64,000 nucleotides of DNA from Raoultibacter phocaeensis (GCF_901411515.1 NZ_CABDUX010000001.1:1736001-1800000); one strand, 5' to 3'. Shown: positions 1 through 64,000, counted from the first letter of the stretch. Program-made: numbers and translations. The notes: generated from the letters alone by a model not told the origin.

Positions 1-341
1 CCGATCACGAACAGAAGGGCCTCGGCTGGAGCGCCGAGCGGGGCGAGCGAGGCGATGACGGTTCCGAGAAACGAGCTGGCACCAGCCGTCCATACAAATC
101 CCTTCTTGGTGGAAATGGGAGCGATTCTCCGTGCGAATAAGGCTGCAAGCGTCAAGCAGATAAGATTGGCGAAATTAGACAGGATGAGCGAATCGAGCGC
201 TCGGTCGGACGTCTCGAATACGCTCGTCGAGAAATGGATGGTGAAGAGCCAGGCGAGGTACACGCCCACGCCGAGAAACCGCAAAGGAAACAAACCTGCC
301 TTTGACAAAATGAGATCCCTGTCCGTTGAAGTGCTTTCCAT
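1..341 (-). CDS. Membrane LuxR-family regulator, N-terminal part (cut by window edge)
   Basis: The minus strand reads open from an ATG at 341 to the window edge, giving about 113 residues. A polar start (MESTSTDRDLILSKAG) is followed by hydrophobic helices around residues 20-35, 55-70 and 85-110. This matches the many-helix N-terminal half of the other LuxR-type regulators here (9823, 43000, 50258). The DNA-binding C-terminus lies outside the window, so the LuxR label rests on context: it is divergent from an exported flavoprotein gene, as the complete regulators are. A Shine-Dalgarno-like GGAAAGGG lies just upstream of the ATG. It could instead be another multi-helix transporter-like protein. 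Confidence 0.6.
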   Translation of the reverse strand, partial: MESTSTDRDLILSKAGLFPLRFLGVGVYLAWLFTIHFSTSVFETSDRALDSLILSNFANLICLTLAALFARRIAPISTKKGFVWTAGASSFLGTVIASLAPLGAPAEALLFVI

Positions 342-367
342 GACATCCCTTTCCCTACCCGCAAGCG

Positions 368-376
368 ATTATAGCA
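368..376 (-). promoter_or_regulatory. Extended -10 promoter for the truncated LuxR gene
   Basis: Read on the minus strand this is TGCTATAAT, an extended -10 element with a perfect TATAAT. It predicts a transcript start near 361, about 20 bases before the ATG at 341. No good -35 box is visible, as is usual for extended -10 promoters. Confidence 0.5.
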
Positions 377-461
377 AGCCAGGCGGCGCGCGTCGTACCG
401 AATGGCAGGGCAACCTTGTGTGGGGTTGCAAAAGCGCTTGGCTGATCAGCTAAAACGATGG

Positions 462-481
462 GGGATGATAAATATCATCCC
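462..481. promoter_or_regulatory. 20-bp palindrome between divergent LuxR and flavoprotein genes (candidate operator)
   Basis: GGGATGATA and TATCATCCC form perfect 9-base arms around AA. It is the only strong palindrome in the 305-base gap between the two divergent starts (341 and 647), so it is a natural site for a regulator serving both. The rest of the gap shows only the minus-strand -10 element; no clear promoter for the flavoprotein was found. Confidence 0.5.
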
Positions 482-646
482 TCGAAAGCCGATGATCACC
501 CACGTTCTCTTCTCGTGAAACCGGGCGGTTCGTCCCACAATGGCGCTGCCGATCGCCCGAGCGAAGCCGAAAGTGGCGTCTGCGGGCGAATGGCACGAAA
601 GCATACGGGTTCGCGGTAGGAACCCAAGAACGAAAGGGGAACGATT

Positions 647-2260
647 ATGGGAAGTGTCGACACAGCGCACATGAGCCGCCGTGGTTTTCTGGCGCTCGGA
701 ACAACGGCTGCGGCGACAGTCGCAGCGGCATCGCTTGCGGGATGCTCGCCTTCGGGCGAGGCGAAGGCGGACGCAGCAAAGGGAAGCGGAGCCATCGACG
801 GCATGGCCGTGTACGCCGATGGACGAGTGAGTGCACCAGAGCTCGAAAGCTCGGTTGCCGTAGCGGAGCCTATCACCGAGTATGCTGAGGAATTGAGCTT
901 CGACGTGGTGGTTGTGGGGGCTGGAACCACGGGTATTCCTGCCGCTTTAGCTGCCCACGAAGCGGGCGCTAAGGTAGCGGTGCTCCAGAAAGAGGCAAAC
1001 CCTGTGGCGCAGGGCATGCTTGCCGCACGGGTTGTCAAGGGGCAGAGTGCGGAGGCGGGCATTGCAGCCTACATCCACGAAATGCACGAGCTCAATGCCC
1101 ATCAACCCGATATGGCACTGCTCAAAGAGTTCGCCGATACTTCGGAAGAGGTTCTCGATTGGTATGAAGCTAAGCTTGCCGAAATCGGCTTCGATGCGTG
1201 CAAGGAAAGCGATTCGATGGATCATGTGTACGAAGACGGCAACTGCTACGTGCAAGGTCTGCTGTTTTCTGACAGCATGCAGGCTCCGACGACGGCGCTT
1301 GCCGAGCAAGCGGCCAAAGACGGCGTCGAATTCTTTTACAACACCCCAGCGGTGCAGCTTGCGGTCGAAGACGGAAAAGTGACGGGCGTCATCGGTTTTG
1401 CGGAAGACGGGGCATACAAAAAATTTTCTGCCGCAAAAGGCGTGATTCTCGCGACGGGAGATTTTCAGAACAACGATGCCATGCTCGCTAAATACGTTCC
1501 CGATGCGCTCGTGTTCAACCGCAAACAGATCAACAAGACGGGCGACGGCCACCTGATCGGACTGTTGGCGGGAGCCGTTATGGAGCCCGGCGGCCACAGC
1601 AAGATGATCCACGGCGGCAAAGGGTGTTTTCGCGAAGAGCCTCTTTTGGCTGTTAACGTCAATGGAGAACGGTTTATGTACGAAGACGTTCCTTACGGTG
1701 CGCGCAATACGATCCTGCGCGATCAGCCGGAGCATCGCATGGTGACCTTGTTCGATGCGAATTATTCCGACCAGATATACAGTTGGGGAAGCGATCCGAC
1801 GGTGCCGACCGTGGCGAACGGTACTCCCGAGAAGATCGCCGCATTCGTAGAGGACGGCACGCTTCTGCAGGCTGACAGCATCGAGGAGCTTGCGCAGGCT
1901 GCAGGCTTGCCGGTCGAGGCGACCGTCGCGACGGTCGAACGCTACAACGAGCTATGCGAATTGGGGGTCGATCTCGATTTCGGGAAGGCATCCAAGTACA
2001 TGAAGCCCGTCGATACCCCGCCGTTTTACGCCATGCCGCGCGAATACGCCGTTTCGGCTATTCCCGCTGGCTTGTTGGTCGACGTAAACGGCCAGTGCAA
2101 GAATGCCGAGGGCGAACCCATCGAGGGTTTGTTTGCGGCGGGCAACTGCTCGGGACCGTTCTACGGAGCGATCGATTATTCGCTTTCTACGATGGGTCTT
2201 TCGGTGGGCAGGTGCATCGTATTCGGGTATTTGACGGGCACGCATGTAGCGTCTGTCTGA
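647..2260 (+). CDS. Tat-exported FAD-dependent reductase (fumarate reductase/flavocytochrome c flavoprotein family)
   Basis: The 537-residue protein begins with a twin-arginine lipoprotein-type signal (MSRRGFLALG from residue 9, ending LAGC), so it is probably exported folded and held at the membrane. A dinucleotide-binding motif follows (VVVVGAGTTGIPAA, residues about 89-102), and the C-terminus carries the family FAD signature (GLFAAGNCSG, then STMGLSVGR). The FMN-binding and haem domains of longer relatives are absent, so electrons must come from a separate donor. AGGGGAACGATT precedes the ATG; an internal ATG at codon 9 would also keep the signal. It is divergent from a membrane LuxR gene. 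The substrate (fumarate-like, enoate or other organic acceptor) cannot be read from sequence. A close paralogue in the window is at 44679. Confidence 0.87.
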   Translation: MGSVDTAHMSRRGFLALGTTAAATVAAASLAGCSPSGEAKADAAKGSGAIDGMAVYADGRVSAPELESSVAVAEPITEYAEELSFDVVVVGAGTTGIPAALAAHEAGAKVAVLQKEANPVAQGMLAARVVKGQSAEAGIAAYIHEMHELNAHQPDMALLKEFADTSEEVLDWYEAKLAEIGFDACKESDSMDHVYEDGNCYVQGLLFSDSMQAPTTALAEQAAKDGVEFFYNTPAVQLAVEDGKVTGVIGFAEDGAYKKFSAAKGVILATGDFQNNDAMLAKYVPDALVFNRKQINKTGDGHLIGLLAGAVMEPGGHSKMIHGGKGCFREEPLLAVNVNGERFMYEDVPYGARNTILRDQPEHRMVTLFDANYSDQIYSWGSDPTVPTVANGTPEKIAAFVEDGTLLQADSIEELAQAAGLPVEATVATVERYNELCELGVDLDFGKASKYMKPVDTPPFYAMPREYAVSAIPAGLLVDVNGQCKNAEGEPIEGLFAAGNCSGPFYGAIDYSLSTMGLSVGRCIVFGYLTGTHVASV

Positions 2261-2302
2261 TGGATCTATCGACGCGAAAAAGCTGAAACTCAAAGAACTT
2301 GT

Positions 2303-2345
2303 GCCGTTGCGCCTGCGTACCGTGCGGGCGCAACGGCTGTTTTAC
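2303..2345 (+). terminator. Rho-independent terminator after the flavoprotein gene
   Basis: GCCGTTGCGCC pairs with GGCGCAACGGC across a 13-base loop, followed by TGTTTTA. It lies 43 bases after the stop codon. Confidence 0.8.
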
Positions 2346-2429
2346 GGTTGCTTCTCGGCCAAAGTGTCGAAGTGCTCCTATAGTATAAAAACAGCATCGA
2401 TTGTATTTTTGCGACCACGCAATGAGGCT

Positions 2430-2463
2430 CTAAACGTGAAAAACTGCGATTTTTCACGTTTAG
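2430..2463. repeat. Perfect 14-bp inverted repeat with A/T tracts (bidirectional terminator-like)
   Basis: CTAAACGTGAAAAA (2430-2443) is exactly complementary to TTTTTCACGTTTAG (2450-2463), with a 6-base loop. The A tract on the left and T tract on the right would let it end transcription from either side. It sits between the terminator of the upstream flavoprotein and the glycosylase gene; the rest of this gap (2261-2619) shows nothing else certain apart from TATACT at 2590-2595. Confidence 0.55.
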
Positions 2464-2619
2464 GATTGCTTTCGAGCTTACAAATAAAGGAATGCACGAA
2501 TTCGACCTGGATCTACCCATGGCATAACCCGTACCTTCTGCATGTGCGGCGAATTCGTGTACAATAGCCTCGGATACGGACGTACGTTCTATACTGCGTT
2601 CTCGATCGGAGGCGAGTGC

Positions 2620-3291
2620 ATGGAGAAACGCTACTTCGAATACGGCGACGAGGAAATCGCCTACCTCAAAGCAAAGGACAAGCGCCTTGCCGAGGTGATC
2701 GAGAAGCTCGGCCACCTTGAACGAGAGGTGCATGCCGACTTGTTCCCAGCGCTCATCGACTCCATCGTGGCGCAGCAGATATCGGGCAAGGCGGCGGCTA
2801 CGGTAATGGGCCGCATAGTCGAGGGCCTCGGCGAAATCACGCCTGAGCGCATCGCTGCGGCCTCGGTCGACGAGTTGCAGCAGTACGGCATGTCGTTTTC
2901 GAAGGCCCGCTATATCCATAACGCAGGTGAGAAGGTGGCGGGAGGCGAACTCGACCTCGAAGCACTGCGCGAGTTGCCCGACGATGAGGTGTGCCGCGAA
3001 CTCTGCGCGTTCGACGGCATCGGCGTATGGACGGCCGAGATGCTCATGATCTTCTCCCTGCAACGCAAAGACGTGCTGAGCTTCGGCGATTTCGGTATCC
3101 ACAAGGGGATGCGCATGGTGCACCATCATCGCCGTATACCCCGCGATCTCTTCGAGAAATACCGCCGCCGGTATGCGCCGTACAACAGCATTGCGAGCCT
3201 GTACTTCTGGGAAGTCGCGAACGGCACCGTCGAAGGCATGAAGGACTACGCGCCGAAGAAGAAACCTAAGAAGAGTTCCAAAGTGCTCTAA
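2620..3291 (+). CDS. DNA-3-methyladenine glycosylase II-like base-excision enzyme (HhH-GPD family)
   Basis: The 223-residue protein has the helix-hairpin-helix GPD fold of AlkA-type glycosylases, which flip out and cut alkylated bases from DNA. The hairpin region reads LCAFDGIGVWTAEMLMIF, and the catalytic aspartate is expected in the following SFGDFGIHKG, both in the usual order. There is no iron-sulfur cysteine loop, which argues against Nth or MutY, and no AlkA N-terminal TATA-like domain, so this is the short form. The ATG at 2620 has GGAGG eight bases upstream and fits better than starts further 5'. The lysine-rich tail (KKKPKKSSK) is probably unstructured. The gene stands alone. Confidence 0.85.
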   Translation: MEKRYFEYGDEEIAYLKAKDKRLAEVIEKLGHLEREVHADLFPALIDSIVAQQISGKAAATVMGRIVEGLGEITPERIAAASVDELQQYGMSFSKARYIHNAGEKVAGGELDLEALRELPDDEVCRELCAFDGIGVWTAEMLMIFSLQRKDVLSFGDFGIHKGMRMVHHHRRIPRDLFEKYRRRYAPYNSIASLYFWEVANGTVEGMKDYAPKKKPKKSSKVL

Positions 3292-3386
3292 CGGGTGCTC
3301 CGGGGTCTGTGTGAATTTGGTTGCTTCACGCGTTAGGCTCTCGGGGCAAGCCGTGCGTTCGTCTATACTGGTTTGGTTCAAGATCG

Positions 3387-3493
3387 AGTATCTCGAATGG
3401 GCTAGGGCGGCGCCATGTTCTGAACCTGGTCAGGTCCGGAAGGAAGCAGCCATAAGGGACCGCTGACGAGCGCCCTCGCCTATTCGAGATACT
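3387..3493 (+). ncRNA. ffs: Signal recognition particle RNA (4.5S type)
   Basis: The conserved apical domain is present (GTCAGGTCCGGAAGGAAGC, then AGCC) inside complementary flanks. GTATCTCGAAT at about 3388-3398 pairs with ATTCGAGATAC at 3482-3492, closing a hairpin of about 105 nt typical of the short bacterial SRP RNA. It lies just upstream of dedA and dnaX. A TATACT at 3364-3369 may be its -10 box. Exact ends are estimated from the pairing. Confidence 0.93.
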
Positions 3494-3530
3494 TGCACGT
3501 TTACGGGTACGCGCGACGCGATAGGCTTCA

Positions 3531-4289
3531 ATGGAAATCATCCAGTTCTTCATCGATCTGCTCCAAGATCCCCGCAGCTTCATCGCGGGGTGGATCAGCA
3601 CCCTCGGCCCCTTGGGGGCGTACGGACCCATCTTTCTCATCATCTTCATCGAAACCGGCGTGGTCATCATGCCGTTTCTGCCGGGCGATTCGCTCTTGTT
3701 CACGGCAGGCTTCTTCGCGGCTGACGGGGGAGGTCTCAACCTAGCCATCCTGCTTCCCGTCGTGTGGGTGGCGGCCATCGTGGGCGATCAGTGCAACTAC
3801 TGGATCGGACGCGAATTCGGCAAGCGCATCATCGATTCGGGCAGGGTGAAATCGATGACGCCCGAGCGCATCGAGAAGACGGAGGGCCTGATCGACAAGT
3901 ACGGGCCGCTTGCGATCTTCCTCGGGCGCTTCTTCCCGTTCATCCGTACGTTCGTGCCGTTTTTCGCGGGATTCGGGCACATGCACTACCGCAAGTTCCT
4001 CTTCTTCAACGTGCTCGGTGGCGTTGTCTGGTCGACGGTGTTCGTGCTGCTCGGGTTCTTCTTCGGTGGCATCCCGGTTGTCCAGGAGCACTTCGAACTC
4101 GTGATCGTGGCTATCGTGGCCATATCGCTCATCCCTGCGGTCGGCGGCGTGATCAAGGCGAAATTCGGGAAGAAGCCCGCTTCCGAGAACGGTACCGCCC
4201 TAACGGACGAGGGCAGCGTTTCGGCTGCGACTCAGGGCGGGGCCGTGCCTGCGCCTGAGGCGGATGCACGGATTGCCGAAGAGCAGTAA
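3531..4289 (+). CDS. DedA-family membrane protein (VTT/SNARE-associated domain)
   Basis: The 252-residue protein has the DedA layout: a re-entrant N-terminal helix (FIETGVVIMPFLPGDSLLF), a charged central segment, the family signature GRFFPFIRTFVPFFAG and C-terminal membrane helices. DedA proteins are linked to lipid scrambling of undecaprenyl phosphate or phosphatidylethanolamine and to membrane homeostasis; which applies here cannot be told. The tail after the last helix (from about residue 215) is low-complexity and acidic. The ATG at 3531 has no strong ribosome-binding site. It sits between the SRP RNA and dnaX. Confidence 0.88.
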   Translation: MEIIQFFIDLLQDPRSFIAGWISTLGPLGAYGPIFLIIFIETGVVIMPFLPGDSLLFTAGFFAADGGGLNLAILLPVVWVAAIVGDQCNYWIGREFGKRIIDSGRVKSMTPERIEKTEGLIDKYGPLAIFLGRFFPFIRTFVPFFAGFGHMHYRKFLFFNVLGGVVWSTVFVLLGFFFGGIPVVQEHFELVIVAIVAISLIPAVGGVIKAKFGKKPASENGTALTDEGSVSAATQGGAVPAPEADARIAEEQ

Positions 4290-4355
4290 ACTACAAAAAC
4301 GGGGCCCACGAAGGGCCGATGTCGTACATATGCGAGGGTAGGAAAAGGCGATAGC

Positions 4356-6566
4356 ATGGCAGAAGCGCTGTACAGGAAATACCGCCCCCAGATCTTCGAG
4401 GATGTGGTGGGCCAAGAGCATATCGAACGCACGATCAAAAACGCGATCGAACAGGACAAGGTGAGCCATGCCTACCTGTTCACCGGTCCGCGCGGAACCG
4501 GCAAGACCACGACGGCCCGCCTGCTCGCCAAGGCGCTTCTGTGCGACAAGGGTCCTACGGCCGAGCCTGATGGCACGTGCGATAACTGCCTTGAGATAGC
4601 CAACGGAACGCATCCGGACGTGTACGAGCTCGACGCGGCGAGCCGTACGGGTGTCGAGAACGTGCGCGAGGAAATCATCGGGCGCGTGCAGTTCGCGCCG
4701 ACGCGCGGGCGCTCCAAGGTCTACATCATCGACGAGGTCCACATGCTCTCGACCGCGGCGTTCAACGCGCTTTTGAAGACGCTCGAAGAGCCTCCGAGCC
4801 ACGTGGTGTTCATCCTGTGCACGACCGATCCGCAGAAGGTTCCCGAGACCATTCACTCGCGTTGCCAGCGCTTCGACTTCCGCCGTATTTCGTCGGAGGC
4901 AATCGTATCGCGGCTCGGCGCCATCTGCGTGGCCGAAGACGTCGAATTCGAGGGCGATGCGCTCGATCTCATCGCGTATCGTGCCGAGGGCGGGATGCGT
5001 AACGCGCTCACGTCGCTTGAGCAGGTCATTGCGTTCGGCGAAGGGAAGGTCACGCTTGCAAACGCGGAGCGGCTCCTCGGTTCGCTCGATACGAACGACA
5101 TGGCTGAAATCGTGCGGTTTATCGGCTCGCGCGACATCGCGTCGTGCTTCACCTGGACTTCCGAGTACATCGAAACCGGTGCCGATTTAGCGCAGTTCAC
5201 GCGCGATTTAGCCGAGCACATCCGCAACATGTATGTGCTTGCGCTTGCGGGCACCGATACGGTGCTCGAGGTGAGCGAGGCGACCCGCCGTGAGCTCGTG
5301 AGCGAGATGGAGCTGTTCGGCCCCGATCGTTTGGCTCGCTTGCTCGGGGTCCTCGGCGATCTATCGGCCGAGCTGCGTACATCCACGAACCCGCGCCTTT
5401 CGTTCGAGATCGCGCTTACGCGCATGGTGCGCCCCGATTCCGATTTGACGCTCGAATCACTCGCCGAGCGCATCGAGGCGCTCGAATCGGGCTATTCGGC
5501 GGTGTCGCATGTGGTAGCGGCCTCGCCGCAAGCTCAGCCCAGCGCTACAGCCGCTCAGCAAGTAGCGCCTGCTCAGCAGCATACTGCACCCGCAGCGCAG
5601 CCTGCTGCGTCCGTGCAAGCATCCGGGGCGGGCGATGCGCACTCAGCCGCTCCCGCATTCGATCCCGCCGCTGAGGACTCGGTGCCCGAACCCGTTATCG
5701 AGCGGCAGCCATCCACCTCGGTGCCGCCGTCTGCGCAGGCAGACGTCACGGCGGCGCAACCCGCGGGTGCGGTTGGCGGCTTTGACAATCCAGCAGCGTT
5801 GCAGCGTATCTGGCAGGCTGCGCTTTCCTCCATCAAGAAGGCGAAGGCTGCGTACGGCGTGCTCTTCCTCAACACGAAGGCGATCCACGATGCGGAGCGC
5901 GGCGGTATCGTCATCGAGTTCCCGCCCGAAAACGCGTTTGCGTTCAACGCGGTGCAGAAGCCCGAGGTATTCGAGGTGGTGAAGGCATCGCTTTCGCAAG
6001 CTGCCGGAGCCGACATCCCGTTCAGGTACGCGCAGGGTGGGGGAGCAGCGGTCCCGTCCGGTACCGCCTCGCCGGCCCAATCCGCCGCTCAATCGGTTGT
6101 CGCGGCGCCTCAGGCAGCTGCCGTGCAACGCGAGGCGTCCCCGGCTGCGTCGCAGTCCGTGCCGACGCAGGCGCAGCCCGCACAAAGCGTGCCTTCGCCG
6201 AGCGATGCGGACCGCTCGGAGCCTTCCGCATACGCTGCACCCGACGATGACAGGCCTCCGCTCGACGCGTACGATAGCATGTACGTGCCATCCGAAGCCG
6301 ATGACCCCTACGCGCCTGCTCCCGCGTCGTCGGGCATGCATTCGGCGGCGTCTCCGGTGGCAGATTCGCCCGTTTCGCAGCAGGCAGATGCACCGTCGTC
6401 CCCGGCTGCCTCGTCGCACACGCAGCCCGCATCGGCCGATCGGTCAGCGCCTGCCTCCCAGCCCTCATCGGTCGGCGAGCCCGTCTCGGCTGCCGACGCG
6501 AGCGATATCGAATCGATTCTCGCGGCAGGGTTCGGCGACGGCATCACGTTTGAAGAAGTTGAATAG
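4356..6566 (+). CDS. dnaX: DNA polymerase III subunit gamma/tau
   Basis: This is the clamp-loader ATPase of the replicase. The first 370 residues hold the AAA+ core: Walker A GPRGTGKTTTARLL (about residues 45-58), a zinc-binding cysteine module (LLCDKGPTAEPDGTCDNC), Walker B IIDEVHM and an arginine-finger SRC motif (HSRCQRF). A long Ala/Pro/Gln/Ser-rich linker follows, then a folded tau-like segment (about residues 475-560), a second low-complexity stretch and a short acidic end. At 736 residues it is long for the family because of the linkers. No A AAA AAG slippery site was seen, so a programmed gamma product is not supported. It heads a dnaX-ybaB-recR operon. Confidence 0.96.
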   Translation: MAEALYRKYRPQIFEDVVGQEHIERTIKNAIEQDKVSHAYLFTGPRGTGKTTTARLLAKALLCDKGPTAEPDGTCDNCLEIANGTHPDVYELDAASRTGVENVREEIIGRVQFAPTRGRSKVYIIDEVHMLSTAAFNALLKTLEEPPSHVVFILCTTDPQKVPETIHSRCQRFDFRRISSEAIVSRLGAICVAEDVEFEGDALDLIAYRAEGGMRNALTSLEQVIAFGEGKVTLANAERLLGSLDTNDMAEIVRFIGSRDIASCFTWTSEYIETGADLAQFTRDLAEHIRNMYVLALAGTDTVLEVSEATRRELVSEMELFGPDRLARLLGVLGDLSAELRTSTNPRLSFEIALTRMVRPDSDLTLESLAERIEALESGYSAVSHVVAASPQAQPSATAAQQVAPAQQHTAPAAQPAASVQASGAGDAHSAAPAFDPAAEDSVPEPVIERQPSTSVPPSAQADVTAAQPAGAVGGFDNPAALQRIWQAALSSIKKAKAAYGVLFLNTKAIHDAERGGIVIEFPPENAFAFNAVQKPEVFEVVKASLSQAAGADIPFRYAQGGGAAVPSGTASPAQSAAQSVVAAPQAAAVQREASPAASQSVPTQAQPAQSVPSPSDADRSEPSAYAAPDDDRPPLDAYDSMYVPSEADDPYAPAPASSGMHSAASPVADSPVSQQADAPSSPAASSHTQPASADRSAPASQPSSVGEPVSAADASDIESILAAGFGDGITFEEVE

Positions 6567-6613
6567 CCCGGCTTCGCAGCCGGTGGCATACGTTACAGAC
6601 AAGGAGAAGCGCC

Positions 6614-6922
6614 ATGGATATGAAGAAGATGATGAAGCAAGCGCAGAAAATGCAGATGGAGCTTGCACGCGCCCAGGAGGAGATCAAGGATATGACCTTC
6701 GAGGCTACCGCTGGCGGCGGCATGGTGAAGGCGGTCGCGCTCGGCGATATGACCATCCAGAGCATTACAATCGACAAGGATGCGGTTGATCCCGAGGATG
6801 TCGAGATGCTCGAGGATATGGTGCTTGCGGCTGTAAACGAGGCGCTGCGCGGCGTGAGCGACGAAAGCTCCTCGCGTCTCAATTCCGTTACCGGGGGCAT
6901 GAACATCCCCGGCTTGATGTAA
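6614..6922 (+). CDS. YbaB/EbfC nucleoid-associated protein
   Basis: This 102-residue protein matches the whole YbaB/EbfC family: an N-terminal helix rich in Met/Lys/Gln (MDMKKMMKQAQKMQ), the central TAGGGMVKAVALGD strand-turn region and the C-terminal helix with VLAAVNEAL. Family members are small DNA-binding dimers. It lies 47 bases after dnaX and 9 bases before recR, the order conserved in many bacteria. AAGGAGAAGCGCC precedes the ATG. Confidence 0.95.
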   Translation: MDMKKMMKQAQKMQMELARAQEEIKDMTFEATAGGGMVKAVALGDMTIQSITIDKDAVDPEDVEMLEDMVLAAVNEALRGVSDESSSRLNSVTGGMNIPGLM

Positions 6923-6931
6923 GGCTTATCC

Positions 6932-7528
6932 GTGAACGCTGCGCCATCGATACAGACGCTGCTCGACGAACTCGAGCGCTTGCCGGGCGTCGGTCCGAAA
7001 TCGGCGCAGCGCATCGCGTATTGGATTCTCAACACCGACAAGGCGACCGCCCTGCGGCTTTCCGAAGCCATCGCCGAGGTGAAGGAGACCGTGCATTTCT
7101 GTAAGCGCTGCTTCAATTACGCCGAGGACGAGCTGTGCGACGTGTGCGCCTCGCCCAAGCGCGATCAGGGAATCGTCTGTGTGGTGAGCGAACCGCGCGA
7201 CATTCCGCCCATCGAGCGGACGGCGGCGTTTTCGGGAACGTACCACGTGCTCGGCGGTGCGCTGTCCCCCATGGAGGGCGTCGGCCCCGACGATCTCCAT
7301 ATTGCCGCACTGCTGTCGCGCTTGGCAACAGAGGACATAACCGAAGTGCTGCTTGCCACCAATCCCAACGTCGAAGGCGAGACGACGGCAGCCTACCTCG
7401 CGCGCCTCATCAAGCCCATGGGCATCAAGGTCACGCGTTTAGCGAGCGGCCTGCCCGTCGGCGGCGACCTCGAATTTGCCGACGAAGTCACGCTCGGTCG
7501 CGCCATCGAGAGCAGGCGCGTGCTGTAG
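6932..7528 (+). CDS. recR: Recombination protein RecR
   Basis: The 198-residue protein is full length for RecR, which with RecO and RecF loads RecA at single-strand gaps. It has the N-terminal helix-hairpin-helix ([20 protein letters not shown]), a zinc finger made of CKRC and CDVC, and a Toprim domain starting at [11 protein letters not shown]. The start is a GTG nine bases after ybaB, implying co-translation. It ends the dnaX-ybaB-recR operon and is followed by a strong terminator. Confidence 0.97.
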
Positions 7529-7575
7529 GCGGGACTCCGAATCTTGTGATGTGTTCGGATGAATCGCACACGTAC

Positions 7576-7625
7576 GCGCACCGTCGACACACATGATCGC
7601 CTCTCGACGGTGCGCTTGTTTTTGC
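7576..7625 (+). terminator. Rho-independent terminator of the dnaX-ybaB-recR operon
   Basis: GCGCACCGTCGA (7576-7587) pairs with TCGACGGTGCGC (7604-7615), followed by TTGTTTTTGC. It lies in the convergent gap before the minus-strand flavoprotein gene. Confidence 0.9.
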
Positions 7626-7643
7626 TCGACCGATATTGTTTCT

Positions 7644-9554
7644 TTACAACTCTGCCGACATGGTCTCGCCAGCTATGAGGCCGTAGGCGATAGCCTGCGT
7701 TAACCCGATGCGGTACATGGCACCGTCCCGATTCTCTACGGAGCCAACCACGTCTCCTGCGGCGTACAGGCCCGCAATCGGCGTACCGTCCTCTTTTTGG
7801 ACGTGGCATGCGGGATCTACCTTGAGACCCCCCTGTGCGATGTAGGGTGTCGGCGTGACCTTGATGGCGTACATGTTTCCGTCGAGCAACATGGCGCGCA
7901 GCTTCTCGTTTCCGAACTCATCGACGGCACCGTTACGTGCGCATTCGTTAACTGCATCGAGCGTAGCCGTTAAATCGGGAAGATTGAGTTTTTCGGCAAG
8001 TTCCTGATAGTTTCCAGCCTCTGTCGCGTCTCCTGTTTCGAGTAGGAAGGTGTAGTCGAGGCGGTACGAATTTCCTGAAGGAACCATGCCTTGGCGCGAA
8101 ACCTCGTCGAATACCCAGTAAAAATCTGTTGTCGGCTGGTCCTTGAATACGCGAAGAGCCTGCTTGTACTCCATGTTTTCGCTGACAAACCGCGCTCCCG
8201 ATCCGTTTACCACAACGCCGGGGCAGACGTAGTGGATATACGATATCTCGGCGTGCGAAACGGCTCCAGAATAATGGCTCGTAACTCCTTGATCCATGGT
8301 CTCAAGGGCAGCTCCCGCTTCTTGGCCGAGAAGGAGGCCGTCTCCCGTAGCCCACGGTGGTCCCATGAGCGGAAACTTAAGTTCGTCCGGTTGGTACTGC
8401 TCCATGAGTTCGTTGTTGCTGATGTAGCCGCCACTCGCGAGCATGACTGCCTTTGAGGCGATATGATATACCGTGCCGTCGGCGCCTTTCGCAACAAGCC
8501 CTGTAACAGCTCCCTCGTTCGTGACGAGTTCGGTTACGGGTGCTTCAGTGATAATTTCGACGCCCAGTTGGTAGGTGAGGTAATTCTTTACGATGTCGAG
8601 ACAAAATTTACCGCCGATCGAAAAAGCGCCTGGCGCCAGTTGGGGAGCAGGCCAGTCGCTGATGGGGCAGAATCCGACGCCGATGTTAATCATCATATCG
8701 GTCGCATCTCTCGCAGCGTCAAACATAGGGGTTATGAATGGCATGTCCGGATTGTAATACGGATTGTCTGGTTCGATTCTGCCCTCGCGATACGATTGAA
8801 GCTGGGCCTCAACCGAGCTCCATGCTTCGAAAATCTGCTCGGTGCCCCAGGCTTTTTGGATGATGGTATCCTGTGCGTTCCATGCAGTACTCGTTATCGG
8901 CATGCAGCCGCCAACGTAGGGCATTTTTTCGAACACCATAACGCTCTTGCCGTTTTCGGCGAGCTTCCATGCTGCCATAAGACCAGCCATACCAGCTCCC
9001 ATGATGGCAACATCGCATTCTCGCTCGACATCGGCTTCTTTCGGCTCGGGAGATTGGTAGCCTTTGAAATTGCCAGGATCGCCGCCTGCTAGAGTTATCG
9101 CTTCCGAAACGGCGTTTTGAATAGCCATGCTCGTAAGCGTTGCTCCGGTGACGCAATCGACATCGATGCACTGGCTGTCGAGGATGCGCTGCGGCATGGA
9201 GTTTATAGCCGCCTCGCCGATGACGTAGCTTTCGCGGTTGTTGAGCACGGTCACCTCGGATATGGCACCGTCGGCAATGACTGTTTTTACGTTGATGGGG
9301 CCATGCATGCTGATTGCTTTGGTGAGGTAAACGCCGTCGGTAAACTCTTCGGGTATCGTAGGGGAATTGGTTTTCTCAGCGTTGTCGGTGCTTGTATTCG
9401 GTTGTGCGCTGCATCCGGAAAATAGTCCTGCTGCGGCAAGTCCCGCTGTTCCCGCTGCTGCCCCGACGATAAAGCTCCGGCGGCTCATTTCATTTTGCTG
9501 TATACGGTTCTCTCCCATGGTTTTCCAATCCGCCATTTTATGATGGCTTTTCAT
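7644..9554 (-). CDS. Tat-exported FMN/FAD reductase (urocanate reductase/flavocytochrome c type)
   Basis: The 636-residue protein has a Tat lipoprotein signal (SRRSFIVGAAAG ... FSGC), then a small FMN-binding domain (about residues 70-150) with the covalent-flavin motif DCVTGATLTS, then a FAD domain beginning CDVAIMGAGMAGLMAAW. The C-terminus has GLYAAGDVVGSVENRDGAMY. In this family the FMN domain relays electrons to the FAD site that reduces an enoate such as fumarate or urocanate. The substrate is not assignable. The first ATG (9554) sits three bases from a hairpin, so codon 7 (9536) or codon 13 (9518) may be the true start. It is divergent from the LuxR gene at 9823. Confidence 0.88.
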   Translation of the reverse strand: MKSHHKMADWKTMGENRIQQNEMSRRSFIVGAAAGTAGLAAAGLFSGCSAQPNTSTDNAEKTNSPTIPEEFTDGVYLTKAISMHGPINVKTVIADGAISEVTVLNNRESYVIGEAAINSMPQRILDSQCIDVDCVTGATLTSMAIQNAVSEAITLAGGDPGNFKGYQSPEPKEADVERECDVAIMGAGMAGLMAAWKLAENGKSVMVFEKMPYVGGCMPITSTAWNAQDTIIQKAWGTEQIFEAWSSVEAQLQSYREGRIEPDNPYYNPDMPFITPMFDAARDATDMMINIGVGFCPISDWPAPQLAPGAFSIGGKFCLDIVKNYLTYQLGVEIITEAPVTELVTNEGAVTGLVAKGADGTVYHIASKAVMLASGGYISNNELMEQYQPDELKFPLMGPPWATGDGLLLGQEAGAALETMDQGVTSHYSGAVSHAEISYIHYVCPGVVVNGSGARFVSENMEYKQALRVFKDQPTTDFYWVFDEVSRQGMVPSGNSYRLDYTFLLETGDATEAGNYQELAEKLNLPDLTATLDAVNECARNGAVDEFGNEKLRAMLLDGNMYAIKVTPTPYIAQGGLKVDPACHVQKEDGTPIAGLYAAGDVVGSVENRDGAMYRIGLTQAIAYGLIAGETMSAEL

Positions 9555-9557
9555 GCG

Positions 9558-9578
9558 GGATCGGCATGGAGCCGATCC
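9558..9578 (-). promoter_or_regulatory. Hairpin next to the start of the FMN/FAD reductase gene
   Basis: GGATCGGC and GCCGATCC form an 8-bp perfect stem around a 5-base loop, three bases upstream of the 9554 ATG. If transcribed it would hide that start, which favours an internal ATG or acts as a translational control. The rest of the gap 9579-9822 shows only a -10 box at 9800. Confidence 0.35.
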
Positions 9579-9799
9579 TCCCTACCGTTTCGTCGTGCTC
9601 GATGCGAACGGCGCCTATTTCGCATGACGAATCCGACGCATTGACTGTAGTTGAGCCCGCACCAGAAAAAGGCCAACATCCTGATGAAAAGCTTGGTAGC
9701 GCGAGTAGCATGTTTGGTATTTCTTTGGTAGATAATTTCTGACCAGCGGTTTTCCGAAACGCACCGCACACTGTGGAGGAGTCATTAAGCAAGGGACGA

Positions 9800-9805
9800 T
9801 ATAAT
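9800..9805 (+). promoter_or_regulatory. -10 box for the LuxR gene at 9823
   Basis: A perfect TATAAT lies 17 bases before the first ATG. No convincing -35 is visible, as expected if an activator is needed. The predicted transcript start near 9812 leaves an 11-base leader for the 9823 start or a 50-base leader for the ATG at 9862. Confidence 0.45.
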
Positions 9806-9822
9806 GGGAGTGGGCATGGGGC

Positions 9823-11328
9823 ATGTTACGCAACGTGTGCAACGTGAGAGGCGATTGGGCGATGTCGCGTTTGGGTCACAAAAAACTCGAGTCGAATGAA
9901 GGCGAAGCCGGTAAGAGAAGCCAAGAGTTGGCTGCGGGAAAACCAATTTTTTACCGCATGCTTCTTATTATGCTCGGATTCGGGTTGTTTCGCGGATGGA
10001 GCGTCATCGGTGGCTCTCCAACGCTTTTCGTTCCTTCGGGCAGCATTGCTGTTTTCGCTGAAGCGAATGCGGGGCTTTGGGAGGACATCGTGTATGCCGT
10101 AATTCTTGTGGCGATCGGTGTCGCGGCTCAGAAATCAGCTCGGTTCAGTCGTGAGAAGTTGATGGTCGTCAGTTGTACGGTAGTGTGTCTGGGGACGGCG
10201 TTGTTCGTTTTCTCGTACGTTACCGACGATGCCCCGCTTCTTTTGCCGATGGCAGGAAGGGTGCTGTTCGCGGCTGCTGCATGCATTGCGATGCTTTGGG
10301 GCGAGCAGCTCTGCTATGTGGGAATCAAGGAATCCCTGATTTGCATTTCAGGAGCGTACGCGTTTTCGTATGTCATGGCTCTTGCGGGGACGGGTTTCTC
10401 GAAGGAAGCAGTTGCCGTTTTGCAAGTTGCACTTCCTGTAGCATCGCTCGCGCTATGGTTTTTGGTGCGAAAATCGTACCCTCGCGAACGGCTCGTGGCT
10501 ATCGAAAGCGGGCGGGATGGTTCTTTGCGTGCAGCACCGTACCGTGTGTTTTTGGGAATAGGTATTTTTGGAGCGATCCTGTTGTTGGCGAACGGTCTGT
10601 CGGAGGGAAAGACGTCGGTCCCAGACGAATTGCTCACGCTTGTGGTTGGTCTGGCAACCTCTCTCGTTATACTCGGCATTGCACGTCTCTATCGACATCC
10701 TATCGATTTTACGCTTGTGTTCCGCTTGATGCTGCCTATTATCGTTGTCTGCATATTCCTCGTCTTTTTCATCGAAGCCGACCAGCAACCGTACGAAGTA
10801 GCTTTCATCGGTTTCAGCTGGACGTTTTTTATCGTTTTCGCCTGGGAGCTTTGGCGGATCGCTGCTTCTCGAACGGCTTTGTCACCTCTTGCCGTTTTTT
10901 CTTTTGGATCCGCTTTCCTCTCAGTGAGCACGCTTATAGGGAGTGGGATTCAGTTGATTGCTGGGGTAGCGGGTGCGAGCAGTCTCGTCGTCGTTGCCGT
11001 CATCTGCATCGTCTCGGTGCTCGTTTCGTCTTTCCTCCTCAACGATCAGAAAGTTCGCGAAATCGTTCAGGGAAAAAGCGCGTTTCTTGATAGAGACGAT
11101 GAATCCGCATGTCGGCTCTGCGTTGATAAGGCGTCTGCGACAATCAAGCTCACTGAACGCGAGCAGGAGATCGCGTTGCGGGTTTTGCAGGGGAAGGATA
11201 ACGCACTCGTGGCCTCAGAGCTATTTATAACGACCGCAACCCTCTATACTCATTTGAGGAACATCTACAAGAAAGCAGATGTGCATAGCAAGCAAGAGTT
11301 CATTGCGTTTCTTCGGTCGTTCGCGTGA
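9823..11328 (+). CDS. Membrane-embedded LuxR-family transcriptional regulator
   Basis: The 501-residue protein has about twelve hydrophobic helices (residues about 40-415) followed by a C-terminal LuxR helix-turn-helix (LTEREQEIALRVLQGKDNAL, then a TATLYTHLRNIYKK recognition helix). Regulators that combine a transporter-like membrane half with a LuxR output domain are expanded in Eggerthellaceae and usually sit next to flavoprotein reductase genes, as here. A role sensing the acceptor or signal for the adjacent reductase is inferred. The ATG at 9862 has the better ribosome-binding site (GAGAGGCG) and is an alternative start giving 488 residues. Confidence 0.88.
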   Translation: MLRNVCNVRGDWAMSRLGHKKLESNEGEAGKRSQELAAGKPIFYRMLLIMLGFGLFRGWSVIGGSPTLFVPSGSIAVFAEANAGLWEDIVYAVILVAIGVAAQKSARFSREKLMVVSCTVVCLGTALFVFSYVTDDAPLLLPMAGRVLFAAAACIAMLWGEQLCYVGIKESLICISGAYAFSYVMALAGTGFSKEAVAVLQVALPVASLALWFLVRKSYPRERLVAIESGRDGSLRAAPYRVFLGIGIFGAILLLANGLSEGKTSVPDELLTLVVGLATSLVILGIARLYRHPIDFTLVFRLMLPIIVVCIFLVFFIEADQQPYEVAFIGFSWTFFIVFAWELWRIAASRTALSPLAVFSFGSAFLSVSTLIGSGIQLIAGVAGASSLVVVAVICIVSVLVSSFLLNDQKVREIVQGKSAFLDRDDESACRLCVDKASATIKLTEREQEIALRVLQGKDNALVASELFITTATLYTHLRNIYKKADVHSKQEFIAFLRSFA

Positions 11329-11381
11329 TGCGTACGAATATTTTGCTCACCATGAGCGAGCGGCAGGTTTTCAAACAAATC

Positions 11382-11403
11382 GGGCGGTGAATGCTCACCG
11401 CCC
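11382..11403 (+). terminator. Hairpin after the LuxR gene
   Basis: GGGCGGTGA and TCACCGCCC form a perfect 9-bp stem with an ATGC loop, 54 bases after the stop. There is no T tract, so it may end transcription weakly or stabilise the 3' end. Confidence 0.4.
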
Positions 11404-11411
11404 CTGAAAGC

Positions 11412-11474
11412 GCTTCGGCAAAGATGAAAGATCCTGCCCCCTCCAAAAAACAGAATCTTTATCTTTGCCGAAGC
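11412..11474. repeat. Long inverted repeat (about 20-bp arms) in a non-coding gap
   Basis: GCTTCGGCAAAGAT (11412-11425) is complementary to ATCTTTGCCGAAGC (11461-11474). The stem continues inward with AAAGAT/ATCTTT past a single bulged G. The loop has a C-rich block and an A6 run; read on the minus strand it contains GGAGGGGG. The remaining part of this 461-base gap (11475-11758) shows no convincing gene. Confidence 0.55.
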
Positions 11475-11758
11475 TCGTTGAAGTGTTTACCTTCTGTAAC
11501 GCATCCGTAATTATACAACGTTTGCCACAATAACAATAGGGTTTTTTCAAGTTTGAGTAAAGCGCCTGATGAGGAAGTGTTTTTTGCGCCATCATATAGT
11601 TGAAACGCGTGAAAATCGCTGTAAAGAACGCTCACGAAGCTACCTGCCGCATCGCGTCCAAGCCACGCAAGCTGCGCGATGCTTCGGAAGCGACACGCCA
11701 ACCGTCTTTCGAAAGCGGCTACAGCCCTCTGGCCCAAAACCCACTCGAAAAGAGCTCG

Positions 11759-11796
11759 ATAGTCGTATGACAAAAAGTCGTGCGACAATGTGTTAT
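11759..11796 (+). promoter_or_regulatory. Promoter of the nrfD-gntR-SPFH operon with two near-palindromic operators
   Basis: Two 16-bp sites are seen: ATAGTCGTATGACAAA (11759-11774) and AAAGTCGTGCGACAAT (11774-11789). Both fit ATTGTCG-N2-CGACAAT imperfectly. A possible promoter is ATGACA (11767-11772), 18-base spacer, TGTTAT (11791-11796); the second site fills the spacer. The same motif occurs at 14170-14205, flanking the GntR gene on the other side. Confidence 0.55.
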
Positions 11797-12746
11797 TCTA
11801 TGCTCGGCAGAACCTGGGGATTGCCGAGTGGAAGATCCGACGCATTTTGAGCCTGTTGATCGTTGCATACCTGTTTTTGGGCGGAGCGGGGGCCGGGGCC
11901 TTTGCGGTTCTCGCCTGCATCGATGCTCGATTCTTTGGCATTCGCGGGTTGTCTTGGATTCCCTCGCATACAGGATCGGTCGAAAAACGGTATCTGTCGC
12001 TTCTTGTGAAGAGGGGGTACGTCGTTTCGTTTGCGGCTTTGGCGCTCGGCGCAGTCTGTCTGCTTGCTGATCTAGGGCGCCCGGAAATAGCGTACATGCT
12101 CTTCACGCAACCGACGTTTTCGTATATCAGCGTGGGAACGTACTCGCTTGCGGCCCTCATGCTCTGTGCACTGTATTTTGTGATAATCGGGCAGTTTGCG
12201 TTGCCTCGTTTTCTTAATCGCGCAAAGCCTGCTATGCTCCTGATCGGCTTTGTTTCGGCTTTGTCCGTGATGACGTATACCGGCGTGTTCTTGCAGTCGA
12301 TGCGATCGATTGCGCTGTGGAATTCGCCGTGGCTGATCGTGCTCTTTGTTCTATCCGCCTTGTCGACGGGCATCGCGCTTGTGCTGTTGTGCTCAGGTGG
12401 GCTCTGCCTCAAGCGCATGGGGTCTGCCTTATCAAAACGATTAGCGCAGGTTGATCTGGTTGTTATCATCCTTGAGATTGTCGCTTGCCTTGCGTATCTG
12501 GTTTCGGTTGCGGATACCGAGCTCGGAGCGAAGTCGGTGGAGCGTCTGCTCGTCGGCGATACCGCCTTGGTTTTCGTGGGCGGTTTCATGTTGTGCGGGC
12601 TGGTGACACCCGGCATCATGGATGCGATTTCTATCAAGCGGCAACACGATGAACGACTCGATGCAGCGTTGGCTTGCCTGGTGCTCGTCGGCGGGTTTTG
12701 CTTGAGGCTCGGCCTGTTCGAAGCGAGAATACACAGCGGCACATGA
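11790..12746 (+). CDS. NrfD/PsrC-family membrane subunit (quinone-interacting)
   Basis: The 318-residue protein has about eight hydrophobic helices and the family signature YLFLGGAGAGAFAV near the start, shared with the protein at 34838. NrfD-type subunits anchor respiratory iron-sulfur and molybdenum subunits and exchange electrons with menaquinol. Here it precedes a GntR gene and an SPFH gene, and the matching molybdoenzyme and ferredoxin subunits follow at 14347 and 16821. The reading frame opens with a GTG at 11790 that lacks a ribosome-binding site and overlaps the proposed -10; a TTG at 11847, just before the first helix, is an alternative. Confidence 0.78.
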   Translation: MLFYARQNLGIAEWKIRRILSLLIVAYLFLGGAGAGAFAVLACIDARFFGIRGLSWIPSHTGSVEKRYLSLLVKRGYVVSFAALALGAVCLLADLGRPEIAYMLFTQPTFSYISVGTYSLAALMLCALYFVIIGQFALPRFLNRAKPAMLLIGFVSALSVMTYTGVFLQSMRSIALWNSPWLIVLFVLSALSTGIALVLLCSGGLCLKRMGSALSKRLAQVDLVVIILEIVACLAYLVSVADTELGAKSVERLLVGDTALVFVGGFMLCGLVTPGIMDAISIKRQHDERLDAALACLVLVGGFCLRLGLFEARIHSGT

Positions 12747-12756
12747 ATGAGGAAGT

Positions 12757-13167
12757 ATGACAGCGAAACCGATACCGTCTTTCGAGATCGACGAATCCAG
12801 CGATTTGCCGCTGTGGGTTCGTCTGCGCGACAGGCTCGTGTACCTGATCAATGCAGGCTACTACAAGCCGGGCGATCAATTGCCTACCGTTCGCAAGTTC
12901 GCAGCCGAATTGTGCATAAGCTACAACACCGTCAGCAAAGCATATGTTGCGCTTGAGCGGGAAGGCTATATCGTAACGACGCAGGGCAGGGGAGCCTTCG
13001 TTAGCGAGCCGGATTCCGTATCGGATGCCCCCGACGTCAATGCGATGGTGGAGGATTTTGTAAACAACTGTTTGGAAAAGGGTATGACGTACGATGACAT
13101 TCCAAAGCACGTCAACAAGTCCATTCGGAAGCTAAAGAGGGAACATGAAAAGAAGCAAGGGAAGTAA
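12757..13167 (+). CDS. GntR-family regulator, short YtrA-like type (cluster 1)
   Basis: The 136-residue protein is a compact GntR regulator: a winged helix (LPLWVRLRDRLVYLI, PGDQLPTVRKFAAEL, YNTVSKAYVALEREGYI) and a short helical tail instead of a large ligand-binding domain. It closely resembles the regulator at 29340. GAGGAAG precedes the ATG. It follows the NrfD gene by 10 bases and overlaps the SPFH gene by 23 bases, so the three are probably one operon. The likely binding sites are the 16-bp near-palindromes at 11759-11789 and 14170-14205. The signal sensed is unknown; the tight coupling suggests the SPFH protein may take part. Confidence 0.88.
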   Translation: MTAKPIPSFEIDESSDLPLWVRLRDRLVYLINAGYYKPGDQLPTVRKFAAELCISYNTVSKAYVALEREGYIVTTQGRGAFVSEPDSVSDAPDVNAMVEDFVNNCLEKGMTYDDIPKHVNKSIRKLKREHEKKQGK

Positions 13168-14125
13168 GGTCGGCGCAGCGGAGGCATCGAGAAAACGCGA
13201 TACCGCTCGTCGTATCGAAATGGAGTTCGGCGTAGCAGCGGAAGCGTACCGCTCCGATCCGAGCAAGCGCGCGACTCGCAACGGCGCACTCGCGCTGCAG
13301 ATCGCATTGGCGGTAGCGGTTTTCGGCGCGGTCTTGCTGGTATTTTACCTGGCTGCTTCCGAAATCGGACTCGTAGCGGTCTGTGTCGCATTTCTAGCAT
13401 TTTTAGCGGCGCTCACGTCGGTTCACGTTGCGCTCGAATGGGAGCGTGTCGTCATCCTGCGCTTCGGGCGGTTCGCGCGTGTTGCGGGTCCGGGCGTGTT
13501 CTTCACCGTTCCGCTTATCGAGTACTGCTCGCTTCGGGTCGATCAGCGTATCATGATCACGCCGTTCGGGGCCGAGGAAACGCTTACTTCCGATCTGGTC
13601 CCCCTCGATGTCGATGCGGTCTTGTCGTGGATGATCTGGAATCCCGAACGGGCATGCACGGAGATCGAGGACTGTTATTTTGCGGTGGCTTTGGCCGCCC
13701 AGACCGCATTGCGCGATGCCATCGGGCGAGCGCCCATCTCCGAGGTAGTCGTCCGAAGAAACCAGCTCGATCACGAATTGCGATCGGCTATCGAAGGGAA
13801 GGTTTCGGATTGGGGCGTCACCGTCATTTCCGTTGAAGTGCGTGATATCATCGTGCCGAGCGAACTGCAAGACTCCTTGTCGCTCGAAGCACAGGCCGAG
13901 CGGCGTCGAAACTCGAGGATCATGCTCATGGAGGCCGAGAAGGACATCTCCGAATTGCTTTCAGAGGTTTCTGACCGGTACCGCGATGACGAAGTGGCGC
14001 TCGAGCTGAGGAAGATGCATTTGATCCACGAGGGGATTCATGAGAATGCGGGTGCCGTCGTCGTGCCCAGTTCGTATACGGAGGGCTTCGCGCCTTCGCA
14101 AGGGGAGGGACACGAGCACGCATAG
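13145..14125 (+). CDS. SPFH/stomatin-like membrane protein (cluster 1)
   Basis: The 326-residue protein has an N-terminal cytosolic stretch, one or two hydrophobic segments (about residues 55-98), then a band-7 domain beginning VALEWERVVILRFGRF and VAGPGVFFTVPLIEY, and a charged helical region. Stomatin-like proteins oligomerise on the membrane and organise complexes or proteolysis. It shares clear stretches with the protein at 29738 (TSDLVPLDVDAVL versus TSDLVPVDVDAVL). Its start lies inside the GntR gene (AGAGGG precedes the ATG), a strong sign of coupled function. No NfeD-like or protease partner is nearby, unlike many slipin operons. Confidence 0.88.
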   Translation: MKRSKGSKVGAAEASRKRDTARRIEMEFGVAAEAYRSDPSKRATRNGALALQIALAVAVFGAVLLVFYLAASEIGLVAVCVAFLAFLAALTSVHVALEWERVVILRFGRFARVAGPGVFFTVPLIEYCSLRVDQRIMITPFGAEETLTSDLVPLDVDAVLSWMIWNPERACTEIEDCYFAVALAAQTALRDAIGRAPISEVVVRRNQLDHELRSAIEGKVSDWGVTVISVEVRDIIVPSELQDSLSLEAQAERRRNSRIMLMEAEKDISELLSEVSDRYRDDEVALELRKMHLIHEGIHENAGAVVVPSSYTEGFAPSQGEGHEHA

Positions 14126-14169
14126 CCGGGTATCCTATTAGCCGCAAAATAGAATAATGACAATCGGAA

Positions 14170-14215
14170 ATTGTCGCACAACAATCTTGAATGTCGTGCG
14201 ACAATCCTGTATAAC
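14170..14215 (+). promoter_or_regulatory. Promoter of the molybdoenzyme operon with two near-palindromic operators
   Basis: Sites ATTGTCGCACAACAAT (14170-14185) and AATGTCGTGCGACAAT (14190-14205) match the motif upstream of the nrfD-gntR operon, and a GACAAT half-site lies at 14159-14164. The promoter reads TTGAAT (14187-14192), a 17-base spacer, TATAAC (14210-14215). The second site sits inside the spacer, as in the nrfD promoter, so bound regulator would compete with RNA polymerase. Confidence 0.65.
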
Positions 14216-14346
14216 GGTATGTGGGGAATTCAGCTGATTCCGAAGCTACGGTATGACGCGTAAGGGAGGCACCGGTCTGTCTCGTGACCAACGGGGTGGA
14301 GCAATCGTGCTATGCGTTCATGCCTCATGACGAGAGGAGAGGAATC

Positions 14347-16362
14347 ATGGCTGGAAACGAGCCGTCCACGCTCACAAGACGAACCTTCCTGAAAACTACG
14401 GCCTTCGCGGCGGGTACTGCGTCGCTCGCAACGCTTGCAGGCTGCAGCCAACCGGCATCGGAGGGCGAAGCCCCAAAAGATGATGCACCTGTTCAAGTTG
14501 CGGAAGAGACGTACTTCCAAAGCTGTATGGGCAATTGTTCGGGATGGGGTTGCCCCTGCTACGTGCACGTCCGCGAGGGCAAGATCGCAAACATCACCCG
14601 TGCGAAGCTGAAGTGCCCCGACGGAAGCGATAGCCCCTATCAGGAAACATGTCTGAAGGGATACGCCAACATCGAGCGCATGTACTCGCCGACGCGCGTA
14701 CTGTACCCCATGAAACGCGCAGGCGAGCGAGGCGCAGGTGAATGGGAGCGCATCTCGTGGGACGATGCCGTAAGCGAGATCACGACGAAGTGGAAAGAAC
14801 TGCAGGAGCAGTACGGTCCCGAGGCCGTGGCCTTCATGAGCGGTTCCGGCTCCGGCATGGCGACCATCTCTTACACGGGACGCCTCCAGGCGCTCATGGG
14901 CGCTATGTCCATCGCTCCGTGTTACGACAACACGGGCATGAACGTGCAGATGAACCATGGCGGTTTGGGTGCTTATACCATCGGGCACAACGAACACCGC
15001 GATATGGTGAACGCGAACAACCTGTTCATCTGGGGAACCAATCCCACTGAGTCCAACATCGTAGATTATCACCTGGTGTCTCAGGCGAAAGAAAACGGTG
15101 CCAAGGTCATCTGCATCGACCCCATTTTCACCACCTCTGCCGCCAAGGCCGACCTGTACGTGCCCATCCGTCCCGCTACCGATGGACTTCTGGCTGCCGG
15201 CATGGCCCTCATCTCCATCCGCGACGGGCACGAGGACGTTGCCCACTTGCAGACCATGACGGTCGCCCCCTTCCTGGTGAAGGATTCCGACGGATTGTAT
15301 CTGCGCCTTTCCGACCTCGGCAAAGCAGAGCCCCTGAGCGAGGATGACCGTATCCTTGTCATGGACGGCGGCGAGCCCGTGGCTTTCGACGCCGCCGCAA
15401 ATCCCGAAATCCGCGGCAGCTTCGAGGTTGAAGGCGTTGCGGTCAAGCCGGCCTACCAGATTCTGCTCGATCGTCTGAACGAGTGGGATTTGGACACCAT
15501 TGCAGAGATGACCGACGTACCGCTGGAGACCATCGAAGAGCTGGCCGCCCTCTGGAATTCCGGCCTCTCCTATATTTTCACCGGCTTCGGACCCGACCAC
15601 TACGCAAACGGCCAATGCGGCTACGACGGCATGTTCGCTCTCATGGACATTACGGGCCAGGAGGCCAAGCACGGTGCCGGCTGTTCGTGCACCGATTTCA
15701 GCGCCCCCAATACGCCGGGAATCGTGAACACCGCTACCGCCGATCTTGCCGGGGTTGCTGCTCCGGGTCGCACCATCCATGCCCCTCATTTCCATCAGCT
15801 TATGGAGGATGGCGAGTTGGCCGGCATGACGGCACCGAAAGCTGCCTACATCTACATCTGCAATCCCATCACCAACGAACCGGATCGTCAGAAATGGCTG
15901 AAATCGTTCGACACGATGGAGATGGTGGTCGTTTCCGACATGTTCATGTCCGAAGCCGCCCAGTACGCCGATTACGTGCTGCCGGTCGCTTTCCTCTACG
16001 AGCGCGACGATTTGTCCTCCACCTCCAATCCCTTCGTCAAGTACACCCAAAAGGCCGTCGAGCCTGCGGGCGAGGCTATGGGCGACTTCGAGATCATCAC
16101 CGCGCTGGGCAAAGCCATGGGCTTTGAAGAGTACTTTACGCAGGATCTCACCACGTTTTTGGCTTCCTGCGTGACCAACGATGCTGCTGCAGCCGTCGGC
16201 TTGAGCTGGGAAGCGCTTCAGGAGCAGCACGCGATCTGGACCTATCCCGAAGAACCCCAAGTGGTTGGTTTGACGGACATTATTTTGAGCGCCACTGGCC
16301 GCTTCGAGTTCTATCACGAGGGAATCCAGCCATGGCAAACGTGGGGCAGGAATGGGATATGA
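14347..16362 (+). CDS. Molybdopterin-dependent oxidoreductase, catalytic subunit (DMSO reductase family), 5' part of a frameshifted gene
   Basis: The 671-residue product starts with a Tat signal (LTRRTFLKTTAFAAG ... LAGC), so the enzyme acts outside the membrane. A cysteine set for one [4Fe-4S] cluster follows (CMGNCSGWGC, then ETCLKGYANI), then bis-MGD-binding domains (FIWGTNPTESN, and ADYVLPVAFLYERDD near the end). The frame stops early at 16362, while the missing C-terminal cofactor domain continues in another frame from about 16332. One extra G in the GGGG at 16343-16346 would join both halves into 821 residues, normal for the family. GAGAGGAGAGG precedes the ATG. The substrate (S-oxide, N-oxide or other acceptor) is unknown. 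Confidence 0.85.
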   Translation: MAGNEPSTLTRRTFLKTTAFAAGTASLATLAGCSQPASEGEAPKDDAPVQVAEETYFQSCMGNCSGWGCPCYVHVREGKIANITRAKLKCPDGSDSPYQETCLKGYANIERMYSPTRVLYPMKRAGERGAGEWERISWDDAVSEITTKWKELQEQYGPEAVAFMSGSGSGMATISYTGRLQALMGAMSIAPCYDNTGMNVQMNHGGLGAYTIGHNEHRDMVNANNLFIWGTNPTESNIVDYHLVSQAKENGAKVICIDPIFTTSAAKADLYVPIRPATDGLLAAGMALISIRDGHEDVAHLQTMTVAPFLVKDSDGLYLRLSDLGKAEPLSEDDRILVMDGGEPVAFDAAANPEIRGSFEVEGVAVKPAYQILLDRLNEWDLDTIAEMTDVPLETIEELAALWNSGLSYIFTGFGPDHYANGQCGYDGMFALMDITGQEAKHGAGCSCTDFSAPNTPGIVNTATADLAGVAAPGRTIHAPHFHQLMEDGELAGMTAPKAAYIYICNPITNEPDRQKWLKSFDTMEMVVVSDMFMSEAAQYADYVLPVAFLYERDDLSSTSNPFVKYTQKAVEPAGEAMGDFEIITALGKAMGFEEYFTQDLTTFLASCVTNDAAAAVGLSWEALQEQHAIWTYPEEPQVVGLTDIILSATGRFEFYHEGIQPWQTWGRNGI

Positions 16363-16811
16363 TGAAGGAATCCTGCTGGTTCTGGGAGCCGCCCATCGAG
16401 GCATGGCCCGAGACGATCGGCGGCTTCGAGGCCGTGGAAGAAGCGGAAAAATACCCGCTGCTGTTCATCTCCGAACGCTGCAAGTTCAAGACCCACACCA
16501 TGTTCAACAACTCGTCGATGATCCTCGAGTTGGATTCCGAACCCTACGTCAAGGTGAATCCGAAAGACGCCGAGGCCTACGGCGTAACCGAAGGCGATAC
16601 CGTGCGCATCGAAAACGATCGCGGCTATGTGGTCATCAAGGTGGTTCTGAATGCAGGTGTCCGACCGGGCATGCTGGTCATCGATCACGGATGGGAACGC
16701 GACGGTTATATCGACGGCCACTATTCCGATCTGTCTACCTATGAAACGTGGCCTCGCTTCGAGCAGGACAACTGGTTCGACTGCCTGGTTCAAATGGAAA
16801 AGGTTCAGTAG
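16332..16811 (+). CDS. Molybdopterin oxidoreductase, C-terminal cofactor-binding domain, 3' part of a frameshifted gene
   Basis: This 159-residue frame continues the enzyme at 14347. It has the molybdopterin-dinucleotide-binding beta barrel (HTMFNNSSMILELDSEPYVK, DAEAYGVTEGDTVRI, GMLVIDHGWE), which closes the active site and is never a free protein in this family. It overlaps the upstream frame by 31 bases in the -1 register. The ATG at 16332 has no good ribosome-binding site, so it is better read as part of one broken or mis-sequenced gene than as an independent start. The ferredoxin subunit follows 9 bases later, so the operon order is normal. Confidence 0.75.
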   Translation: MANVGQEWDMMKESCWFWEPPIEAWPETIGGFEAVEEAEKYPLLFISERCKFKTHTMFNNSSMILELDSEPYVKVNPKDAEAYGVTEGDTVRIENDRGYVVIKVVLNAGVRPGMLVIDHGWERDGYIDGHYSDLSTYETWPRFEQDNWFDCLVQMEKVQ

Positions 16812-16820
16812 GGGGTTATC

Positions 16821-17438
16821 ATGCAATACGGAATGGTTATCGATCTTCAAAGATGCATGGGCTGCCAAACCTGCGCGACCTCGTGCAAGCTCGCCAACAA
16901 CCTGCCGTCGGGCAACTGGTGGAACACGGTACGCACCGAGGGCGGTGAAACTATCGATACGGCGTCGGGCGATTATCCGAACTGCAAACTGCAGCACTAT
17001 CCCATCGCCTGCCAGCATTGCAAGGAGCCTGCATGCGTTGCGGTGTGCCCCACGGGTGCAACATATCGCGACGAGGAGACGGGCATCGTTATGCAGGATC
17101 CCGAAACCTGCATCGGCTGCAAGTCGTGCATCGAGGCATGTCCCTACGCCGTGCGCGTGTACAATGACGGCGAACCCGCCTATGCGCTCGACTTTGCAGT
17201 CGGCCGCGCTGACGCGCCGGTGCATATTGCCAATACGGTGGAGAAGTGCACCTTGTGCAAGAATCTCATCGACGCCGGTGAAGAGCCCATGTGCGTGCAA
17301 GCCTGTGTGGGATACGCCCGCTTCTTCGGTGATCTGGACGATCTCGCCTCCGAGGTGGCAAAGCTCGTTTCTGATCGCGAGGCGATACAGCTTATGCCTG
17401 AGCAAGGTACGAATCCGTCGGTGTACTACGTGAAGTAA
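16821..17438 (+). CDS. Four-cluster ferredoxin subunit of the molybdoenzyme (DmsB-like)
   Basis: The 205-residue protein carries four [4Fe-4S] cysteine sets: CMGCQTCATSCK, CQHCKEPACVAVCP, CIGCKSCIEACP and CTLCKNLIDAGEEP with CVQAC. This is the DmsB/NrfC/PsrB electron-transfer subunit that wires a quinol-oxidising NrfD subunit to the molybdenum subunit. It has no signal peptide and would be exported with its Tat-signalled partner. GGGGGTTATC precedes the ATG, 9 bases after the catalytic gene. The corresponding subunit of cluster 2 (34120) has its own Tat signal. Confidence 0.93.
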   Translation: MQYGMVIDLQRCMGCQTCATSCKLANNLPSGNWWNTVRTEGGETIDTASGDYPNCKLQHYPIACQHCKEPACVAVCPTGATYRDEETGIVMQDPETCIGCKSCIEACPYAVRVYNDGEPAYALDFAVGRADAPVHIANTVEKCTLCKNLIDAGEEPMCVQACVGYARFFGDLDDLASEVAKLVSDREAIQLMPEQGTNPSVYYVK

Positions 17439-17446
17439 CGCATTTC

Positions 17447-17478
17447 GGGCTTCCCGCGAAGAAGCGGGAAGCCCTTTT
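17447..17478 (+). terminator. Terminator or attenuator between the ferredoxin subunit and the membrane cytochrome gene
   Basis: GGGCTTCCCGC (17447-17457) pairs with GCGGGAAGCCC (17464-17474), followed by TTTT. The next gene starts only 29 bases on, so partial read-through is likely and would set its level lower. Confidence 0.75.
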
Positions 17479-17506
17479 GAAGTCTGCATATAGCGAAAGG
17501 AATCCC

Positions 17507-18208
17507 ATGAGCTTCGTTCTCGTTCTCGTATGCACGACTCTTGCGATATGGCTGCTGCGCGCTCCTTTGGCGAAGCATCCGATGGTGTTTTACGCGCTCG
17601 GCCTGCTGCTTACCGTATTGTACGTTTCGAACATGTTCGTCACGTACCCCGAGTTGATGCGCCGCGGCCTGTTCTTGCTTATGCAGAAATGCACGCTTTC
17701 GCTCGCCGTGTTCACGGTGGTCATGTTCATCGGTGTGTTCCGGAAGGATTCTGTCGTGAGTTTAGGCTTGCGCCCCGTGCGAGCCGAGCTTTCGATTCTC
17801 GCATGCATCCTCGCGTTGGGACATATGGTGATGTACGTGGTGTCGTTTGCACCCCGCCTGCTGAACGGCAGTGCGCTCGATGGGGGCTTTCTCGTGTTCT
17901 TTGCGACGGCGCTCGTGCTCCTCGTACTGCTTCTGGTTTTAGGCGTCACGTCGTTCAGGAAGGTCAAACGCAGAATGGATGCAAATCTATGGAAGGCCGT
18001 GCAAAAGGGAGCGTACGCGTTTTTCGGTTTGATATACGTACACCTTGTGAGCATTCTCCTGCCTTCGGCGCTTCACCAGGGGATAACGGCGCGCGTAAGC
18101 ATTGCCGTGTATACCGTTCTTTTCGGGGCATACGCGGTGCTGCGAATCCGTCGAGCGTTTTTGGATCGAAAGGGCGAGCAGGCGGAGCTTTCTTCGGCCG
18201 CTTCGTGA
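17507..18208 (+). CDS. Ferric-reductase-like transmembrane protein (MsrQ/YedZ-like cytochrome b)
   Basis: The 233-residue protein has about six hydrophobic helices. Histidines in ALGHMVMYVVSF and in LIYVHLVSILLP lie in two helices, as for haem ligands in ferric-reductase-like domains, and WKAVQKGAYAFFGLIYVH resembles the MsrQ pattern. Such proteins pass electrons from quinol or flavin across the membrane. Its position after the molybdoenzyme and ferredoxin genes suggests an additional or alternative electron entry to that enzyme. AAAGGAATCCC precedes the ATG at 17507. Haem binding is inferred from the helices, not proven. Confidence 0.7.
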   Translation: MSFVLVLVCTTLAIWLLRAPLAKHPMVFYALGLLLTVLYVSNMFVTYPELMRRGLFLLMQKCTLSLAVFTVVMFIGVFRKDSVVSLGLRPVRAELSILACILALGHMVMYVVSFAPRLLNGSALDGGFLVFFATALVLLVLLLVLGVTSFRKVKRRMDANLWKAVQKGAYAFFGLIYVHLVSILLPSALHQGITARVSIAVYTVLFGAYAVLRIRRAFLDRKGEQAELSSAAS

Positions 18209-18785
18209 GCATGTGTCGCAGTGGATGGGTGGGGCTGCCAAACGTTGGAATCGACATTCGGGGGCCGCATGCGTATCAGCGGTTCCGCTTCGAAGAGTTT
18301 TGTCGAAAAACGACCTCGAAATGGCTGCGAAGGCTCGCTTTGCGACGCTGAGCCGCTCTTTACCTTCCTCGCTGGGGCCACATTGTTTGCTCGAACAAAC
18401 TGCGACCAGGGGATTGTCTGAAACGCAGTAGGCATGCAAGCTATAGGTGGGCTTCCGGGTTTCGCAAAGCGGCGGTTCGCCTGCATCCGAAGGCAGTTTT
18501 CGTGCAGAAACGCATTATCGATAAATGGCAGTCGTGCGGCGGCGCGACAACTGGTCGATTTTTCGTTGGGCCGTGTGGCGGCGTGATGGTCGCACTCGGT
18601 TTCACGTTGAGGCGCGTCCGATCTCAGTTGCACTGGGTTTCAAGGGCCTCGGCGATTGCGATGGCTTTCGGTGGTTGCTTCGGCTCTGCGCTAGCGGGAG
18701 ACGTGCGGGCGGTGCACCTCCAAGCGGTTCGCTGTTGTGCGATCTAGACGAACGTGCATTGCTTGTGTTGTGCTAAGCTTCCGCT
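18209..18785. other. 577-base gap without a recognisable gene
   Basis: No reading frame on either strand gives a recognisable protein or a good ribosome-binding site. Only short complementary stretches are visible (TTGTT and AACAA near 18386). It could be decayed sequence. Confidence 0.4.
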
Positions 18786-19409
18786 ATGAACGCGAACCAC
18801 AATACAGACGACGACCACGGGTGCGACTCTGCGCTTGGGCGAAACCCCGCCGAAGACGCTTCTGCCGCAAAAGCCCCGGCAAGCCGGACCGAACGAGATT
18901 GCGCGAACGGTGGCACGCGGGACCGAGCCAGAGGGGGCGGCTCGCCCCGCCCCCGGTGCTTCACCGCCATAAGCTGGATTCTCGTTGCTGTATGGGCTGC
19001 CTTCATTTTCTTCATGTCGGCGAACACGGGCTCGGGCCTGAGCAACGATCTGGGTTTCTTCTCGAGCATTTACCGGGTACTCGACGAGATGCAAACGCAG
19101 CTCTTGGGTCCCGATGCCGACGCCATCAACTCGATCGCGCATTTCTGCGAGTACGCCGTGCTGGGTGTGCTTTTTGCAAACGCGCTGCGCAGCCATATGC
19201 CGCTTCGCAGAGCGTTCGTAATCGCTGTCGTGTGTGCGAGCGCGTACGGGATCACCGACGAAATCCATCAGCTGTTCGTTCCTGAGCGCATGTGCGATCC
19301 TGTCGATTGGGTCGTCGATACGCTCGGCGCGTCGCTCGGTGCGGGACTGCTCTTTGTCGTATTGCGTGCAAGGGGTGCTGAGGGCCGCACTGCCAGGCGG
19401 GAGCCGTAA
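18786..19409 (+). CDS. VanZ-like family membrane protein
   Basis: The 207-residue protein begins with about 60 polar, low-complexity residues (Asp/Ala/Arg/Gly-rich) and then has the VanZ-like domain: a first helix (ISWILVAVWAAFIFFMSA), NSIAHFCEYAVLGVLF, and the signature GITDEIHQLFVPER followed by a DWVVDTLGASLG helix. VanZ-like proteins are small membrane proteins named after a teicoplanin-resistance gene; most have no known role. The long polar N-terminus is unusual, and a start closer to the first helix is possible. No van genes are nearby, so resistance should not be inferred. Confidence 0.75.
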   Translation: MNANHNTDDDHGCDSALGRNPAEDASAAKAPASRTERDCANGGTRDRARGGGSPRPRCFTAISWILVAVWAAFIFFMSANTGSGLSNDLGFFSSIYRVLDEMQTQLLGPDADAINSIAHFCEYAVLGVLFANALRSHMPLRRAFVIAVVCASAYGITDEIHQLFVPERMCDPVDWVVDTLGASLGAGLLFVVLRARGAEGRTARREP

Positions 19410-19488
19410 CGGCGATCAGCTGAAAGACGTACTGGCGAACGGTCGCACATCGCCCTTCTCGCTGTATTGTGAAGCGAGTGCGGCCTCT

Positions 19489-19608
19489 GCGCGGCTCGGG
19501 TGGGGGTTACGACGATTTGTCGCCGTCCGCGCGGCTCGGGCAGGGTTTGCAGCAATTCGATGCCGTCCGTTTGGTTCGGGCGGGATTCACGGCGGTTTGT
19601 CAAAAAGA
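19489..19608. repeat. Three imperfect 40-bp tandem repeats
   Basis: Units begin at 19489, 19529 and 19569, exactly 40 bases apart. Each starts like GCGCGGCTCGGG and runs through a TTTG- or TTCG-containing middle to GCCGTC. The first two units are the most alike; the third has drifted. They fill most of the gap before the adenine deaminase gene and hold no convincing reading frame. Confidence 0.6.
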
Positions 19609-19700
19609 TGGCCGTGTTCGGTTCCCGTTGACGAATCGCCTCCTTTGGCGTAGCGTTTCTGGTAATAGATTATCATTCTCGCGAGTCGAAAGAGGCTGTT

Positions 19701-21515
19701 ATGATCAACCGGTTCTGCACGCATCAACTTTGGGATGTAACACCGATCTTGTCTGCGGTAGCGCAGGGTGTTCAGCCTGCGGAAACGGTTATCAAGGACG
19801 CGAAACTCGTCAACGTGTGCACCGCTGAGATACAAGAGGGCATCGATGTTGCCATCGCGAAAGGCCGCATCGCGTATGTGGGAGCCAACGCCGATCACTG
19901 CGTGGGCGAGCGTACGACGGTCATCGAGGCCGACGGAGCCTACATCGCCCCCGGCTTCCTCGACGGGCACATCCACGTGGAATCTTCGATGCTCGGCGTG
20001 ACGGAGTACGCGCGTGTGACGGTGCCCCATGGCACGGTGGGCATCTACATGGACCCGCACGAAATCTGCAACGTGCTCGGGCTCGAAGGCGTAAAGGTCA
20101 TGGACGAGGATGCGCAGCGCGTGCCCCTCAAAACGATGATCACCACTCCTTCCTGCGTACCCGCTGTTCCCGGGTTCGAGGATACGGGCTCGGCAGTCGG
20201 TCCCGCCGATATCGCCGAAACCATGAAGTGGGAAAGCGTCGTGGGCCTCGGCGAGATGATGAACTTTCCCGGTATCCTTTCGGGTTCCGACCACGCACAC
20301 GGCGAAGTGGCCGAAACGCTCAAGCAGGATCGTGTGGTTACGGGCCACTATTCGCTTCCTGAAACCGATCGCGGCCTCAATGCCTACATCGCTTCGGGTA
20401 TCCGCTGCTGCCACGAATCCACGCGCGCCGAGGATGCGCTTGAGAAGATGCGCCGGGGCATGTATGCGATGATGCGCGAGGGAAGCGCCTGGCACGATTT
20501 GGCGGCGCTTGCGCCCGTGATCGCCGACGGGAAGATCGACAGCCGCTTCGCCGTGCTCGTATCCGACGACAACCATCCCAATACCCTCGTAGAAAAGGGA
20601 CACCTCGATTACCTGATCAGGCGCGCTATGGAAGAGGGTATCGACGCCGTCACGGCCATCCAGATGTGCACCATCAACTGCGCGACCTGCTTTAAGATGG
20701 ACGACGAGCTGGGAAGCATCGCTCCGGGCAAGTGCGCGGACATCGTGTTTTTGAAGGACCTGGAAAGCATCGAGGTTCTTCGCGTCATGATCGATGGCAA
20801 CGTGGTGGCCGAAAACGGCACGCCGCTGTTCGATCCCGCCCCGTTCGAGTATCCCTCGTGGGTGATGCACTCCATGCACGTCAAGGATCCCATCACTCCC
20901 GAATCGTTCGTCGTCGCGCCCCGCTCCCTCGACGAACACGCAACAGAGGTGACGATCCGTGTAATGGAGGTCATCGGCGCGCACGTGGGAGACATCGAGC
21001 GTCACTTGAACATGCCTGTGGTTGCGGGCACGATTCAAAGCGATGCAAAACGCGACATCCTCAAAACCTTCGTATTCGAGCGGCACCACGAAACCGGCAC
21101 CTTCGGCTACGGGTTCACGAAGGGTTTCGGCATCACGCGCGGCGCGATGGCTTCGACGGTAGCGCATGATGCTCATAACCTGCTCGTGGTGGGCGCGAAC
21201 GACGAGGATATGGCTCTTGCGGCCAATACCCTCGTCCAATCGGAAGGCGGCATGGTCGTGGTGGCGGACGGGGAAATACTCGGGCACGTAACACTGCCGA
21301 TCGCCGGGCTCATGGCACCGCTTTCGGCTGAAGACATGAGTGCGAAAGTCGAGCGGCTCGAACAGGCGTGGCGCGAGATTGGGTGTACGATGCCCTCGCC
21401 GTTCATGACCATGGCGCTTATCCCGCTCGCGTGCCTGCCCGACCTTCGCCTCACGAACCGCGGGCTCGTCGATTGCACCGAGTTCAAATTCGTCGACCTG
21501 CTTGTCAATGCATAA
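19701..21515 (+). CDS. ade: Adenine deaminase
   Basis: The 604-residue protein matches the bacterial AdeC/YfcB-type amidohydrolase that converts adenine to hypoxanthine and ammonia in purine salvage. Metal-ligand motifs are visible (PGFLDGHIHVESS with the HxH pair, MDPHEICNV, VTGHYSLPE) and a conserved aspartate lies in FAVLVSDDNHP. The C-terminal domain carries ...TFGYGFTKGFG... and the final KFVDLLVNA. It is full length and cytoplasmic. It lies just upstream of the molybdenum-cofactor gene and near a nucleobase-type permease at 24182, so purine uptake and deamination may be linked, but it is not clearly in their operon. Confidence 0.95.
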   Translation: MINRFCTHQLWDVTPILSAVAQGVQPAETVIKDAKLVNVCTAEIQEGIDVAIAKGRIAYVGANADHCVGERTTVIEADGAYIAPGFLDGHIHVESSMLGVTEYARVTVPHGTVGIYMDPHEICNVLGLEGVKVMDEDAQRVPLKTMITTPSCVPAVPGFEDTGSAVGPADIAETMKWESVVGLGEMMNFPGILSGSDHAHGEVAETLKQDRVVTGHYSLPETDRGLNAYIASGIRCCHESTRAEDALEKMRRGMYAMMREGSAWHDLAALAPVIADGKIDSRFAVLVSDDNHPNTLVEKGHLDYLIRRAMEEGIDAVTAIQMCTINCATCFKMDDELGSIAPGKCADIVFLKDLESIEVLRVMIDGNVVAENGTPLFDPAPFEYPSWVMHSMHVKDPITPESFVVAPRSLDEHATEVTIRVMEVIGAHVGDIERHLNMPVVAGTIQSDAKRDILKTFVFERHHETGTFGYGFTKGFGITRGAMASTVAHDAHNLLVVGANDEDMALAANTLVQSEGGMVVVADGEILGHVTLPIAGLMAPLSAEDMSAKVERLEQAWREIGCTMPSPFMTMALIPLACLPDLRLTNRGLVDCTEFKFVDLLVNA

Positions 21516-21580
21516 CATGTAGCGCGGTTGCTGCTTGGCGCGCAATGGTATACTTTTCATCCACGAGAAGGAAGGTGGCC

Positions 21581-22921
21581 ATGGCTGTTCAGGTTCCAAG
21601 TCCTGCGATATCGATCGTCGGGCGGCATAACTCCGGAAAGACGACGCTCATCGAGCGGCTCATTGCCGAGCTGGTAGGGCGCGGACACGATGTGGGCAGC
21701 GTGAAACACCACAGCCACGTGGGGTTCGACATCGACATTCCCGGTAAGGATTCCTACCGCCATCGCGCGGCCGGTGCATCGGAAACGGTGATCGCGGCAC
21801 CGGGTCAGATGGCTCGCATCAAAACGGTCGACGGCGAGATGGAGTGCGACGAGATTCTCCACACCATGCCCGGCCACGATATCGTCATCGTCGAGGGGTA
21901 TCGCAAAAGCGGCCTTCCCACGATCGAGATCATGCGCTCGGGCAACGACGCCGATTCGCGCGTTGCGCAGGTGTTCTGCGAGGGCGCCAATCTCGGCTGG
22001 CCGCTCGGTACCGATTTCACGCAGCTGACACGCGGCATGGTTCCCGTTGACGAGCACGACGGCGAAGAGATACCCATGCACGGCGAGGGCGAAAACCCCG
22101 TGACCGAGCATTTTCCCACCCAGGCGCCTGATTACGAGGATATCTCCAACAAGCTTCCGATGGCGGGCACCGAAGCGGTTGTCACCGACATTCCCGAGGC
22201 CGTCGAGGCTGCCAAGATTTACGGCATACCGGCGTTCAGGCTCGACGACGTCGAGGGGCTCGCGGAGTTTATAGAGATGCGCTACGTGCGTCCGCGGTTG
22301 ACGGTAGTCATCCAGGCGGGCGGAGAGAGCAGGCGTATGGGCCGCAGCAAGGCGACGGTGCCGTTTCTGGGCCGTCCGCTCATCTGCCGCCTTATCGAGC
22401 GGTTGAGCCCGGTCGCCGACGATCTCATCATCACGACGAACGAGCCCGAGAACCTCGTGTTCCTCCATACCGAATTTCCCCATCTGCGCATTCAGCTTGT
22501 GTGCGACGCCGCCGACTACCGCGGGGCGCTGCCGGGCTTGTACACGGCGCTTCAGGCGGCACGCAACCCCTACGTGGCCGTAGTCGCCTGCGACATGGTG
22601 TTCGCCTCGGCTGCGCTCATCGTTGCCGAGGCCCTCGAAATGAAGCGCACCGGGGCCGACATCGTCGTTCCCGCGAACAAACACGGCTATGAGCCCTTCC
22701 ATGCGATGTACAACCGCATGGGCTGTCTGCCTGCCGTGCGTAAAGCCCTGTCGAGGGGAGATCGCCGCGCGCAGTCGTTCTTCGACGAGGTGCGCGTGCA
22801 GGAGCTTCCGCAGGCGAAAGTGCTCGAGGTCGAGCCCATGGGAGGATGCTTCGTCAACGTGAACACGCCCGAGGAGCTCGCCGCTATCGAAGAGACTCTG
22901 AAGAAAGACAAGGATCAGTAA
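21581..22921 (+). CDS. Molybdopterin-guanine dinucleotide biosynthesis fusion, MobB-MobA
   Basis: This 446-residue protein joins two enzymes. Residues 1-160 are MobB, a GTP-binding helper with P-loop GRHNSGKTTLIERL and the KHHSH and IVEGYRKSG motifs. From about residue 240 it is MobA, which attaches GMP to molybdopterin: AGGESRRMGRSKA nucleotide site and VVACDM catalytic aspartate. A linker of about 80 residues of unknown role lies between. The product supplies bis-MGD for the DMSO-reductase-family enzyme in this window. GAAGGTGG precedes the ATG at 21581. The next gene starts 4 bases after the stop, indicating co-transcription. Confidence 0.9.
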   Translation: MAVQVPSPAISIVGRHNSGKTTLIERLIAELVGRGHDVGSVKHHSHVGFDIDIPGKDSYRHRAAGASETVIAAPGQMARIKTVDGEMECDEILHTMPGHDIVIVEGYRKSGLPTIEIMRSGNDADSRVAQVFCEGANLGWPLGTDFTQLTRGMVPVDEHDGEEIPMHGEGENPVTEHFPTQAPDYEDISNKLPMAGTEAVVTDIPEAVEAAKIYGIPAFRLDDVEGLAEFIEMRYVRPRLTVVIQAGGESRRMGRSKATVPFLGRPLICRLIERLSPVADDLIITTNEPENLVFLHTEFPHLRIQLVCDAADYRGALPGLYTALQAARNPYVAVVACDMVFASAALIVAEALEMKRTGADIVVPANKHGYEPFHAMYNRMGCLPAVRKALSRGDRRAQSFFDEVRVQELPQAKVLEVEPMGGCFVNVNTPEELAAIEETLKKDKDQ

Positions 22922-22925
22922 CCTT

Positions 22926-24074
22926 ATGCCCAATTTGAACGACATCGTCGAGATCGCCGAAGCACTTGAGAGCAAAGCGGTGTTCGCCGCCGAGGAGCGC
23001 TGCGTCGTGGTGCGCAACCGCAACGCGAAGTGCCGCAAGTGCGTCGAGGCGTGTCCGTCCGGCGCGATCGAGGTGGGCGGCAACCGCCTTACGTATTCGG
23101 CGCGCGCCTGCGTGTCGTGCGGCGCGTGCACGGTGGTCTGCCCGACTGAGACGCTCATCCCCATGCGGCCGCTCGACGAGGATCTGGCGACCTCGATCGC
23201 GCAAGCCTGCGTACTTGCCGACGGTACGGCGGTGTTCGCCTGCGCGCGTGCAGCCGCCAAGCGCACGGCCGATCCGAACCGCTACGCGGAGGTGCCGTGC
23301 TTGGCGCGCATGGAGGAAAGCGTGCTCATGGGGCTTGCGGCGCACGGCGTGTCGCGCCTTGTGCTCGTCGACGGTACGTGCAAGACCTGCAAGTACCGCG
23401 CGTGCAACCCCGGCATCGACGCGACGGTGGCTTCGGTGAACACGCTGCTCGAAGCTGAGGGCATCTCGCTGAGGGTCGAACGTATGTCGGAGTTTCCCGA
23501 AGAGCTGCGCGTCGAGGAGACGACGGGCTTGTTCGGCGTGTCGCGGCGCGGCTTCTTCACGCAGGCCAAAGACGTGGCGAAAGACGCAGCGGAGAAGGCT
23601 GCCGTCACCGCGCTCAAAAAAGAGCTCGAGAAGAAGGCGCCTTCGCTTCGCGATCGTCTCAAGATGAACGACAAAGGGTCGCTTCCGCAGTTCAACGCCA
23701 TGAGGCGTATGCACGTGCTCGACGCTATGGATACGATCGGCATGCCGATCGCCGACGCATTCGAGACGAGGCTTTGGGGAAACGTTCAGATCGACACCGA
23801 GAAATGCTCGTCATGTTTCATGTGCACGACGTTCTGCCCGACAGGCGCGCTCAGGAAAAGCGAGGAAGCCGAAGACGGCAAGGTGCATGCGATCGAGTTC
23901 TCGACGGCGGATTGCGTGCAGTGCCGCATGTGCGAGGACATCTGCCTCAAGAAGTGCATCACGGTTTCCGATGTGGTTTCGACCAGCGATCTGTTCGATT
24001 TCGAGCCGCGCGTGATCGAGCTGCCCGAGCCGCCTAAAAAGGCGGGGCTCATCTCAAACCTCAAGCGACGCTAG
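22926..24074 (+). CDS. Multi-cluster ferredoxin-like protein
   Basis: The 382-residue protein has two cysteine sets near the N-terminus (CRKCVEACPSGAI, CVSCGACTVVCP), a central CKTCKYRAC, and two more at the C-terminus (CSSCFMCTTFCP, CVQCRMCEDIC with LKKC), enough for about four [4Fe-4S] clusters. A twin-arginine-like SRRGFFTQAKDV sits at about residue 200, internally, so it is probably not an export signal; the region after it is a charged helix. It overlaps functionally with MobBA by position (4-base spacing). It looks like a cytoplasmic electron-transfer or molybdoenzyme-maturation factor, but I cannot assign a specific family or reaction. Confidence 0.75.
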   Translation: MPNLNDIVEIAEALESKAVFAAEERCVVVRNRNAKCRKCVEACPSGAIEVGGNRLTYSARACVSCGACTVVCPTETLIPMRPLDEDLATSIAQACVLADGTAVFACARAAAKRTADPNRYAEVPCLARMEESVLMGLAAHGVSRLVLVDGTCKTCKYRACNPGIDATVASVNTLLEAEGISLRVERMSEFPEELRVEETTGLFGVSRRGFFTQAKDVAKDAAEKAAVTALKKELEKKAPSLRDRLKMNDKGSLPQFNAMRRMHVLDAMDTIGMPIADAFETRLWGNVQIDTEKCSSCFMCTTFCPTGALRKSEEAEDGKVHAIEFSTADCVQCRMCEDICLKKCITVSDVVSTSDLFDFEPRVIELPEPPKKAGLISNLKRR

Positions 24075-24181
24075 GGTTTCAGGTATGCCGTCGCAGGTCA
24101 ACCGTTTATACGCGGCAACGTCCGCCGACCGCATGCGTGCGGCGGCGCTTATCGGCTGCACGAGCATCAGAGGAGTGTGAG

Positions 24182-25495
24182 GTGGAAGGGGATCAGGGTA
24201 CGGGCGGCTCGCTTGCTCAGCTGCGCGTGAAGGATGGCGAACGCAAGGGCTTTCTCTCTATCGCGCCGGTTCCCATCGGCAATATGTTCAGCGCATCGGC
24301 CCTGCTCGTGGGTGCGACGATCGGTGCGGGTCTCACGCTTGCCGACAGTCTGCTCGCCATCGTGTTCGGCTTCGGCTTCGTAATGTGCTACATGTGCTTC
24401 GTGGTCATGGAGGCCGCCGACACGGGGCTGCCCACCGCGGCGTTCGCAGGTGCTGCGCTCGGTAGGTCCGGAGCACGCTATCTCGTAGCCATCATCGTGG
24501 GCGTTGCGTGCTTAGGATGGTTCGGCATTCAGGCGGCGGTGTGCGGGGCGTCGTTTTCGCTCATGATGAACGATCTGGCCTCCTTTGACGTTCCGGTGTG
24601 GGCCTCCACGGTGTTCTGGGGCGCCATCATGGTGGTGACTGCGGTGTACGGGTTCAACGGGCTGCGCTATCTCGGTTACGTTGCGGCACCGCTTTTGGCG
24701 ATCATCTGCGTCTACGGTACCGTCGTCTCGGTATCGTCCGGCGGCGGCATCCAGGCTCTGCTCGGATACGTTCCCGCCCCCGAGGCGGCCATCGCGCTCG
24801 TCGCGGGCGTGAACTTCGCCATCGGCGTCATCGCCATGCTCGGTACGACCGCAGGCGATTTCATCCGCTACGCGCGTGACCGAAAGACGGCGGTGCTTAC
24901 CTGTTTGGCGGGGCTTCTGCCTGCGGGCGTGGTTGTGCTCATGATGGGCGCGATCATGTCGATCTCTACAGGGGAGGCCAACATCGCCGTCATCATGGCA
25001 TCGTTCGGCTTGCCCGCCGTGGGTCTCGTTGCGCTCGTTCTGTCCACGTGGACGGTCAATGCGAGCAACGTGTATTCGGCGGGGCTCGGCTTCTCGGTCA
25101 TGCTCGGCCGCGACACCGACAACCGCAAATCGACGACCGCAGTGGCGGGACTTATCGGCATCGCGTTCGCGGCGGCGGGCATCCTCGATCACCTCACGGT
25201 TTTCTTGAACGTGCTTTCGGCCTGCGCGCCCGCGCTTGCGGGCACGATGATCGCCGACTACTGGATCGTGAATCGCGGCGATAAGGCGAAGTTTTGCATC
25301 GGGCCGGGCTTTCGCGCGTGCGGCATGATCGCGTTTTCGGTCGGAACGCTCGTAGCGCTTGTAACCGGCGGCACATTCGGCATGATTCCAGCGCTCGCGT
25401 TTCTCGACGTTCCGTTCTTCATCGGGCCGGTGAACGGTATCGTCGTGTCGATCGTCGTGTTCATGGCCGCCCATCGGTTGATAGAGGTAAGATAA
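24182..25495 (+). CDS. NCS1-family purine/cytosine permease (CodB-like)
   Basis: The 437-residue protein has about twelve hydrophobic helices. The first (MFSASALLVGATIGAGLTLA) and a later segment (GTTAGDFIRYARDRKTAVLT) match the NCS1 cytosine/purine/hydantoin transporter pattern, as does NVYSAGLGFSVMLGR. It should import a nucleobase or hydantoin by cation symport. The GTG at 24182 has GAGGAGTGTGAG upstream; a more distant ATG would add residues without family match. It is the first gene of an operon with the DUF917 and hydantoinase genes, which suggests a ring compound such as a hydantoin or purine derivative as cargo. Confidence 0.85.
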   Translation: MEGDQGTGGSLAQLRVKDGERKGFLSIAPVPIGNMFSASALLVGATIGAGLTLADSLLAIVFGFGFVMCYMCFVVMEAADTGLPTAAFAGAALGRSGARYLVAIIVGVACLGWFGIQAAVCGASFSLMMNDLASFDVPVWASTVFWGAIMVVTAVYGFNGLRYLGYVAAPLLAIICVYGTVVSVSSGGGIQALLGYVPAPEAAIALVAGVNFAIGVIAMLGTTAGDFIRYARDRKTAVLTCLAGLLPAGVVVLMMGAIMSISTGEANIAVIMASFGLPAVGLVALVLSTWTVNASNVYSAGLGFSVMLGRDTDNRKSTTAVAGLIGIAFAAAGILDHLTVFLNVLSACAPALAGTMIADYWIVNRGDKAKFCIGPGFRACGMIAFSVGTLVALVTGGTFGMIPALAFLDVPFFIGPVNGIVVSIVVFMAAHRLIEVR

Positions 25496-25541
25496 GAGGC
25501 GCCCGCATCCTTGAGGCGGGCTTTGCATGAAAGGACACCAT

Positions 25542-26648
25542 ATGAGAGAGTTGGGCGTACAGGAAATCGAGGACATCGCCTTAGGCGCGGCGCTTTTGGG
25601 CGCGGGGGGCGGAGGCGATCCGTATATCGGCAAGCTCACTGCCATCGGCGCGGTGAAGGAGTGCGGACCGGTCAAGATGATCGGCATCGACGAGGTGCCC
25701 GACGGGGCTTTCATCATGCCCGCAGCTTCCATGGGGGCTCCTTCGATTCTCGCGGAGAAAGGCGTGGGAGCTAACGAGTTCGCGCAGCTCTTCGATATGA
25801 TCTCGCGGTTCTACGGCAAGGAGATTTACGCCACGATGCCCATCGAGGCGGGCGGTGTGAACTCGATGCTGCCGATCGCCGCAGCGGCGCGCTTGGGCAT
25901 TCCGATGGTCGATGTGGACGGCATGGGCCGTGCGTTTCCCGAACTGCAGATGGTCACGTTCACGATCGGCGGTGCATCGGCTACCCCGATGGCCTGGATC
26001 GACGAAAAGGGAAACAAGGGCATACTGTCCACCATCACGAACAAGTGGACCGAGAACATCGCCCGTTCGGTGACTACCGAGTGCGGCGGCACGCTGACCA
26101 TCTCGCTGTTCTGCATGGATGCAGAGACGCTGCGGAAATACGGCGTTCACGGCATCGTAACCCGTTCCGAGGAGATCGGGCGCGCCATCCGTCTTGCGAA
26201 GGACAACGCGGGTGATAAGACGCCCGAGGAGTACTTCCTCGATTTCGTGGGCGGGCACCGTCTGTTTAAGGGAAAGATCGCCGACGTGCTGCGCGAGGTG
26301 CGCGGCTCGTTCAACTTCGGCAAGGTCGTGCTCGAGGGCATCGGCGACTGCAAGGGCAGCGAGGCGTATGTGGAGTTCCAAAACGAGAACCTCTGCGCCG
26401 TCGTGGATAATGAGATCCTCGCAACCACGCCCGACCTCATCTGCCTCGTCGACACCGAGACGTTCCGGCCCGTTCCCACCGATGCGCTCAAATACGGCAA
26501 GCGTGTGCTCGTCGTGGGGCTCGAGTGCTTCCACCTGTGGCGCACGCAGGCGGGTCTCGATCTGGTGGGACCGCGCTATTTCGGCATCGACACCGACTAC
26601 ATTCCCGTGGAAGAGCGCGCGTACGCGAAAGGGGGCCGTCATGTATAA
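25542..26648 (+). CDS. DUF917-family protein (S-methyl thiohydantoin desulfurase-like)
   Basis: The 368-residue protein spans the whole DUF917 family: an N-terminal region with ALLGAGGGGDPYIGKL, the central MVDVDGMGRAFPELQM and the C-terminal VLVVGLECFHLWRT. Members are often adjacent to hydantoinase/oxoprolinase proteins and are thought to form part of a ring-opening or related activity; the precise reaction is not established for most. AAAGGACACC precedes the ATG at 25542. The stop overlaps the next gene by 8 bases, so the two are translationally coupled and probably form one complex. Confidence 0.85.
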   Translation: MRELGVQEIEDIALGAALLGAGGGGDPYIGKLTAIGAVKECGPVKMIGIDEVPDGAFIMPAASMGAPSILAEKGVGANEFAQLFDMISRFYGKEIYATMPIEAGGVNSMLPIAAAARLGIPMVDVDGMGRAFPELQMVTFTIGGASATPMAWIDEKGNKGILSTITNKWTENIARSVTTECGGTLTISLFCMDAETLRKYGVHGIVTRSEEIGRAIRLAKDNAGDKTPEEYFLDFVGGHRLFKGKIADVLREVRGSFNFGKVVLEGIGDCKGSEAYVEFQNENLCAVVDNEILATTPDLICLVDTETFRPVPTDALKYGKRVLVVGLECFHLWRTQAGLDLVGPRYFGIDTDYIPVEERAYAKGGRHV

Positions 26649-28194
26649 ACTCGGTATCGACGTAGGCGGCACGAACACCGACGCCGTTCTGATCGACGAG
26701 GATCTTTCCGTCGTCGCGGCGGTGAAGTATCCCACATCGAAGGACATCACTGCCGGCATCATGGGCGCTATGGATGCGGTGCTCGAGGAAAGCGGCATCG
26801 ACCGTGCCCAGATCAAACAGGCCATGCTCGGCACGACGCAGTGCACGAACGCCATCGTGGAGCGCAAGGGCCTCGCTCCCATCGCAGTGCTGCGCATCGG
26901 CGCGCCTGCCACGGTGGGCATTCCCCCTATGGTCGATTGGGCCGATGACATCCGTGCGGTGAGCGTAGCCGAAACCATCATCGAGGGCGGGTTCGAGTAC
27001 GACGGCAAGCGTTTGGCGGCATTCGACGAAGCGGCGTGCCGTGCGTTCTTCGAAGGCGTCAAGGGCAAGGTGGAAGCCGTTGCGATTTCGTGCGTGTTCT
27101 CGACCGTGCGCAACGACGACGAATTGCGGGCTGCCGAGATCGCCACTGAGGTGTTCGGAGATGCGGTGCACGTGTCGATTTCGAGTGAAATTGGCTCGAT
27201 GGGCCTGATCGAGCGCGAGAACGCAACCATATTGAATGCGGCGCTCTACGATGTGGCCAAGCGGTTTACGGAAGGGTTCGCGCAAAGCCTCGCCGACAAG
27301 GGCGTTGTGAACGCCGACGTGTACCTGTCGCAGAACGACGGCACGCTTATGACTATGGAGTACGCGCGCCGCTATCCGATCTTCACGATCGCCTGCGGCC
27401 CCACGAATTCCATCCGCGGGGCGAGCTACCTTTCCCGCATGGACGATGCGATCGTCATTGACGTAGGCGGCACGACGACCGACCTCGGCGTACTCGCGCA
27501 CGGTTTCCCGCGTGAGAGCGGGGTTGCGGTGACCATCGGCGGTGTGCGCACGAACTTCCGCATGCCCGACGTCGTGTCCATCGGCCTCGGCGGCGGCTCG
27601 ATCGTGCGCGAGTACGAGGACGGCTCGGTGAGCGTCGGCCCCGATTCGGTGGGTTATGAGATCACGAGTAAAGCGCTCGTGTTCGGCGGCGACACCTGCA
27701 CGGCGACCGACATCGCGGTGCGCCTCGGCATGGCCGAGGTGGGGGATGCGGCGCTCGTCGCGGGCATCTCCAAGGATCTGGCAAAGCGTGCGATGGCGGC
27801 TATTCGCGAGCTGGTGGAAGAGGGCATCGACGTCATGAAGGTGACGAGCGACGATATCGACGTCGTGTTGGTGGGCGGCGGTTCGATCGTGCTGCCGACC
27901 GATCTGGCCGGTACGGCGAAGGTGATGAAGCCCGAACATTCCGGATGCGCGAACGCCATCGGCTCGGCCATCTCGAAGGTGAGCGGCACCTACGAAGCCC
28001 TTGTCGATTACGACGAGGTTCCGCGTGACGAAGCGCTCGAGCGCGCACGCAAGGCCGCCATCGAAGAGGCGGTTGCGGCGGGAGCTGTGCGCGACACGGT
28101 GGAGATCATCGACATCGAGGACGTGCCGCTTGCGTACTATCCGGGACACACGAACCGTGTGAAGGCGAAAGCTGCGGGGGATTTGGGAAAGTAA
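26641..28194 (+). CDS. Hydantoinase/oxoprolinase family protein (HyuA-like)
   Basis: The 517-residue protein has the ASKHA-type nucleotide-binding fold of this family: LGIDVGGTNTDAVLID at the N-terminus, AIVIDVGGTTTDLGVL in the middle and a metal-binding-like SIGLGGGSIVREY. It lacks the separate HyuB half. Family members hydrolyse five-membered cyclic amides, often using ATP. With the upstream permease and DUF917 gene it should take up and open a hydantoin-like or related ring, but the compound is not readable. The start ATG overlaps the previous gene by 8 bases. Confidence 0.88.
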   Translation: MYKLGIDVGGTNTDAVLIDEDLSVVAAVKYPTSKDITAGIMGAMDAVLEESGIDRAQIKQAMLGTTQCTNAIVERKGLAPIAVLRIGAPATVGIPPMVDWADDIRAVSVAETIIEGGFEYDGKRLAAFDEAACRAFFEGVKGKVEAVAISCVFSTVRNDDELRAAEIATEVFGDAVHVSISSEIGSMGLIERENATILNAALYDVAKRFTEGFAQSLADKGVVNADVYLSQNDGTLMTMEYARRYPIFTIACGPTNSIRGASYLSRMDDAIVIDVGGTTTDLGVLAHGFPRESGVAVTIGGVRTNFRMPDVVSIGLGGGSIVREYEDGSVSVGPDSVGYEITSKALVFGGDTCTATDIAVRLGMAEVGDAALVAGISKDLAKRAMAAIRELVEEGIDVMKVTSDDIDVVLVGGGSIVLPTDLAGTAKVMKPEHSGCANAIGSAISKVSGTYEALVDYDEVPRDEALERARKAAIEEAVAAGAVRDTVEIIDIEDVPLAYYPGHTNRVKAKAAGDLGK

Positions 28195-28292
28195 GACGCG
28201 CTTGGCGCGTACCGGTGGGCAGCGGGTTCGGGAAGCCGCAGGGCGCATCCGCCGCGACGGCCACCTTGCGCACGGTGCAGGCAAGCGAGAAC

Positions 28293-28329
28293 AGCGGGTT
28301 CGGGCGCATGGTGTCCGAACCCGCTTTTG
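28293..28329 (+). terminator. Rho-independent terminator of the permease-DUF917-hydantoinase operon
   Basis: AGCGGGTTCGG (28293-28303) pairs with CCGAACCCGCT (28315-28325), followed by TTTT. A second copy of the left arm occurs near 28217. Confidence 0.8.
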
Positions 28330-28370
28330 CGCAACGGGGGATGCCGGATGCAAGTCTTTTCATGCGTGAT

Positions 28371-28414
28371 GTTTCTCTGAATGAAGAAGAAACGGGGTAT
28401 AATGGGTATATAAT
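28371..28414 (+). promoter_or_regulatory. Promoter and candidate operator of the toxin-antitoxin pair
   Basis: Two TATAAT boxes lie at 28398-28403 and 28409-28414. Just upstream an inverted repeat (GTTTCT at 28371-28376, AGAAAC at 28388-28393) could be the antitoxin binding site. AAAAGGAGG lies before the antitoxin ATG. Confidence 0.55.
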
Positions 28415-28435
28415 AGGTGCTAAAAGGAGGTAAAA

Positions 28436-28741
28436 ATGGCTACTACGAAGCTTGTCTCTAATGTCGATGAAGACGTCAAAGAACGTGCAGCTCGCCTCTA
28501 CGAATCTCTCGGTATGACCTTGAGCGGGGCCGTCAATGTGTTTCTTCGGCAATCCATACGTGAGGGGGGTATGCCGTTTCGTCCCACAACCGTTCCTGGC
28601 GGGGGAGTTGCAAAAGCAATGCCTATGGATTCTGACGGCTATCCAGTGCTCGGTATCGACTGGGATGATCCCTGCATTCGCTACCCTAAAATTCAAAACG
28701 GGGTCGTGATGCTCCCTTCCGAGCGGGATGACGGTGAGTAA
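28436..28741 (+). CDS. RelB/DinJ-family antitoxin
   Basis: The 101-residue protein has the DinJ-type ribbon-helix-helix N-terminus (NVDEDVKERAARLYESLG, then MTLSGAVNVFLRQSI), which binds DNA and neutralises a partner toxin. The C-terminal half (about residues 60-101) is acidic and would wrap the toxin. AAAAGGAGG lies six bases before the ATG. The toxin gene overlaps its end by 14 bases, the usual coupling in type II modules. It is longer than many DinJ proteins. Confidence 0.88.
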   Translation: MATTKLVSNVDEDVKERAARLYESLGMTLSGAVNVFLRQSIREGGMPFRPTTVPGGGVAKAMPMDSDGYPVLGIDWDDPCIRYPKIQNGVVMLPSERDDGE

Positions 28742-29090
28742 TGTGCGAGATCCAATGGCTTTCGAGGTGTGGTGGGTTCCGTTTGCCTTTCTCGATCGCC
28801 CGGATCACGTAAAGAATCGTCCGGCGATCATTCTCGATTGGCAAGAGGAACTGCGCCTTGCGCTCGTAACGAAAGTTACGAGCAATGTTGAGCGCGTTGA
28901 AAGCGGCTACGTATTGCTGCGCGATTGGCAGGAGGCGGGGTTGGAAAAGCCTTCCGCAGCTCGTTGCTCGCAGGTGCTGGCTATCCCTCAGAGCGTTTTT
29001 CTCGATGACGACCCCGTAGGTCGCCTCTCGCATTTCGATGCGTTCCGCATCGCCGAAGCAATCGCGTGGCTGCATCCGGGACTGCTATAG
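28728..29090 (+). CDS. PemK/MazF-like toxin (growth inhibitor)
   Basis: The 120-residue protein resembles PemK/MazF toxins, typically sequence-specific endoribonucleases. Visible points are DHVKNRPAIILDW (the KxRPavil strand), LRLALVTKVTS and the hydrophobic SVFLDDDPVGRLS segment. It lies directly after, and overlapping, a DinJ-type antitoxin gene. The family call is moderate because the usual catalytic arginine and serine positions are only partly recognisable. An ATG nine codons downstream (MAFEVWWVPF) is an alternative start. Confidence 0.72.
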   Translation: MTVSNVRDPMAFEVWWVPFAFLDRPDHVKNRPAIILDWQEELRLALVTKVTSNVERVESGYVLLRDWQEAGLEKPSAARCSQVLAIPQSVFLDDDPVGRLSHFDAFRIAEAIAWLHPGLL

Positions 29091-29289
29091 GGACGCACCG
29101 CGGCGGCTCAGAAGTTGCGATTTTTCGCAGATCCACGGCTCGCAAGGCGAATCTTCGCAAAAGTGCGAACTGAGGTCGATAACAAAGATTGCTATCCGTA
29201 CCGAAGGATTAGGCTCGCTTTCGACACGCGAAACGCAGCCGTTGCCACTCGATTCGTGGAAACGGCAATCTCCCAGAGAGTTTCGCGAG

Positions 29290-29304
29290 ATCATGCTATC
29301 ATAC
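29290..29304 (+). promoter_or_regulatory. TATCATAC-type half-sites upstream of the second GntR gene
   Basis: ATCATG (29290-29295) and TATCATAC (29297-29304) resemble the ATCATA/TATCAT/ATGATA elements at 30849-30897 before the cluster 2 operon. They are candidates for autoregulation. The rest of the gap 29091-29289 shows nothing clear. Confidence 0.35.
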
Positions 29305-29339
29305 GGATGCAAGATACTTTCAAGAGTGAGGTCTGTCGC

Positions 29340-29726
29340 TTGTTCGATACGCTGCGAATCAACGAGAAATCGGGAGTGCCGGTCTGGGTCCAAATCCGGA
29401 ACCACATGGTATCTCTCATCAAGATGGAGCGCATCAAATCGGGCGATATTCTTCCGACCGTTCGTGAATTAGCTGCTCAGCTAGGAGTTAATTACAATAC
29501 GATCCACAAGGTCTATCAGGATCTCGAGGCAGACGGACTCATTTGCTCGAGCAGGGGGAAGCGGTCGTTCGTGGCCGATGTGAACACCAACGCTTTGCAG
29601 CTCCCTGAATCTCCGGTCGATCTGGTGATCGATCAGCTGGTACGGGTTGCCGAAGAAGCAGGCGTTACCAAGCAGGATGTGCTGATCAGGGTCGAAGAGC
29701 GTTTTTCAGAACAAGCGGATAGCTAG
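29340..29726 (+). CDS. GntR-family regulator, short YtrA-like type (cluster 2)
   Basis: The 128-residue protein has the same plan as the regulator at 12757: winged helix (VPVWVQIRNHMVSLI, SGDILPTVRELAAQL, YNTIHKVYQDLEADGLI) plus a short C-terminal helical tail. I chose the TTG at 29340 because GTGAGG lies eight bases upstream and the N-terminus then matches the length of the cluster 1 protein. The ATG at 29307 is in frame but lacks a ribosome-binding site and abuts a candidate operator. It precedes an SPFH gene by 11 bases. Its likely targets are the AT-rich half-sites at 29290-29304 and 30849-30897. Confidence 0.85.
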   Translation: MFDTLRINEKSGVPVWVQIRNHMVSLIKMERIKSGDILPTVRELAAQLGVNYNTIHKVYQDLEADGLICSSRGKRSFVADVNTNALQLPESPVDLVIDQLVRVAEEAGVTKQDVLIRVEERFSEQADS

Positions 29727-29737
29727 GGGGTATTATC

Positions 29738-30661
29738 ATGGCGAGAACCATACCTGACGAACCCGAATTCAATGCCGAGCCCGAGATTACCGACGAAGAT
29801 GGCATGTTCGAGGACACGGCGACGAGCCGCTTTGGCGCGGTGCTCCTCCGGTGGCTTCTCGCGGTAGGCGTTGCGGTGCTGTTCTTCGCTGCGGCGTGGT
29901 ACTTCGCTTCGATTCCGCTTGTCGTGCTCGGTATTGCGGCAGGCATCGTTTTGTTCAGCTGCGCTCATGTCGTGCTCGAGTGGGAGCGGACTGTCGTGCT
30001 CAGGTTCGGCAAATTCAACCGCGTAGCAGGTCCCGGACTCATCTTCATGATCCCCTTCGTTGAGTATTCTGCTGCGACGGTTGATTTGCGTATGAGGTCG
30101 ACTGCGTTCAAGGCCGAGCACGTGCTCACTTCCGACCTCGTGCCGGTCGATGTCGATGCGGTGCTGTTTTGGATGGTGTGGGATGCGGGCAAGGCATGTT
30201 CGGAGATGCGCAATTACGAACGGCTTGTGTTCTGGATAGCTCAGACAACGCTGCGCGACGTCATGGGTGGCGTCGGTATCGCGCAGATGGGCGTGCGCCG
30301 CACACAGATCGACAAGGAGATCGCCGACATTCTCGAACGGAAAACAAGCGAATGGGGGATAACTATCGTCTCGGTGGAGATTAGGGATATCGAAATTCCC
30401 GAAGAGTTGCAGGAATCGCTCTCGGCCGAAGCGCGGGCGGAGCGGGAATACAATGCGCGCATCATTCTCGCCGAGGTCGAGAAGGAAGTGTCCGAAATGT
30501 TTGTGGATGCCGCCCGAACGTACAAGGAAGAGGATGCTGCCTTGCAGCTGCGCGCCATGAGTTTCGTGTCTGAAAGCGTGAAGGACAAAGGGGGGCTCGT
30601 AGTGATCCCAAGCGCCCTATCCGAAGCGTTCGAGGGTTTGGAAAAGATCACGAAACGCTAG
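29738..30661 (+). CDS. SPFH/stomatin-like membrane protein (cluster 2)
   Basis: The 307-residue protein has an acidic N-terminus, two adjacent hydrophobic segments (residues about 32-80), a band-7 domain (VVLEWERTVVLRFGKF, VAGPGLIFMIPFVEY, SVEIRDIEIPEELQ) and a charged helical end. It is clearly paralogous to the protein at 13145. A ribosome-binding site (TAGGGGGTATTATC) precedes the ATG. It lies 11 bases after a GntR gene, repeating the cluster 1 arrangement, and a terminator follows. A scaffold or signalling role for the regulator is inferred only from this recurrence. Confidence 0.88.
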   Translation: MARTIPDEPEFNAEPEITDEDGMFEDTATSRFGAVLLRWLLAVGVAVLFFAAAWYFASIPLVVLGIAAGIVLFSCAHVVLEWERTVVLRFGKFNRVAGPGLIFMIPFVEYSAATVDLRMRSTAFKAEHVLTSDLVPVDVDAVLFWMVWDAGKACSEMRNYERLVFWIAQTTLRDVMGGVGIAQMGVRRTQIDKEIADILERKTSEWGITIVSVEIRDIEIPEELQESLSAEARAEREYNARIILAEVEKEVSEMFVDAARTYKEEDAALQLRAMSFVSESVKDKGGLVVIPSALSEAFEGLEKITKR

Positions 30662-30704
30662 GTTACCGTATCTCCTTGAGCCTCAAGGCTCCAAGCAATC
30701 AATG

Positions 30705-30749
30705 AAGCGCCGCGATCGGACGATGTATTCGATCACGGCGCTTGTTTTC
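30705..30749 (+). terminator. Terminator of the second GntR-SPFH operon
   Basis: AAGCGCCGCGATCG (30705-30718) pairs with CGATCACGGCGCTT (30730-30743) with one mismatch, followed by GTTTTCT. Confidence 0.85.
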
Positions 30750-30848
30750 TCCGACGACCTTTCATCGATGAGGAAACACGACAGATGCATGCGACGGGTG
30801 CGTGGCAACCCGCCCTTAGGACGTTCTTCCTATTATCCTTAAAAAAGA

Positions 30849-30897
30849 ATCATACGATACTACGATAAGTATCATGTATTTGTATGATATATGATAT
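30849..30897 (+). promoter_or_regulatory. Cluster of AT-rich half-sites upstream of the tri-heme/sulfite-oxidase-fold gene
   Basis: Elements seen: ATCATAC (30849-30855) complementary to GTATGAT (30882-30888); GATACT/AGTATC around ACGATA; TATCAT (30870-30875) with ATGATA (30884-30889); ATGATAT repeated in tandem (30884-30897). The region is AT-rich and probably holds the promoter. From 30898 to 31147 the sequence is a leader of about 240 bases with two small hairpins (GGTTC/GAACC and GATCGG/CCGATC) and a T-rich stretch near 31110. No gene is seen in it. Confidence 0.5.
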
Positions 30898-31147
30898 TAT
30901 ATCGATGGAAAATCAGTGGACAGGATGCAAACGGGCTTGCGTTTTAGAGCGGAATCGTATCCAAAACACTGGGAAATGTGCGTTTAGGCTCTCTTCTCAC
31001 CTGCGGTTCTTCTCGCGGCGAACCGAAGGGCACCGATCGGAAGCTGCTATCCGATCCGCTGAGAAAAGCCGGAAGATGGACAAGGGGGAGGATGCGACGA
31101 GAATTCATCTTTTTTGTTTGTTGTGAACGCATACGGGAAGGAGAGAA

Positions 31148-32755
31148 ATGGAAGGGATGAAGCACTTCATCGCGAATCGAAAGATTCAGCTATCCACGGT
31201 GGCGATCGCTCTCGCTCTTTTCGCCATGGTAGGCTGCTCTCATGCGGCTACGGTGAACGAGGAGGCTGCCGAGACACCTGAGACGGGAGCGGCGACGGTT
31301 GACTACGCCGCCGAGGGAAGATACAAGGACAACGTCGCGGAGTTTCCGAGCGGCATCAATCAGAACCTCGATGCGGAGAATGCAGAGAAGAACGTACCGT
31401 TCAGCTACGTCGACCGCAACGGCTTTACGGTTCAGCCTGTTCCGAGCGACGATAAGGGCTGGAACATCAGCTACCTGAACGCCGACGACCGCGGGTGTAC
31501 CTCGTGCCATACGCTTGAGGATGCGCTCATGATGATGGATACGTACCATGGAACCATTTTCAGCGGTTATCCGACGGAGATAACGGTATCCACCTGCTTC
31601 GCATGTCACATCTGGGCGAATCCGCTGCGTACGAGCATCCATGGGACGCACTTGGGCAACGACTTATTCGAGAACAGGGGCGGTACCTGCGATTCGTGCC
31701 ACTATGTTGACGAGAACGGCGATTTCACACGCTGGGATTACGAAAAGTACAACCTGTACCAAGGTATCACCGATGTTGCGGCAAGCGAGGCCGACCTTTC
31801 GGTGACCTACGATCAGGATACCGTAACCGAACTCGACGACGTGTTCTACAAGAGCATCAAGCAGTACGGCGATTTCTATCCGAGCAACTGGCGCACCGAC
31901 GACAGCTTCATGGATCCCGAGCTGTTCGACAACTGGGTGTTCACGGTCGGCGGCGAGGTCGAGAACCCGATCTCGATGACGCTTCCCGAGCTCGTCGAGA
32001 AGTTCGGAACCGAAACCTCCGTCATGAAGCAGCAGTGCACGATCAACGGTGCGGGCAATGCCGTCATCACGCAGAACGAAGTAACAGGCGTGCCCATGCA
32101 GGCCATCATCGACTACGTCAAACCCAAGAACGGTGTAAACGCCGTCGAGTTCTTGACCGAGGATCCGTATCCCAATGTCGGCAAAACCTACAACATCCCC
32201 TTCACGGCGATGACCGAGAACGATTCGCTGCTTGTCATCGAAATGAACGGTGAAACGCTGCCGAACACCCAGGGTTATCCGTGCTCCGTTTGGACTGCGG
32301 GCGGATCGGCTGCAGGCGGCGTGTTCAAGGTGAGCACGGGCGTCAATTTCATCGAGACGACCGAAGACCTCACCGCATCGGGCTACTTCCTCGGCGGATT
32401 CGAAGATGCGGGTCTCGACGGCGCTCCTGCCGATAAACCTAACAGCGCGGTGCTCAACTACCCCTCAGGCGTTGTGCTCGAAGGAGCGGCTGGCACCGAG
32501 CTTACCCTGGAAGGCTTTGCCGATGCATTCGACGAGCCTATCCAGAAGGTCGAGTTCTCCTGGGATCACGGCCAAACGTGGACGACGCTTGAGACTCCGA
32601 ACAATGATCCTCAGTACTGGACGTATTGGCGTATGAAGTTCACGCCGCCGAGCGAGGGTGCCTATCTGCTCGACATCCGTACGACGAGCATCCAGCCTGA
32701 CGGAGCAGAGCGCGTGAACGGCATCAATACCCAGTTCTTGCTGAACGTGAAATAG
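31148..32755 (+). CDS. Exported tri-heme cytochrome c fused to a sulfite-oxidase-type molybdopterin domain
   Basis: The 535-residue protein has a lipoprotein-like signal (ALFAMVGC, Cys30), three CxxCH haem sites (CTSCH at about 117, CFACH at 150, CDSCH at 181), then a sulfite-oxidase-fold molybdopterin domain (about 255-400; WVFTVGGEVENPISMTLPEL, LLVIEMNGETLP) and a C-terminal immunoglobulin-like dimerisation domain (VEFSWDHGQTW). Haem and molybdenum in one chain suggest intramolecular electron transfer outside the cell membrane. The expected cysteine ligand region reads QQCTINGAGN, so the cysteine is displaced relative to the classic pattern and metal binding is uncertain. AAGGAGAGAA precedes the ATG. 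It heads cluster 2 under a long AT-rich promoter. Confidence 0.8.
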   Translation: MEGMKHFIANRKIQLSTVAIALALFAMVGCSHAATVNEEAAETPETGAATVDYAAEGRYKDNVAEFPSGINQNLDAENAEKNVPFSYVDRNGFTVQPVPSDDKGWNISYLNADDRGCTSCHTLEDALMMMDTYHGTIFSGYPTEITVSTCFACHIWANPLRTSIHGTHLGNDLFENRGGTCDSCHYVDENGDFTRWDYEKYNLYQGITDVAASEADLSVTYDQDTVTELDDVFYKSIKQYGDFYPSNWRTDDSFMDPELFDNWVFTVGGEVENPISMTLPELVEKFGTETSVMKQQCTINGAGNAVITQNEVTGVPMQAIIDYVKPKNGVNAVEFLTEDPYPNVGKTYNIPFTAMTENDSLLVIEMNGETLPNTQGYPCSVWTAGGSAAGGVFKVSTGVNFIETTEDLTASGYFLGGFEDAGLDGAPADKPNSAVLNYPSGVVLEGAAGTELTLEGFADAFDEPIQKVEFSWDHGQTWTTLETPNNDPQYWTYWRMKFTPPSEGAYLLDIRTTSIQPDGAERVNGINTQFLLNVK

Positions 32756-32769
32756 CGGAGGTGACATTC

Positions 32770-33567
32770 ATGGCAAACAAAAAACAGATAGCCGTCAGTG
32801 CGGTAGCAGCGACTTCGATGTTGCTCGCTGGTGCGGCTCCCGCCTTGGCGGCCACCCCGAACGATGCAGCAATCGACCAGGCGCAAAACGTTGATGCATC
32901 CATTGAGCAATCGGGTGAAAGTTCGAGCGCGTATACTGCTGCGGATGCTGCGGAGGGTCGGTTCGCGTGGGATCAGACGACCATCACGCCGAATTCCGTC
33001 ATCCGCGATGTGTTTCGCACGGCGACGAATGCACTGTGCAACGCAACGACCGACTTCGCGGAGGTCAACCCCTTGCAGTGGAAGCTCTCGGTCTCCGGTG
33101 ATGTCGACAACGCCTTTACGGCTACCGTCGACGAACTCGCTCAGGAGCAGGCAGTTCAGAAAACAATGACGTGCTCGTGCGGCGGTAACCCCTCCGATGG
33201 CAAAGCTATCATCACGGCCGACGTCAAGGGCATTCCAGTTTCTTATCTCGTAGGCCGCGCCGGTGCCCATGCCGACGTGAACACGATCGCTTTCATATCA
33301 TCGGATGGCACGGAGGTTTCGATGCCGCTCGCGTACGTGGTGGGCCGTCACAGCGTGATTTCATTCGAGATCAACGGCGAGGACCTGTCGGCTTCGGTTG
33401 GCGGAAACAACCAGCTATGGATGGCCGGTGCTTCTGCGAACTACTTTGTGCGCGATATCACCGAGATTCGTGTTACGACCGAAGAGGTGGTTCCGCCGAA
33501 TCCTGGCGAGAACAGGGAATATCCCAACAGTCCCAACGTTGGTTTGCTCTCAGCCTCGGTCGGATAG
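32770..33567 (+). CDS. Exported sulfite-oxidase-fold protein without dimerisation domain
   Basis: The 265-residue protein has a Sec-type signal (MANKKQIAVSAVAATSMLLA ... PALAAT), a linker, and a molybdopterin-fold domain like that of the preceding gene (WKLSVSGDVDNAFTATVDEL, ADVKGIPVSYLVG, SVISFEINGEDL). The candidate metal-ligand region reads TMTCSCGGN, with cysteines in or near the classic position. It lacks haem sites and the C-terminal immunoglobulin-like domain; a free domain of that kind is encoded on the other strand at 33694. GGAGGTGACATTC precedes the ATG, 14 bases after the upstream stop, so both are co-transcribed. It may form a heteromer with the tri-heme protein. Confidence 0.7.
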   Translation: MANKKQIAVSAVAATSMLLAGAAPALAATPNDAAIDQAQNVDASIEQSGESSSAYTAADAAEGRFAWDQTTITPNSVIRDVFRTATNALCNATTDFAEVNPLQWKLSVSGDVDNAFTATVDELAQEQAVQKTMTCSCGGNPSDGKAIITADVKGIPVSYLVGRAGAHADVNTIAFISSDGTEVSMPLAYVVGRHSVISFEINGEDLSASVGGNNQLWMAGASANYFVRDITEIRVTTEEVVPPNPGENREYPNSPNVGLLSASVG

Positions 33568-33628
33568 CGCCTCATCGCGTTCGCTCTGCGATTGGTTAAA
33601 CAGTTCTATTCGGGGCTGATTCCCGGAG

Positions 33629-33666
33629 CAAAAAGGCCTCGCGTGAGCGATTTGCCACGCGAGGCC
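33629..33666 (-). terminator. Terminator of the immunoglobulin-like domain gene
   Basis: GGCCTCGCGTG (33635-33645) pairs with CACGCGAGGCC (33656-33666); on the minus strand it is followed by TTTTT. Confidence 0.8.
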
Positions 33667-33693
33667 CGTTGAAAATACGATAAACGACGTGCC

Positions 33694-33975
33694 TTATGCC
33701 TCTACGTAGAGATCGGCGACGGCTGCTAAAGGGGTTCTCCGCCCATCTTCGGTGACGGAGCGAACCTTGAGCTGATACGTTCCCTCTTCTTCGGGTGTGT
33801 AGGTGTACGTCCAGTGGATCATGAGATCGGGGTTCGAATCGCTCGTGTCTTGCACGGCCCAGGTTTTACCGCCGTCAAGAGAGAACTCGAGAGCGACGAT
33901 ATGGTTGCCGTAGTCATCGGCATAACCTTCGAAGGTGACAGGTTGGCCGACTTTACCTTGGACGGGGGCGATCAT
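33694..33975 (-). CDS. Stand-alone Mo-cofactor oxidoreductase dimerisation-like (immunoglobulin fold) domain
   Basis: This 93-residue protein is similar over its length to the C-terminal domain of the protein at 31148: GKVGQPVTFEGYADDYGN against the GAAGTELTLEGFADAF region, then ALEFSLDGGKTW against VEFSWDHGQTW, and TYTPEEEGTYQLKVR near the end. It has no signal peptide that I can see. GAAAGGAGCCCC precedes the ATG at 33975; an upstream ATG is unlikely. It is on the opposite strand from its neighbours. A missing-domain partner for the short sulfite-oxidase-fold protein at 32770 is an attractive inference, though lack of export signals is a problem. Confidence 0.75.
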   Translation of the reverse strand: MIAPVQGKVGQPVTFEGYADDYGNHIVALEFSLDGGKTWAVQDTSDSNPDLMIHWTYTYTPEEEGTYQLKVRSVTEDGRRTPLAAVADLYVEA

Positions 33976-34013
33976 GGGGCTCCTTTCGATGGGTCGGTGC
34001 GCGTGCATAAGCA

Positions 34014-34023
34014 ATTATATACT
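34014..34023. promoter_or_regulatory. Overlapping divergent -10 boxes
   Basis: TATAAT on the minus strand (34019-34014) and TATACT on the plus strand (34018-34023) overlap. They would serve the gene at 33975 (leader about 32 bases) and the ferredoxin gene at 34120 (leader about 90 bases), so the two transcripts would compete. Confidence 0.5.
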
Positions 34024-34119
34024 GCGCATCGAGCACTCGGCGCACAAACGCGTTGAATGCGAAAAGCTTTGTTTCGTCGAACCAAGACGGTCAACGCTTT
34101 GTAAGAGAATGGAGAAAAC

Positions 34120-34773
34120 ATGCAAGACGATACGAGTATTCCGCGGCGTACCCTTTTGCAGGGTGCTGCCGTGCTTGGCGTGTCGGCTCTCGCGGGCGGC
34201 GCGTTGGCCTTGCCGCATGATCAGGCTTTGGCGCAAGACGGGAAAGGCTCTGCTGCGGTTCAAAGCGGCGACCAGTACGGTTTTCTGGTCCGCACGTCGA
34301 ACTGTGTCGATTGCCAAGAGTGCGTGCAGGCATGCCGCCGTGCTAACAACACGCCCGAAAACGTACCAGCGCGCCGAACGGTAACGCAGTATACGACCGC
34401 TTCGAGCCAGACCGTGTACGTTTCCACCGGATGCATGCACTGTGCAGAGCCCGCGTGTGCGACAGTGTGCCCTGCCCGCGCGATAACCAAGGGCGACGGC
34501 GGCGTCGTATCGGTCGATCCCGATCGCTGCATCGGATGCAAGTACTGCTACCAGGCGTGTCCTTTCAGCGTCCCTCATTATACGTCCGTAGGTATGGACA
34601 AATGCGATTGCTGCCTTTCTGCGGGCGTCGCGTTAGGTGAGAAGCCCTATTGCGTGAGGGCATGCAAATTCCGTGCACTGCACTACGGCACGCTCGAGGA
34701 GCTTATGGCTGGATCGGGCGGAAGAGCAAAGCAGATCGATTCGCCCACGGGCCCTTCGTATTTGCTGCAATAG
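34120..34773 (+). CDS. Tat-exported four-cluster ferredoxin subunit (NrfC/DmsB-like)
   Basis: The 217-residue protein has a twin-arginine signal (IPRRTLLQGAAVLGVSALAG) and four [4Fe-4S] cysteine sets: CVDCQECVQACR, CMHCAEPACATVCP, CIGCKYCYQACP and CDCC with YCVRACK. It should carry electrons outside the membrane between the NrfD subunit encoded next and a terminal enzyme of this cluster. Unlike the ferredoxin subunit of cluster 1, it has its own Tat signal, so it can be exported alone. The NrfD gene follows after 64 bases. Confidence 0.92.
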   Translation: MQDDTSIPRRTLLQGAAVLGVSALAGGALALPHDQALAQDGKGSAAVQSGDQYGFLVRTSNCVDCQECVQACRRANNTPENVPARRTVTQYTTASSQTVYVSTGCMHCAEPACATVCPARAITKGDGGVVSVDPDRCIGCKYCYQACPFSVPHYTSVGMDKCDCCLSAGVALGEKPYCVRACKFRALHYGTLEELMAGSGGRAKQIDSPTGPSYLLQ

Positions 34774-34837
34774 GCGCGTACGGATCGTGATGCAGATGAA
34801 ACGGTATGTGCTCGATAAGCAAACGAGGAGGTAATCG

Positions 34838-35818
34838 ATGGCTGAATTGCAATCGGTTTGGGGGTGGCAGCCAGCCCTGTATTTGTTTCTGGGAGGCATG
34901 GGCGCAGGCGCGTTCGTGACGGCTGCCGTGCTGTATTTCTACGATCGAAAGAACAACGAGAAAACGATTTGCATAGCAGCGTGGGCGGCAACTATCAGTT
35001 TGGTCGTCGGGTTGCTGCTGCTTTTGTCCGAGTTGACGAATCCGCTGCGCGGCATGCTTTTATGGCAGAGCTTCAGCAACGGATCGTCGTGGATGACATT
35101 CGGCGCGTGGGCGGTGTTTGCGGCCGTTATCGTGTTCGGGCTCATGGCTCTGCTGACAACGGGTAAATTTGTAGCGGTGCTCACCAAAAAATGGAAGAAG
35201 GCTTCGAAAAGGCTGAAAACAGCGCGCACCGTCCTTGCGGTTTTGGGTATCGTGCTGGGTCTTGTCGTGGCGGTGTACACAGGCGTGCTTCTCATGTCGG
35301 CGCCGGGGGTACCTTTGTGGAATACGCTTCTGCTGCCCTGTCTGTTTACGGTTTCGGCACTCGATACGGGCGTTGCGCTCGTCGAAATCATCGCTGTTGC
35401 GCTCGGCCGCAAGCGTGCGGGAACCCCTCAATCGCATAAAGCCCATACACTGCTTAAGCGGTGCGTGATCGTTTTGGTGGTTGCTGAGCTCGTTGTGCTG
35501 TTCGTGCTTTTGAACACCATGCTCGCCGGTGGTGCCGCAAGCGCTGCGGTTGCGGCTGCAGGCAGTGCATCGGCCGAACTGCTCATCGGGGGAGCGCTTG
35601 CCCCGTACTTCTGGGGGCTTGTGGTGGCATGCGGATTGGCGCTTCCTTTGATTGCGGCTGTCGTCGGTTTGGCGATGCGTTCGAAAAGCTCCGATAGCCT
35701 TGCCGTTGTCGGTGCGGCTGGTGCCCTTCTGGGCGGGTGCGCCTTGCGGTTTTTGATTCTTATGGCAGGATTGCATGCGGATGTGGTGGCAAACGCGGTG
35801 GCGACGCTGGTGCAGTAG
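34838..35818 (+). CDS. NrfD/PsrC-family membrane subunit (cluster 2)
   Basis: The 326-residue protein has eight or nine hydrophobic helices and the signature YLFLGGMGAGAFVTAAVL near the N-terminus, also present in the protein at 11790. Conserved family residues are seen in LLLSELTNPLRGMLLW and TGVLLMSAPGVPLWNT. With the exported ferredoxin subunit it forms a quinol:acceptor electron conduit of the NrfCD/PsrBC type. ACGAGGAGGTAATCG precedes the ATG. The split flavoprotein genes follow directly, making the flavoprotein, rhodanese or the haem/Mo proteins possible terminal partners. Confidence 0.92.
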   Translation: MAELQSVWGWQPALYLFLGGMGAGAFVTAAVLYFYDRKNNEKTICIAAWAATISLVVGLLLLLSELTNPLRGMLLWQSFSNGSSWMTFGAWAVFAAVIVFGLMALLTTGKFVAVLTKKWKKASKRLKTARTVLAVLGIVLGLVVAVYTGVLLMSAPGVPLWNTLLLPCLFTVSALDTGVALVEIIAVALGRKRAGTPQSHKAHTLLKRCVIVLVVAELVVLFVLLNTMLAGGAASAAVAAAGSASAELLIGGALAPYFWGLVVACGLALPLIAAVVGLAMRSKSSDSLAVVGAAGALLGGCALRFLILMAGLHADVVANAVATLVQ

Positions 35819-35853
35819 CGGCGTCGGATACGCGATACGGTATGGAGGAAGCC

Positions 35854-36372
35854 ATGGAACAGCCGACGACTTCGCGCAGAACGTTTCTCAAGGTGAGTGC
35901 AGCAGTCGGATTGGGGGGTCTGGGCACCGCGGTGTTGGGATCGTGCACATCGGGTCAATCGGAGCCTTCGAGACCGGCTGCACTGGAAGAGATATCCTGG
36001 GACGGCGCCTTCGACGTCGTCGTGGTCGGCTTCGGCGCGGCCGGGGCCGCTGCGGCCATTTCGGCTGCGGAAAGCGGTGCGAGCGTCCTTGTCACCGACA
36101 AAGCGCCCGAAGGCAGCGAAGGCGGGAACAGCAGGTACAGTTCCCAGCTCTTCGTTTCGGCAGAGGATAAGGATGAGGCCGTTGCGTATCATCAGGCGCT
36201 CTGCAGCGGGTACTCGGTGCCCGAAGACGTTGTGGATGTGTATGCCGAGGGCTTGTGCGCTCTACGGGATACGCTTATCGGATGGGGCCTCGACCCATCC
36301 GAGCTGCTCGACGTGACCGACGTGACCGACGAAGACATCAGCGTGATCGCGGCGAACCGCGAGCGCACGTAA
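35854..36372 (+). CDS. N-terminal part of a split Tat-exported flavoprotein
   Basis: The 172-residue protein has a Tat signal (TTSRRTFLKVSAAVGLGG) and the start of a FAD domain (FDVVVVGFGAAGAAAAIS, then SEGGNSRYSSQLFVSAEDK), but ends at residue 172, long before the catalytic region. The missing part continues in the next gene. GGAGG lies five bases before the ATG at 35854. There is a clean stop, and the next gene begins 12 bases later with its own good ribosome-binding site, so the split looks real and not like a simple one-base frameshift. Function requires joining with the downstream product or is lost. Confidence 0.8.
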   Translation: MEQPTTSRRTFLKVSAAVGLGGLGTAVLGSCTSGQSEPSRPAALEEISWDGAFDVVVVGFGAAGAAAAISAAESGASVLVTDKAPEGSEGGNSRYSSQLFVSAEDKDEAVAYHQALCSGYSVPEDVVDVYAEGLCALRDTLIGWGLDPSELLDVTDVTDEDISVIAANRERT

Positions 36373-36384
36373 GGAGGATGCCCC

Positions 36385-38037
36385 ATGTGTTTTAGACCCC
36401 CGAGCGTCGATGCTGAAAGCACGATCATCTGTCCGAAGTGCGGGGCGTCGAACAGCCTCGATGCGACGAACTGCAAGAAGTGCGGCGCAAGCTTGGATGG
36501 CGTATCCGAGGATGCGCCTCCCATGCCTTCGCCTCAGGCTCCCGCGATAGCCTCTGCGGTTATCCCCGCCCTCGACAACCTCCCGCGTCTATCCGTCGAT
36601 TTTCCCGAGCTGCCTGGCGCTTCGGCTATTCGCACAAACCTCATCGGCACGTCGATCAACGATGCGGCTTTGTGGCGCTTCCTCAAAAAGAGCGTGGTGG
36701 CCCGCAAGGATAGCATCGACTGCTGGTATTCGTCCCCTGTTACGGCACTTATCCAAGACCCGGACACAAAGGCAATCGTCGGTGTGGAAATCGAGCATGA
36801 GGGAAAAAAGCTCAACATCGCCGCTCGCGGCGGCGTGATCATGGCACCCGGTGGATACGAGAACAACGTTTCGTTGATTCAGCAGACCATCGATGCGCCG
36901 AAGGGGCTGCCGGTGGGAACGCTCTACAACGAAGGCGACGGCGTGCGGATGGCCCAGGCGGTCGGTGCGAAGCTCTGGCATATGAACGCGTGGAAAAGCG
37001 GAGGCGTGGGACTTGCGCCTGAAGAGGATCGCATGCGCAGCATAGGCGACTCCATCGAGTTCTTCACGACTGGGTCGGTCGTGTTGATCGGAGGAGATGC
37101 GAAGCGCTATATTGCCGAGGACCTCGAGCAGCGCCATGGGCGCGTGCTCGTTGGCGGAACGTGGGTTGTTCCCCCTCGCCCCGATACGAACGTCTTCGTG
37201 TTCGACGAGGCTCAGCGCCAGGCAATGGCGGAGGGCTCTCTTGCCAAGCCCTTTCCTAATTGGAGCGGGGATCTTGCGGCGGAAGTCGAATCGGGCAAGG
37301 TAGTCAAGTCCGATACGCTCTGGGGCATTGCGGATGCGTTTTCACTCGACGCAGCTGCTCTTTCGGCGACCATCGAGGCGTTTAACGGCGCTGCGAAATC
37401 GGGAGCGGATCCGCTCGGGCGTAAAGCCGAGGCCATGCGGGCGTTTGGCGAGGGACCGTACTATGCGGTCCGGGTATTCCCCTCCGTTGTCAGCACGAAC
37501 GGGGGACCCGAGCGCACGGCTCGCGCCGAAGTGCTCGACTGCGATGATGCCCCTATACCGCATCTGTATGCCGCAGGCGAATTCGGAAGTATCATGGCAC
37601 GCAACGCCCAAGGCGGCGGTAATCTTTCCGAATGCATCGTCTTCGGAAAAATCGCCGGTGAAGAAGCCGCAGCGCACAAGGACGATGCGTTCGATATCGC
37701 TTCGGACGGGTTGGCGTGCGGACCGGGATCGGGGGAGGTTTCCGTCTACGACGAAAAGCCCGATGCCGAAGGGCTCGCGTTGGGCGAGTCGATGGGGGTA
37801 GGTGAAGGTCTCGGCGGTCCACTGTGGGTGAAAGTCTCTTCGGAAGGAGGCGCCGTGCGTTCGGTAGAGGTGCTTCGCCAAAGCGAGTATGCCGACATCG
37901 GAGGTGCTGCGCTCGAAACGCTGGCAAAGAGGATGGCCGAAGCGGGCACGTTCGAAGTCGATGGAGTTGCCGGCGCTACGGTAACGAGCATGGGGTTGAA
38001 AGAGGCTGTCGAAAACGCGCTTGTCGGAGGTGAGTGA
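36385..38037 (+). CDS. Zinc ribbon fused to the C-terminal part of the split flavoprotein, with FMN-binding domain
   Basis: The 550-residue protein begins MCFRPPSVDAEST and a zinc ribbon (CPKCGASNSLDATNCKKCG), then a Pro/Ala linker, then at about residue 70 resumes a fumarate-reductase-like flavoprotein (ELPGASAIRTNLIGTS, RGGVIMAPGGYENN, GEFGSIMARNAQGGGNLSE). The end is an FMN-binding domain with the flavin-attachment motif DGVAGATVTS. It has no signal peptide, whereas its N-terminal half (35854) has one, so the two halves may not meet unless carried out together. AAGGAGG lies seven bases before the ATG. Small MCFRPP zinc-ribbon proteins occur in anaerobes as separate genes, from which this end may derive. 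Confidence 0.82.
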   Translation: MCFRPPSVDAESTIICPKCGASNSLDATNCKKCGASLDGVSEDAPPMPSPQAPAIASAVIPALDNLPRLSVDFPELPGASAIRTNLIGTSINDAALWRFLKKSVVARKDSIDCWYSSPVTALIQDPDTKAIVGVEIEHEGKKLNIAARGGVIMAPGGYENNVSLIQQTIDAPKGLPVGTLYNEGDGVRMAQAVGAKLWHMNAWKSGGVGLAPEEDRMRSIGDSIEFFTTGSVVLIGGDAKRYIAEDLEQRHGRVLVGGTWVVPPRPDTNVFVFDEAQRQAMAEGSLAKPFPNWSGDLAAEVESGKVVKSDTLWGIADAFSLDAAALSATIEAFNGAAKSGADPLGRKAEAMRAFGEGPYYAVRVFPSVVSTNGGPERTARAEVLDCDDAPIPHLYAAGEFGSIMARNAQGGGNLSECIVFGKIAGEEAAAHKDDAFDIASDGLACGPGSGEVSVYDEKPDAEGLALGESMGVGEGLGGPLWVKVSSEGGAVRSVEVLRQSEYADIGGAALETLAKRMAEAGTFEVDGVAGATVTSMGLKEAVENALVGGE

Positions 38038-38038
38038 C

Positions 38039-38818
38039 TTGGATCGAAGAAGCTTTGTTAAAGGAGCTTTTGCGACGGGGGTCGCTACGATAGGAGGAGC
38101 GCTGGCCGTCGGCTGCGGCTCGAGTTCTCCGCGCGATGCTCGGGACGCCTCAACTGCTTCCGATGGCGGATCGTCGGATCGGGATGGTACGCAGGACGCC
38201 CCCTCGCTCGATGCGGCTCAAGCGTTGCCGCCGGCCGATCCCAATCCGGAAAGCGACTTCGGCATCGATCGCGCGATCACCGTCGATACGATCGACGAAT
38301 GGCTTGGTCGCGACGATGTGGCGTACCGCGATGTACGCATGCTGTTCGACCCCGCTGATTACGCCTCCATGGGGGGAGACCCCGATCTCACAGCGACTAT
38401 CGAGGGTTTCAAGGTCGTTCCGTTTCCCTTTGTTGCGACGCTTCCGCCTTTGCCGGTGGCAAACGCGTACGACGGCCCTGCTGCGTGGATGGTCGAATGG
38501 GCCGAGGACGGCTCAATCGCGACTGCTGTTCCCGCGTACTGGGAATCGGAAGCACTGCTTGACGACCTGTTTCCGAAAGATAAGGCGATCTTTCTGCTGT
38601 GCGGGGCGGGCGGGTACGCAGGCCAGATGAAGCAGCTGCTCATCCACCTCGGATGGGATGCCGGGAAGGTGTACAACGTCGGGGGGTTCTGGTCGTATAA
38701 AGGCGCGCACAAAGTCGAGCTAATCGAACCGTCGAGCGATACCGATGACGGGAAACTTTGCTGTATGTGGCGCACCGAGGTTGCTCCCATCGATTTCTCG
38801 CGGATGCACGCCCGCTAG
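38039..38818 (+). CDS. Tat-exported rhodanese-like lipoprotein
   Basis: The 259-residue protein starts at a TTG (38039) with GGAGGTGA six bases upstream, overlapping the end of the flavoprotein gene region. It opens MDRRSFVKGAFATGVATIGG and ends its signal at AVGC, a Tat lipoprotein pattern. A polar linker (about residues 30-75) leads to a rhodanese-like domain with the active-site loop LLCGAGGYAGQM holding one cysteine. Exported rhodaneses bind or move sulfane sulfur. With the NrfD/ferredoxin pair this hints at sulfur-compound chemistry for cluster 2. It is the last gene of the cluster. Confidence 0.82.
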   Translation: MDRRSFVKGAFATGVATIGGALAVGCGSSSPRDARDASTASDGGSSDRDGTQDAPSLDAAQALPPADPNPESDFGIDRAITVDTIDEWLGRDDVAYRDVRMLFDPADYASMGGDPDLTATIEGFKVVPFPFVATLPPLPVANAYDGPAAWMVEWAEDGSIATAVPAYWESEALLDDLFPKDKAIFLLCGAGGYAGQMKQLLIHLGWDAGKVYNVGGFWSYKGAHKVELIEPSSDTDDGKLCCMWRTEVAPIDFSRMHAR

Positions 38819-39137
38819 AAATCGGGCTGTATAGCGGGACAAAGCCTGCGCTTCCAGCAGACGCCATCCGTCCGTACGCTCCCGCCGCGCGCGCATCGCC
38901 GTCGCCCGAATCTCGGCGCGCGATTCTCATCATTAGCACGTTCGGTATGCTATACTTCGTGGTGCTTTAGCACAGTAAAGAAGTAGAGTGGTAAAGCGAT
39001 AGGGAAGGTGCAGCATCTACGCGGATCTTCGCGGCGGGTACCGACTCCGATCGAGCGGTTTCGACGGATCGTTGCCCAATCGAAGGCGAAAACGAAGATT
39101 CGCACCGATGCGAGAGACAACACGGAGGAAGCAGGAC
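38819..39137 (+). promoter_or_regulatory. Promoter and long structured leader of the amino-acid transporter genes
   Basis: An extended -10 (TGCTATACT, 38948-38956) predicts a start near 38963, leaving about 175 bases of untranslated leader. The leader has several short complementary stretches (CGATC...GGATCG, TGCTTTAGCA) and could be regulatory, but I do not recognise a known riboswitch or T-box. Before 38948 nothing clear is seen. Confidence 0.4.
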
Positions 39138-39992
39138 ATGAAGAAAAAGCTTTTGACCATCATCGGTATGGCATGTGTGCTGTGCCTGTCGGCCGCACTG
39201 CTTGCCGGCTGCTCGGGCGGCGATGCGCCGGCGAAGAGCGAGGGCGACAGTTCAGGCGATGCCGCAGGCACCGAGGCGTTCACGCTTACGGTCGGCTTCG
39301 ACCAGGGCTATCCGCCCTACGGATTCGTCGGCGACGATGGAAACTTCACCGGTATCGACCTCGATATGGCGAAGGAGGTCTGCGATCGCAACGGCTGGGA
39401 GCTCAAGCTCGAACCCATCGATTGGGATGCTAAGGATGCGCTTCTGAACAGTGGATCCATCAACTGCATCTGGAACGGCTTTACCATGGAGGGCCGTGAG
39501 GACGATTATCTGTTCTCCGAGCCGTACATGCTCAACGAGCAGGTTGTGGTCGCGAAGGCTGACAGCGGTATCGCGTCGCTCGACGATCTTGCGGGCAAGA
39601 CCGTCATCACGCAGGTGGATTCGGCTGCGCTCGACGTGCTCAACGATGATGAGAACGCCGATATGGTCGCTCTCAAAGAATCGCTCAAAGAGCTTCAGAC
39701 CATCGGCGACTACAACAACGCGTTCATGCAGCTCGAATCGGGCATGGTCGATGCGGTAGCCTGCGACCTTTCGATTGCGGCCTACCAGATGGCAGCGAAG
39801 CCCGATGCCTACATGCAGCTCGACCCGCTGTCGACCGAGCACTATGCCGTCGGCTTCAAGAAGGGCGATACCGAGCTTGCCAACACGATCAACGAAACCC
39901 TTAAGGCCATGTACGACGATGGCACCGTCAAGGAATTGTGCGACAAGTACGCCGAGTTTGGTGTATCCTACGACAACTGGGTGCTCAAGTAG
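39138..39992 (+). CDS. Amino-acid ABC transporter, substrate-binding lipoprotein
   Basis: The 284-residue protein has a lipoprotein signal (ALLAGC, about residue 23) and the type 3 solute-binding fold for polar amino acids: LTVGFDQGYPPYGFVGDDG, FTGIDLDMAKEVCDRNGW, NEQVVVAKADSGI and ETLKAMYDDGTVKEL. GGAGGAAGCAGGAC precedes the ATG at 39138. The permease (40105) and ATPase (40783) follow on the same strand, giving a complete importer. Which amino acid is bound cannot be told. Confidence 0.93.
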   Translation: MKKKLLTIIGMACVLCLSAALLAGCSGGDAPAKSEGDSSGDAAGTEAFTLTVGFDQGYPPYGFVGDDGNFTGIDLDMAKEVCDRNGWELKLEPIDWDAKDALLNSGSINCIWNGFTMEGREDDYLFSEPYMLNEQVVVAKADSGIASLDDLAGKTVITQVDSAALDVLNDDENADMVALKESLKELQTIGDYNNAFMQLESGMVDAVACDLSIAAYQMAAKPDAYMQLDPLSTEHYAVGFKKGDTELANTINETLKAMYDDGTVKELCDKYAEFGVSYDNWVLK

Positions 39993-40104
39993 AACCATGC
40001 AGAGGTGCGCGCTGGAATGCCGCGCGCGGTGCGCATGCGGATTGAAGATGGCGAACGGGCGGGGAGCATTCCTCGCCCGTCCTTGCGTTGAGAAAGGCTG
40101 AACG

Positions 40105-40758
40105 GTGGAATTTGCGACGATGATGGAGATCCTGCTTTCGGGATTGCTGTTCACAGCCCAGATATTCTTCACCACGCTCATCGGAGCGCTGCCGCTCGGA
40201 GTCGTGGTCGCATTCGGCCGTATGAGCAGGTTCAAGCCCATCGCCTGGATTACGCGCTTCTACATTTCGGTCATGCGCGGCACGCCGCTTATGCTCCAGC
40301 TCATGGCACTCTGCTTCGGCCCGTACTACCTGTTCGGACTCCAGCTGGGACCCGATTGGAAGTACATTGCCTGTTCTATCGGGTTCATCATCAACTATGC
40401 GGCGTACTTCGCCGAAATCTACCGCAGCGGCATCCAGTCCATTCCGCGCGGTCAGTACGAGGCGGCGAGCGTGCTCGGCTATTCGCGGGCGCAAACGTTC
40501 ATGAAAATCGTGCTGCCCCAAGTGATCAAGCGCATCCTTCCCGCCATGGGAAACGAGATCATCACGCTCGTAAAGGATACGTCGCTCGCGTTCGTCCTCG
40601 GCATTATGGAAATGTTCTCGCAGGCCAAGGCGCTTGCCGCGTCGCAGGTGAGCATGATCCCGTACGTGATCGCCGGCGTGATCTATTGGGTGTTCAACTT
40701 CATCGTCGAGATGATACTGACCCGCATCGAGAAGAACATGAACTACTACCACGATTAG
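40105..40758 (+). CDS. Amino-acid ABC transporter permease (HisM/GlnP-like)
   Basis: The 217-residue protein has about five hydrophobic helices and the EAA-type loop for the ATPase (QYEAASVLGYSRAQTFMKIV with LPQVIKR). YISVMRGTPLMLQL is the usual second-helix region of polar amino-acid permeases. The start is a GTG with GAAAGG upstream. It works with the binding protein at 39138 and the ATPase at 40783, which starts 24 bases after its stop. Confidence 0.93.
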   Translation: MEFATMMEILLSGLLFTAQIFFTTLIGALPLGVVVAFGRMSRFKPIAWITRFYISVMRGTPLMLQLMALCFGPYYLFGLQLGPDWKYIACSIGFIINYAAYFAEIYRSGIQSIPRGQYEAASVLGYSRAQTFMKIVLPQVIKRILPAMGNEIITLVKDTSLAFVLGIMEMFSQAKALAASQVSMIPYVIAGVIYWVFNFIVEMILTRIEKNMNYYHD

Positions 40759-40782
40759 CCCGGAAGCGCGAGGAGAGCTGTC

Positions 40783-41556
40783 ATGCACACTGATGGAACC
40801 GTCGTTTCGATCGACAATGCCCGGAAGAGCTTCGGCGACACCCCGGTGCTCAAAGACATTTCGCTTGCAGTGCACAAGGGTGAAGTGGTCGCCGTCATCG
40901 GGCCGTCGGGCGGCGGAAAATCGACGCTTCTGCGCTGCATGACGCTTCTGGAAACGCTTGACGGTGGAACGCTTGCCTACGGCGACCTCGTCGTTGCGAA
41001 AAGCGACGCGGCGGGTAGAGCGGTGTATGCGGGAAAGACCGAACAAAGGGAAGCGAAGACGCGCTTCGGGCTCGTGTTCCAGAACTTCAACCTGTTTCCG
41101 CACTACACGGTCATGAAGAATATCGTCGATGCACCGATTCATGTGCAGAAGCGCCCGAAAGGCGAGGTGGAGGCGCATGCGCGCACACTGCTTTCAAAGA
41201 TGGGCCTTGTGGGCAAAGAGGACATGGTGCCCTGCGAGCTTTCGGGCGGACAGCAACAACGGGTGGCCATTGCTCGTGCGCTTGCCTTGAATCCCGACGT
41301 GCTGTTTTTCGACGAACCCACGAGCGCGCTCGACCCCGAACTTACCCAAGAGGTTCTGAAGGTCATACGCGACTTGGCGGCCGAGCATATGACGATGGTC
41401 ATCGTCACACATGAGATGAATTTCGCACGCGATGTGGCCGACCGCATCATTTTCATGGAGGGCGGTGTGATCGTTGAAGAGGGCGATGCGAGAAGCCTCG
41501 TGAACGATCCGAGAAACGAGCGTACCAAGGCGTTTTTGTCGAGGTGCAGCGAGTAG
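40783..41556 (+). CDS. Amino-acid ABC transporter ATP-binding protein (GlnQ-like)
   Basis: The 257-residue protein has every expected ATPase motif: Walker [15 protein letters not shown]-loop [11 protein letters not shown], signature [15 protein letters not shown], Walker [15 protein letters not shown] and the switch histidine in TMVIVTHEM. It powers the importer with the permease and binding protein upstream. A short insert around residues 65-85 ([16 protein letters not shown]) lengthens the region before the Q-loop. GCGAGGAGAGC precedes the ATG. Confidence 0.95.
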
Positions 41557-41643
41557 CCGCACGACTTTGTGTTTCTGCGGTACCATGATCGAAGACGGCC
41601 TGCGGCACGTATGCGGCAGGCACCTTCGACGTGAGGAGACCGT

Positions 41644-42612
41644 ATGGACAACCAGACCTCCCAGAACCCCCAGAACGCGCAGCCTTCAAGCGCTCAAAGT
41701 TTCTTCGACGACGCTGCGCGCCTTTTCGATAAGGGCATTTCGAAAGCCCGTACCGTCGTATCCGAGACTTCCATCGAGCAGCGTGCATTCGTCAAAGCCT
41801 TTACGCGCCTGTGCCATGACGGCTGGCTCAAGGGCTGGCACGAAAGCAACGGCGGTAACCTGAGCTACCGCATGAAGCCCGAAGAGGTTTCTGCGTGCCG
41901 TTCGTTTTTCGCCGAGACGCCGGGGGAGTGGGTGCCCATGGGCATTCAGGCCGATAGCTTGCGCGGCGAGTACTTCCTCGTCACTGGAGCAGGTCGGCAC
42001 TTCCGCACCATTCCCCTCGATCCGTCCGAGAACATCGGAATCGTCGAGATATCTGCGGCGGGCGATGCGTGGCGGCTCGTGTGGGGCTTGCCGAACGGGC
42101 GGCCTACGAGCGAGTTTTCGAGCCACTTCATGATCCATGCCGTGCGCAAGGCGGTCACGAACGGCGAGAACCGCGTCGTCTACCATGCACATACCCCGAA
42201 TCTCATCGCCGTGACGCTGCTCGAACAGCCGAACAGCCGCGATCTTTCGGTGCTTTTATGGAAGAGCATGACCGAATGCGCCATTGTGCTGCCGAGCGGA
42301 GTCGGTGCCGTGCCGTGGATGGTTCCTGGGAGCCAGGATATCGCCGTCGCTACAAGCAAGGAAATGGAAACGCATCCTGCGGTTGTCTGGTCGCAGCACG
42401 GCACGTTTACGACGGGTCCCGATTTCGACACTGCGTTCGGCATCATGGATACGATCGAGAAGGCAGCGGGCATCTACCTTGCCGCCCGTGCCGCAAACGG
42501 TGGCGATGCAATCGATTTCGCAGTAACCGATGACGATTTGCGTGCCATGGCCGAAGCGCTCGGCTTGCCTATCAGGGCCGAGTACCTGGGTTGGGTGAAG
42601 AGCGCGCACTAG
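41644..42612 (+). CDS. Class II aldolase, rhamnulose-1-phosphate aldolase-like
   Basis: The 322-residue protein belongs to class II aldolases of the RhaD group, zinc enzymes that cleave L-rhamnulose 1-phosphate to dihydroxyacetone phosphate and lactaldehyde. Metal histidines are visible in VYHAHTPNLIA (HxH) and a later WSQHGTFTTG, and the N-terminal GWHESNGGNLSYR helix fits RhaD. No rhaB or rhaA is nearby, so the natural substrate may differ. The first 40 residues (Gln/Ser/Ala-rich) are extra. GTGAGGAGACCGT precedes the ATG. It may belong to the importer operon (87 bases downstream). Confidence 0.85.
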   Translation: MDNQTSQNPQNAQPSSAQSFFDDAARLFDKGISKARTVVSETSIEQRAFVKAFTRLCHDGWLKGWHESNGGNLSYRMKPEEVSACRSFFAETPGEWVPMGIQADSLRGEYFLVTGAGRHFRTIPLDPSENIGIVEISAAGDAWRLVWGLPNGRPTSEFSSHFMIHAVRKAVTNGENRVVYHAHTPNLIAVTLLEQPNSRDLSVLLWKSMTECAIVLPSGVGAVPWMVPGSQDIAVATSKEMETHPAVVWSQHGTFTTGPDFDTAFGIMDTIEKAAGIYLAARAANGGDAIDFAVTDDDLRAMAEALGLPIRAEYLGWVKSAH

Positions 42613-42713
42613 CGCGGAGCTTGCTTGCGGGTGTGCAGATGCCGGAAGCGGGCGTGCGGATCGGGTCGTAGTATCTTCGATACGTATCCTGCATACACCG
42701 ATTGGAAGCAGAT

Positions 42714-42931
42714 ATGGGACGGTTAAGGATTTCAACCTCGAAGATTACAAACGTAAACGTCTTCTGCTCGAAGAACTCGTCTACTGCAACCGCAAAGCCA
42801 AGCGCATCATCTCGAAAGCACAGCATGTCTACCACAGGGCCACGTCGGGCGAAGACCCCCACATGAGCGCTGTCTGCTGTGATTTCAAGCGTCTCGAACG
42901 CTATGTGGGCGAACGGGAAAGCGGCGATTGA
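42714..42931 (+). pseudogene. Small unknown gene broken by one frameshift near its start
   Basis: From 42722 one frame reads a compact, helix-rich peptide (VKDFNLEDYKRKRLLLEELV ... DFKRLERYVGERESGD) with codon use like the neighbouring genes, ending at TGA 42929-42931, but it has no start codon. An ATG with GGAAG five bases upstream lies at 42714 in another frame. One extra G in the GGG at 42716-42718 would join both into a 72-residue protein. I do not recognise its family. The rest of this gap (42613-42999) shows nothing else. Confidence 0.55.
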
Positions 42932-42999
42932 AATACCCTACCTACCCCGAACTGGCAGGTCATATTGCGCTAAGGCCCAGTGCGCTTTGCCCGAGCGCC

Positions 43000-44439
43000 C
43001 TATGCCGAGGGCCCCGTTTCGCGTGGGTTAACGCCCACGAGTTCGAACAGCTCTTCGCGCGAGTGAAGGCCCATCTTCTGGTAAATGTGCTTGATATGGG
43101 TCTTCACCGTGCTCTTCGCCACATAGAGCTCATCTTCTATCGCCGCGGGCTTCTTTCCCATGCAGAGTAGGAGCAAAATCTCCTCTTCGCGGGTGGTGAG
43201 GTCGTACTGTTTCGCGAGCTCGCGACATTTCATGCCGATGCGGTTCTTCTCGAGGTACTCTTCGCGGTTCTTGTCGAGCGGTTGCTTCAAAAGGACGCCC
43301 CAGGGCGAGGAAAGCTGCCGCTCGGAGAAGAAAAACCTCGTCACGACGGTGATGATGATGGCGATGATGACGGTGGTCGGTACGAAGGCGGCACTTTGGG
43401 GCGTGTCGGCTATCCAGATGAACTGGCTCGCTCCGATTCCGGCCTGAACCGCGATCAGGCGCACGGCTCGCTCGATACCGAAGATCCAGAGCGCGCACAC
43501 GCCGTAGCGGTAGGAGAGGTTGCTGAGGATCACCACGATCAGAATGGTATAAAGCGTGTAGCTTGTCACGGCACTCACGTCGGTGAGCCAGGAGCCGCCG
43601 GGAAACAGCAGTCCGAACGGCACGAGCGAAAGCAGCATGAGCGGCATCGCGGACTTCCATATAAGCGAGAAATTGAACGTTTCCCTTCGCAGCATGATGC
43701 CTAAATACACGAACAGAGCTGCAAACAGATCGCCTTCGCCGGCGCTGTAGCTCAAGTAACCGTGGAAGATGCTTTCATGCAGCCCGAACGCGAACGAGTA
43801 CAGGCATACGACGAGGATCGGTTTCCAGGGAAACGAGAACTTTCCCCAGCTTGCGTGGGGGTATTCGTCTTCGGGAAGCGTTTTGTACGAACGCCACAAG
43901 CAGCCGAGGGAGACGACGGGCACGATGCAGGTTCCCGCCCACAGCCAATAGAACGAGAGCCCCTTGAAAATCCAGAGGATGAACACGCTCACGATGATGC
44001 CCGCCGAATAGTACAATGCCACGCGAAGCGGGTTGATGCAGCCATAAAATTCCGACCAGAGCATGAGGATGAGCCCGACGCCCAACGCGCCGAGGAAGAG
44101 CGCCGGGGTGGTGAGCGCAGGCGCGAGTTCGGGGTGGAGCACGGTGTAGAACCGCATGCACGCGCACGCTATCATGAGCAGTCCCGTGATGGGGAAGATA
44201 AACGGTTTCTTGCACAGCGGAACGATCCAGCGCGAAAGCGCGGCAAGGCATACAAGGAACACGGCGGTCACGATATCGAAGTATCCGTATGTGCTGAAAT
44301 CGACGAGCGGAAACGCTGCGCTATCGTTGACCGTTCCCGTCCATACGCGAAAGATACCCATGCCCAAAAAGCAGAACGGGGTGGGTGGAATCTTATCCCA
44401 TAGCCTATCGATCAGGCTTTTCGTGCCATCCTGGATCAC
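43000..44439 (-). CDS. Membrane-embedded LuxR-family transcriptional regulator
   Basis: The 479-residue protein has about twelve hydrophobic helices (residues about 15-390) and a C-terminal LuxR helix-turn-helix (LTTREEEILLLLCMGKKPAA and YVAKSTVKTHIKHIYQKMGL). It is divergent from the exported flavoprotein at 44679, with C-run/G-run palindromes between them, so it most likely controls that gene in response to a ligand met at the membrane. The start ATG has AGGGAGGTTCGCG-type purines upstream on the minus strand. No response-regulator receiver domain is present. Confidence 0.9.
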   Translation of the reverse strand: MIQDGTKSLIDRLWDKIPPTPFCFLGMGIFRVWTGTVNDSAAFPLVDFSTYGYFDIVTAVFLVCLAALSRWIVPLCKKPFIFPITGLLMIACACMRFYTVLHPELAPALTTPALFLGALGVGLILMLWSEFYGCINPLRVALYYSAGIIVSVFILWIFKGLSFYWLWAGTCIVPVVSLGCLWRSYKTLPEDEYPHASWGKFSFPWKPILVVCLYSFAFGLHESIFHGYLSYSAGEGDLFAALFVYLGIMLRRETFNFSLIWKSAMPLMLLSLVPFGLLFPGGSWLTDVSAVTSYTLYTILIVVILSNLSYRYGVCALWIFGIERAVRLIAVQAGIGASQFIWIADTPQSAAFVPTTVIIAIIITVVTRFFFSERQLSSPWGVLLKQPLDKNREEYLEKNRIGMKCRELAKQYDLTTREEEILLLLCMGKKPAAIEDELYVAKSTVKTHIKHIYQKMGLHSREELFELVGVNPRETGPSA

Positions 44440-44514
44440 GCGAACCTCCCTGTATCGCGTAAATCAACTCAAGAGATTATACGGTACGGAGGTTGTTCTA
44501 GTAGGCGCGGATAA

Positions 44515-44569
44515 GAAAATCCCCCCTGTTTTGCCCGAAGGGGGGAGACGCGTTTTCGAAAATCCCCCC
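44515..44569. promoter_or_regulatory. C-run/G-run palindrome and direct repeat between LuxR and flavoprotein genes
   Basis: CCCCCC (44521-44526) and GGGGGG (44540-44545) form an inverted repeat. GAAAATCCCCCC occurs twice (44515-44526 and 44558-44569), 43 bases apart, about four helical turns. The perfect palindrome TTTTCGAAAA (44553-44562) overlaps the second copy. These are candidate operators for the LuxR regulator. Confidence 0.5.
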
Positions 44570-44678
44570 GCATCGGACGAGACCGGGCGATGCGCGTGCG
44601 AGTGCAGGCTTCTACGATGTGACCATCGGCTTGCGGAATCGAAAGCGGCCGAAGCGACAGCGATCTCAGGAGGGAACC

Positions 44679-46316
44679 ATGAAGGAAATCATTAAGGAAA
44701 CCATATCGAGGAGAAGCTTTCTCAAAGGGGCGCTTGCGACGGGAACGGTTGTAGCGGGAGCCGGGCTCGTTGGCTGCGCATCGCAAAGCGCGCCGGCGAA
44801 AGCGGATGCGCCGAGCGCAGGTGCAGACGCTGATACGGGTGGCCAGATGCAAGGACGGTGGAGCTGGTCGGTTAAACCCGAGCCCATCACCGACATCGCC
44901 GAGACAATCGACTGCGACGTGCTCATCATCGGCGCGGGAGCCGCAGGCGTGCCCGCTGCCATGTATGCAGGGCTTGAAGGCATAAGCACGGTCGTCATGC
45001 AGAAGGAGGCGTCGGTGCAGACGAACGGTCAGGGCTTCGGCACCTGGAACAACGAATGGGGTACCGAGCAGGGCATCAAGTGGGATATTCCGTCGACCAT
45101 GCAGGCGTTCGCCGATCTTGCGAACGGTAAGGCGAACCTGACGCTTGTGCGAAACGTGCTCGAGCGCACGGGCGAATGCTCGAAGCTCATCATCGAGAAC
45201 ATCCCCGAACCGCAGGCGTCTCCCGCCATCGTCGACGGATACGTGGCGTACCGCTGGCTCTATGACAACGATATGTCCACCCGCTACAAGGCTTTCGCCG
45301 ATCTGTATAAGGCGATGGGCGAGAAGGCCGAGGAAAACGGCGTGCAGTTCCTCTTCGATACGCCTGCTGTGCAGCTCGTCGTTGACGAGGCGGGAGCGGT
45401 CAAGGGCGCTGTTGGCGAGAAGAAGGGCGGCGGGTACGTGCAGGTGAATGCCTCGAAGGGTGTGGTGCTCTGCACAGGTGACATCTCCGATGACGATGAG
45501 ATGCTCGAAGCGTACTGTCCCATCATGCTCGATATCCCCACACTGCATGCGGTTCCGTGCAATACGGGAGACGGCCACAAGATGGGGATGTGGGCAGGCG
45601 CCAAGATGGATTTGCCGTCGGTTGGTCTCATGATGCACTTCGACCCGAGCCCACTGCCGCAGGGGGCGGCGCCGTTTTCGGCTGTGCCGTGGCTCCACGT
45701 GAACATCAACGCCGAGCGGTTTACCAACGAGAACGTCGGCTACCAGCACCTTGCTACCGCGGTGGCGATGCAGCCCGAGCACCGCGCATTCCAGATCATC
45801 GATTCGCATCTGCTTGAGCATGCAACCGAATACACGAACGGAGGCCGTCCGGGCGATGCAAAAGCGCTCGAGGCGGGGGTTGAAGCAGGGCAGATCCTCA
45901 AGGCCGATACGATCGACGATCTAGCAAAGCAAGCGGGGCTCGATGCGACAAAGCTCAAGGCTACGATCGAGCGCTACAACGAGCTGGTCGACAAGGGGTT
46001 CGATGAGGATTTCGGCATGGACAGCAAATTCTTTGTGTTCAACGGCATCAAGGATGCGCCGTTCTACGCCATCGAACGCATGCCCGCAAAGCTTGCGGTG
46101 TGCGGCGGCCTTGCATGCGAAGAGCATTGCCAGGTGCTCAACGAGGCAGGCGAGCCCATTGAGGGCTTGTACGCAGCCGGCAACGTGCAGGGCTCGTTCT
46201 TCGGCTACGACTATCCCGTGGTCGGATTCGGCGGCTTCTCTCTTTCCCGCGCGGCGACGGGCGGCATTCTCGCCGTCAAGCAGATCATGGGCACGTTCGA
46301 CGAGCCGATTGCGTAA
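44679..46316 (+). CDS. Tat-exported FAD-dependent reductase (fumarate reductase flavoprotein family)
   Basis: The 545-residue protein has a Tat lipoprotein signal (ISRRSFLKGALATG ... GLVGC), the FAD motif CDVLIIGAGAAGVPAAMYAG and the C-terminal GLYAAGNVQGSFFGYDYPVV. It lacks FMN and haem domains and closely resembles the protein at 647 (ERYNELVDKGFDEDFG versus ERYNELCELGVDLDFG). CAGGAGGGAACC precedes the ATG at 44679. Its acceptor is unknown; electrons must come from a partner outside this locus. A terminator-like hairpin follows at 46342. Confidence 0.88.
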   Translation: MKEIIKETISRRSFLKGALATGTVVAGAGLVGCASQSAPAKADAPSAGADADTGGQMQGRWSWSVKPEPITDIAETIDCDVLIIGAGAAGVPAAMYAGLEGISTVVMQKEASVQTNGQGFGTWNNEWGTEQGIKWDIPSTMQAFADLANGKANLTLVRNVLERTGECSKLIIENIPEPQASPAIVDGYVAYRWLYDNDMSTRYKAFADLYKAMGEKAEENGVQFLFDTPAVQLVVDEAGAVKGAVGEKKGGGYVQVNASKGVVLCTGDISDDDEMLEAYCPIMLDIPTLHAVPCNTGDGHKMGMWAGAKMDLPSVGLMMHFDPSPLPQGAAPFSAVPWLHVNINAERFTNENVGYQHLATAVAMQPEHRAFQIIDSHLLEHATEYTNGGRPGDAKALEAGVEAGQILKADTIDDLAKQAGLDATKLKATIERYNELVDKGFDEDFGMDSKFFVFNGIKDAPFYAIERMPAKLAVCGGLACEEHCQVLNEAGEPIEGLYAAGNVQGSFFGYDYPVVGFGGFSLSRAATGGILAVKQIMGTFDEPIA

Positions 46317-46341
46317 ACGAACCAAGTTCTGCAGATGATGC

Positions 46342-46365
46342 GGAAGGCCCCGACCGGGGCCTTCC
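46342..46365 (+). terminator. Hairpin after the flavoprotein gene
   Basis: GGAAGGCCCC and GGGGCCTTCC form a perfect 10-bp stem with a GACC loop, 25 bases after the stop. No T tract follows. Confidence 0.55.
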
Positions 46366-46461
46366 GACGATGCGGGGGAATTCAGGTTATCGTAACCGAT
46401 GAAGCTTCCGATCAGGAAACCTTGCTTCTATCATGGATTACACGAGCCGCGATAGCTTGGG

Positions 46462-46653
46462 CTACCGCTTTTCTCCGTCTACCAAGTCTATTAGCTCCTG
46501 ATGGCTCGAGACACCGAGCTTCTGGTAAATGTGTTTCACATGCGCCTTCACCGTATTGTTCGTAATGAACAGCTCCTTCTGTATGAAGGCGCTGTTGCGT
46601 CCTCGGGCCAAGTGCGCTGCGAGCCGTCCTTCTCGGGCAGACCCGCAGTGCAT
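46462..46653 (-). pseudogene. Remnant of a LuxR-family regulator (DNA-binding domain only)
   Basis: The 63-residue frame holds the last part of a LuxR regulator: LARGRNSAFIQKELFITNNT with VKAHVKHIYQKLGV and QELIDLVDGEKR, very like the C-terminus of the regulator at 50258. No membrane half precedes it; the frame starts only 9 bases from the fabH-like gene end, without a ribosome-binding site. The upstream part was probably lost in a deletion. An active tiny regulator cannot be excluded. Apart from the hairpin at 46342, the rest of the gap (46317-46461) holds nothing clear. Confidence 0.7.
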
Positions 46654-46661
46654 CGGCGTTC

Positions 46662-47774
46662 TTACGCCTCGAACAGCACGGCACCCGACGTGAAGCCGCC
46701 GCCGAAAGCGACGAGGACTACCTTATCGCCAGGGCGGATGCGGCCTTCGGCGTACGCATCGGCGAGCGCCATGGGTACGCTCGCTGCTGACGAGTTGCCG
46801 GTGTTTTCGATGGACAGTTGGAAGAAGTCCATCGGCTTGCCGAGTTTCTTTGCGGCGTACTTGATGATGCGCTCGTTTGCCTGATGCGGCACGACGCAGG
46901 CGATGTCGTCAAGCGAAAGGTTTGCGCGCTGGAGCGTTTGGTGAACGGCTACCGTCATTGCTTCGGCTGCGAATTTGAACACCTTCTGACCGCTCATGTA
47001 AAGCGTCTGCCGCGGCCTACCTGCTTCGACGAGTTCGGTTATGCCCAGCTCGGCATCGGTTCGCGCAAGTCCGGGATCGTCGGATCGGGCGGCTGTGTGC
47101 GATATGCCGTTTTCGTCGAAAGGTTGCGGTGCATCGAAGGACATGGCGCAGGTGAGAGCATTGGTCGCATCGTCTTCGTTAACGATATAGCTGCTGATGA
47201 TTCCGGGGCGCGCATCGTCCCACTCCAGAACGGCAGCGCCGGCACCATCGCCGAACAAGACGCATGTGTTGCGGTCGGACCAGTTTGTGAGGCGGGTGAG
47301 GCGTTCGGATCCTACCACGAGTGCACGACGCACGGGGTTGCGCCCCGCAGCGCCCGCGGTGGATGGAGCCGAGGCGGCCATCATGTTTTCGGCTACGGTG
47401 AGTCCGTACACGAATCCGGAGCATGCGGCGTTCAGATCGAACGCTACGGCTCGGGTGAGCCCCAACCGACGGCGCAACAACCCAGCTGCAGAGGGCACTA
47501 CCGCATCGGGCGTGACCGTGGCGCATACGATCAGGTCGATGTCTGCCGCATCGATACGGCACTCCGCAAATCCGCCACACATCCAACCGAGCGCTCGGCG
47601 TGCAGCGGCCTCGCCGAGATCGGCGTTGGATTCGCTCACGGCGATATGGCGGCTTTTGATGCCGGTACGGGTGGTTATCCACTCGTCGTTGGTGTCTACG
47701 AGAGCGCGCAGCTCGTCGTTTCGGACCTCTAGCGCAGGGAGGGATTTGCCACAGCCGATGATCGCGCAACCCAT
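46662..47774 (-). CDS. Beta-ketoacyl-ACP synthase III (FabH family)
   Basis: The 370-residue protein has the thiolase fold and the catalytic triad context of KAS III: Cys in DLNAACSGFVYGL, His in CVVPHQANERIIKY and Asn in SIENTGNSSAASVP. It condenses acetyl- or other acyl-CoA with malonyl-ACP to start fatty acid or related chains. The ATG at 47774 follows ACGGAGC and gives the usual length; a longer frame to 47831 adds 19 residues of no match. No other fab genes are nearby, so it could serve a specialised product instead of bulk fatty acid synthesis. Confidence 0.92.
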   Translation of the reverse strand: MGCAIIGCGKSLPALEVRNDELRALVDTNDEWITTRTGIKSRHIAVSESNADLGEAAARRALGWMCGGFAECRIDAADIDLIVCATVTPDAVVPSAAGLLRRRLGLTRAVAFDLNAACSGFVYGLTVAENMMAASAPSTAGAAGRNPVRRALVVGSERLTRLTNWSDRNTCVLFGDGAGAAVLEWDDARPGIISSYIVNEDDATNALTCAMSFDAPQPFDENGISHTAARSDDPGLARTDAELGITELVEAGRPRQTLYMSGQKVFKFAAEAMTVAVHQTLQRANLSLDDIACVVPHQANERIIKYAAKKLGKPMDFFQLSIENTGNSSAASVPMALADAYAEGRIRPGDKVVLVAFGGGFTSGAVLFEA

Positions 47775-47793
47775 GATGCTCCGTTCTTCTGCC

Positions 47794-47849
47794 CGCTCAA
47801 TTGAGCGCCGTAATAATACTTTGATAGTCAAACTAAATTGATTATAGCA
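47794..47849 (-). promoter_or_regulatory. Promoter and leader palindrome of the fabH-like gene
   Basis: On the minus strand TGCTATAAT (47849-47841) is an extended -10, predicting a leader of about 60 bases. Within that leader lies the perfect 14-bp palindrome CGCTCAATTGAGCG (47794-47807), a candidate operator or mRNA hairpin. Confidence 0.5.
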
Positions 47850-47906
47850 TGGAGGATCGAGTCGACGAGCGAGAGGGGTGGTCTGCAGAATTTCTCGATT
47901 TACCCG

Positions 47907-47935
47907 TTGGCGACTGAGGGATTTTTTCGTATACT
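47907..47935 (+). promoter_or_regulatory. Strong promoter with no protein gene downstream
   Basis: TTGGCG (47907-47912), a 17-base spacer and TATACT (47930-47935). The predicted start is near 47942; the next protein gene on this strand is more than 2 kb away. Confidence 0.55.
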
Positions 47936-47941
47936 AGCGGT

Positions 47942-48166
47942 CGAGCCGCACGGAGTTGTTGGCTCCGCACGGCTCTCGGATCGCCTCGGCGGTTCGGATC
48001 TAGTTATGGGGCTCCTTGTCTTTCTTGGACGGGAGCCTGTCCATTATGGCGAGTATTACTGTGACCAGCAACTCGACCATCCGCAGGACAAAACTCGCAT
48101 AGAGGAAGCGTGCGACGCTCTCGTCAAACAACGAAGGGCAGCATCCGCGATGGATGCTGCCTTTTG
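47942..48166 (+). ncRNA. Candidate small RNA of about 225 nt (family not recognised)
   Basis: It starts from the promoter at 47907 and ends at a rho-independent terminator: GGCAGCATCC (48137-48146) and GGATGCTGCC (48152-48161), then TTTT. Inside are two hairpins, one with GAGCCG...CGGCTC enclosing GGAG/CTCC near 47944-47976 and one with GGCTCC/GGAGCC near 48011-48037. No ribosome-binding site with a convincing frame is visible. The same terminator, read on the other strand, may also end the flavoprotein transcript. Confidence 0.45.
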
Positions 48167-48191
48167 TGCAGACGTGCGTGCTAGGTTCGCC

Positions 48192-49868
48192 TTATCCTGC
48201 CAGATACGTCTTTGCGTTCTGGGCGGCTTCACGGCCGGAATTGACCTGGTTGCCGAAGGCAGTGCCGGGCATGTTGATCGTGTACACGTGGCGGTAGTTC
48301 ATGTTGCCGTCGTTGCCGATCGCATACAGGCCGGGAATCGGGTCATGGTTGTCGTCGAGCACCCGGCGCTCGATGTCAGTCGTGACGCCGCCGCACTCGA
48401 AGAAGTAGCTGTAGCCGAGCTTGGCCATGTAGAACGGACCGGTTTCGATGGCGATCATATCTTCGGGGGATTTGCCGAGATCCTCGTCGGTGCCCAGTTC
48501 GCAGAGCTCGTTGTAGCGGTCGACCGTCGCCATGAACGCGTCTTTATCGAGATCGAACGCCGCAGGAAGCTCTTCGAGCGAGTCGGCCTTCACGAGCGTA
48601 TCGCCACCGTCGCTTTCGACTGCATCGTCGAACATCTTCTTCGCATCGTCGGTCGTGCCGAAGTACGTGTCGAAGATGTTCTGGTCGAATACCACGTAGT
48701 TGGCGATGTTCTGCTTGCCGGGGATGCACTGGAGTACGAGGTTGTCATCGGTGAGATTCTCGCGGGAATAGCGCTGGCACTGCTCGTTCACCCAGAGCAC
48801 CGGACCGCCCGCGGCGATGCCGAAGTAGCCGTTCACGGGGTTCTGCGAGTCGTTGTGGAAGTCGATCGGGGGAAGTGCCGGGATATTGTAGAGGATCGAC
48901 TGGCACGAGTCGGGCATGAAGTCCTTCGCGCCCACGGCCATTGCCATGGTGTACGCGTCGCCTGCGGCATTCGGGGAGCCCACGACGAAGAGGTGCTCGA
49001 TATCCCAACCCTGCTTCTCGATGAGGTCGGGGTTGCCTCCGAAGCCGCCCGTTGCGAACACGACGGCTCTCGCGTTGTACTGGGTGGTGCCGTCGGGGCC
49101 GTCGGCGTAGGCGCCGGCCACTTTGCCGTCCTGCATGATGAGCTGGGTGGCGGCGGTGCTCAAATGCACCTCGACGCCCAGATCGTCGATGCGCTTGATC
49201 ATGGGCTCGACGTAGCCGACCGCGGCTTTGCCGTCTTTGAACCAATGGAACGTGGGATGCAGGCCGCCGTAGTAGTCGTCGATCGTACCGCTGTATTCGA
49301 CGCCCTGGTCAAGGCACCAGTCGATGTTCTCTGCCGATTTGTTGCACAGGTCGAGCCAGAACGCCGCATTCTGGCGGTGCTGTCCGCGTACGAGCTCGTC
49401 TTCCACGATTTCGGCGGCGGTTACGTGAATTCCCTGCTCTTCGGCCATCGACGAATTGATGGCGAACATGCCTTCGACGAAACTCGCATTGCCGCCGAGC
49501 TGGCTGTTCTTCTCGATGAGAATGAAGTTCGTGCCGTCGAGCGCTGCCTGAACGGCGCAGGCAAGCCCGCTTCCGCCACCGCCGACGATGAGCAGATCGG
49601 TGTCGTAGGTTTTATCGATCTGAGTGGGCGCGGCGGGCGCCTCGGGCGTGGTCGTCGAACCCGACGAATCCGTCGATCCCGCGTCCGTATTCGAGTTCGA
49701 ACCCGTTCCCGTCGCCGCCTGATCCTGCGGGCTGCACCCGGCGAGCGCGCCGACTGCGGCAACTGCGCCGACGCCGGCAACGCCGGTCAAGAAGGCGCGG
49801 CGTGAGATGCCGCTTCGCTTCTCGGAGCAGGTAACGGGTTCCTCTTCGATGTGCTTAGTGTTGTCCAT
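48192..49868 (-). CDS. Tat-exported FAD-dependent reductase (fumarate reductase flavoprotein family)
   Basis: The 558-residue protein has a Tat lipoprotein signal (ISRRAFLTGVAGVGAV ... LAGC), a Ser/Thr/Gly-rich linker, the FAD motif DLLIVGGGGSGLACAVQ, and a C-terminal GLYAIGNDGNMNYRHV. The active-site strand FFECGGVTTDIERRVL and a GNQVNSGREAA end fit the family. No FMN domain is present. GGGAGGAAGAAACC precedes the ATG at 49868; the upstream ATG at 49934 is less likely. It is divergent from the LuxR regulator at 50258. The substrate is unknown. Confidence 0.88.
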   Translation of the reverse strand: MDNTKHIEEEPVTCSEKRSGISRRAFLTGVAGVGAVAAVGALAGCSPQDQAATGTGSNSNTDAGSTDSSGSTTTPEAPAAPTQIDKTYDTDLLIVGGGGSGLACAVQAALDGTNFILIEKNSQLGGNASFVEGMFAINSSMAEEQGIHVTAAEIVEDELVRGQHRQNAAFWLDLCNKSAENIDWCLDQGVEYSGTIDDYYGGLHPTFHWFKDGKAAVGYVEPMIKRIDDLGVEVHLSTAATQLIMQDGKVAGAYADGPDGTTQYNARAVVFATGGFGGNPDLIEKQGWDIEHLFVVGSPNAAGDAYTMAMAVGAKDFMPDSCQSILYNIPALPPIDFHNDSQNPVNGYFGIAAGGPVLWVNEQCQRYSRENLTDDNLVLQCIPGKQNIANYVVFDQNIFDTYFGTTDDAKKMFDDAVESDGGDTLVKADSLEELPAAFDLDKDAFMATVDRYNELCELGTDEDLGKSPEDMIAIETGPFYMAKLGYSYFFECGGVTTDIERRVLDDNHDPIPGLYAIGNDGNMNYRHVYTINMPGTAFGNQVNSGREAAQNAKTYLAG

Positions 49869-50059
49869 GGTTTCTTCCTCCCTCAACATTGGTCCACTTC
49901 CTTTCCAGAATGGATTGCCGTTGCAGCTTTCCATTCTTCCACCCGCCCGTTGAGAACGGATGACCGTGCGGTTTCAAGTCGATGATCGCGTTAACCATTG
50001 GATTGCAGATCGGCAACCTGATCCCTAAAAGGAAGTCTGCCTCGTTGCGGTATCATGGT

Positions 50060-50120
50060 CTTCCCCAGCAGCGGGGGAAGAGGCCGAAAACGTCCGTTTC
50101 CCCCGACTCGGGGGAGGACG
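50060..50120. promoter_or_regulatory. Two C-run/G-run palindromes between flavoprotein and LuxR genes
   Basis: CTTCCCC (50060-50066) and GGGGAAG (50074-50080) are exact arms around 7 bases. CCCCC (50100-50104) and GGGGG (50110-50114) surround GACTC and are flanked by CGTCC (50091-50095) and GGACG (50116-50120). They resemble the motifs at 44515-44569. TATCAT at 50051-50056 may be a -10 box. Nothing else is clear in the gap 49869-50257. Confidence 0.5.
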
Positions 50121-50257
50121 GATGTTCCCGTTTTGCTACGCTGGGCTTAGCGAGCGCGCGCAGGAAAGCCGACGGCAGGGCGGAGCGCACCCGTATCGTG
50201 TCTTGCTGGCCTTCGATTTGCAGGAGCACCGAGTGCCCTCAAGCGGCAGAGAGATGG

Positions 50258-51787
50258 ATGTCTGGCATGAAAGCCAATTCCCTTATCAACGAGCAGTCGG
50301 AACGCACGCGCGTCGTGCAGCGGCTGTATGCGAGCATCGCGGCGCACCCCGCGCTGCTTGTTGCGCTCATGCTGTATTGGACGTGGGTGAACATGGCGTT
50401 TCAGAGCCCGCTGTTCTTTCCTTCGGTCGAGCTCGATTCAGGATGGCTGTTTCCTTCGTGGGTGGGGCCGGTCAGTCTGAGCGCTGTCACCTATCTGGTC
50501 CTCGGCATGTGGTTCAAGCGCGTCAACTTCTTGTTCGGAAAGCGCTGGTACATCGGGGCGGTTGCCGGGTGCATGGCGGCGGGCGCCCTGCTGTGCTTCG
50601 TGTGGATCAACGGGTACGGCGCATCGCTCGATACGCCTCTGGCCTGCGCGTTCTACGGAGCCGGATCGCTCGGTGTCGGGCTCGGAACGGCGTGTCTGCT
50701 TCTCGAATGGGGCAGGGTGTTCGGATACTTCGGACCTCAGGAGGTCCTGTTTCACGGGATTGTCGCCATGCTCGCATCGGCCCTCATCGTATGCGCGCTC
50801 GCGTTTCTCCCCACGATTATCGGGCAGCTTCTGTTCGTTGCCATACCCGTGCCGCTTGCCATCGGATTCTACCGGGTGATGCGACGCCTTCCTAAAAAGA
50901 CACTGCTCGAGCACGGCCTCGAAGCCGAGCTCAACGTGCCCTACAAGTTTCTCGTAACGGCGCTTTTGCACGGACTCGCGCTCGGCGTTCTTCTCGGCAG
51001 CGCGATTGAACAAGGGGGAAGCTCAGAGGCAGTGCTAATCAATGCGCTTTCGTTCGTGGTTGCGGCGCTTCTACTGTTTTTGTCGGCCATCTTCGTCAAG
51101 ATGGATTTCAACCATTTGATCTACCAGGTTGGATTCGGAATCATGGCAACAGGGGCTCTGCTCATCGCCATAGTGCAGCCTTTTCCGGCGATCGGGGAGT
51201 CGTTTCAACTCGTGGGTTTCTGCTTCGTGCACCTGGTGATGTGGGGCCTGTGCTCGTATCTTACGAAGAACTTCGATCTTCCGGCAACGTGGGTGGTCGC
51301 GTGGCCGACATGCTGCCTTATGCTCGGCCAGCTGGTCGGCGGAACGGCGACGAGCGTCCTCGTCCAGCAGCCGGATTCGGCGTACTGGATTCAGATTACA
51401 GCTATGATCGTCTGCTTCGTCATGCTCATGGCAGCGCTTTTCATGATGAGCAACCGGAACCTGACGACAGGGTGGGGGATCGCACGTCCCGCGAGCGCGG
51501 TCAGCACCGATCGCGCCCTCGAAAGCGTGGCACGGCTGCTGACTGTCGAAAACAATCTGACGCCGCGCGAATCGGAGATCATCGCTTTGCTTGCGCGTGG
51601 CAGGAACCGCAAGTTCATCAGCGAAGAGCTCGTGGTTTCGGAAGAGACGATCAAAAGCCACGTATACAGCATCTACCGCAAGCTCGGCATCCATTCGCAG
51701 CAGGAGCTGCTCGATCTGGTCGAAGTGCGCGCGGGTACGGTTCGGGAAGATCCCGTGAAGCCGGTGTTCGAATCCGAGGTGCCGTAA
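50258..51787 (+). CDS. Membrane-embedded LuxR-family transcriptional regulator
   Basis: The 509-residue protein has about twelve hydrophobic helices (residues about 25-405) and a C-terminal LuxR domain (LTPRESEIIALLARGRNRKF and VSEETIKSHVYSIYRKLGI). The ATG at 50258 (MSGMKANSL) has AGAGAG upstream; ATG 50267 is equally plausible. The frame is open further 5', but that part matches nothing and overlaps the palindromes. It is divergent from the flavoprotein at 49868 and likely regulates it. Its DNA-binding domain is the closest match in the window to the remnant at 46462. Confidence 0.9.
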   Translation: MSGMKANSLINEQSERTRVVQRLYASIAAHPALLVALMLYWTWVNMAFQSPLFFPSVELDSGWLFPSWVGPVSLSAVTYLVLGMWFKRVNFLFGKRWYIGAVAGCMAAGALLCFVWINGYGASLDTPLACAFYGAGSLGVGLGTACLLLEWGRVFGYFGPQEVLFHGIVAMLASALIVCALAFLPTIIGQLLFVAIPVPLAIGFYRVMRRLPKKTLLEHGLEAELNVPYKFLVTALLHGLALGVLLGSAIEQGGSSEAVLINALSFVVAALLLFLSAIFVKMDFNHLIYQVGFGIMATGALLIAIVQPFPAIGESFQLVGFCFVHLVMWGLCSYLTKNFDLPATWVVAWPTCCLMLGQLVGGTATSVLVQQPDSAYWIQITAMIVCFVMLMAALFMMSNRNLTTGWGIARPASAVSTDRALESVARLLTVENNLTPRESEIIALLARGRNRKFISEELVVSEETIKSHVYSIYRKLGIHSQQELLDLVEVRAGTVREDPVKPVFESEVP

Positions 51788-51818
51788 AAAACGCCCGGAA
51801 GCGATATGCTTCCGGGCG
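51785..51818 (-). terminator. Terminator of hpf (shared with the LuxR gene)
   Basis: CGCCCGGAAGC (51792-51802) and GCTTCCGGGCG (51808-51818) form an 11-bp stem. On the minus strand a run of T follows, ending the hpf transcript; on the plus strand the same hairpin lies right after the LuxR stop. Confidence 0.85.
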
Positions 51819-51854
51819 CTGTTCGAGCTGAGGCGAGTTGCACGCTCGCTGTGT

Positions 51855-52430
51855 TTACTCTTCGGTCTGCTTCAAGAGACCATAACCGCCGTCGTCGCGA
51901 CGGTACAACACGTTTACGAGATTGGAGTCGCGATCGGTATAGGCGAAGAAATCGTGGCCCAGAAGATCGATCTTCACGAGCGCCTCTTCTTCGGTCAGCG
52001 GCTCGAACTCGATTTCCTTCACGCGCACGACCTCGTCGTCGGCAAGCTCTTCCATGAGCTCATCGAGGCTCGCGCCTGTTGCGGGAATGGCGTCGGGTGC
52101 TGCTTTCTCCGCTCCGGCGCGGACTTTGCGGTCGACGACGCGGGTCTTGTATTTACGCAGTTGGCGAACTACCTTAGCAGCGGCGACGTCGATGGCCGCG
52201 TACATGTCCTCTTCGCTTTCTTCGACGCGGATGATGTGGCCTTTGGTGCGCAGGGTGACTTCGCATACGGCAGGACGCGGATTCGCCGGGTTCTTCTCGA
52301 CGAACAGCACTACTTCGGCAACGAGGGGATCGATGTCCATGACTTTCATGGAGTTCCCGATTTTTTCTTCGGCATACTGGCGCAGTGCTTCGGTTACAGG
52401 CATTTTGCGTCCGGTGACGGTAATGCTCAT
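51855..52430 (-). CDS. hpf: Ribosome hibernation promoting factor, long form
   Basis: The 191-residue protein has the N-terminal S30AE domain (SITVTGRKMPVTEALRQYAE, AEVVLFVEKNP, VCEVTLRTKGHIIR), which occupies the decoding centre of idle ribosomes, and the C-terminal dimerisation domain of long HPF (VVRVKEIEFEPLTEEEALVK, LGHDFFAYTDRDSNLVNVLY), which pairs 70S particles into 100S. A charged, Ala-rich linker joins them (about residues 100-140). AGAGGTGATTGCC precedes the ATG at 52430. It stands alone. Confidence 0.95.
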   Translation of the reverse strand: MSITVTGRKMPVTEALRQYAEEKIGNSMKVMDIDPLVAEVVLFVEKNPANPRPAVCEVTLRTKGHIIRVEESEEDMYAAIDVAAAKVVRQLRKYKTRVVDRKVRAGAEKAAPDAIPATGASLDELMEELADDEVVRVKEIEFEPLTEEEALVKIDLLGHDFFAYTDRDSNLVNVLYRRDDGGYGLLKQTEE

Positions 52431-52718
52431 GGCAATCACCTCTTACGATCGTGGCTAATAAAAAACAGCTTGGTCAGGGCGTTTTCGGGCCGTGCAGCGA
52501 CGCACGTGATCGACGCAAACCCAAACCCGACTCCTTCCGTCAAGCTGATACGAACAGGATACCGCATAGTTGTCCGATTTTGCCCACGTGCACCGAAACC
52601 AGTTGAAAAATTGTAAACACTTTATCGAGATCGAAAGCATGCTGGGCATTACGCGATAGTATACTTTTTGCGAATGATTCAGCATCGTGCAACGGTGCAG
52701 GCGACAACGGGGAGACGC

Positions 52719-54335
52719 ATGACGAAACAAGAAGCCGGAAAAGACTCGCTCTTCATCCAGGAAGTGGCGGGCCATCAGACGCTGTACAAAAAGGTAATCC
52801 AGATATTCCATTCGTCCACGAAAGCGGCTGCGTTCATGCTCATCGCCGCTATCATCTCTCTCATCGTGGCGAATACGGCGTTCTACGACCAGTTCTACGC
52901 GTTCTGGCACACCGAAGTGGGCTTTTTCTTCGGCGAGGCGAAAGCCGAAATGTCGCTTGCGCACATCATCAACGATATCTTTATGGCGGTGTTCTTCCTG
53001 CTCGTCGGGCTCGAGATCAAATACGAGATGACGGTCGGCGAACTTACGAACATCCGCCAGGCGCTTCTGCCCATCGTGGCGGCGTTCGGCGGCGTGTTCT
53101 TCCCGATCGTCATCTACCTTATCTTCAACGCGACGAACCCCGAGACGGCGCATGGCTGGGGCGTGCCGACGGCAACCGACATCGCGTTCGCGCTCGGCAT
53201 CATGGCGCTGCTCGGCAACCGCGTACCCAACGGCATCCGCGTGTTCTTGAGCACGCTCGCCGTGGCCGATGACATCATCGCCATCCTCGTGATCGCCATC
53301 TTCTACGGGCAGAGCCCCTCGGCCTTCTGGCTCATTGCCGCTGCTGTGGTGTTCGTGGCGCTCATCGTCATGAACCGCAGGCACATCTATTCGCTCACTC
53401 CCTACATTCTCATGGGAATCGTACTGTGGTACTGCGTGTTCATGTCGGGCGTGCATTCGACTATCGCGGGCGTGCTGCTCGCCTTCGCGATTCCCTCGGG
53501 TTCGCGCGTGAATCTTAAGAGCTTCGCTTCGTGGTCGGGCAAGCGCGTCAAAGAGGCGAGCGAGCTCTACGAGCCGAATGATCCGGTCATCGGTCAGAAG
53601 GACTACATCACCGCTGTGGCGAAGCTGAGCTTGGTTGCCAAGCAGGTGGTTCCGCCTGCGACACGACTTGAAAACACGCTGTATCCCTGGGTATACTTCG
53701 CCATTCTGCCGCTGTTTGCGCTCACGAATGCCGACGTGTCGTTTGTAGACGGAAGCCTTGGCAACATATTTGCCGATCCTGCGCTCTACGGCGTGTTCTT
53801 CGGTCTCTTGCTTGGCAAGCCGATCGGCATTATGCTGTTCAGCTTCATTATCGTGAAGACAAAACTTGCATCGTTGCCCGACCATTCTAACTGGGGTCAT
53901 ATGCTCGGCGCGGGCATTTTAGGCGGCGTTGGCTTCACCATGGCGATCTTCGTTGCGAATCTCGCGTTCGACGATCCTGCCATCGTGACCACGGCGAAGC
54001 TCGCCATTCTGTCCGCTTCGCTGATTGCGGGCGTCGTGGGCTTTTTGGTTCTGTTCGTGCAGGCTAACGCAGCCCGGAAGAAGGGCGTGGCCTACATCGC
54101 CGCGTCGAAGGACAATATGCCCCAGCAGGCTTCCGATAAAGAGTACGTCGAAGCGAGCCGCCGCATGCTCGATGAGATCGAAAGCCCGCTGCTCAAAGAG
54201 GAGATCGAAGCAGCGCAGCGCGAGGGCGACGGTTTTGCTGAAATCGTCGTTGACCTCGGGGCCGACGAGCAGCGAAGCGACAAGACGGCAGCCGAGGGGA
54301 AGCCGGATCCCGATAGGGACGGCGATTCGCGGTAA
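52719..54335 (+). CDS. nhaA: NhaA-family Na+/H+ antiporter
   Basis: The 538-residue protein has the NhaA core: VFFLLVGLEIKYEMTVGEL, then the hallmark VPTATDIAFALGIMALLG, STLAVADDIIAILVIAIFY with the paired ion-binding aspartates, and the late GHMLGAGILGGVGFTMAIFV. It exchanges Na+ for protons across the membrane. After the last helix there is a cytosolic tail of about 90 residues, acidic and unusual compared with short NhaA proteins. The ATG at 52719 follows GGGGAGACGC; an in-frame ATG at 52674 lies almost on the predicted start of transcription (TATACT at 52660-52665). Confidence 0.93.
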   Translation: MTKQEAGKDSLFIQEVAGHQTLYKKVIQIFHSSTKAAAFMLIAAIISLIVANTAFYDQFYAFWHTEVGFFFGEAKAEMSLAHIINDIFMAVFFLLVGLEIKYEMTVGELTNIRQALLPIVAAFGGVFFPIVIYLIFNATNPETAHGWGVPTATDIAFALGIMALLGNRVPNGIRVFLSTLAVADDIIAILVIAIFYGQSPSAFWLIAAAVVFVALIVMNRRHIYSLTPYILMGIVLWYCVFMSGVHSTIAGVLLAFAIPSGSRVNLKSFASWSGKRVKEASELYEPNDPVIGQKDYITAVAKLSLVAKQVVPPATRLENTLYPWVYFAILPLFALTNADVSFVDGSLGNIFADPALYGVFFGLLLGKPIGIMLFSFIIVKTKLASLPDHSNWGHMLGAGILGGVGFTMAIFVANLAFDDPAIVTTAKLAILSASLIAGVVGFLVLFVQANAARKKGVAYIAASKDNMPQQASDKEYVEASRRMLDEIESPLLKEEIEAAQREGDGFAEIVVDLGADEQRSDKTAAEGKPDPDRDGDSR

Positions 54336-54467
54336 GCGATAGCGGCGCATGCGCTTGCATGCGCCTGCGTGATGCAGCAGATCGGTAACGGGCGGGCGTC
54401 GGCCAAGGGGCTCGGCGCTCGGCGCATCAACGCGGCGAATACCTGAATTTGCTATCGGGTTACGAAT

Positions 54468-54490
54468 GCAAGCATTGCTTGCGCTATACT
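54468..54490 (+). promoter_or_regulatory. Palindrome abutting the -10 box of the glmU promoter
   Basis: GCAAGCA-T-TGCTTGC (54468-54482) is a perfect 15-bp palindrome ending two bases before TATACT (54485-54490). A protein bound there would block the promoter, so it is a candidate operator for cell-wall precursor control. Confidence 0.45.
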
Positions 54491-54577
54491 GATTTCCGCT
54501 ATGGGCAAGCAAGCGCGCAGGGGATCTGCGGCGCGCCCTTGCCGGCGCCCTGTTGTTGCTGATGGAGGTTTGACAAG

Positions 54578-55951
54578 ATGGAAAGTCGTGCTATCGTCCT
54601 TGCCGCCGGAGCCGGCACCCGCATGAAGTCCGAAAAGCCCAAAGTAGCCCACGAGCTGTTGGGCAAGCCGCTCGTCAACTGGGTTATCGATGCGGCACGG
54701 CAGGCGGGCATCGGTGAGGTCGTAAGCGTGGTCGGTCATCTGCGCGAGCAGGTGATTCCCCTTGTCGAGGAGGATACGCGCGTAGTCGTCCAGCCCGAAC
54801 GCAGGGGAACGGCCGACGCGGTAGCCGTATGCCGCGAGGCGCTTGCCGGTTTCGACGGCTCGCTTGTCGTGCTGTCGGGAGATAGCCCGCTCATCACCCC
54901 CGACACCATCCGCGCGCTCATTGAGGTACGCGAGAGGTCCTGTGCGGCGGTCGTCGTGCTGACGATGGAGCTCGATGATCCGACTGGCTACGGCCGCATC
55001 GTGCGTGGCGAAGACGGCGGCGTCGAGCGCATCGTCGAGCAGAAGGACTGCTCGACGGAGCAAGCCGCTCTCACCGAATGCAACTCGGGGTTCTACTGCT
55101 TCGACGCCAAGGCGCTGTTCTCGGCGCTCGAACAGGTTACATCAGACAATGCGCAAAACGAGTTCTACTTGACCGACGTGCTCGAAATATGCCGCTCTGA
55201 CGGCAGGGTGGTTTCGGCGCTTATCACCGAAGATCCCTCCGAGTGCCTTGGCATCAACTCGCGCATCCAGCTCGCCGATGCGACTAAGCAGATGCAGCGG
55301 CGCATCAACGAGCATCATATGGCCGAAGGCGTGACGATGACCGATCCCGAGCTTGTGTGGATCGGGCCCGATGCCGTGCTCGGGCGCGATGTCGAGCTTT
55401 TGCCGATGACGTTTCTCTACGGTCGAACCATCGTTGCCAACAACACGGTAATCGGCCCGAACTCGCGCTTGACCGATACGGTTGTGGGCGAGGGATGTTC
55501 GATCGACGAGACTGTGGCCATAGAGGCGCGCATCGATGCGAACGTCACCTGCGGCCCCCGAGCGTATCTGCGCCCCGGCGCGCATATGTGCGAAGGCTCG
55601 AAAGCGGGTACGCACGTGGAGATCAAGAAATCGACGATCGGCAAAGGCTCGAAGGTGCCGCACTTGAGCTATATCGGCGATACGGAGATGGGTGAGGGCG
55701 TGAATATCGGTGCCGGGTCGATCACCTGCAACTACGACGGCACGAACAAGTTCACGACTATCATCGAAGACGATGTTTTCGTCGGCTCCGATACGATGCT
55801 CGTCGCACCGGTAACCGTCGGCGCGGGCGCGGTCATCGGTGCGGGGTCGGTTATCACCCACGACGTCTCGCCCGACGCGCTCGCGCTCGAGCGTTCCAAG
55901 CAGGTCGAGATAGCCGATTGGAAGCAGCGGCGGCACAACGCCTCGAAGTGA
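54578..55951 (+). CDS. glmU: Bifunctional GlmU: UDP-GlcNAc pyrophosphorylase and glucosamine-1-phosphate acetyltransferase
   Basis: The 457-residue protein is full length. The N-terminal uridyltransferase has AGAGTRMKSEKPKVAHEL and VVLSGDSPLIT; the C-terminal left-handed beta-helix acetyltransferase shows repeated hexapeptides and the conserved AYLRPGAHMCEGSKAGTHVE and SYIGDTEMGEGVNIGAGSIT. It makes UDP-N-acetylglucosamine for peptidoglycan in the cytoplasm. GGAGGTTTGACAAG precedes the ATG. prs and pth follow, a common order. Confidence 0.97.
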   Translation: MESRAIVLAAGAGTRMKSEKPKVAHELLGKPLVNWVIDAARQAGIGEVVSVVGHLREQVIPLVEEDTRVVVQPERRGTADAVAVCREALAGFDGSLVVLSGDSPLITPDTIRALIEVRERSCAAVVVLTMELDDPTGYGRIVRGEDGGVERIVEQKDCSTEQAALTECNSGFYCFDAKALFSALEQVTSDNAQNEFYLTDVLEICRSDGRVVSALITEDPSECLGINSRIQLADATKQMQRRINEHHMAEGVTMTDPELVWIGPDAVLGRDVELLPMTFLYGRTIVANNTVIGPNSRLTDTVVGEGCSIDETVAIEARIDANVTCGPRAYLRPGAHMCEGSKAGTHVEIKKSTIGKGSKVPHLSYIGDTEMGEGVNIGAGSITCNYDGTNKFTTIIEDDVFVGSDTMLVAPVTVGAGAVIGAGSVITHDVSPDALALERSKQVEIADWKQRRHNASK

Positions 55952-56063
55952 CGCCGAAGGTGAAGATACCACGGTCGTTAGCCGTTGTTGCGGTTTCGCA
56001 GGGCGGCGAGCGGATACAATACGAATCGATCGAATACGAACGAGAGGCAAAAGGAGCGCGTCG

Positions 56064-57035
56064 ATGACCGAAATGCAGAAGAGCATGGCCGTTTTTTCCG
56101 GTTCGGTAAACCCTGAACTAGCCGAGCAGATAGCAGCCGAGCTGAACATCAACCTCGGCCACGTGAAGCTCGAGAAGTTCTCCAACGGCGAAATCTATGC
56201 GCGCTATCTGGAGAGCGTCCGCGGGGCCGACGTGTTCATCGTGCAGTCGGTTGCCGGCGTACAGGTGAACGATGCGCTCATGGAGCTTCTCATCATGACC
56301 GATGCCGCCAAGCGCGCTTCTGCCCGCACGGTCACGGCTGTCATCTCGCATTACGGCTATTCGCGCCAAGATCGTAAAGCGGCTGCGCGCGAGCCCATCA
56401 CAGCTAAGCTCGTCGCGAATCTCATGACGGTGGCGGGGGTCGACCGCACGATCACCATCGACCTGCATCAGGGCCAGATCCAGGGCTTCTTCGATACCCC
56501 CGTGAACCATCTTACGGCGCTTCCCATCCTTGCCGACTACTTCAAAGCGAAGAACCTCGATATGGACCGTCTGTGCATCGTGAGCCCCGACGTGGGCCGT
56601 GCGAAGGCTGCTAAGAAGCTTTCCGACATCATGGAGGCCGATCTCGCTATTATGCACAAGGGACGCCCTGGCCATAATCAGGCCGAGATCACGGCGCTCA
56701 TCGGCGATGTGCAGGACAAGATCTGCATCATCAACGACGACATGATCGATACGGGCGGCACGCTCGTTGCGGCGGTGTCAACCTTGAAGGCGAAGGGCGC
56801 CGATACCGTATACGTGTGTGCCACGCATCCCATCTTCAGCGGCCCGGCCTACGAGCGCCTTGAGAACTCGGAGATCGAAGAGGTCGTTGTGTGCAACACG
56901 ATCCCTGTGCCCCAGGAGCACCAGACGGGCAAGATCAAGGTGGTTACGGTTGCGCCCTTGCTTGCGCGCGCCATTGCGAACGTGTACAGCAACGGCTCGG
57001 TGTCCGACCTGTTCGACCCCGATTTCGCGCTGTAG
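56064..57035 (+). CDS. prs: Ribose-phosphate pyrophosphokinase (PRPP synthetase)
   Basis: The 323-residue protein is a class I PRPP synthetase that makes phosphoribosyl pyrophosphate from ribose 5-phosphate and ATP for nucleotides, histidine and tryptophan. Diagnostic parts are FSNGEIYARYLESVRGADV, YGYSRQDRKAAAREPITAKL, the metal-binding TIDLHQGQIQGFFD and the PRPP loop INDDMIDTGGTL. AAAGGAGCGCGTCG precedes the ATG. TACAAT at 56015-56020 may be a separate -10 box. It lies between glmU and pth. Confidence 0.97.
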   Translation: MTEMQKSMAVFSGSVNPELAEQIAAELNINLGHVKLEKFSNGEIYARYLESVRGADVFIVQSVAGVQVNDALMELLIMTDAAKRASARTVTAVISHYGYSRQDRKAAAREPITAKLVANLMTVAGVDRTITIDLHQGQIQGFFDTPVNHLTALPILADYFKAKNLDMDRLCIVSPDVGRAKAAKKLSDIMEADLAIMHKGRPGHNQAEITALIGDVQDKICIINDDMIDTGGTLVAAVSTLKAKGADTVYVCATHPIFSGPAYERLENSEIEEVVVCNTIPVPQEHQTGKIKVVTVAPLLARAIANVYSNGSVSDLFDPDFAL

Positions 57036-57070
57036 GTCCGCGCGGGTTCTGCTGATACGAGCACACAGCC

Positions 57071-57637
57071 ATGGCCGATACCTATCTGATTGCGGGATTG
57101 GGAAATCCCGGAGACGAATACGCGCATACCAGGCATAACGCTGGGTTCGATACACTTGACCTCATCGCCGACAAGCTTGGCGTCCGCTATTGGAAAACCG
57201 AGGGCGGAGCGCTTACGGCTAAGGCAGTCTATCGGGATACCGATCTTGTGCTCGCGAAACCCCAGAGCTACATGAACACGTCGGGTGGCCCTGTTAAGGC
57301 GCTCATGAACGCTTACGGTATCGATGCCGAGCACCTCATTGTGATACACGACGAGCTTGACATCGATCCGGGCACCGTGCGCGTGAAATTCGGCGGCGGC
57401 CACGCGGGCCACAACGGATTGCGTTCCCTCTGCGACAAGCTCCAAACACGCGATTGGTACCGGGTACGTATCGGCATCGGCAGGCCGCCCGGACGCATGA
57501 ACGTAGCAGACTACGTGCTTTCGCTTCCGCGCAAAGAGGCGAAAGACGATTTCGAGGCTGCTTGTTCGCGCGGGGCCGAAGCGGTATGTTCGCTCATCGA
57601 GCATGGGCTTGCGAGAACCCAGCAGGATTTCAACTGA
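57071..57637 (+). CDS. pth: Peptidyl-tRNA hydrolase
   Basis: The 188-residue protein is a full-length Pth, which frees tRNA from peptidyl-tRNA that has dropped off ribosomes. It has LIAGLGNPGDEYAHTRHNAG with the catalytic His, the PQSYMNTSG loop, IVIHDELDIDPGTVRVKFGG with the catalytic Asp, and GGHAGHNGLRSL. It follows prs by 35 bases. No strong ribosome-binding site is visible, so coupling to prs transcription is likely. Confidence 0.97.
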   Translation: MADTYLIAGLGNPGDEYAHTRHNAGFDTLDLIADKLGVRYWKTEGGALTAKAVYRDTDLVLAKPQSYMNTSGGPVKALMNAYGIDAEHLIVIHDELDIDPGTVRVKFGGGHAGHNGLRSLCDKLQTRDWYRVRIGIGRPPGRMNVADYVLSLPRKEAKDDFEAACSRGAEAVCSLIEHGLARTQQDFN

Positions 57638-57710
57638 GCATGGGCGACTGCCGCGCGGATCGAGCGTAACGCTTCGTACCGATGCGGCTTGTGATCAAGG
57701 TTGGGAAGGC

Positions 57711-59087
57711 ATGGCAGGAAAGTCGATCATACGAAGCGAACGAGGGCAGGTGTATGCGCTGTTCGCTATCGTTATGTTCGCGGGCGCGTTGGGGAATCTC
57801 TCGCAAACGGCGGTGAACGCTATGATGCCCGGCATCCTCGGCGAGTTCGCCGTCGATGTGAACCTGGGCCAGTGGCTTACCACGAGCTATATGCTCGTGC
57901 TCGGGGTGACGGTGCCGGTGGCGACGTTCTTTTCGCGGCGATTCTCGGTCAAACAGCACGTGTGCATCGCGCTTGCGTTCTTCTTTGCAGGAGCGCTGCT
58001 CGATTGCGTGGCGGGAAACTTCTGGATGCTGCTCGGCGGGCGCGTGCTCCAGGCGATATCGACGGGGCTCGTCATGCCCCTCATGCAGACGATCGCGATG
58101 ACGCGCTTTCCGGCAGACCGCCGTTCGACCGCCATGGGCATCGCGGGCATAGCGATGGGCTTCGCCCCCAACATAGGTCCTACCATCGGCGGAGCGATGA
58201 TCTTCTCTTTCGGGTGGCGGAGCTTCTTCTATCTGCTGCTTGCGGCGGTTGTCGTACTGGCTGTGGCAACGGCATTGTCTGTTTCCGCAAGCGCGCCGTC
58301 CGACCGCACGGCGAAACTCGACGGAGTTTCGCTGACCCAATCCACGCTCGGGTTCGGCGGCCTTCTGCTTGCGTTCTCGAACGCGAGCTCCTACGGGCTT
58401 GCAAGCCCGTTCATCTGGGCGCCGCTTGCGCTCGGCGCGGTGTTTCTCGTGCTGTTCGTGCGCAGGCAGAAGCGCGTGAGCGATCCGCTCATCAATATGG
58501 ACATCTTCAAGTCGCATCAGTTTTTCGCGGGATTCATGGCGTTGAACTTCCTCCATGCGTCGTTTATGGGCATCACGCTCGTGATCCCGCTGTACATCGA
58601 AGGTTTGTGCGGGGGTACGTCGCTCGATGCGGGCATCGTGCTGTTGCCGGGTACGCTTGCGGCGCTGTTTCTCAATCCTCTGTCCGGCGCGCTCGTCGAT
58701 CGCATCGGCATCCGCCCGGTCGTCATGGTGTCGGGTATCCTGCTCGCGTTCGGTTCGATCATCATGGTGTTTCTCGACGAGCATACGCCGTTGTACGTGA
58801 CGATGCTGTTCCAGGCGTTTCGCGCGTTCGGGGTGTCGGGCCTCATGGCGCCGCTCATCTCGTGGAGCCTTGCCGATCTGCCGAAGCGCATCGTTACCGA
58901 CGGGAGCTCGTTTTGCATCGCGGTGCGCCAGGCGTGCGCTTCGCTCGGCACGTCGGCCATGGTGTTCATCATCGCCACCGTATCGGCTACGGCCGCACCG
59001 TCCGCACTCGCCTACCAGCTCGCATTCGCATTCTCAGCCGTGTTCGCCGTTGCGACGTTCGCCTACATTGCCGTGAGGGTTAAGTAG
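57711..59087 (+). CDS. MFS multidrug-type exporter (DHA2, EmrB/QacA-like)
   Basis: The 458-residue protein has about fourteen hydrophobic helices, as in DHA2 exporters. Family points are NAMMPGILGEFAVDVNLGQW near the start, GRVLQAISTGLVMPLMQTI, and motif C-like GIAMGFAPNIGPTIGGAMI. These use the proton gradient to export drugs or other small molecules; the substrate is not predictable. The ATG at 57711 follows GGGAAGGC; upstream frame residues show no match. It lies 73 bases after pth but need not share its function. Confidence 0.85.
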   Translation: MAGKSIIRSERGQVYALFAIVMFAGALGNLSQTAVNAMMPGILGEFAVDVNLGQWLTTSYMLVLGVTVPVATFFSRRFSVKQHVCIALAFFFAGALLDCVAGNFWMLLGGRVLQAISTGLVMPLMQTIAMTRFPADRRSTAMGIAGIAMGFAPNIGPTIGGAMIFSFGWRSFFYLLLAAVVVLAVATALSVSASAPSDRTAKLDGVSLTQSTLGFGGLLLAFSNASSYGLASPFIWAPLALGAVFLVLFVRRQKRVSDPLINMDIFKSHQFFAGFMALNFLHASFMGITLVIPLYIEGLCGGTSLDAGIVLLPGTLAALFLNPLSGALVDRIGIRPVVMVSGILLAFGSIIMVFLDEHTPLYVTMLFQAFRAFGVSGLMAPLISWSLADLPKRIVTDGSSFCIAVRQACASLGTSAMVFIIATVSATAAPSALAYQLAFAFSAVFAVATFAYIAVRVK

Positions 59088-59220
59088 GGAAGCGGGTTGG
59101 GCGTGGTGCTGGTTGGAATGCGGTGATCTTGCAAGGCTGCTGTCGGAATCGCCCTTCGAGGCAGCGAGATAAAGCTTGCTTTGCTGATCGAGGGAATGCA
59201 TCGCGAGTCCTGCTGACGAA

Positions 59221-59250
59221 GGGAAGACCGGCTTCGAGTCCGGTCTTCCC
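59221..59250. terminator. Hairpin between the MFS and FrdB-like genes
   Basis: GGGAAGACCGG and CCGGTCTTCCC form a perfect 11-bp stem in the convergent gap. Both flanks have only weak T tracts, so it may serve as a weak terminator in either direction. Confidence 0.5.
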
Positions 59251-59301
59251 TTGTGAGTCAATTCGGTTCGCCGTTGCAGCGGCAACGCGATGAGGCGATT
59301 G

Positions 59302-60024
59302 CTAAGCGTCTGTCGGTTTCAGGTCCCGTTCTTCAGCGGCTTTCTGCATGGTTGCTATCAGTTCGGTTATATTTATGTGCGAAGGGCATACTTCTGTGCA
59401 GAACCCGCACTGGATGCAATCGAAGACGCCTTCGAACACGGCTTGCAGTAGGCGATCCGATTGGTCACGCGTATCCAGATAATGTTGCGCAATGACCATC
59501 ATCGCAGCAGGTCCGGCATAGGTTGACCATTTGCCTCCCTGCTGAAGGGCCGAACAGGTTGCGTAACACGAATAGCATTCGCGACACATGTTAATGCGCT
59601 CAAGCGTGTTCCAATAGAGATCATGCTCTATCGGTTGCAGCTCTTTTATGGGGTTGACGGTAAGGGTTTCCGGCGTGACTTTAATGATCTTCTGGTATGC
59701 GCGGCTGCGGTCGACGACGAGATCCTTGATGACGGGAAATCCAGCCAGCGGCTCGAACGTGTGCTCACCTGGAGTGAGAGGCGTCCAGCAAGCGAGCCCG
59801 GCTTTGCCGTCGATCATCATGCTGCATCTTCCGCACAAGCCGCTTCTGCAACAGTAATCGTAGCCGATGGCTTCTTGCTCGTTCACGGCATGCAGGACCT
59901 GCAATCCCGTCATGAACCCGTCGCCCTGAGCGTCTTCGTAGGGGATTTTATGCGATGCGTAAAACGGTGCCTCGTCGGTGCTTGGATCGTAGCGCAGTAT
60001 TTTTGCGGTAATGGTTTCTGCCAT
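59302..60024 (-). CDS. Fumarate reductase/succinate dehydrogenase-type iron-sulfur subunit
   Basis: The 240-residue protein has the FrdB/SdhB layout: an N-terminal [2Fe-2S] domain (DYCCRSGLCGRCSMM and a later C) and a C-terminal domain with two sets of cluster cysteines (CRECYSCYATC and CIQCGFCTEVCP). It passes electrons to the flavoprotein encoded just upstream (60057). It has no signal peptide, so it would be carried out with its Tat-signalled partner if the pair works outside. No membrane anchor gene is present in this operon. Confidence 0.92.
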   Translation of the reverse strand: MAETITAKILRYDPSTDEAPFYASHKIPYEDAQGDGFMTGLQVLHAVNEQEAIGYDYCCRSGLCGRCSMMIDGKAGLACWTPLTPGEHTFEPLAGFPVIKDLVVDRSRAYQKIIKVTPETLTVNPIKELQPIEHDLYWNTLERINMCRECYSCYATCSALQQGGKWSTYAGPAAMMVIAQHYLDTRDQSDRLLQAVFEGVFDCIQCGFCTEVCPSHINITELIATMQKAAEERDLKPTDA

Positions 60025-60056
60025 AGGTAATCTCTCCTCTCGGATTTTCGGGTAGC

Positions 60057-61958
60057 CTACGCTTCCATGCCGTATTCGGACATCATCGAAGCAACGGTTT
60101 CAGCGGGACATACCGCATCGTCGATATCGGTTAGCTCGACAGACCAGGTTCCGTCTGTGCACGTAACGTTCGTGTTCTTCAACCAGTTTTTACTGTCCAT
60201 TTTTGGAAAATCGATTCGGCAATGGTGTCCTCGGGATTCCTCGCGCGCGAGTGCGGCATGAGCGGTTGCGCGGGTAACCGCCAAAAGGCTTTTCGCTTCG
60301 AGTGCGCGTTGCCAATCGGAATTGAGCTGCTTGCTTTTCGACGCTACGTACATGTTCGGAATCTCTTCCGCTTCGATACGGTCGATTTCCTTGAGGCATT
60401 CGTTGAGCCCGTCGGCGCTTCGAGCCGGCTGCAATCCTTTCCAATAAGCTTTCTGGATGTTTCTGAATACTTCAAGAGCCCGTTTTTTGTCGGCTGGTTC
60501 GGCGGCGAGCAGCCCGAAAGCCTCATCGAGCGACGAACGCACCTTATCCCACGGAATAGGCATGTACTCGGATGTTTTCGCGCGCGATGCCGCACCCTCC
60601 CCGGCGATCCATCCCGTCCCGACGCACCATAAGAGCGCGCATCCGCTCCAGGCTCCTTCGCCGGCGTTCGAGAAGTATACGCCGGGAAGCGACGTTTCGG
60701 CGTGCTCGCTCAATTGGCTTGGCATGCCTGCGCAGTCCCATTGGCTGAACACATCGATGACGTAGTCGCCGATGTCGTATCCGAGACCGCGTTCGTAATT
60801 CTCTCCAACCCGTGCATAGTAGCGATTGACCGGCTGGCACTCGGTGCTTACGTAGAAGCCGCCCATCTCGGCCTCTTCGACCTCAAGGGTTCGACCGTCG
60901 AGATCGGCTTTTGCGAGCATGCGGAGCATCTCGGGAAATCCCCATCCGTTCTCGGTGACGAGCTCGGTGATCGGCTGCTTGTCCTTGTCGAAAATGAAAT
61001 TGTGCGTTGTGATGGAGCCGCAGATGTTACCCATGCCCTGGCGGCATCCTTTCGGATACCACTGCGCGACGTCGCAGATGATCTGTTCCATGTCGCGCAT
61101 GGGGACGCCGGCGTCGAGCAGCATGCGATAGCCGTCTCCGGTATTTTCGGGTGATCCGATGCTGTAGGCTCCCTGTCCGTTGTATCCTGCCGCCCATACG
61201 TAGCTTCCCGTTGCCAAGATCACCGATTTCGCATGGAAGACGTACGCTTCGCCAGTCACAAGGTTTATCCCGACTGCCCCCGCAGCGCTCCCGTCCTCGC
61301 CTAGCAGCAGGTCGAGTATAAACACGCGGTCGTAGATGCGGGCACCTTTGGCTGCAATATCGCGGGCATGCCACATGAGGAAGTATCCGTGATCGACAAC
61401 CATGGGGCTATCGGCGTTCTTTGCAATGGGTTCGCCGTCTTCCCCGCGCTGCAAGACGCTGCCGACCTGCTCGGCTGTAGCCGAGGGACGAGCTTGCCGC
61501 ACTCCTTCGAGAACGGCTTTGTCGTATGTTTGGTTGCACAAGCCGTTGTTCATAGCGGTCCAGGTTATCACGGCATCCTCGATAGGCCCGCTGAACCATT
61601 CGTTCGTTTCGAGATCGTGTCCCCAGTTGATGCCCGACGAACCGCAGTGGCCCCACGGGCCCTTGTCGACGATCATCAAGTCGGCTCCGTCGTCAAGCGC
61701 CTTCCGTGCTGCCGTTATGCCCGAAACACCTGCGCCGATGATGAGCACGTCTCCTTCGAACACCGATACGGCGTATTGTCCTTGCGAGGCCTTTTCCCCT
61801 TGATCCGAAGTGCCTGTTTCGGCAGAGGCCCCTTGCGAACAGCCGCTTGCGACACCTGCGAACGATGCCGCGATACCGAAAGCCGCCGCCCCTTTCAGGA
61901 AATCTCGCCGTGTAGGAGCGAACCTCTTTTTCGTACCGTCGTTTCCCTGTACTGCCAT
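60057..61958 (-). CDS. Tat-exported fumarate reductase/aspartate oxidase-type flavoprotein (FrdA-like)
   Basis: The 633-residue protein has a Tat lipoprotein signal (APTRRDFLKGAAAFGIA ... ASGC) and a FAD domain (DVLIIGAGVSGITAARKA). After GVYFSNAGEGAWSG it has the long helical C-terminal domain of succinate dehydrogenase/fumarate reductase flavoproteins, absent in the other reductases here. GAGGAGGATCAT precedes the ATG at 61958. The FrdB-type subunit follows 32 bases on. The Tat signal and missing anchor set it apart from cytoplasmic fumarate reductases. The substrate may not be fumarate. A kinase/regulator pair is divergent and may control it. Confidence 0.9.
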   Translation of the reverse strand: MAVQGNDGTKKRFAPTRRDFLKGAAAFGIAASFAGVASGCSQGASAETGTSDQGEKASQGQYAVSVFEGDVLIIGAGVSGITAARKALDDGADLMIVDKGPWGHCGSSGINWGHDLETNEWFSGPIEDAVITWTAMNNGLCNQTYDKAVLEGVRQARPSATAEQVGSVLQRGEDGEPIAKNADSPMVVDHGYFLMWHARDIAAKGARIYDRVFILDLLLGEDGSAAGAVGINLVTGEAYVFHAKSVILATGSYVWAAGYNGQGAYSIGSPENTGDGYRMLLDAGVPMRDMEQIICDVAQWYPKGCRQGMGNICGSITTHNFIFDKDKQPITELVTENGWGFPEMLRMLAKADLDGRTLEVEEAEMGGFYVSTECQPVNRYYARVGENYERGLGYDIGDYVIDVFSQWDCAGMPSQLSEHAETSLPGVYFSNAGEGAWSGCALLWCVGTGWIAGEGAASRAKTSEYMPIPWDKVRSSLDEAFGLLAAEPADKKRALEVFRNIQKAYWKGLQPARSADGLNECLKEIDRIEAEEIPNMYVASKSKQLNSDWQRALEAKSLLAVTRATAHAALAREESRGHHCRIDFPKMDSKNWLKNTNVTCTDGTWSVELTDIDDAVCPAETVASMMSEYGMEA

Positions 61959-62176
61959 ATGATCCTCCTCACTCCCTGTACGCTCTCTGCGAGCGTTCCG
62001 TTCAAGTGTAAGCGGCTCGAACCAGGCGCAACATTCCCCGAAATGGCAATCTTTTTCGTTAGGCATACGAAGCGGTTAGTACAAATGGGTTATTAAGCCA
62101 TCGTGCGATTTGGAGTACTATAAGCATGGGGATGCCGATGCGGTTTTTCATCGGCTCAGAGTGAGGGGACATCACG

Positions 62177-63382
62177 ATGGAAAGCGTGCCGCTTCGCGCT
62201 ACCGAAAACACCGAGGAACGAGAATCGGGGTTCGAGCTTGCTGCAACCGAAGCAGAATTCGTTCAGCAGCAAAGGAGCCTTTCCGCTTTGCTGCACATAA
62301 CGCAAGTTGCAAGCAGCACGCTTTCGATGGAAGAGGTTCTCTATAGCATTTCACAGGAAATCATCAATGCAACCGGCGCATGGGGATGCAATTCCTTTTT
62401 GTTTCCTGAAAGGTCAAAGCACGGATATTACTACCTGATCGAGCCGGAGCCGTCGCCCGAATACAAAGTGCCCGATCCCCCCGACCTTTTCACGCGCGAG
62501 GCGCTCGAAACCGCGAAACCGGTGTTCGCCGAGGACGTTATGGCGGATCCGAGAACCGATAAGCGAACAATGCGGTTTTTCGGTATCAAATCGGCGCTCG
62601 CCTTTCCGCTCGTGTTCCACGGCAGTGCGGTTGCCGCGGGCTTCATGTGCTTCGATGAACGTCGGCATATGACCGACGAGGAGATAGAGATCGTCATGGC
62701 AATTGCCGGAACCGGCGCCATGGCGGTTGCGAATCTGAAAATGCACCAGTCGGCTGTGCAGCTCGCCGTCGCGCAGGAGCGGAATCGTCTCGCGAAAGAA
62801 ATGCACGATGATGCGTGCCAATCGCTTGCAGCCGTCAAAATGAATCTCAACACCTTGTTGCTTACGGAAGAGTTACCCGATCGGACGGTCGAGAAGATAC
62901 GGGATGTCATGCATCTTGTAGATGATAGCTACGATGATTTAAGAGATACGATCCATTCGTTTCGTACAGCAGGCATAGCAGGCGAGGAATTCGTCGCATC
63001 GTTCAAGGATTATACGGAAGCATACGAGGATCGGCACGACATCGAAGTCGATTACAAGCTCTCGGAATTCGACATCATGCGTCTTAGCCAGTCGGCGCTT
63101 TTGCAGACGAGCCGTATCCTCGGTGAGGCGCTTGCCAACGTGCGAAAGCACGCAAGCGCTTCTCGGGTGCGCATCGAAAGCCGGGTGCGTGCCGACTGCG
63201 TGGTTATCGAAGTCGAAGACGATGGGATCGGCTTCGACACCGAGGAGCTCGAATCGCGCCGTCAGGGACATTTTGGTCTTTCGATCATGGAGGAGCGTGC
63301 GCGGGATGCGGGGGGCTCTCTTTCGGTGCTTTCCATTGAGCCGCACGGAACTATCGTGCGTTTTACGATCCCATATCGATAG
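62177..63382 (+). CDS. Sensor histidine kinase, GAF domain and HisKA_3 type (NarX/LiaS-like)
   Basis: The 401-residue protein has a GAF-like sensor domain (about residues 40-190; IINATGAWGCNSFLF, ALAFPLVFHGSAVAAGFM) and a HisKA_3 dimerisation segment with the phosphoaccepting His in ERNRLAKEMHDDACQSLAAV. The C-terminal ATPase has NVRKHASASRV and IEVEDDGIGFD. No membrane helix is visible, so it senses an intracellular signal. GTGAGGGGACATCACG precedes the ATG. The response regulator follows 9 bases later. It is divergent from the FrdA/FrdB-like operon. Confidence 0.93.
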   Translation: MESVPLRATENTEERESGFELAATEAEFVQQQRSLSALLHITQVASSTLSMEEVLYSISQEIINATGAWGCNSFLFPERSKHGYYYLIEPEPSPEYKVPDPPDLFTREALETAKPVFAEDVMADPRTDKRTMRFFGIKSALAFPLVFHGSAVAAGFMCFDERRHMTDEEIEIVMAIAGTGAMAVANLKMHQSAVQLAVAQERNRLAKEMHDDACQSLAAVKMNLNTLLLTEELPDRTVEKIRDVMHLVDDSYDDLRDTIHSFRTAGIAGEEFVASFKDYTEAYEDRHDIEVDYKLSEFDIMRLSQSALLQTSRILGEALANVRKHASASRVRIESRVRADCVVIEVEDDGIGFDTEELESRRQGHFGLSIMEERARDAGGSLSVLSIEPHGTIVRFTIPYR

Positions 63383-63391
63383 GTGGCGACT

Positions 63392-64000
63392 ATGGGCTTG
63401 CCATTGGTTTCTCTCATGATTGTCGATGATCACGCCTTGTTCCGAAAAGGGCTCCGTGCGCTGGTCTCCCAGTGCAGCAAGCTCGAGGTGGTTGCCGAAG
63501 CCGGGAGCGGGGAAGAGGCGCTCGATCTGCTGCACTCGGTTGAACCCGATATCGTATTGATGGACATCAATCTTCCGGGAATCGACGGTATCGAAGCGAT
63601 GAGGCGCATGCATGCGCTTCGGCCTGAGCTTCTTGTCATTATGCTGTCTGCAACCGATTTTGACGATCAGGTTTTTGAGAGCGTCAGTGCGGGCGCTGCA
63701 GGCTATCTCGTGAAAAACCTCGAACCGGAGGAGCTTTTCAGCACCATTGAGACAGTCTATCGGAGCGGTTCGAGCATCAGCAGAATCCATTTGAACCAGA
63801 TCATGAAGACCATGGCTGCAAAATCGAGCAAGCATTCGGAAAGCGGAGCAGATCAAGACTGCCTGTCGGTGCGCGAGTGCGAAGTTTTGGCATTGGTTGC
63901 TTCGGGCTACACCAACAAGGAAATAGCGAGCGAACTGGTGATTGCTCCGAACACGGTCAAGGCGCATATCAGTAAAATCATGGATAAGCTCGGATTGCGC
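63392..64000 (+). CDS. NarL/LiaR-family response regulator (cut by window edge)
   Basis: The 203 visible residues hold a receiver domain (SLMIVDDHALFRKGL, phosphoacceptor Asp in DIVLMDINLPGID, Lys in GYLVKNL) and a LuxR-type DNA-binding domain (LSVRECEVLALVASGYTNKE, NTVKAHISKIMDKLG). It is the partner of the kinase 9 bases upstream. Together they are the likely controllers of the divergent exported FrdA/FrdB-like reductase. The last few residues are outside the window. Confidence 0.95.
   Translation, partial: MGLPLVSLMIVDDHALFRKGLRALVSQCSKLEVVAEAGSGEEALDLLHSVEPDIVLMDINLPGIDGIEAMRRMHALRPELLVIMLSATDFDDQVFESVSAGAAGYLVKNLEPEELFSTIETVYRSGSSISRIHLNQIMKTMAAKSSKHSESGADQDCLSVRECEVLALVASGYTNKEIASELVIAPNTVKAHISKIMDKLGLR

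Follow-up and report, generated by a model that had tools for sequence, protein, structure and literature searches.

The genes for an NrfD-like integral membrane protein, a short GntR regulator and a stomatin-like SPFH protein of Raoultibacter phocaeensis probably form a three-gene regulatory module, which switches one neighbouring anaerobic-respiration operon. The arrangement was recognised in a stretch of 64,000 nucleotides (hereafter the window). It is real and much larger than a preliminary description of this DNA had noted, with 12 copies in the genome, a dedicated NrfD protein as third member and accompanying candidate operators. The module is present in most of the sampled genomes of the Eggerthellaceae.

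All genes of the first module and of the adjoining operon lie on the plus strand of the window. The module NrfD protein is encoded at 11847..12746 (PF03916, E 4.9e-23); its ORF is open from a GTG at 11790, and the TTG at 11847 is the likelier start because that GTG falls inside the promoter/operator. After 10 bp follows the gene of a YtrA-type GntR regulator of 136 aa (12757..13167; PF00392, 1.9e-14), which is overlapped by 23 bp by the gene of the 326-aa SPFH protein (13145..14125; PF01145, 2.8e-28). From about 14284 onwards, the molybdoenzyme operon encodes the large subunit of a molybdopterin oxidoreductase (14284..16811; PF00384 and PF01568), its 4Fe-4S subunit (16821..17438; PF13247) and a separate, ferric-reductase-like membrane subunit (17477..18208; PF01794), so that an anchor other than the module NrfD is available to the enzyme. 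The gene content and tight spacing given in the preliminary description were all found at this locus. The large subunit is read as two ORFs (14284-16362 and 16332-16811): relative to Raoultibacter timonensis, the alignment shows one base missing (window 16332-16362, CAGCC-ATGG versus CAGCCTATGG), which is either a natural frameshift or a sequencing error. The module itself contains no Fe-S gene, and the neighbouring operons have one.

The structural model of the GntR protein (pLDDT 86) consists of a winged helix followed only by helices 92-107 and 114-134; hence, the 136-aa protein is modelled without a large effector domain and with a short C-terminal part of two helices. This model matched the structure 3neu (Z 14.4, 116 residues, rmsd 6.0) and, in the DNA-binding domain, YtrA 6sbs (Z 13.6, 79 residues, rmsd 1.5). 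Both 3neu and 4ham match the GntR protein over its full length. Its gene partners are membrane proteins, with no ABC transporter at the module. In the model of the SPFH protein (pLDDT 84.9) an N-terminal helical hairpin at residues 46-92 (helices 46-71 and 76-92) precedes a stomatin-type domain, and this domain is predicted to be cytoplasmic, behind the membrane hairpin. The protein matched human stomatin with an E value of 1e-30, and its model matched the stomatin of P. horikoshii over 104 residues (Z 17.6, rmsd 1.2). Assignment to HflK or HflC of the FtsH system was rejected, the NCBIfam scores being 55 and 44 bits against cut-offs of 159 and 134 and stomatin being closer.

A duplicated GntR-SPFH pair had been reported directly before another respiratory cluster, each pair beside an NrfD-type system. 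A second pair is indeed present on the plus strand, formed by a YtrA-type GntR gene at about 29307..29726 (PF00392) and a stomatin-like SPFH gene at 29738..30661 (PF01145, E 1.8e-36), and the cluster after it encodes an Oxidored_molyb enzyme (31148) together with a 4Fe-4S protein and has an NrfD gene at 34838..35818 (plus strand). The two GntR proteins of the window share 32% identity and the two SPFH proteins 41%, which indicates distant paralogues with no recent duplication. A simple recent duplication was ruled out both by these values and by the membership of the pairs in the 12-member set. Both clusters contain NrfD, as had been claimed, but the NrfD of the second one is of the enzyme type, grouping with enzyme NrfDs outside the module clade. 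A RelB/PemK-type toxin-antitoxin pair (28436-29090) immediately precedes the second pair.

The genome (3.86 Mb, 99.2% complete, Eggerthellaceae) encodes 14 SPFH and 15 GntR proteins, and 12 of each are neighbours, with the GntR gene first in 11 pairs and the SPFH gene first in one. An NrfD paralogue directly adjoins 10 of the 12 pairs and the other two have NrfD nearby. Ten pairs likewise have a PF00384 molybdopterin gene within several kb; of the remaining two, one precedes an Oxidored_molyb enzyme and the other is divergent to an NrfD-containing cluster. Chance would place a GntR gene beside 12 of the 14 SPFH genes with a probability of ~2e-23, given 15 GntR genes and an assumed total of about 3,400 genes. 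Among the unpaired short GntR genes, one (L186:4614-6127) adjoins a DUF1648/DUF5808 protein and another (L187:4962-6935) an ABC transporter, which is the ordinary YtrA arrangement. The same 3.86-Mb genome gives 91 molybdopterin oxidoreductase matches.

Linkage in relatives was analysed with 110 SPFH loci covering 41 related genomes, scored against a profile built from the 12 module SPFH proteins of the genome. The scores were bimodal and empty in between, 78 loci falling at 264-520 bits and 31 at 50-138 bits. A GntR gene was present within 1 kb at 78/78 loci of the high-scoring subfamily (68 upstream, 10 downstream; one of the 78 GntR matches, at L079, is weak, with 36 bits) and at 0/31 of the other SPFH loci. 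Chance adjacency is ruled out by this difference together with the probability given above. NrfD was found within 1.9 kb in 65/78 modules and was absent at that distance in 13/78. Matches to the oxidoreductase profile within 4.5 kb were strong in 47/78 modules and reached 60/78 with a laxer score, at which not all of them are molybdoenzymes since the profile also contains TAT flavoproteins. In a further set of nine genomes, 28 of 29 SPFH matches had a GntR neighbour, two of the matches (in G025 and G030) having already been in the earlier sample and the single exception being cut at a contig end. Thus, the conserved linkage on which the preliminary description depended is borne out: GntR-SPFH adjacency is essentially absolute in the Eggerthellaceae and neighbouring Coriobacteriia. 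This conservation indicates that the pairing is very probably functional. One genome from a different family of the class shows the full NrfD-GntR-SPFH-molybdoenzyme order, and a relative carries six module copies on one contig. Within an even sample of the phylum Actinomycetota, SPFH proteins at the subfamily level (at least 351 bits) occurred only in the class Coriobacteriia, and the rest of the sample had generic SPFH proteins of up to 222 bits. A single-sequence SPFH scan of genome contigs reached R. timonensis alone, the nearest named relative, whose SPFH protein is 90% identical to that of the window.

The partners have also diverged together. Among the 12 paralogues the GntR and SPFH distance matrices were correlated (Mantel r 0.53, p 0.0005), and so were those of SPFH and NrfD (p 0.003), the GntR-NrfD correlation being weaker (p 0.03). 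When partners were permuted within genomes, for nine genomes, the GntR-SPFH correlation was maintained (r 0.47, p 0.0002). This mirror-tree signal reflects co-inheritance of the pairs and not physical contact. In the NrfD tree, 87 of 88 module NrfDs were placed with two others in one group (support 0.85), whereas enzyme NrfDs, including those of neighbouring operons, several of which encode an NrfD of their own of ~410 aa, fell outside it. The window module NrfD carries the quinone-site pattern Y8, D75, S92, Y144-T145, S170, E210 and R287, in which D75, Y144, S170 and E210 are kept in 87/87 module NrfDs and R287 in 85/85; Y8 and T145 are conserved as well. The published NrfD-family table lists Tyr16, Asp65, Ser81, Tyr147, Thr148, Ser173, Glu212 and Arg293 for FqoC, the first five of which are quinone-site residues (PMC8076601), and the module residues are spaced much like these, the equivalence being by spacing and not by structure. 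No matching chain was found when the PDB was searched with the module NrfD, either as single sequence or as profile, so the residues were mapped from their spacing with the published table as reference.

Candidate operators were identified at both promoters of the first module. The one at the module promoter (11762..11788, plus strand) reads GTCGTATGACA-aaaa-GTCGTGCGACAA and comprises two dyads at a distance of 15 bp, and the one at the molybdoenzyme promoter (14167..14206, plus strand) reads TTGTCGCACAACAA-TCTTGA-ATGTCGTGCGACAA; the putative GntR sites at these window promoters have the form GTCGTGCGAC. The two sites are identical at 13 of 14 positions, a match equalled in 3% of other module promoters. 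A -35 TTGAAT and a -10 TATAAC separated by 17 bp were recognised by eye in the molybdoenzyme promoter, and the promoter scan did not list them. Both the R. timonensis orthologue (L120) and the relatives L113, L115, L116 and L117 keep the molybdoenzyme operator, and other copies have the same layout in different letters (TAATCATATGACAA-TTCTTGA-TTGTCATATGATTA, TTGTACTAGGACAA-GTCTTGA-TTATCCTAGTACAA and CAATCCTAAGATTA-GTATAG-CAATCCTAGGATTG). Tandem 14-bp palindromes around a -35 TTGA, with a score of at least 17, were found in 16/75 module-downstream regions, against 2/857 random and 6/615 AT-rich control windows, and some of the weaker matches are GC-rich chance dyads. In 9 of the 18 loci with a clear operator, the promoter of the module itself also has a matching site, for which no more than 10% of the other module promoters show an equally good match. 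At the loci lacking a clear tandem operator the sites may have diverged or lie elsewhere, or regulation may be of another kind.

The operator class tracks the helix-turn-helix of the GntR protein: TTGTCG occurs with VRK[FY]AA...TVSKAY, TTGTCA with VR[GA]LAS...YNTVNKAY and the CC types with FNTVNK. Within operator classes the GntR proteins are on average 69% identical, between classes 47%, and this covariation is partly due to common ancestry. Over the whole window GTCGTGCGACA with two mismatches occurred 26 times against 32.5 expected, which is no excess; hence, the analysis was restricted to paired dyads at promoters. A first within-operon comparison of 9-mers was weak for several loci. The candidate layout fits the binding mode of the YtrA protein of Sulfolobus. 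This repressor of its own operon and of a further gene for a membrane protein recognises a semi-palindromic core of 14 bp, which lies inside a 32-bp inverted repeat (PMC6746942). Two further conserved and enriched elements flank the operators (e.g. window 14145-14240, L017, L021 and L024): AAATAGAATAA upstream, present in 12/75 module-downstream regions against 2/1902 controls, and downstream a dyad like GGATTTGGCCAATTCC (GGCCAATTC in 8/75 against 5/1902). These are possibly sites of a common regulator.

The regulatory reading of the module may be set out as follows. A GntR dimer would repress both the module promoter and the oxidoreductase promoter, a step for which the sequence, with its paired candidate operators, gives good support. 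The SPFH protein might then release the GntR protein or hold it at the membrane, and the NrfD protein might supply the signal by sensing the quinone redox state, an acceptor, or the docking of the enzyme Fe-S subunit, so that each module copy would serve a single respiratory enzyme as an insulated circuit. Because a large effector domain is missing from the GntR protein, and its gene always has an SPFH gene next to it, the simplest signal route would run through the SPFH protein. The full scheme, in which a quinone-sensing NrfD acts through a stomatin-like oligomer as relay on a GntR protein that is released or captured, with up to a dozen such circuits and private operators in the Eggerthellaceae, is plausible, and we put it forward tentatively. 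The preliminary description had left the role of the SPFH protein between signalling and assembly. We favour signalling because the DNA-binding protein is the most strictly kept partner, the NrfD clade is separate and matching operators occur at enzyme promoters. That the SPFH protein itself transmits the signal is inferred, and small YtrA-type proteins may bind a ligand directly.

Such a ligand is central to the strongest competing explanation, which we regard as rather unlikely. According to it a small ligand acts directly on the GntR protein, a conventional local repressor of the operon, and the SPFH and NrfD proteins are co-transcribed respiratory machinery for assembly, quality control or membrane organisation. 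The membrane proteins controlled by YtrA-type regulators are usually encoded in the same operon as the regulator (PMC6746942), SPFH proteins are membrane organisers and protease modulators (with weak HflK/C matches in the present case), and all three module genes adjoin oxidoreductases. However, the SPFH gene is tied to GntR in 78/78 loci and to an enzyme in 47-60/78, and the adjacency survives reversed gene order, in 10 SPFH-GntR cases. The genome has 91 molybdopterin-family matches for 12 modules, which indicates that the SPFH protein is no general assembly factor, and the co-divergence of GntR and SPFH is not required by mere co-transcription.

It is improbable that the module NrfD is instead the working quinol dehydrogenase membrane subunit of the enzyme, with the SPFH protein clustering the complexes and the GntR protein setting expression only. 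The conserved quinone-site residues would fit such a subunit, NrfD normally is one (PMC8076601), and some loci show no other NrfD within the stretch examined; yet several neighbouring operons carry their own NrfD, the window operon has the membrane subunit at 17477-18208, and the module NrfDs form a separate clade that travels with the GntR-SPFH pair, often in a unit that has another promoter between it and the enzyme. The position of the operators bears on a third explanation, a GntR protein acting as activator or dual regulator with an SPFH scaffold that recruits promoter DNA to the membrane. Operators lie on both sides of the -35, so the upstream one could assist the polymerase, and the lineage is rich in membrane-bound activators of the LuxR type (PMC9734109), but the second palindrome is placed between the -35 and the -10, the classical position for repression, and the characterised YtrA proteins repress. 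We consider this explanation very improbable.

To our knowledge no system has been described that joins NrfD, GntR and SPFH. The open-licence full-text literature contained no paper on NrfD with SPFH or on slipin with GntR, and for stomatin with GntR it named stomatin in passing only; the claim of the preliminary description that no system of this kind is described held in this literature, and a subscription paper may have been missed. Singly, the parts are ordinary members of their families; in combination they make up, in our view, a new kind of system, since neither the set of partners nor the route proposed for the signal can be read as a variant of anything described. The module GntR shares size, fold and DNA-binding domain with the YtrA subfamily (Bacillus YtrA, Sulfolobus YtrA 6sbs, PmtR and Rv1152), as well as the 14-bp palindromic core and membrane-protein gene partners. 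It differs in that these partners are NrfD and a stomatin-like SPFH protein and not an ABC transporter, and in having 12 paralogues in the genome, with differing operators and an anaerobic respiration operon as target. The module SPFH protein has the SPFH fold, predicted hairpin and coiled C-terminal helix of the stomatin/slipin proteins (human stomatin, PH1511 and the NfeD-partnered QmcA), but no NfeD gene was noticed in the module, a GntR gene is the neighbour in every case, and the profile scores of 264-520 bits are set apart from the 50-138 bits of other SPFH proteins of the same genomes. The module NrfD has the Pfam family and the quinone-site pattern in common with the NrfD/PsrC subunits (FqoC, PsrC and TtrC), whereas it belongs to a separate clade and is coupled to a regulator and not to a catalytic subunit gene.

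Members of the Eggerthellaceae, gut bacteria like Eggerthella and Raoultibacter, encode very many reductases, and some convert drugs and compounds from the diet. For the choice among these enzymes the logic described so far is a family of membrane-spanning LuxR regulators of the same lineage, the Coriobacteriia, with many paralogues that control individual catechol dehydroxylases (PMC9734109). Each of these is one polypeptide of 10-12 TM helices and a LuxR helix-turn-helix, whereas in the module the proposed sensor, relay and DNA-binding part are three proteins. If the regulatory reading is correct, the module would add to this a second logic, so far undescribed, for switching respiratory enzymes separately; stomatin-like proteins, of whose roles in bacteria little is known, would gain a clear and testable function in transcription control, and an NrfD protein would act as sensor, a role beyond that of enzyme subunit. 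Genetic tools exist for E. lenta (PMC9734109). The window also encodes, at 9823-11328, a LuxR/GerE regulator whose N-terminus is hydrophobic over a long stretch; this protein resembles the Coriobacteriia membrane LuxR family, and its gene adjoins a TAT flavoprotein gene.
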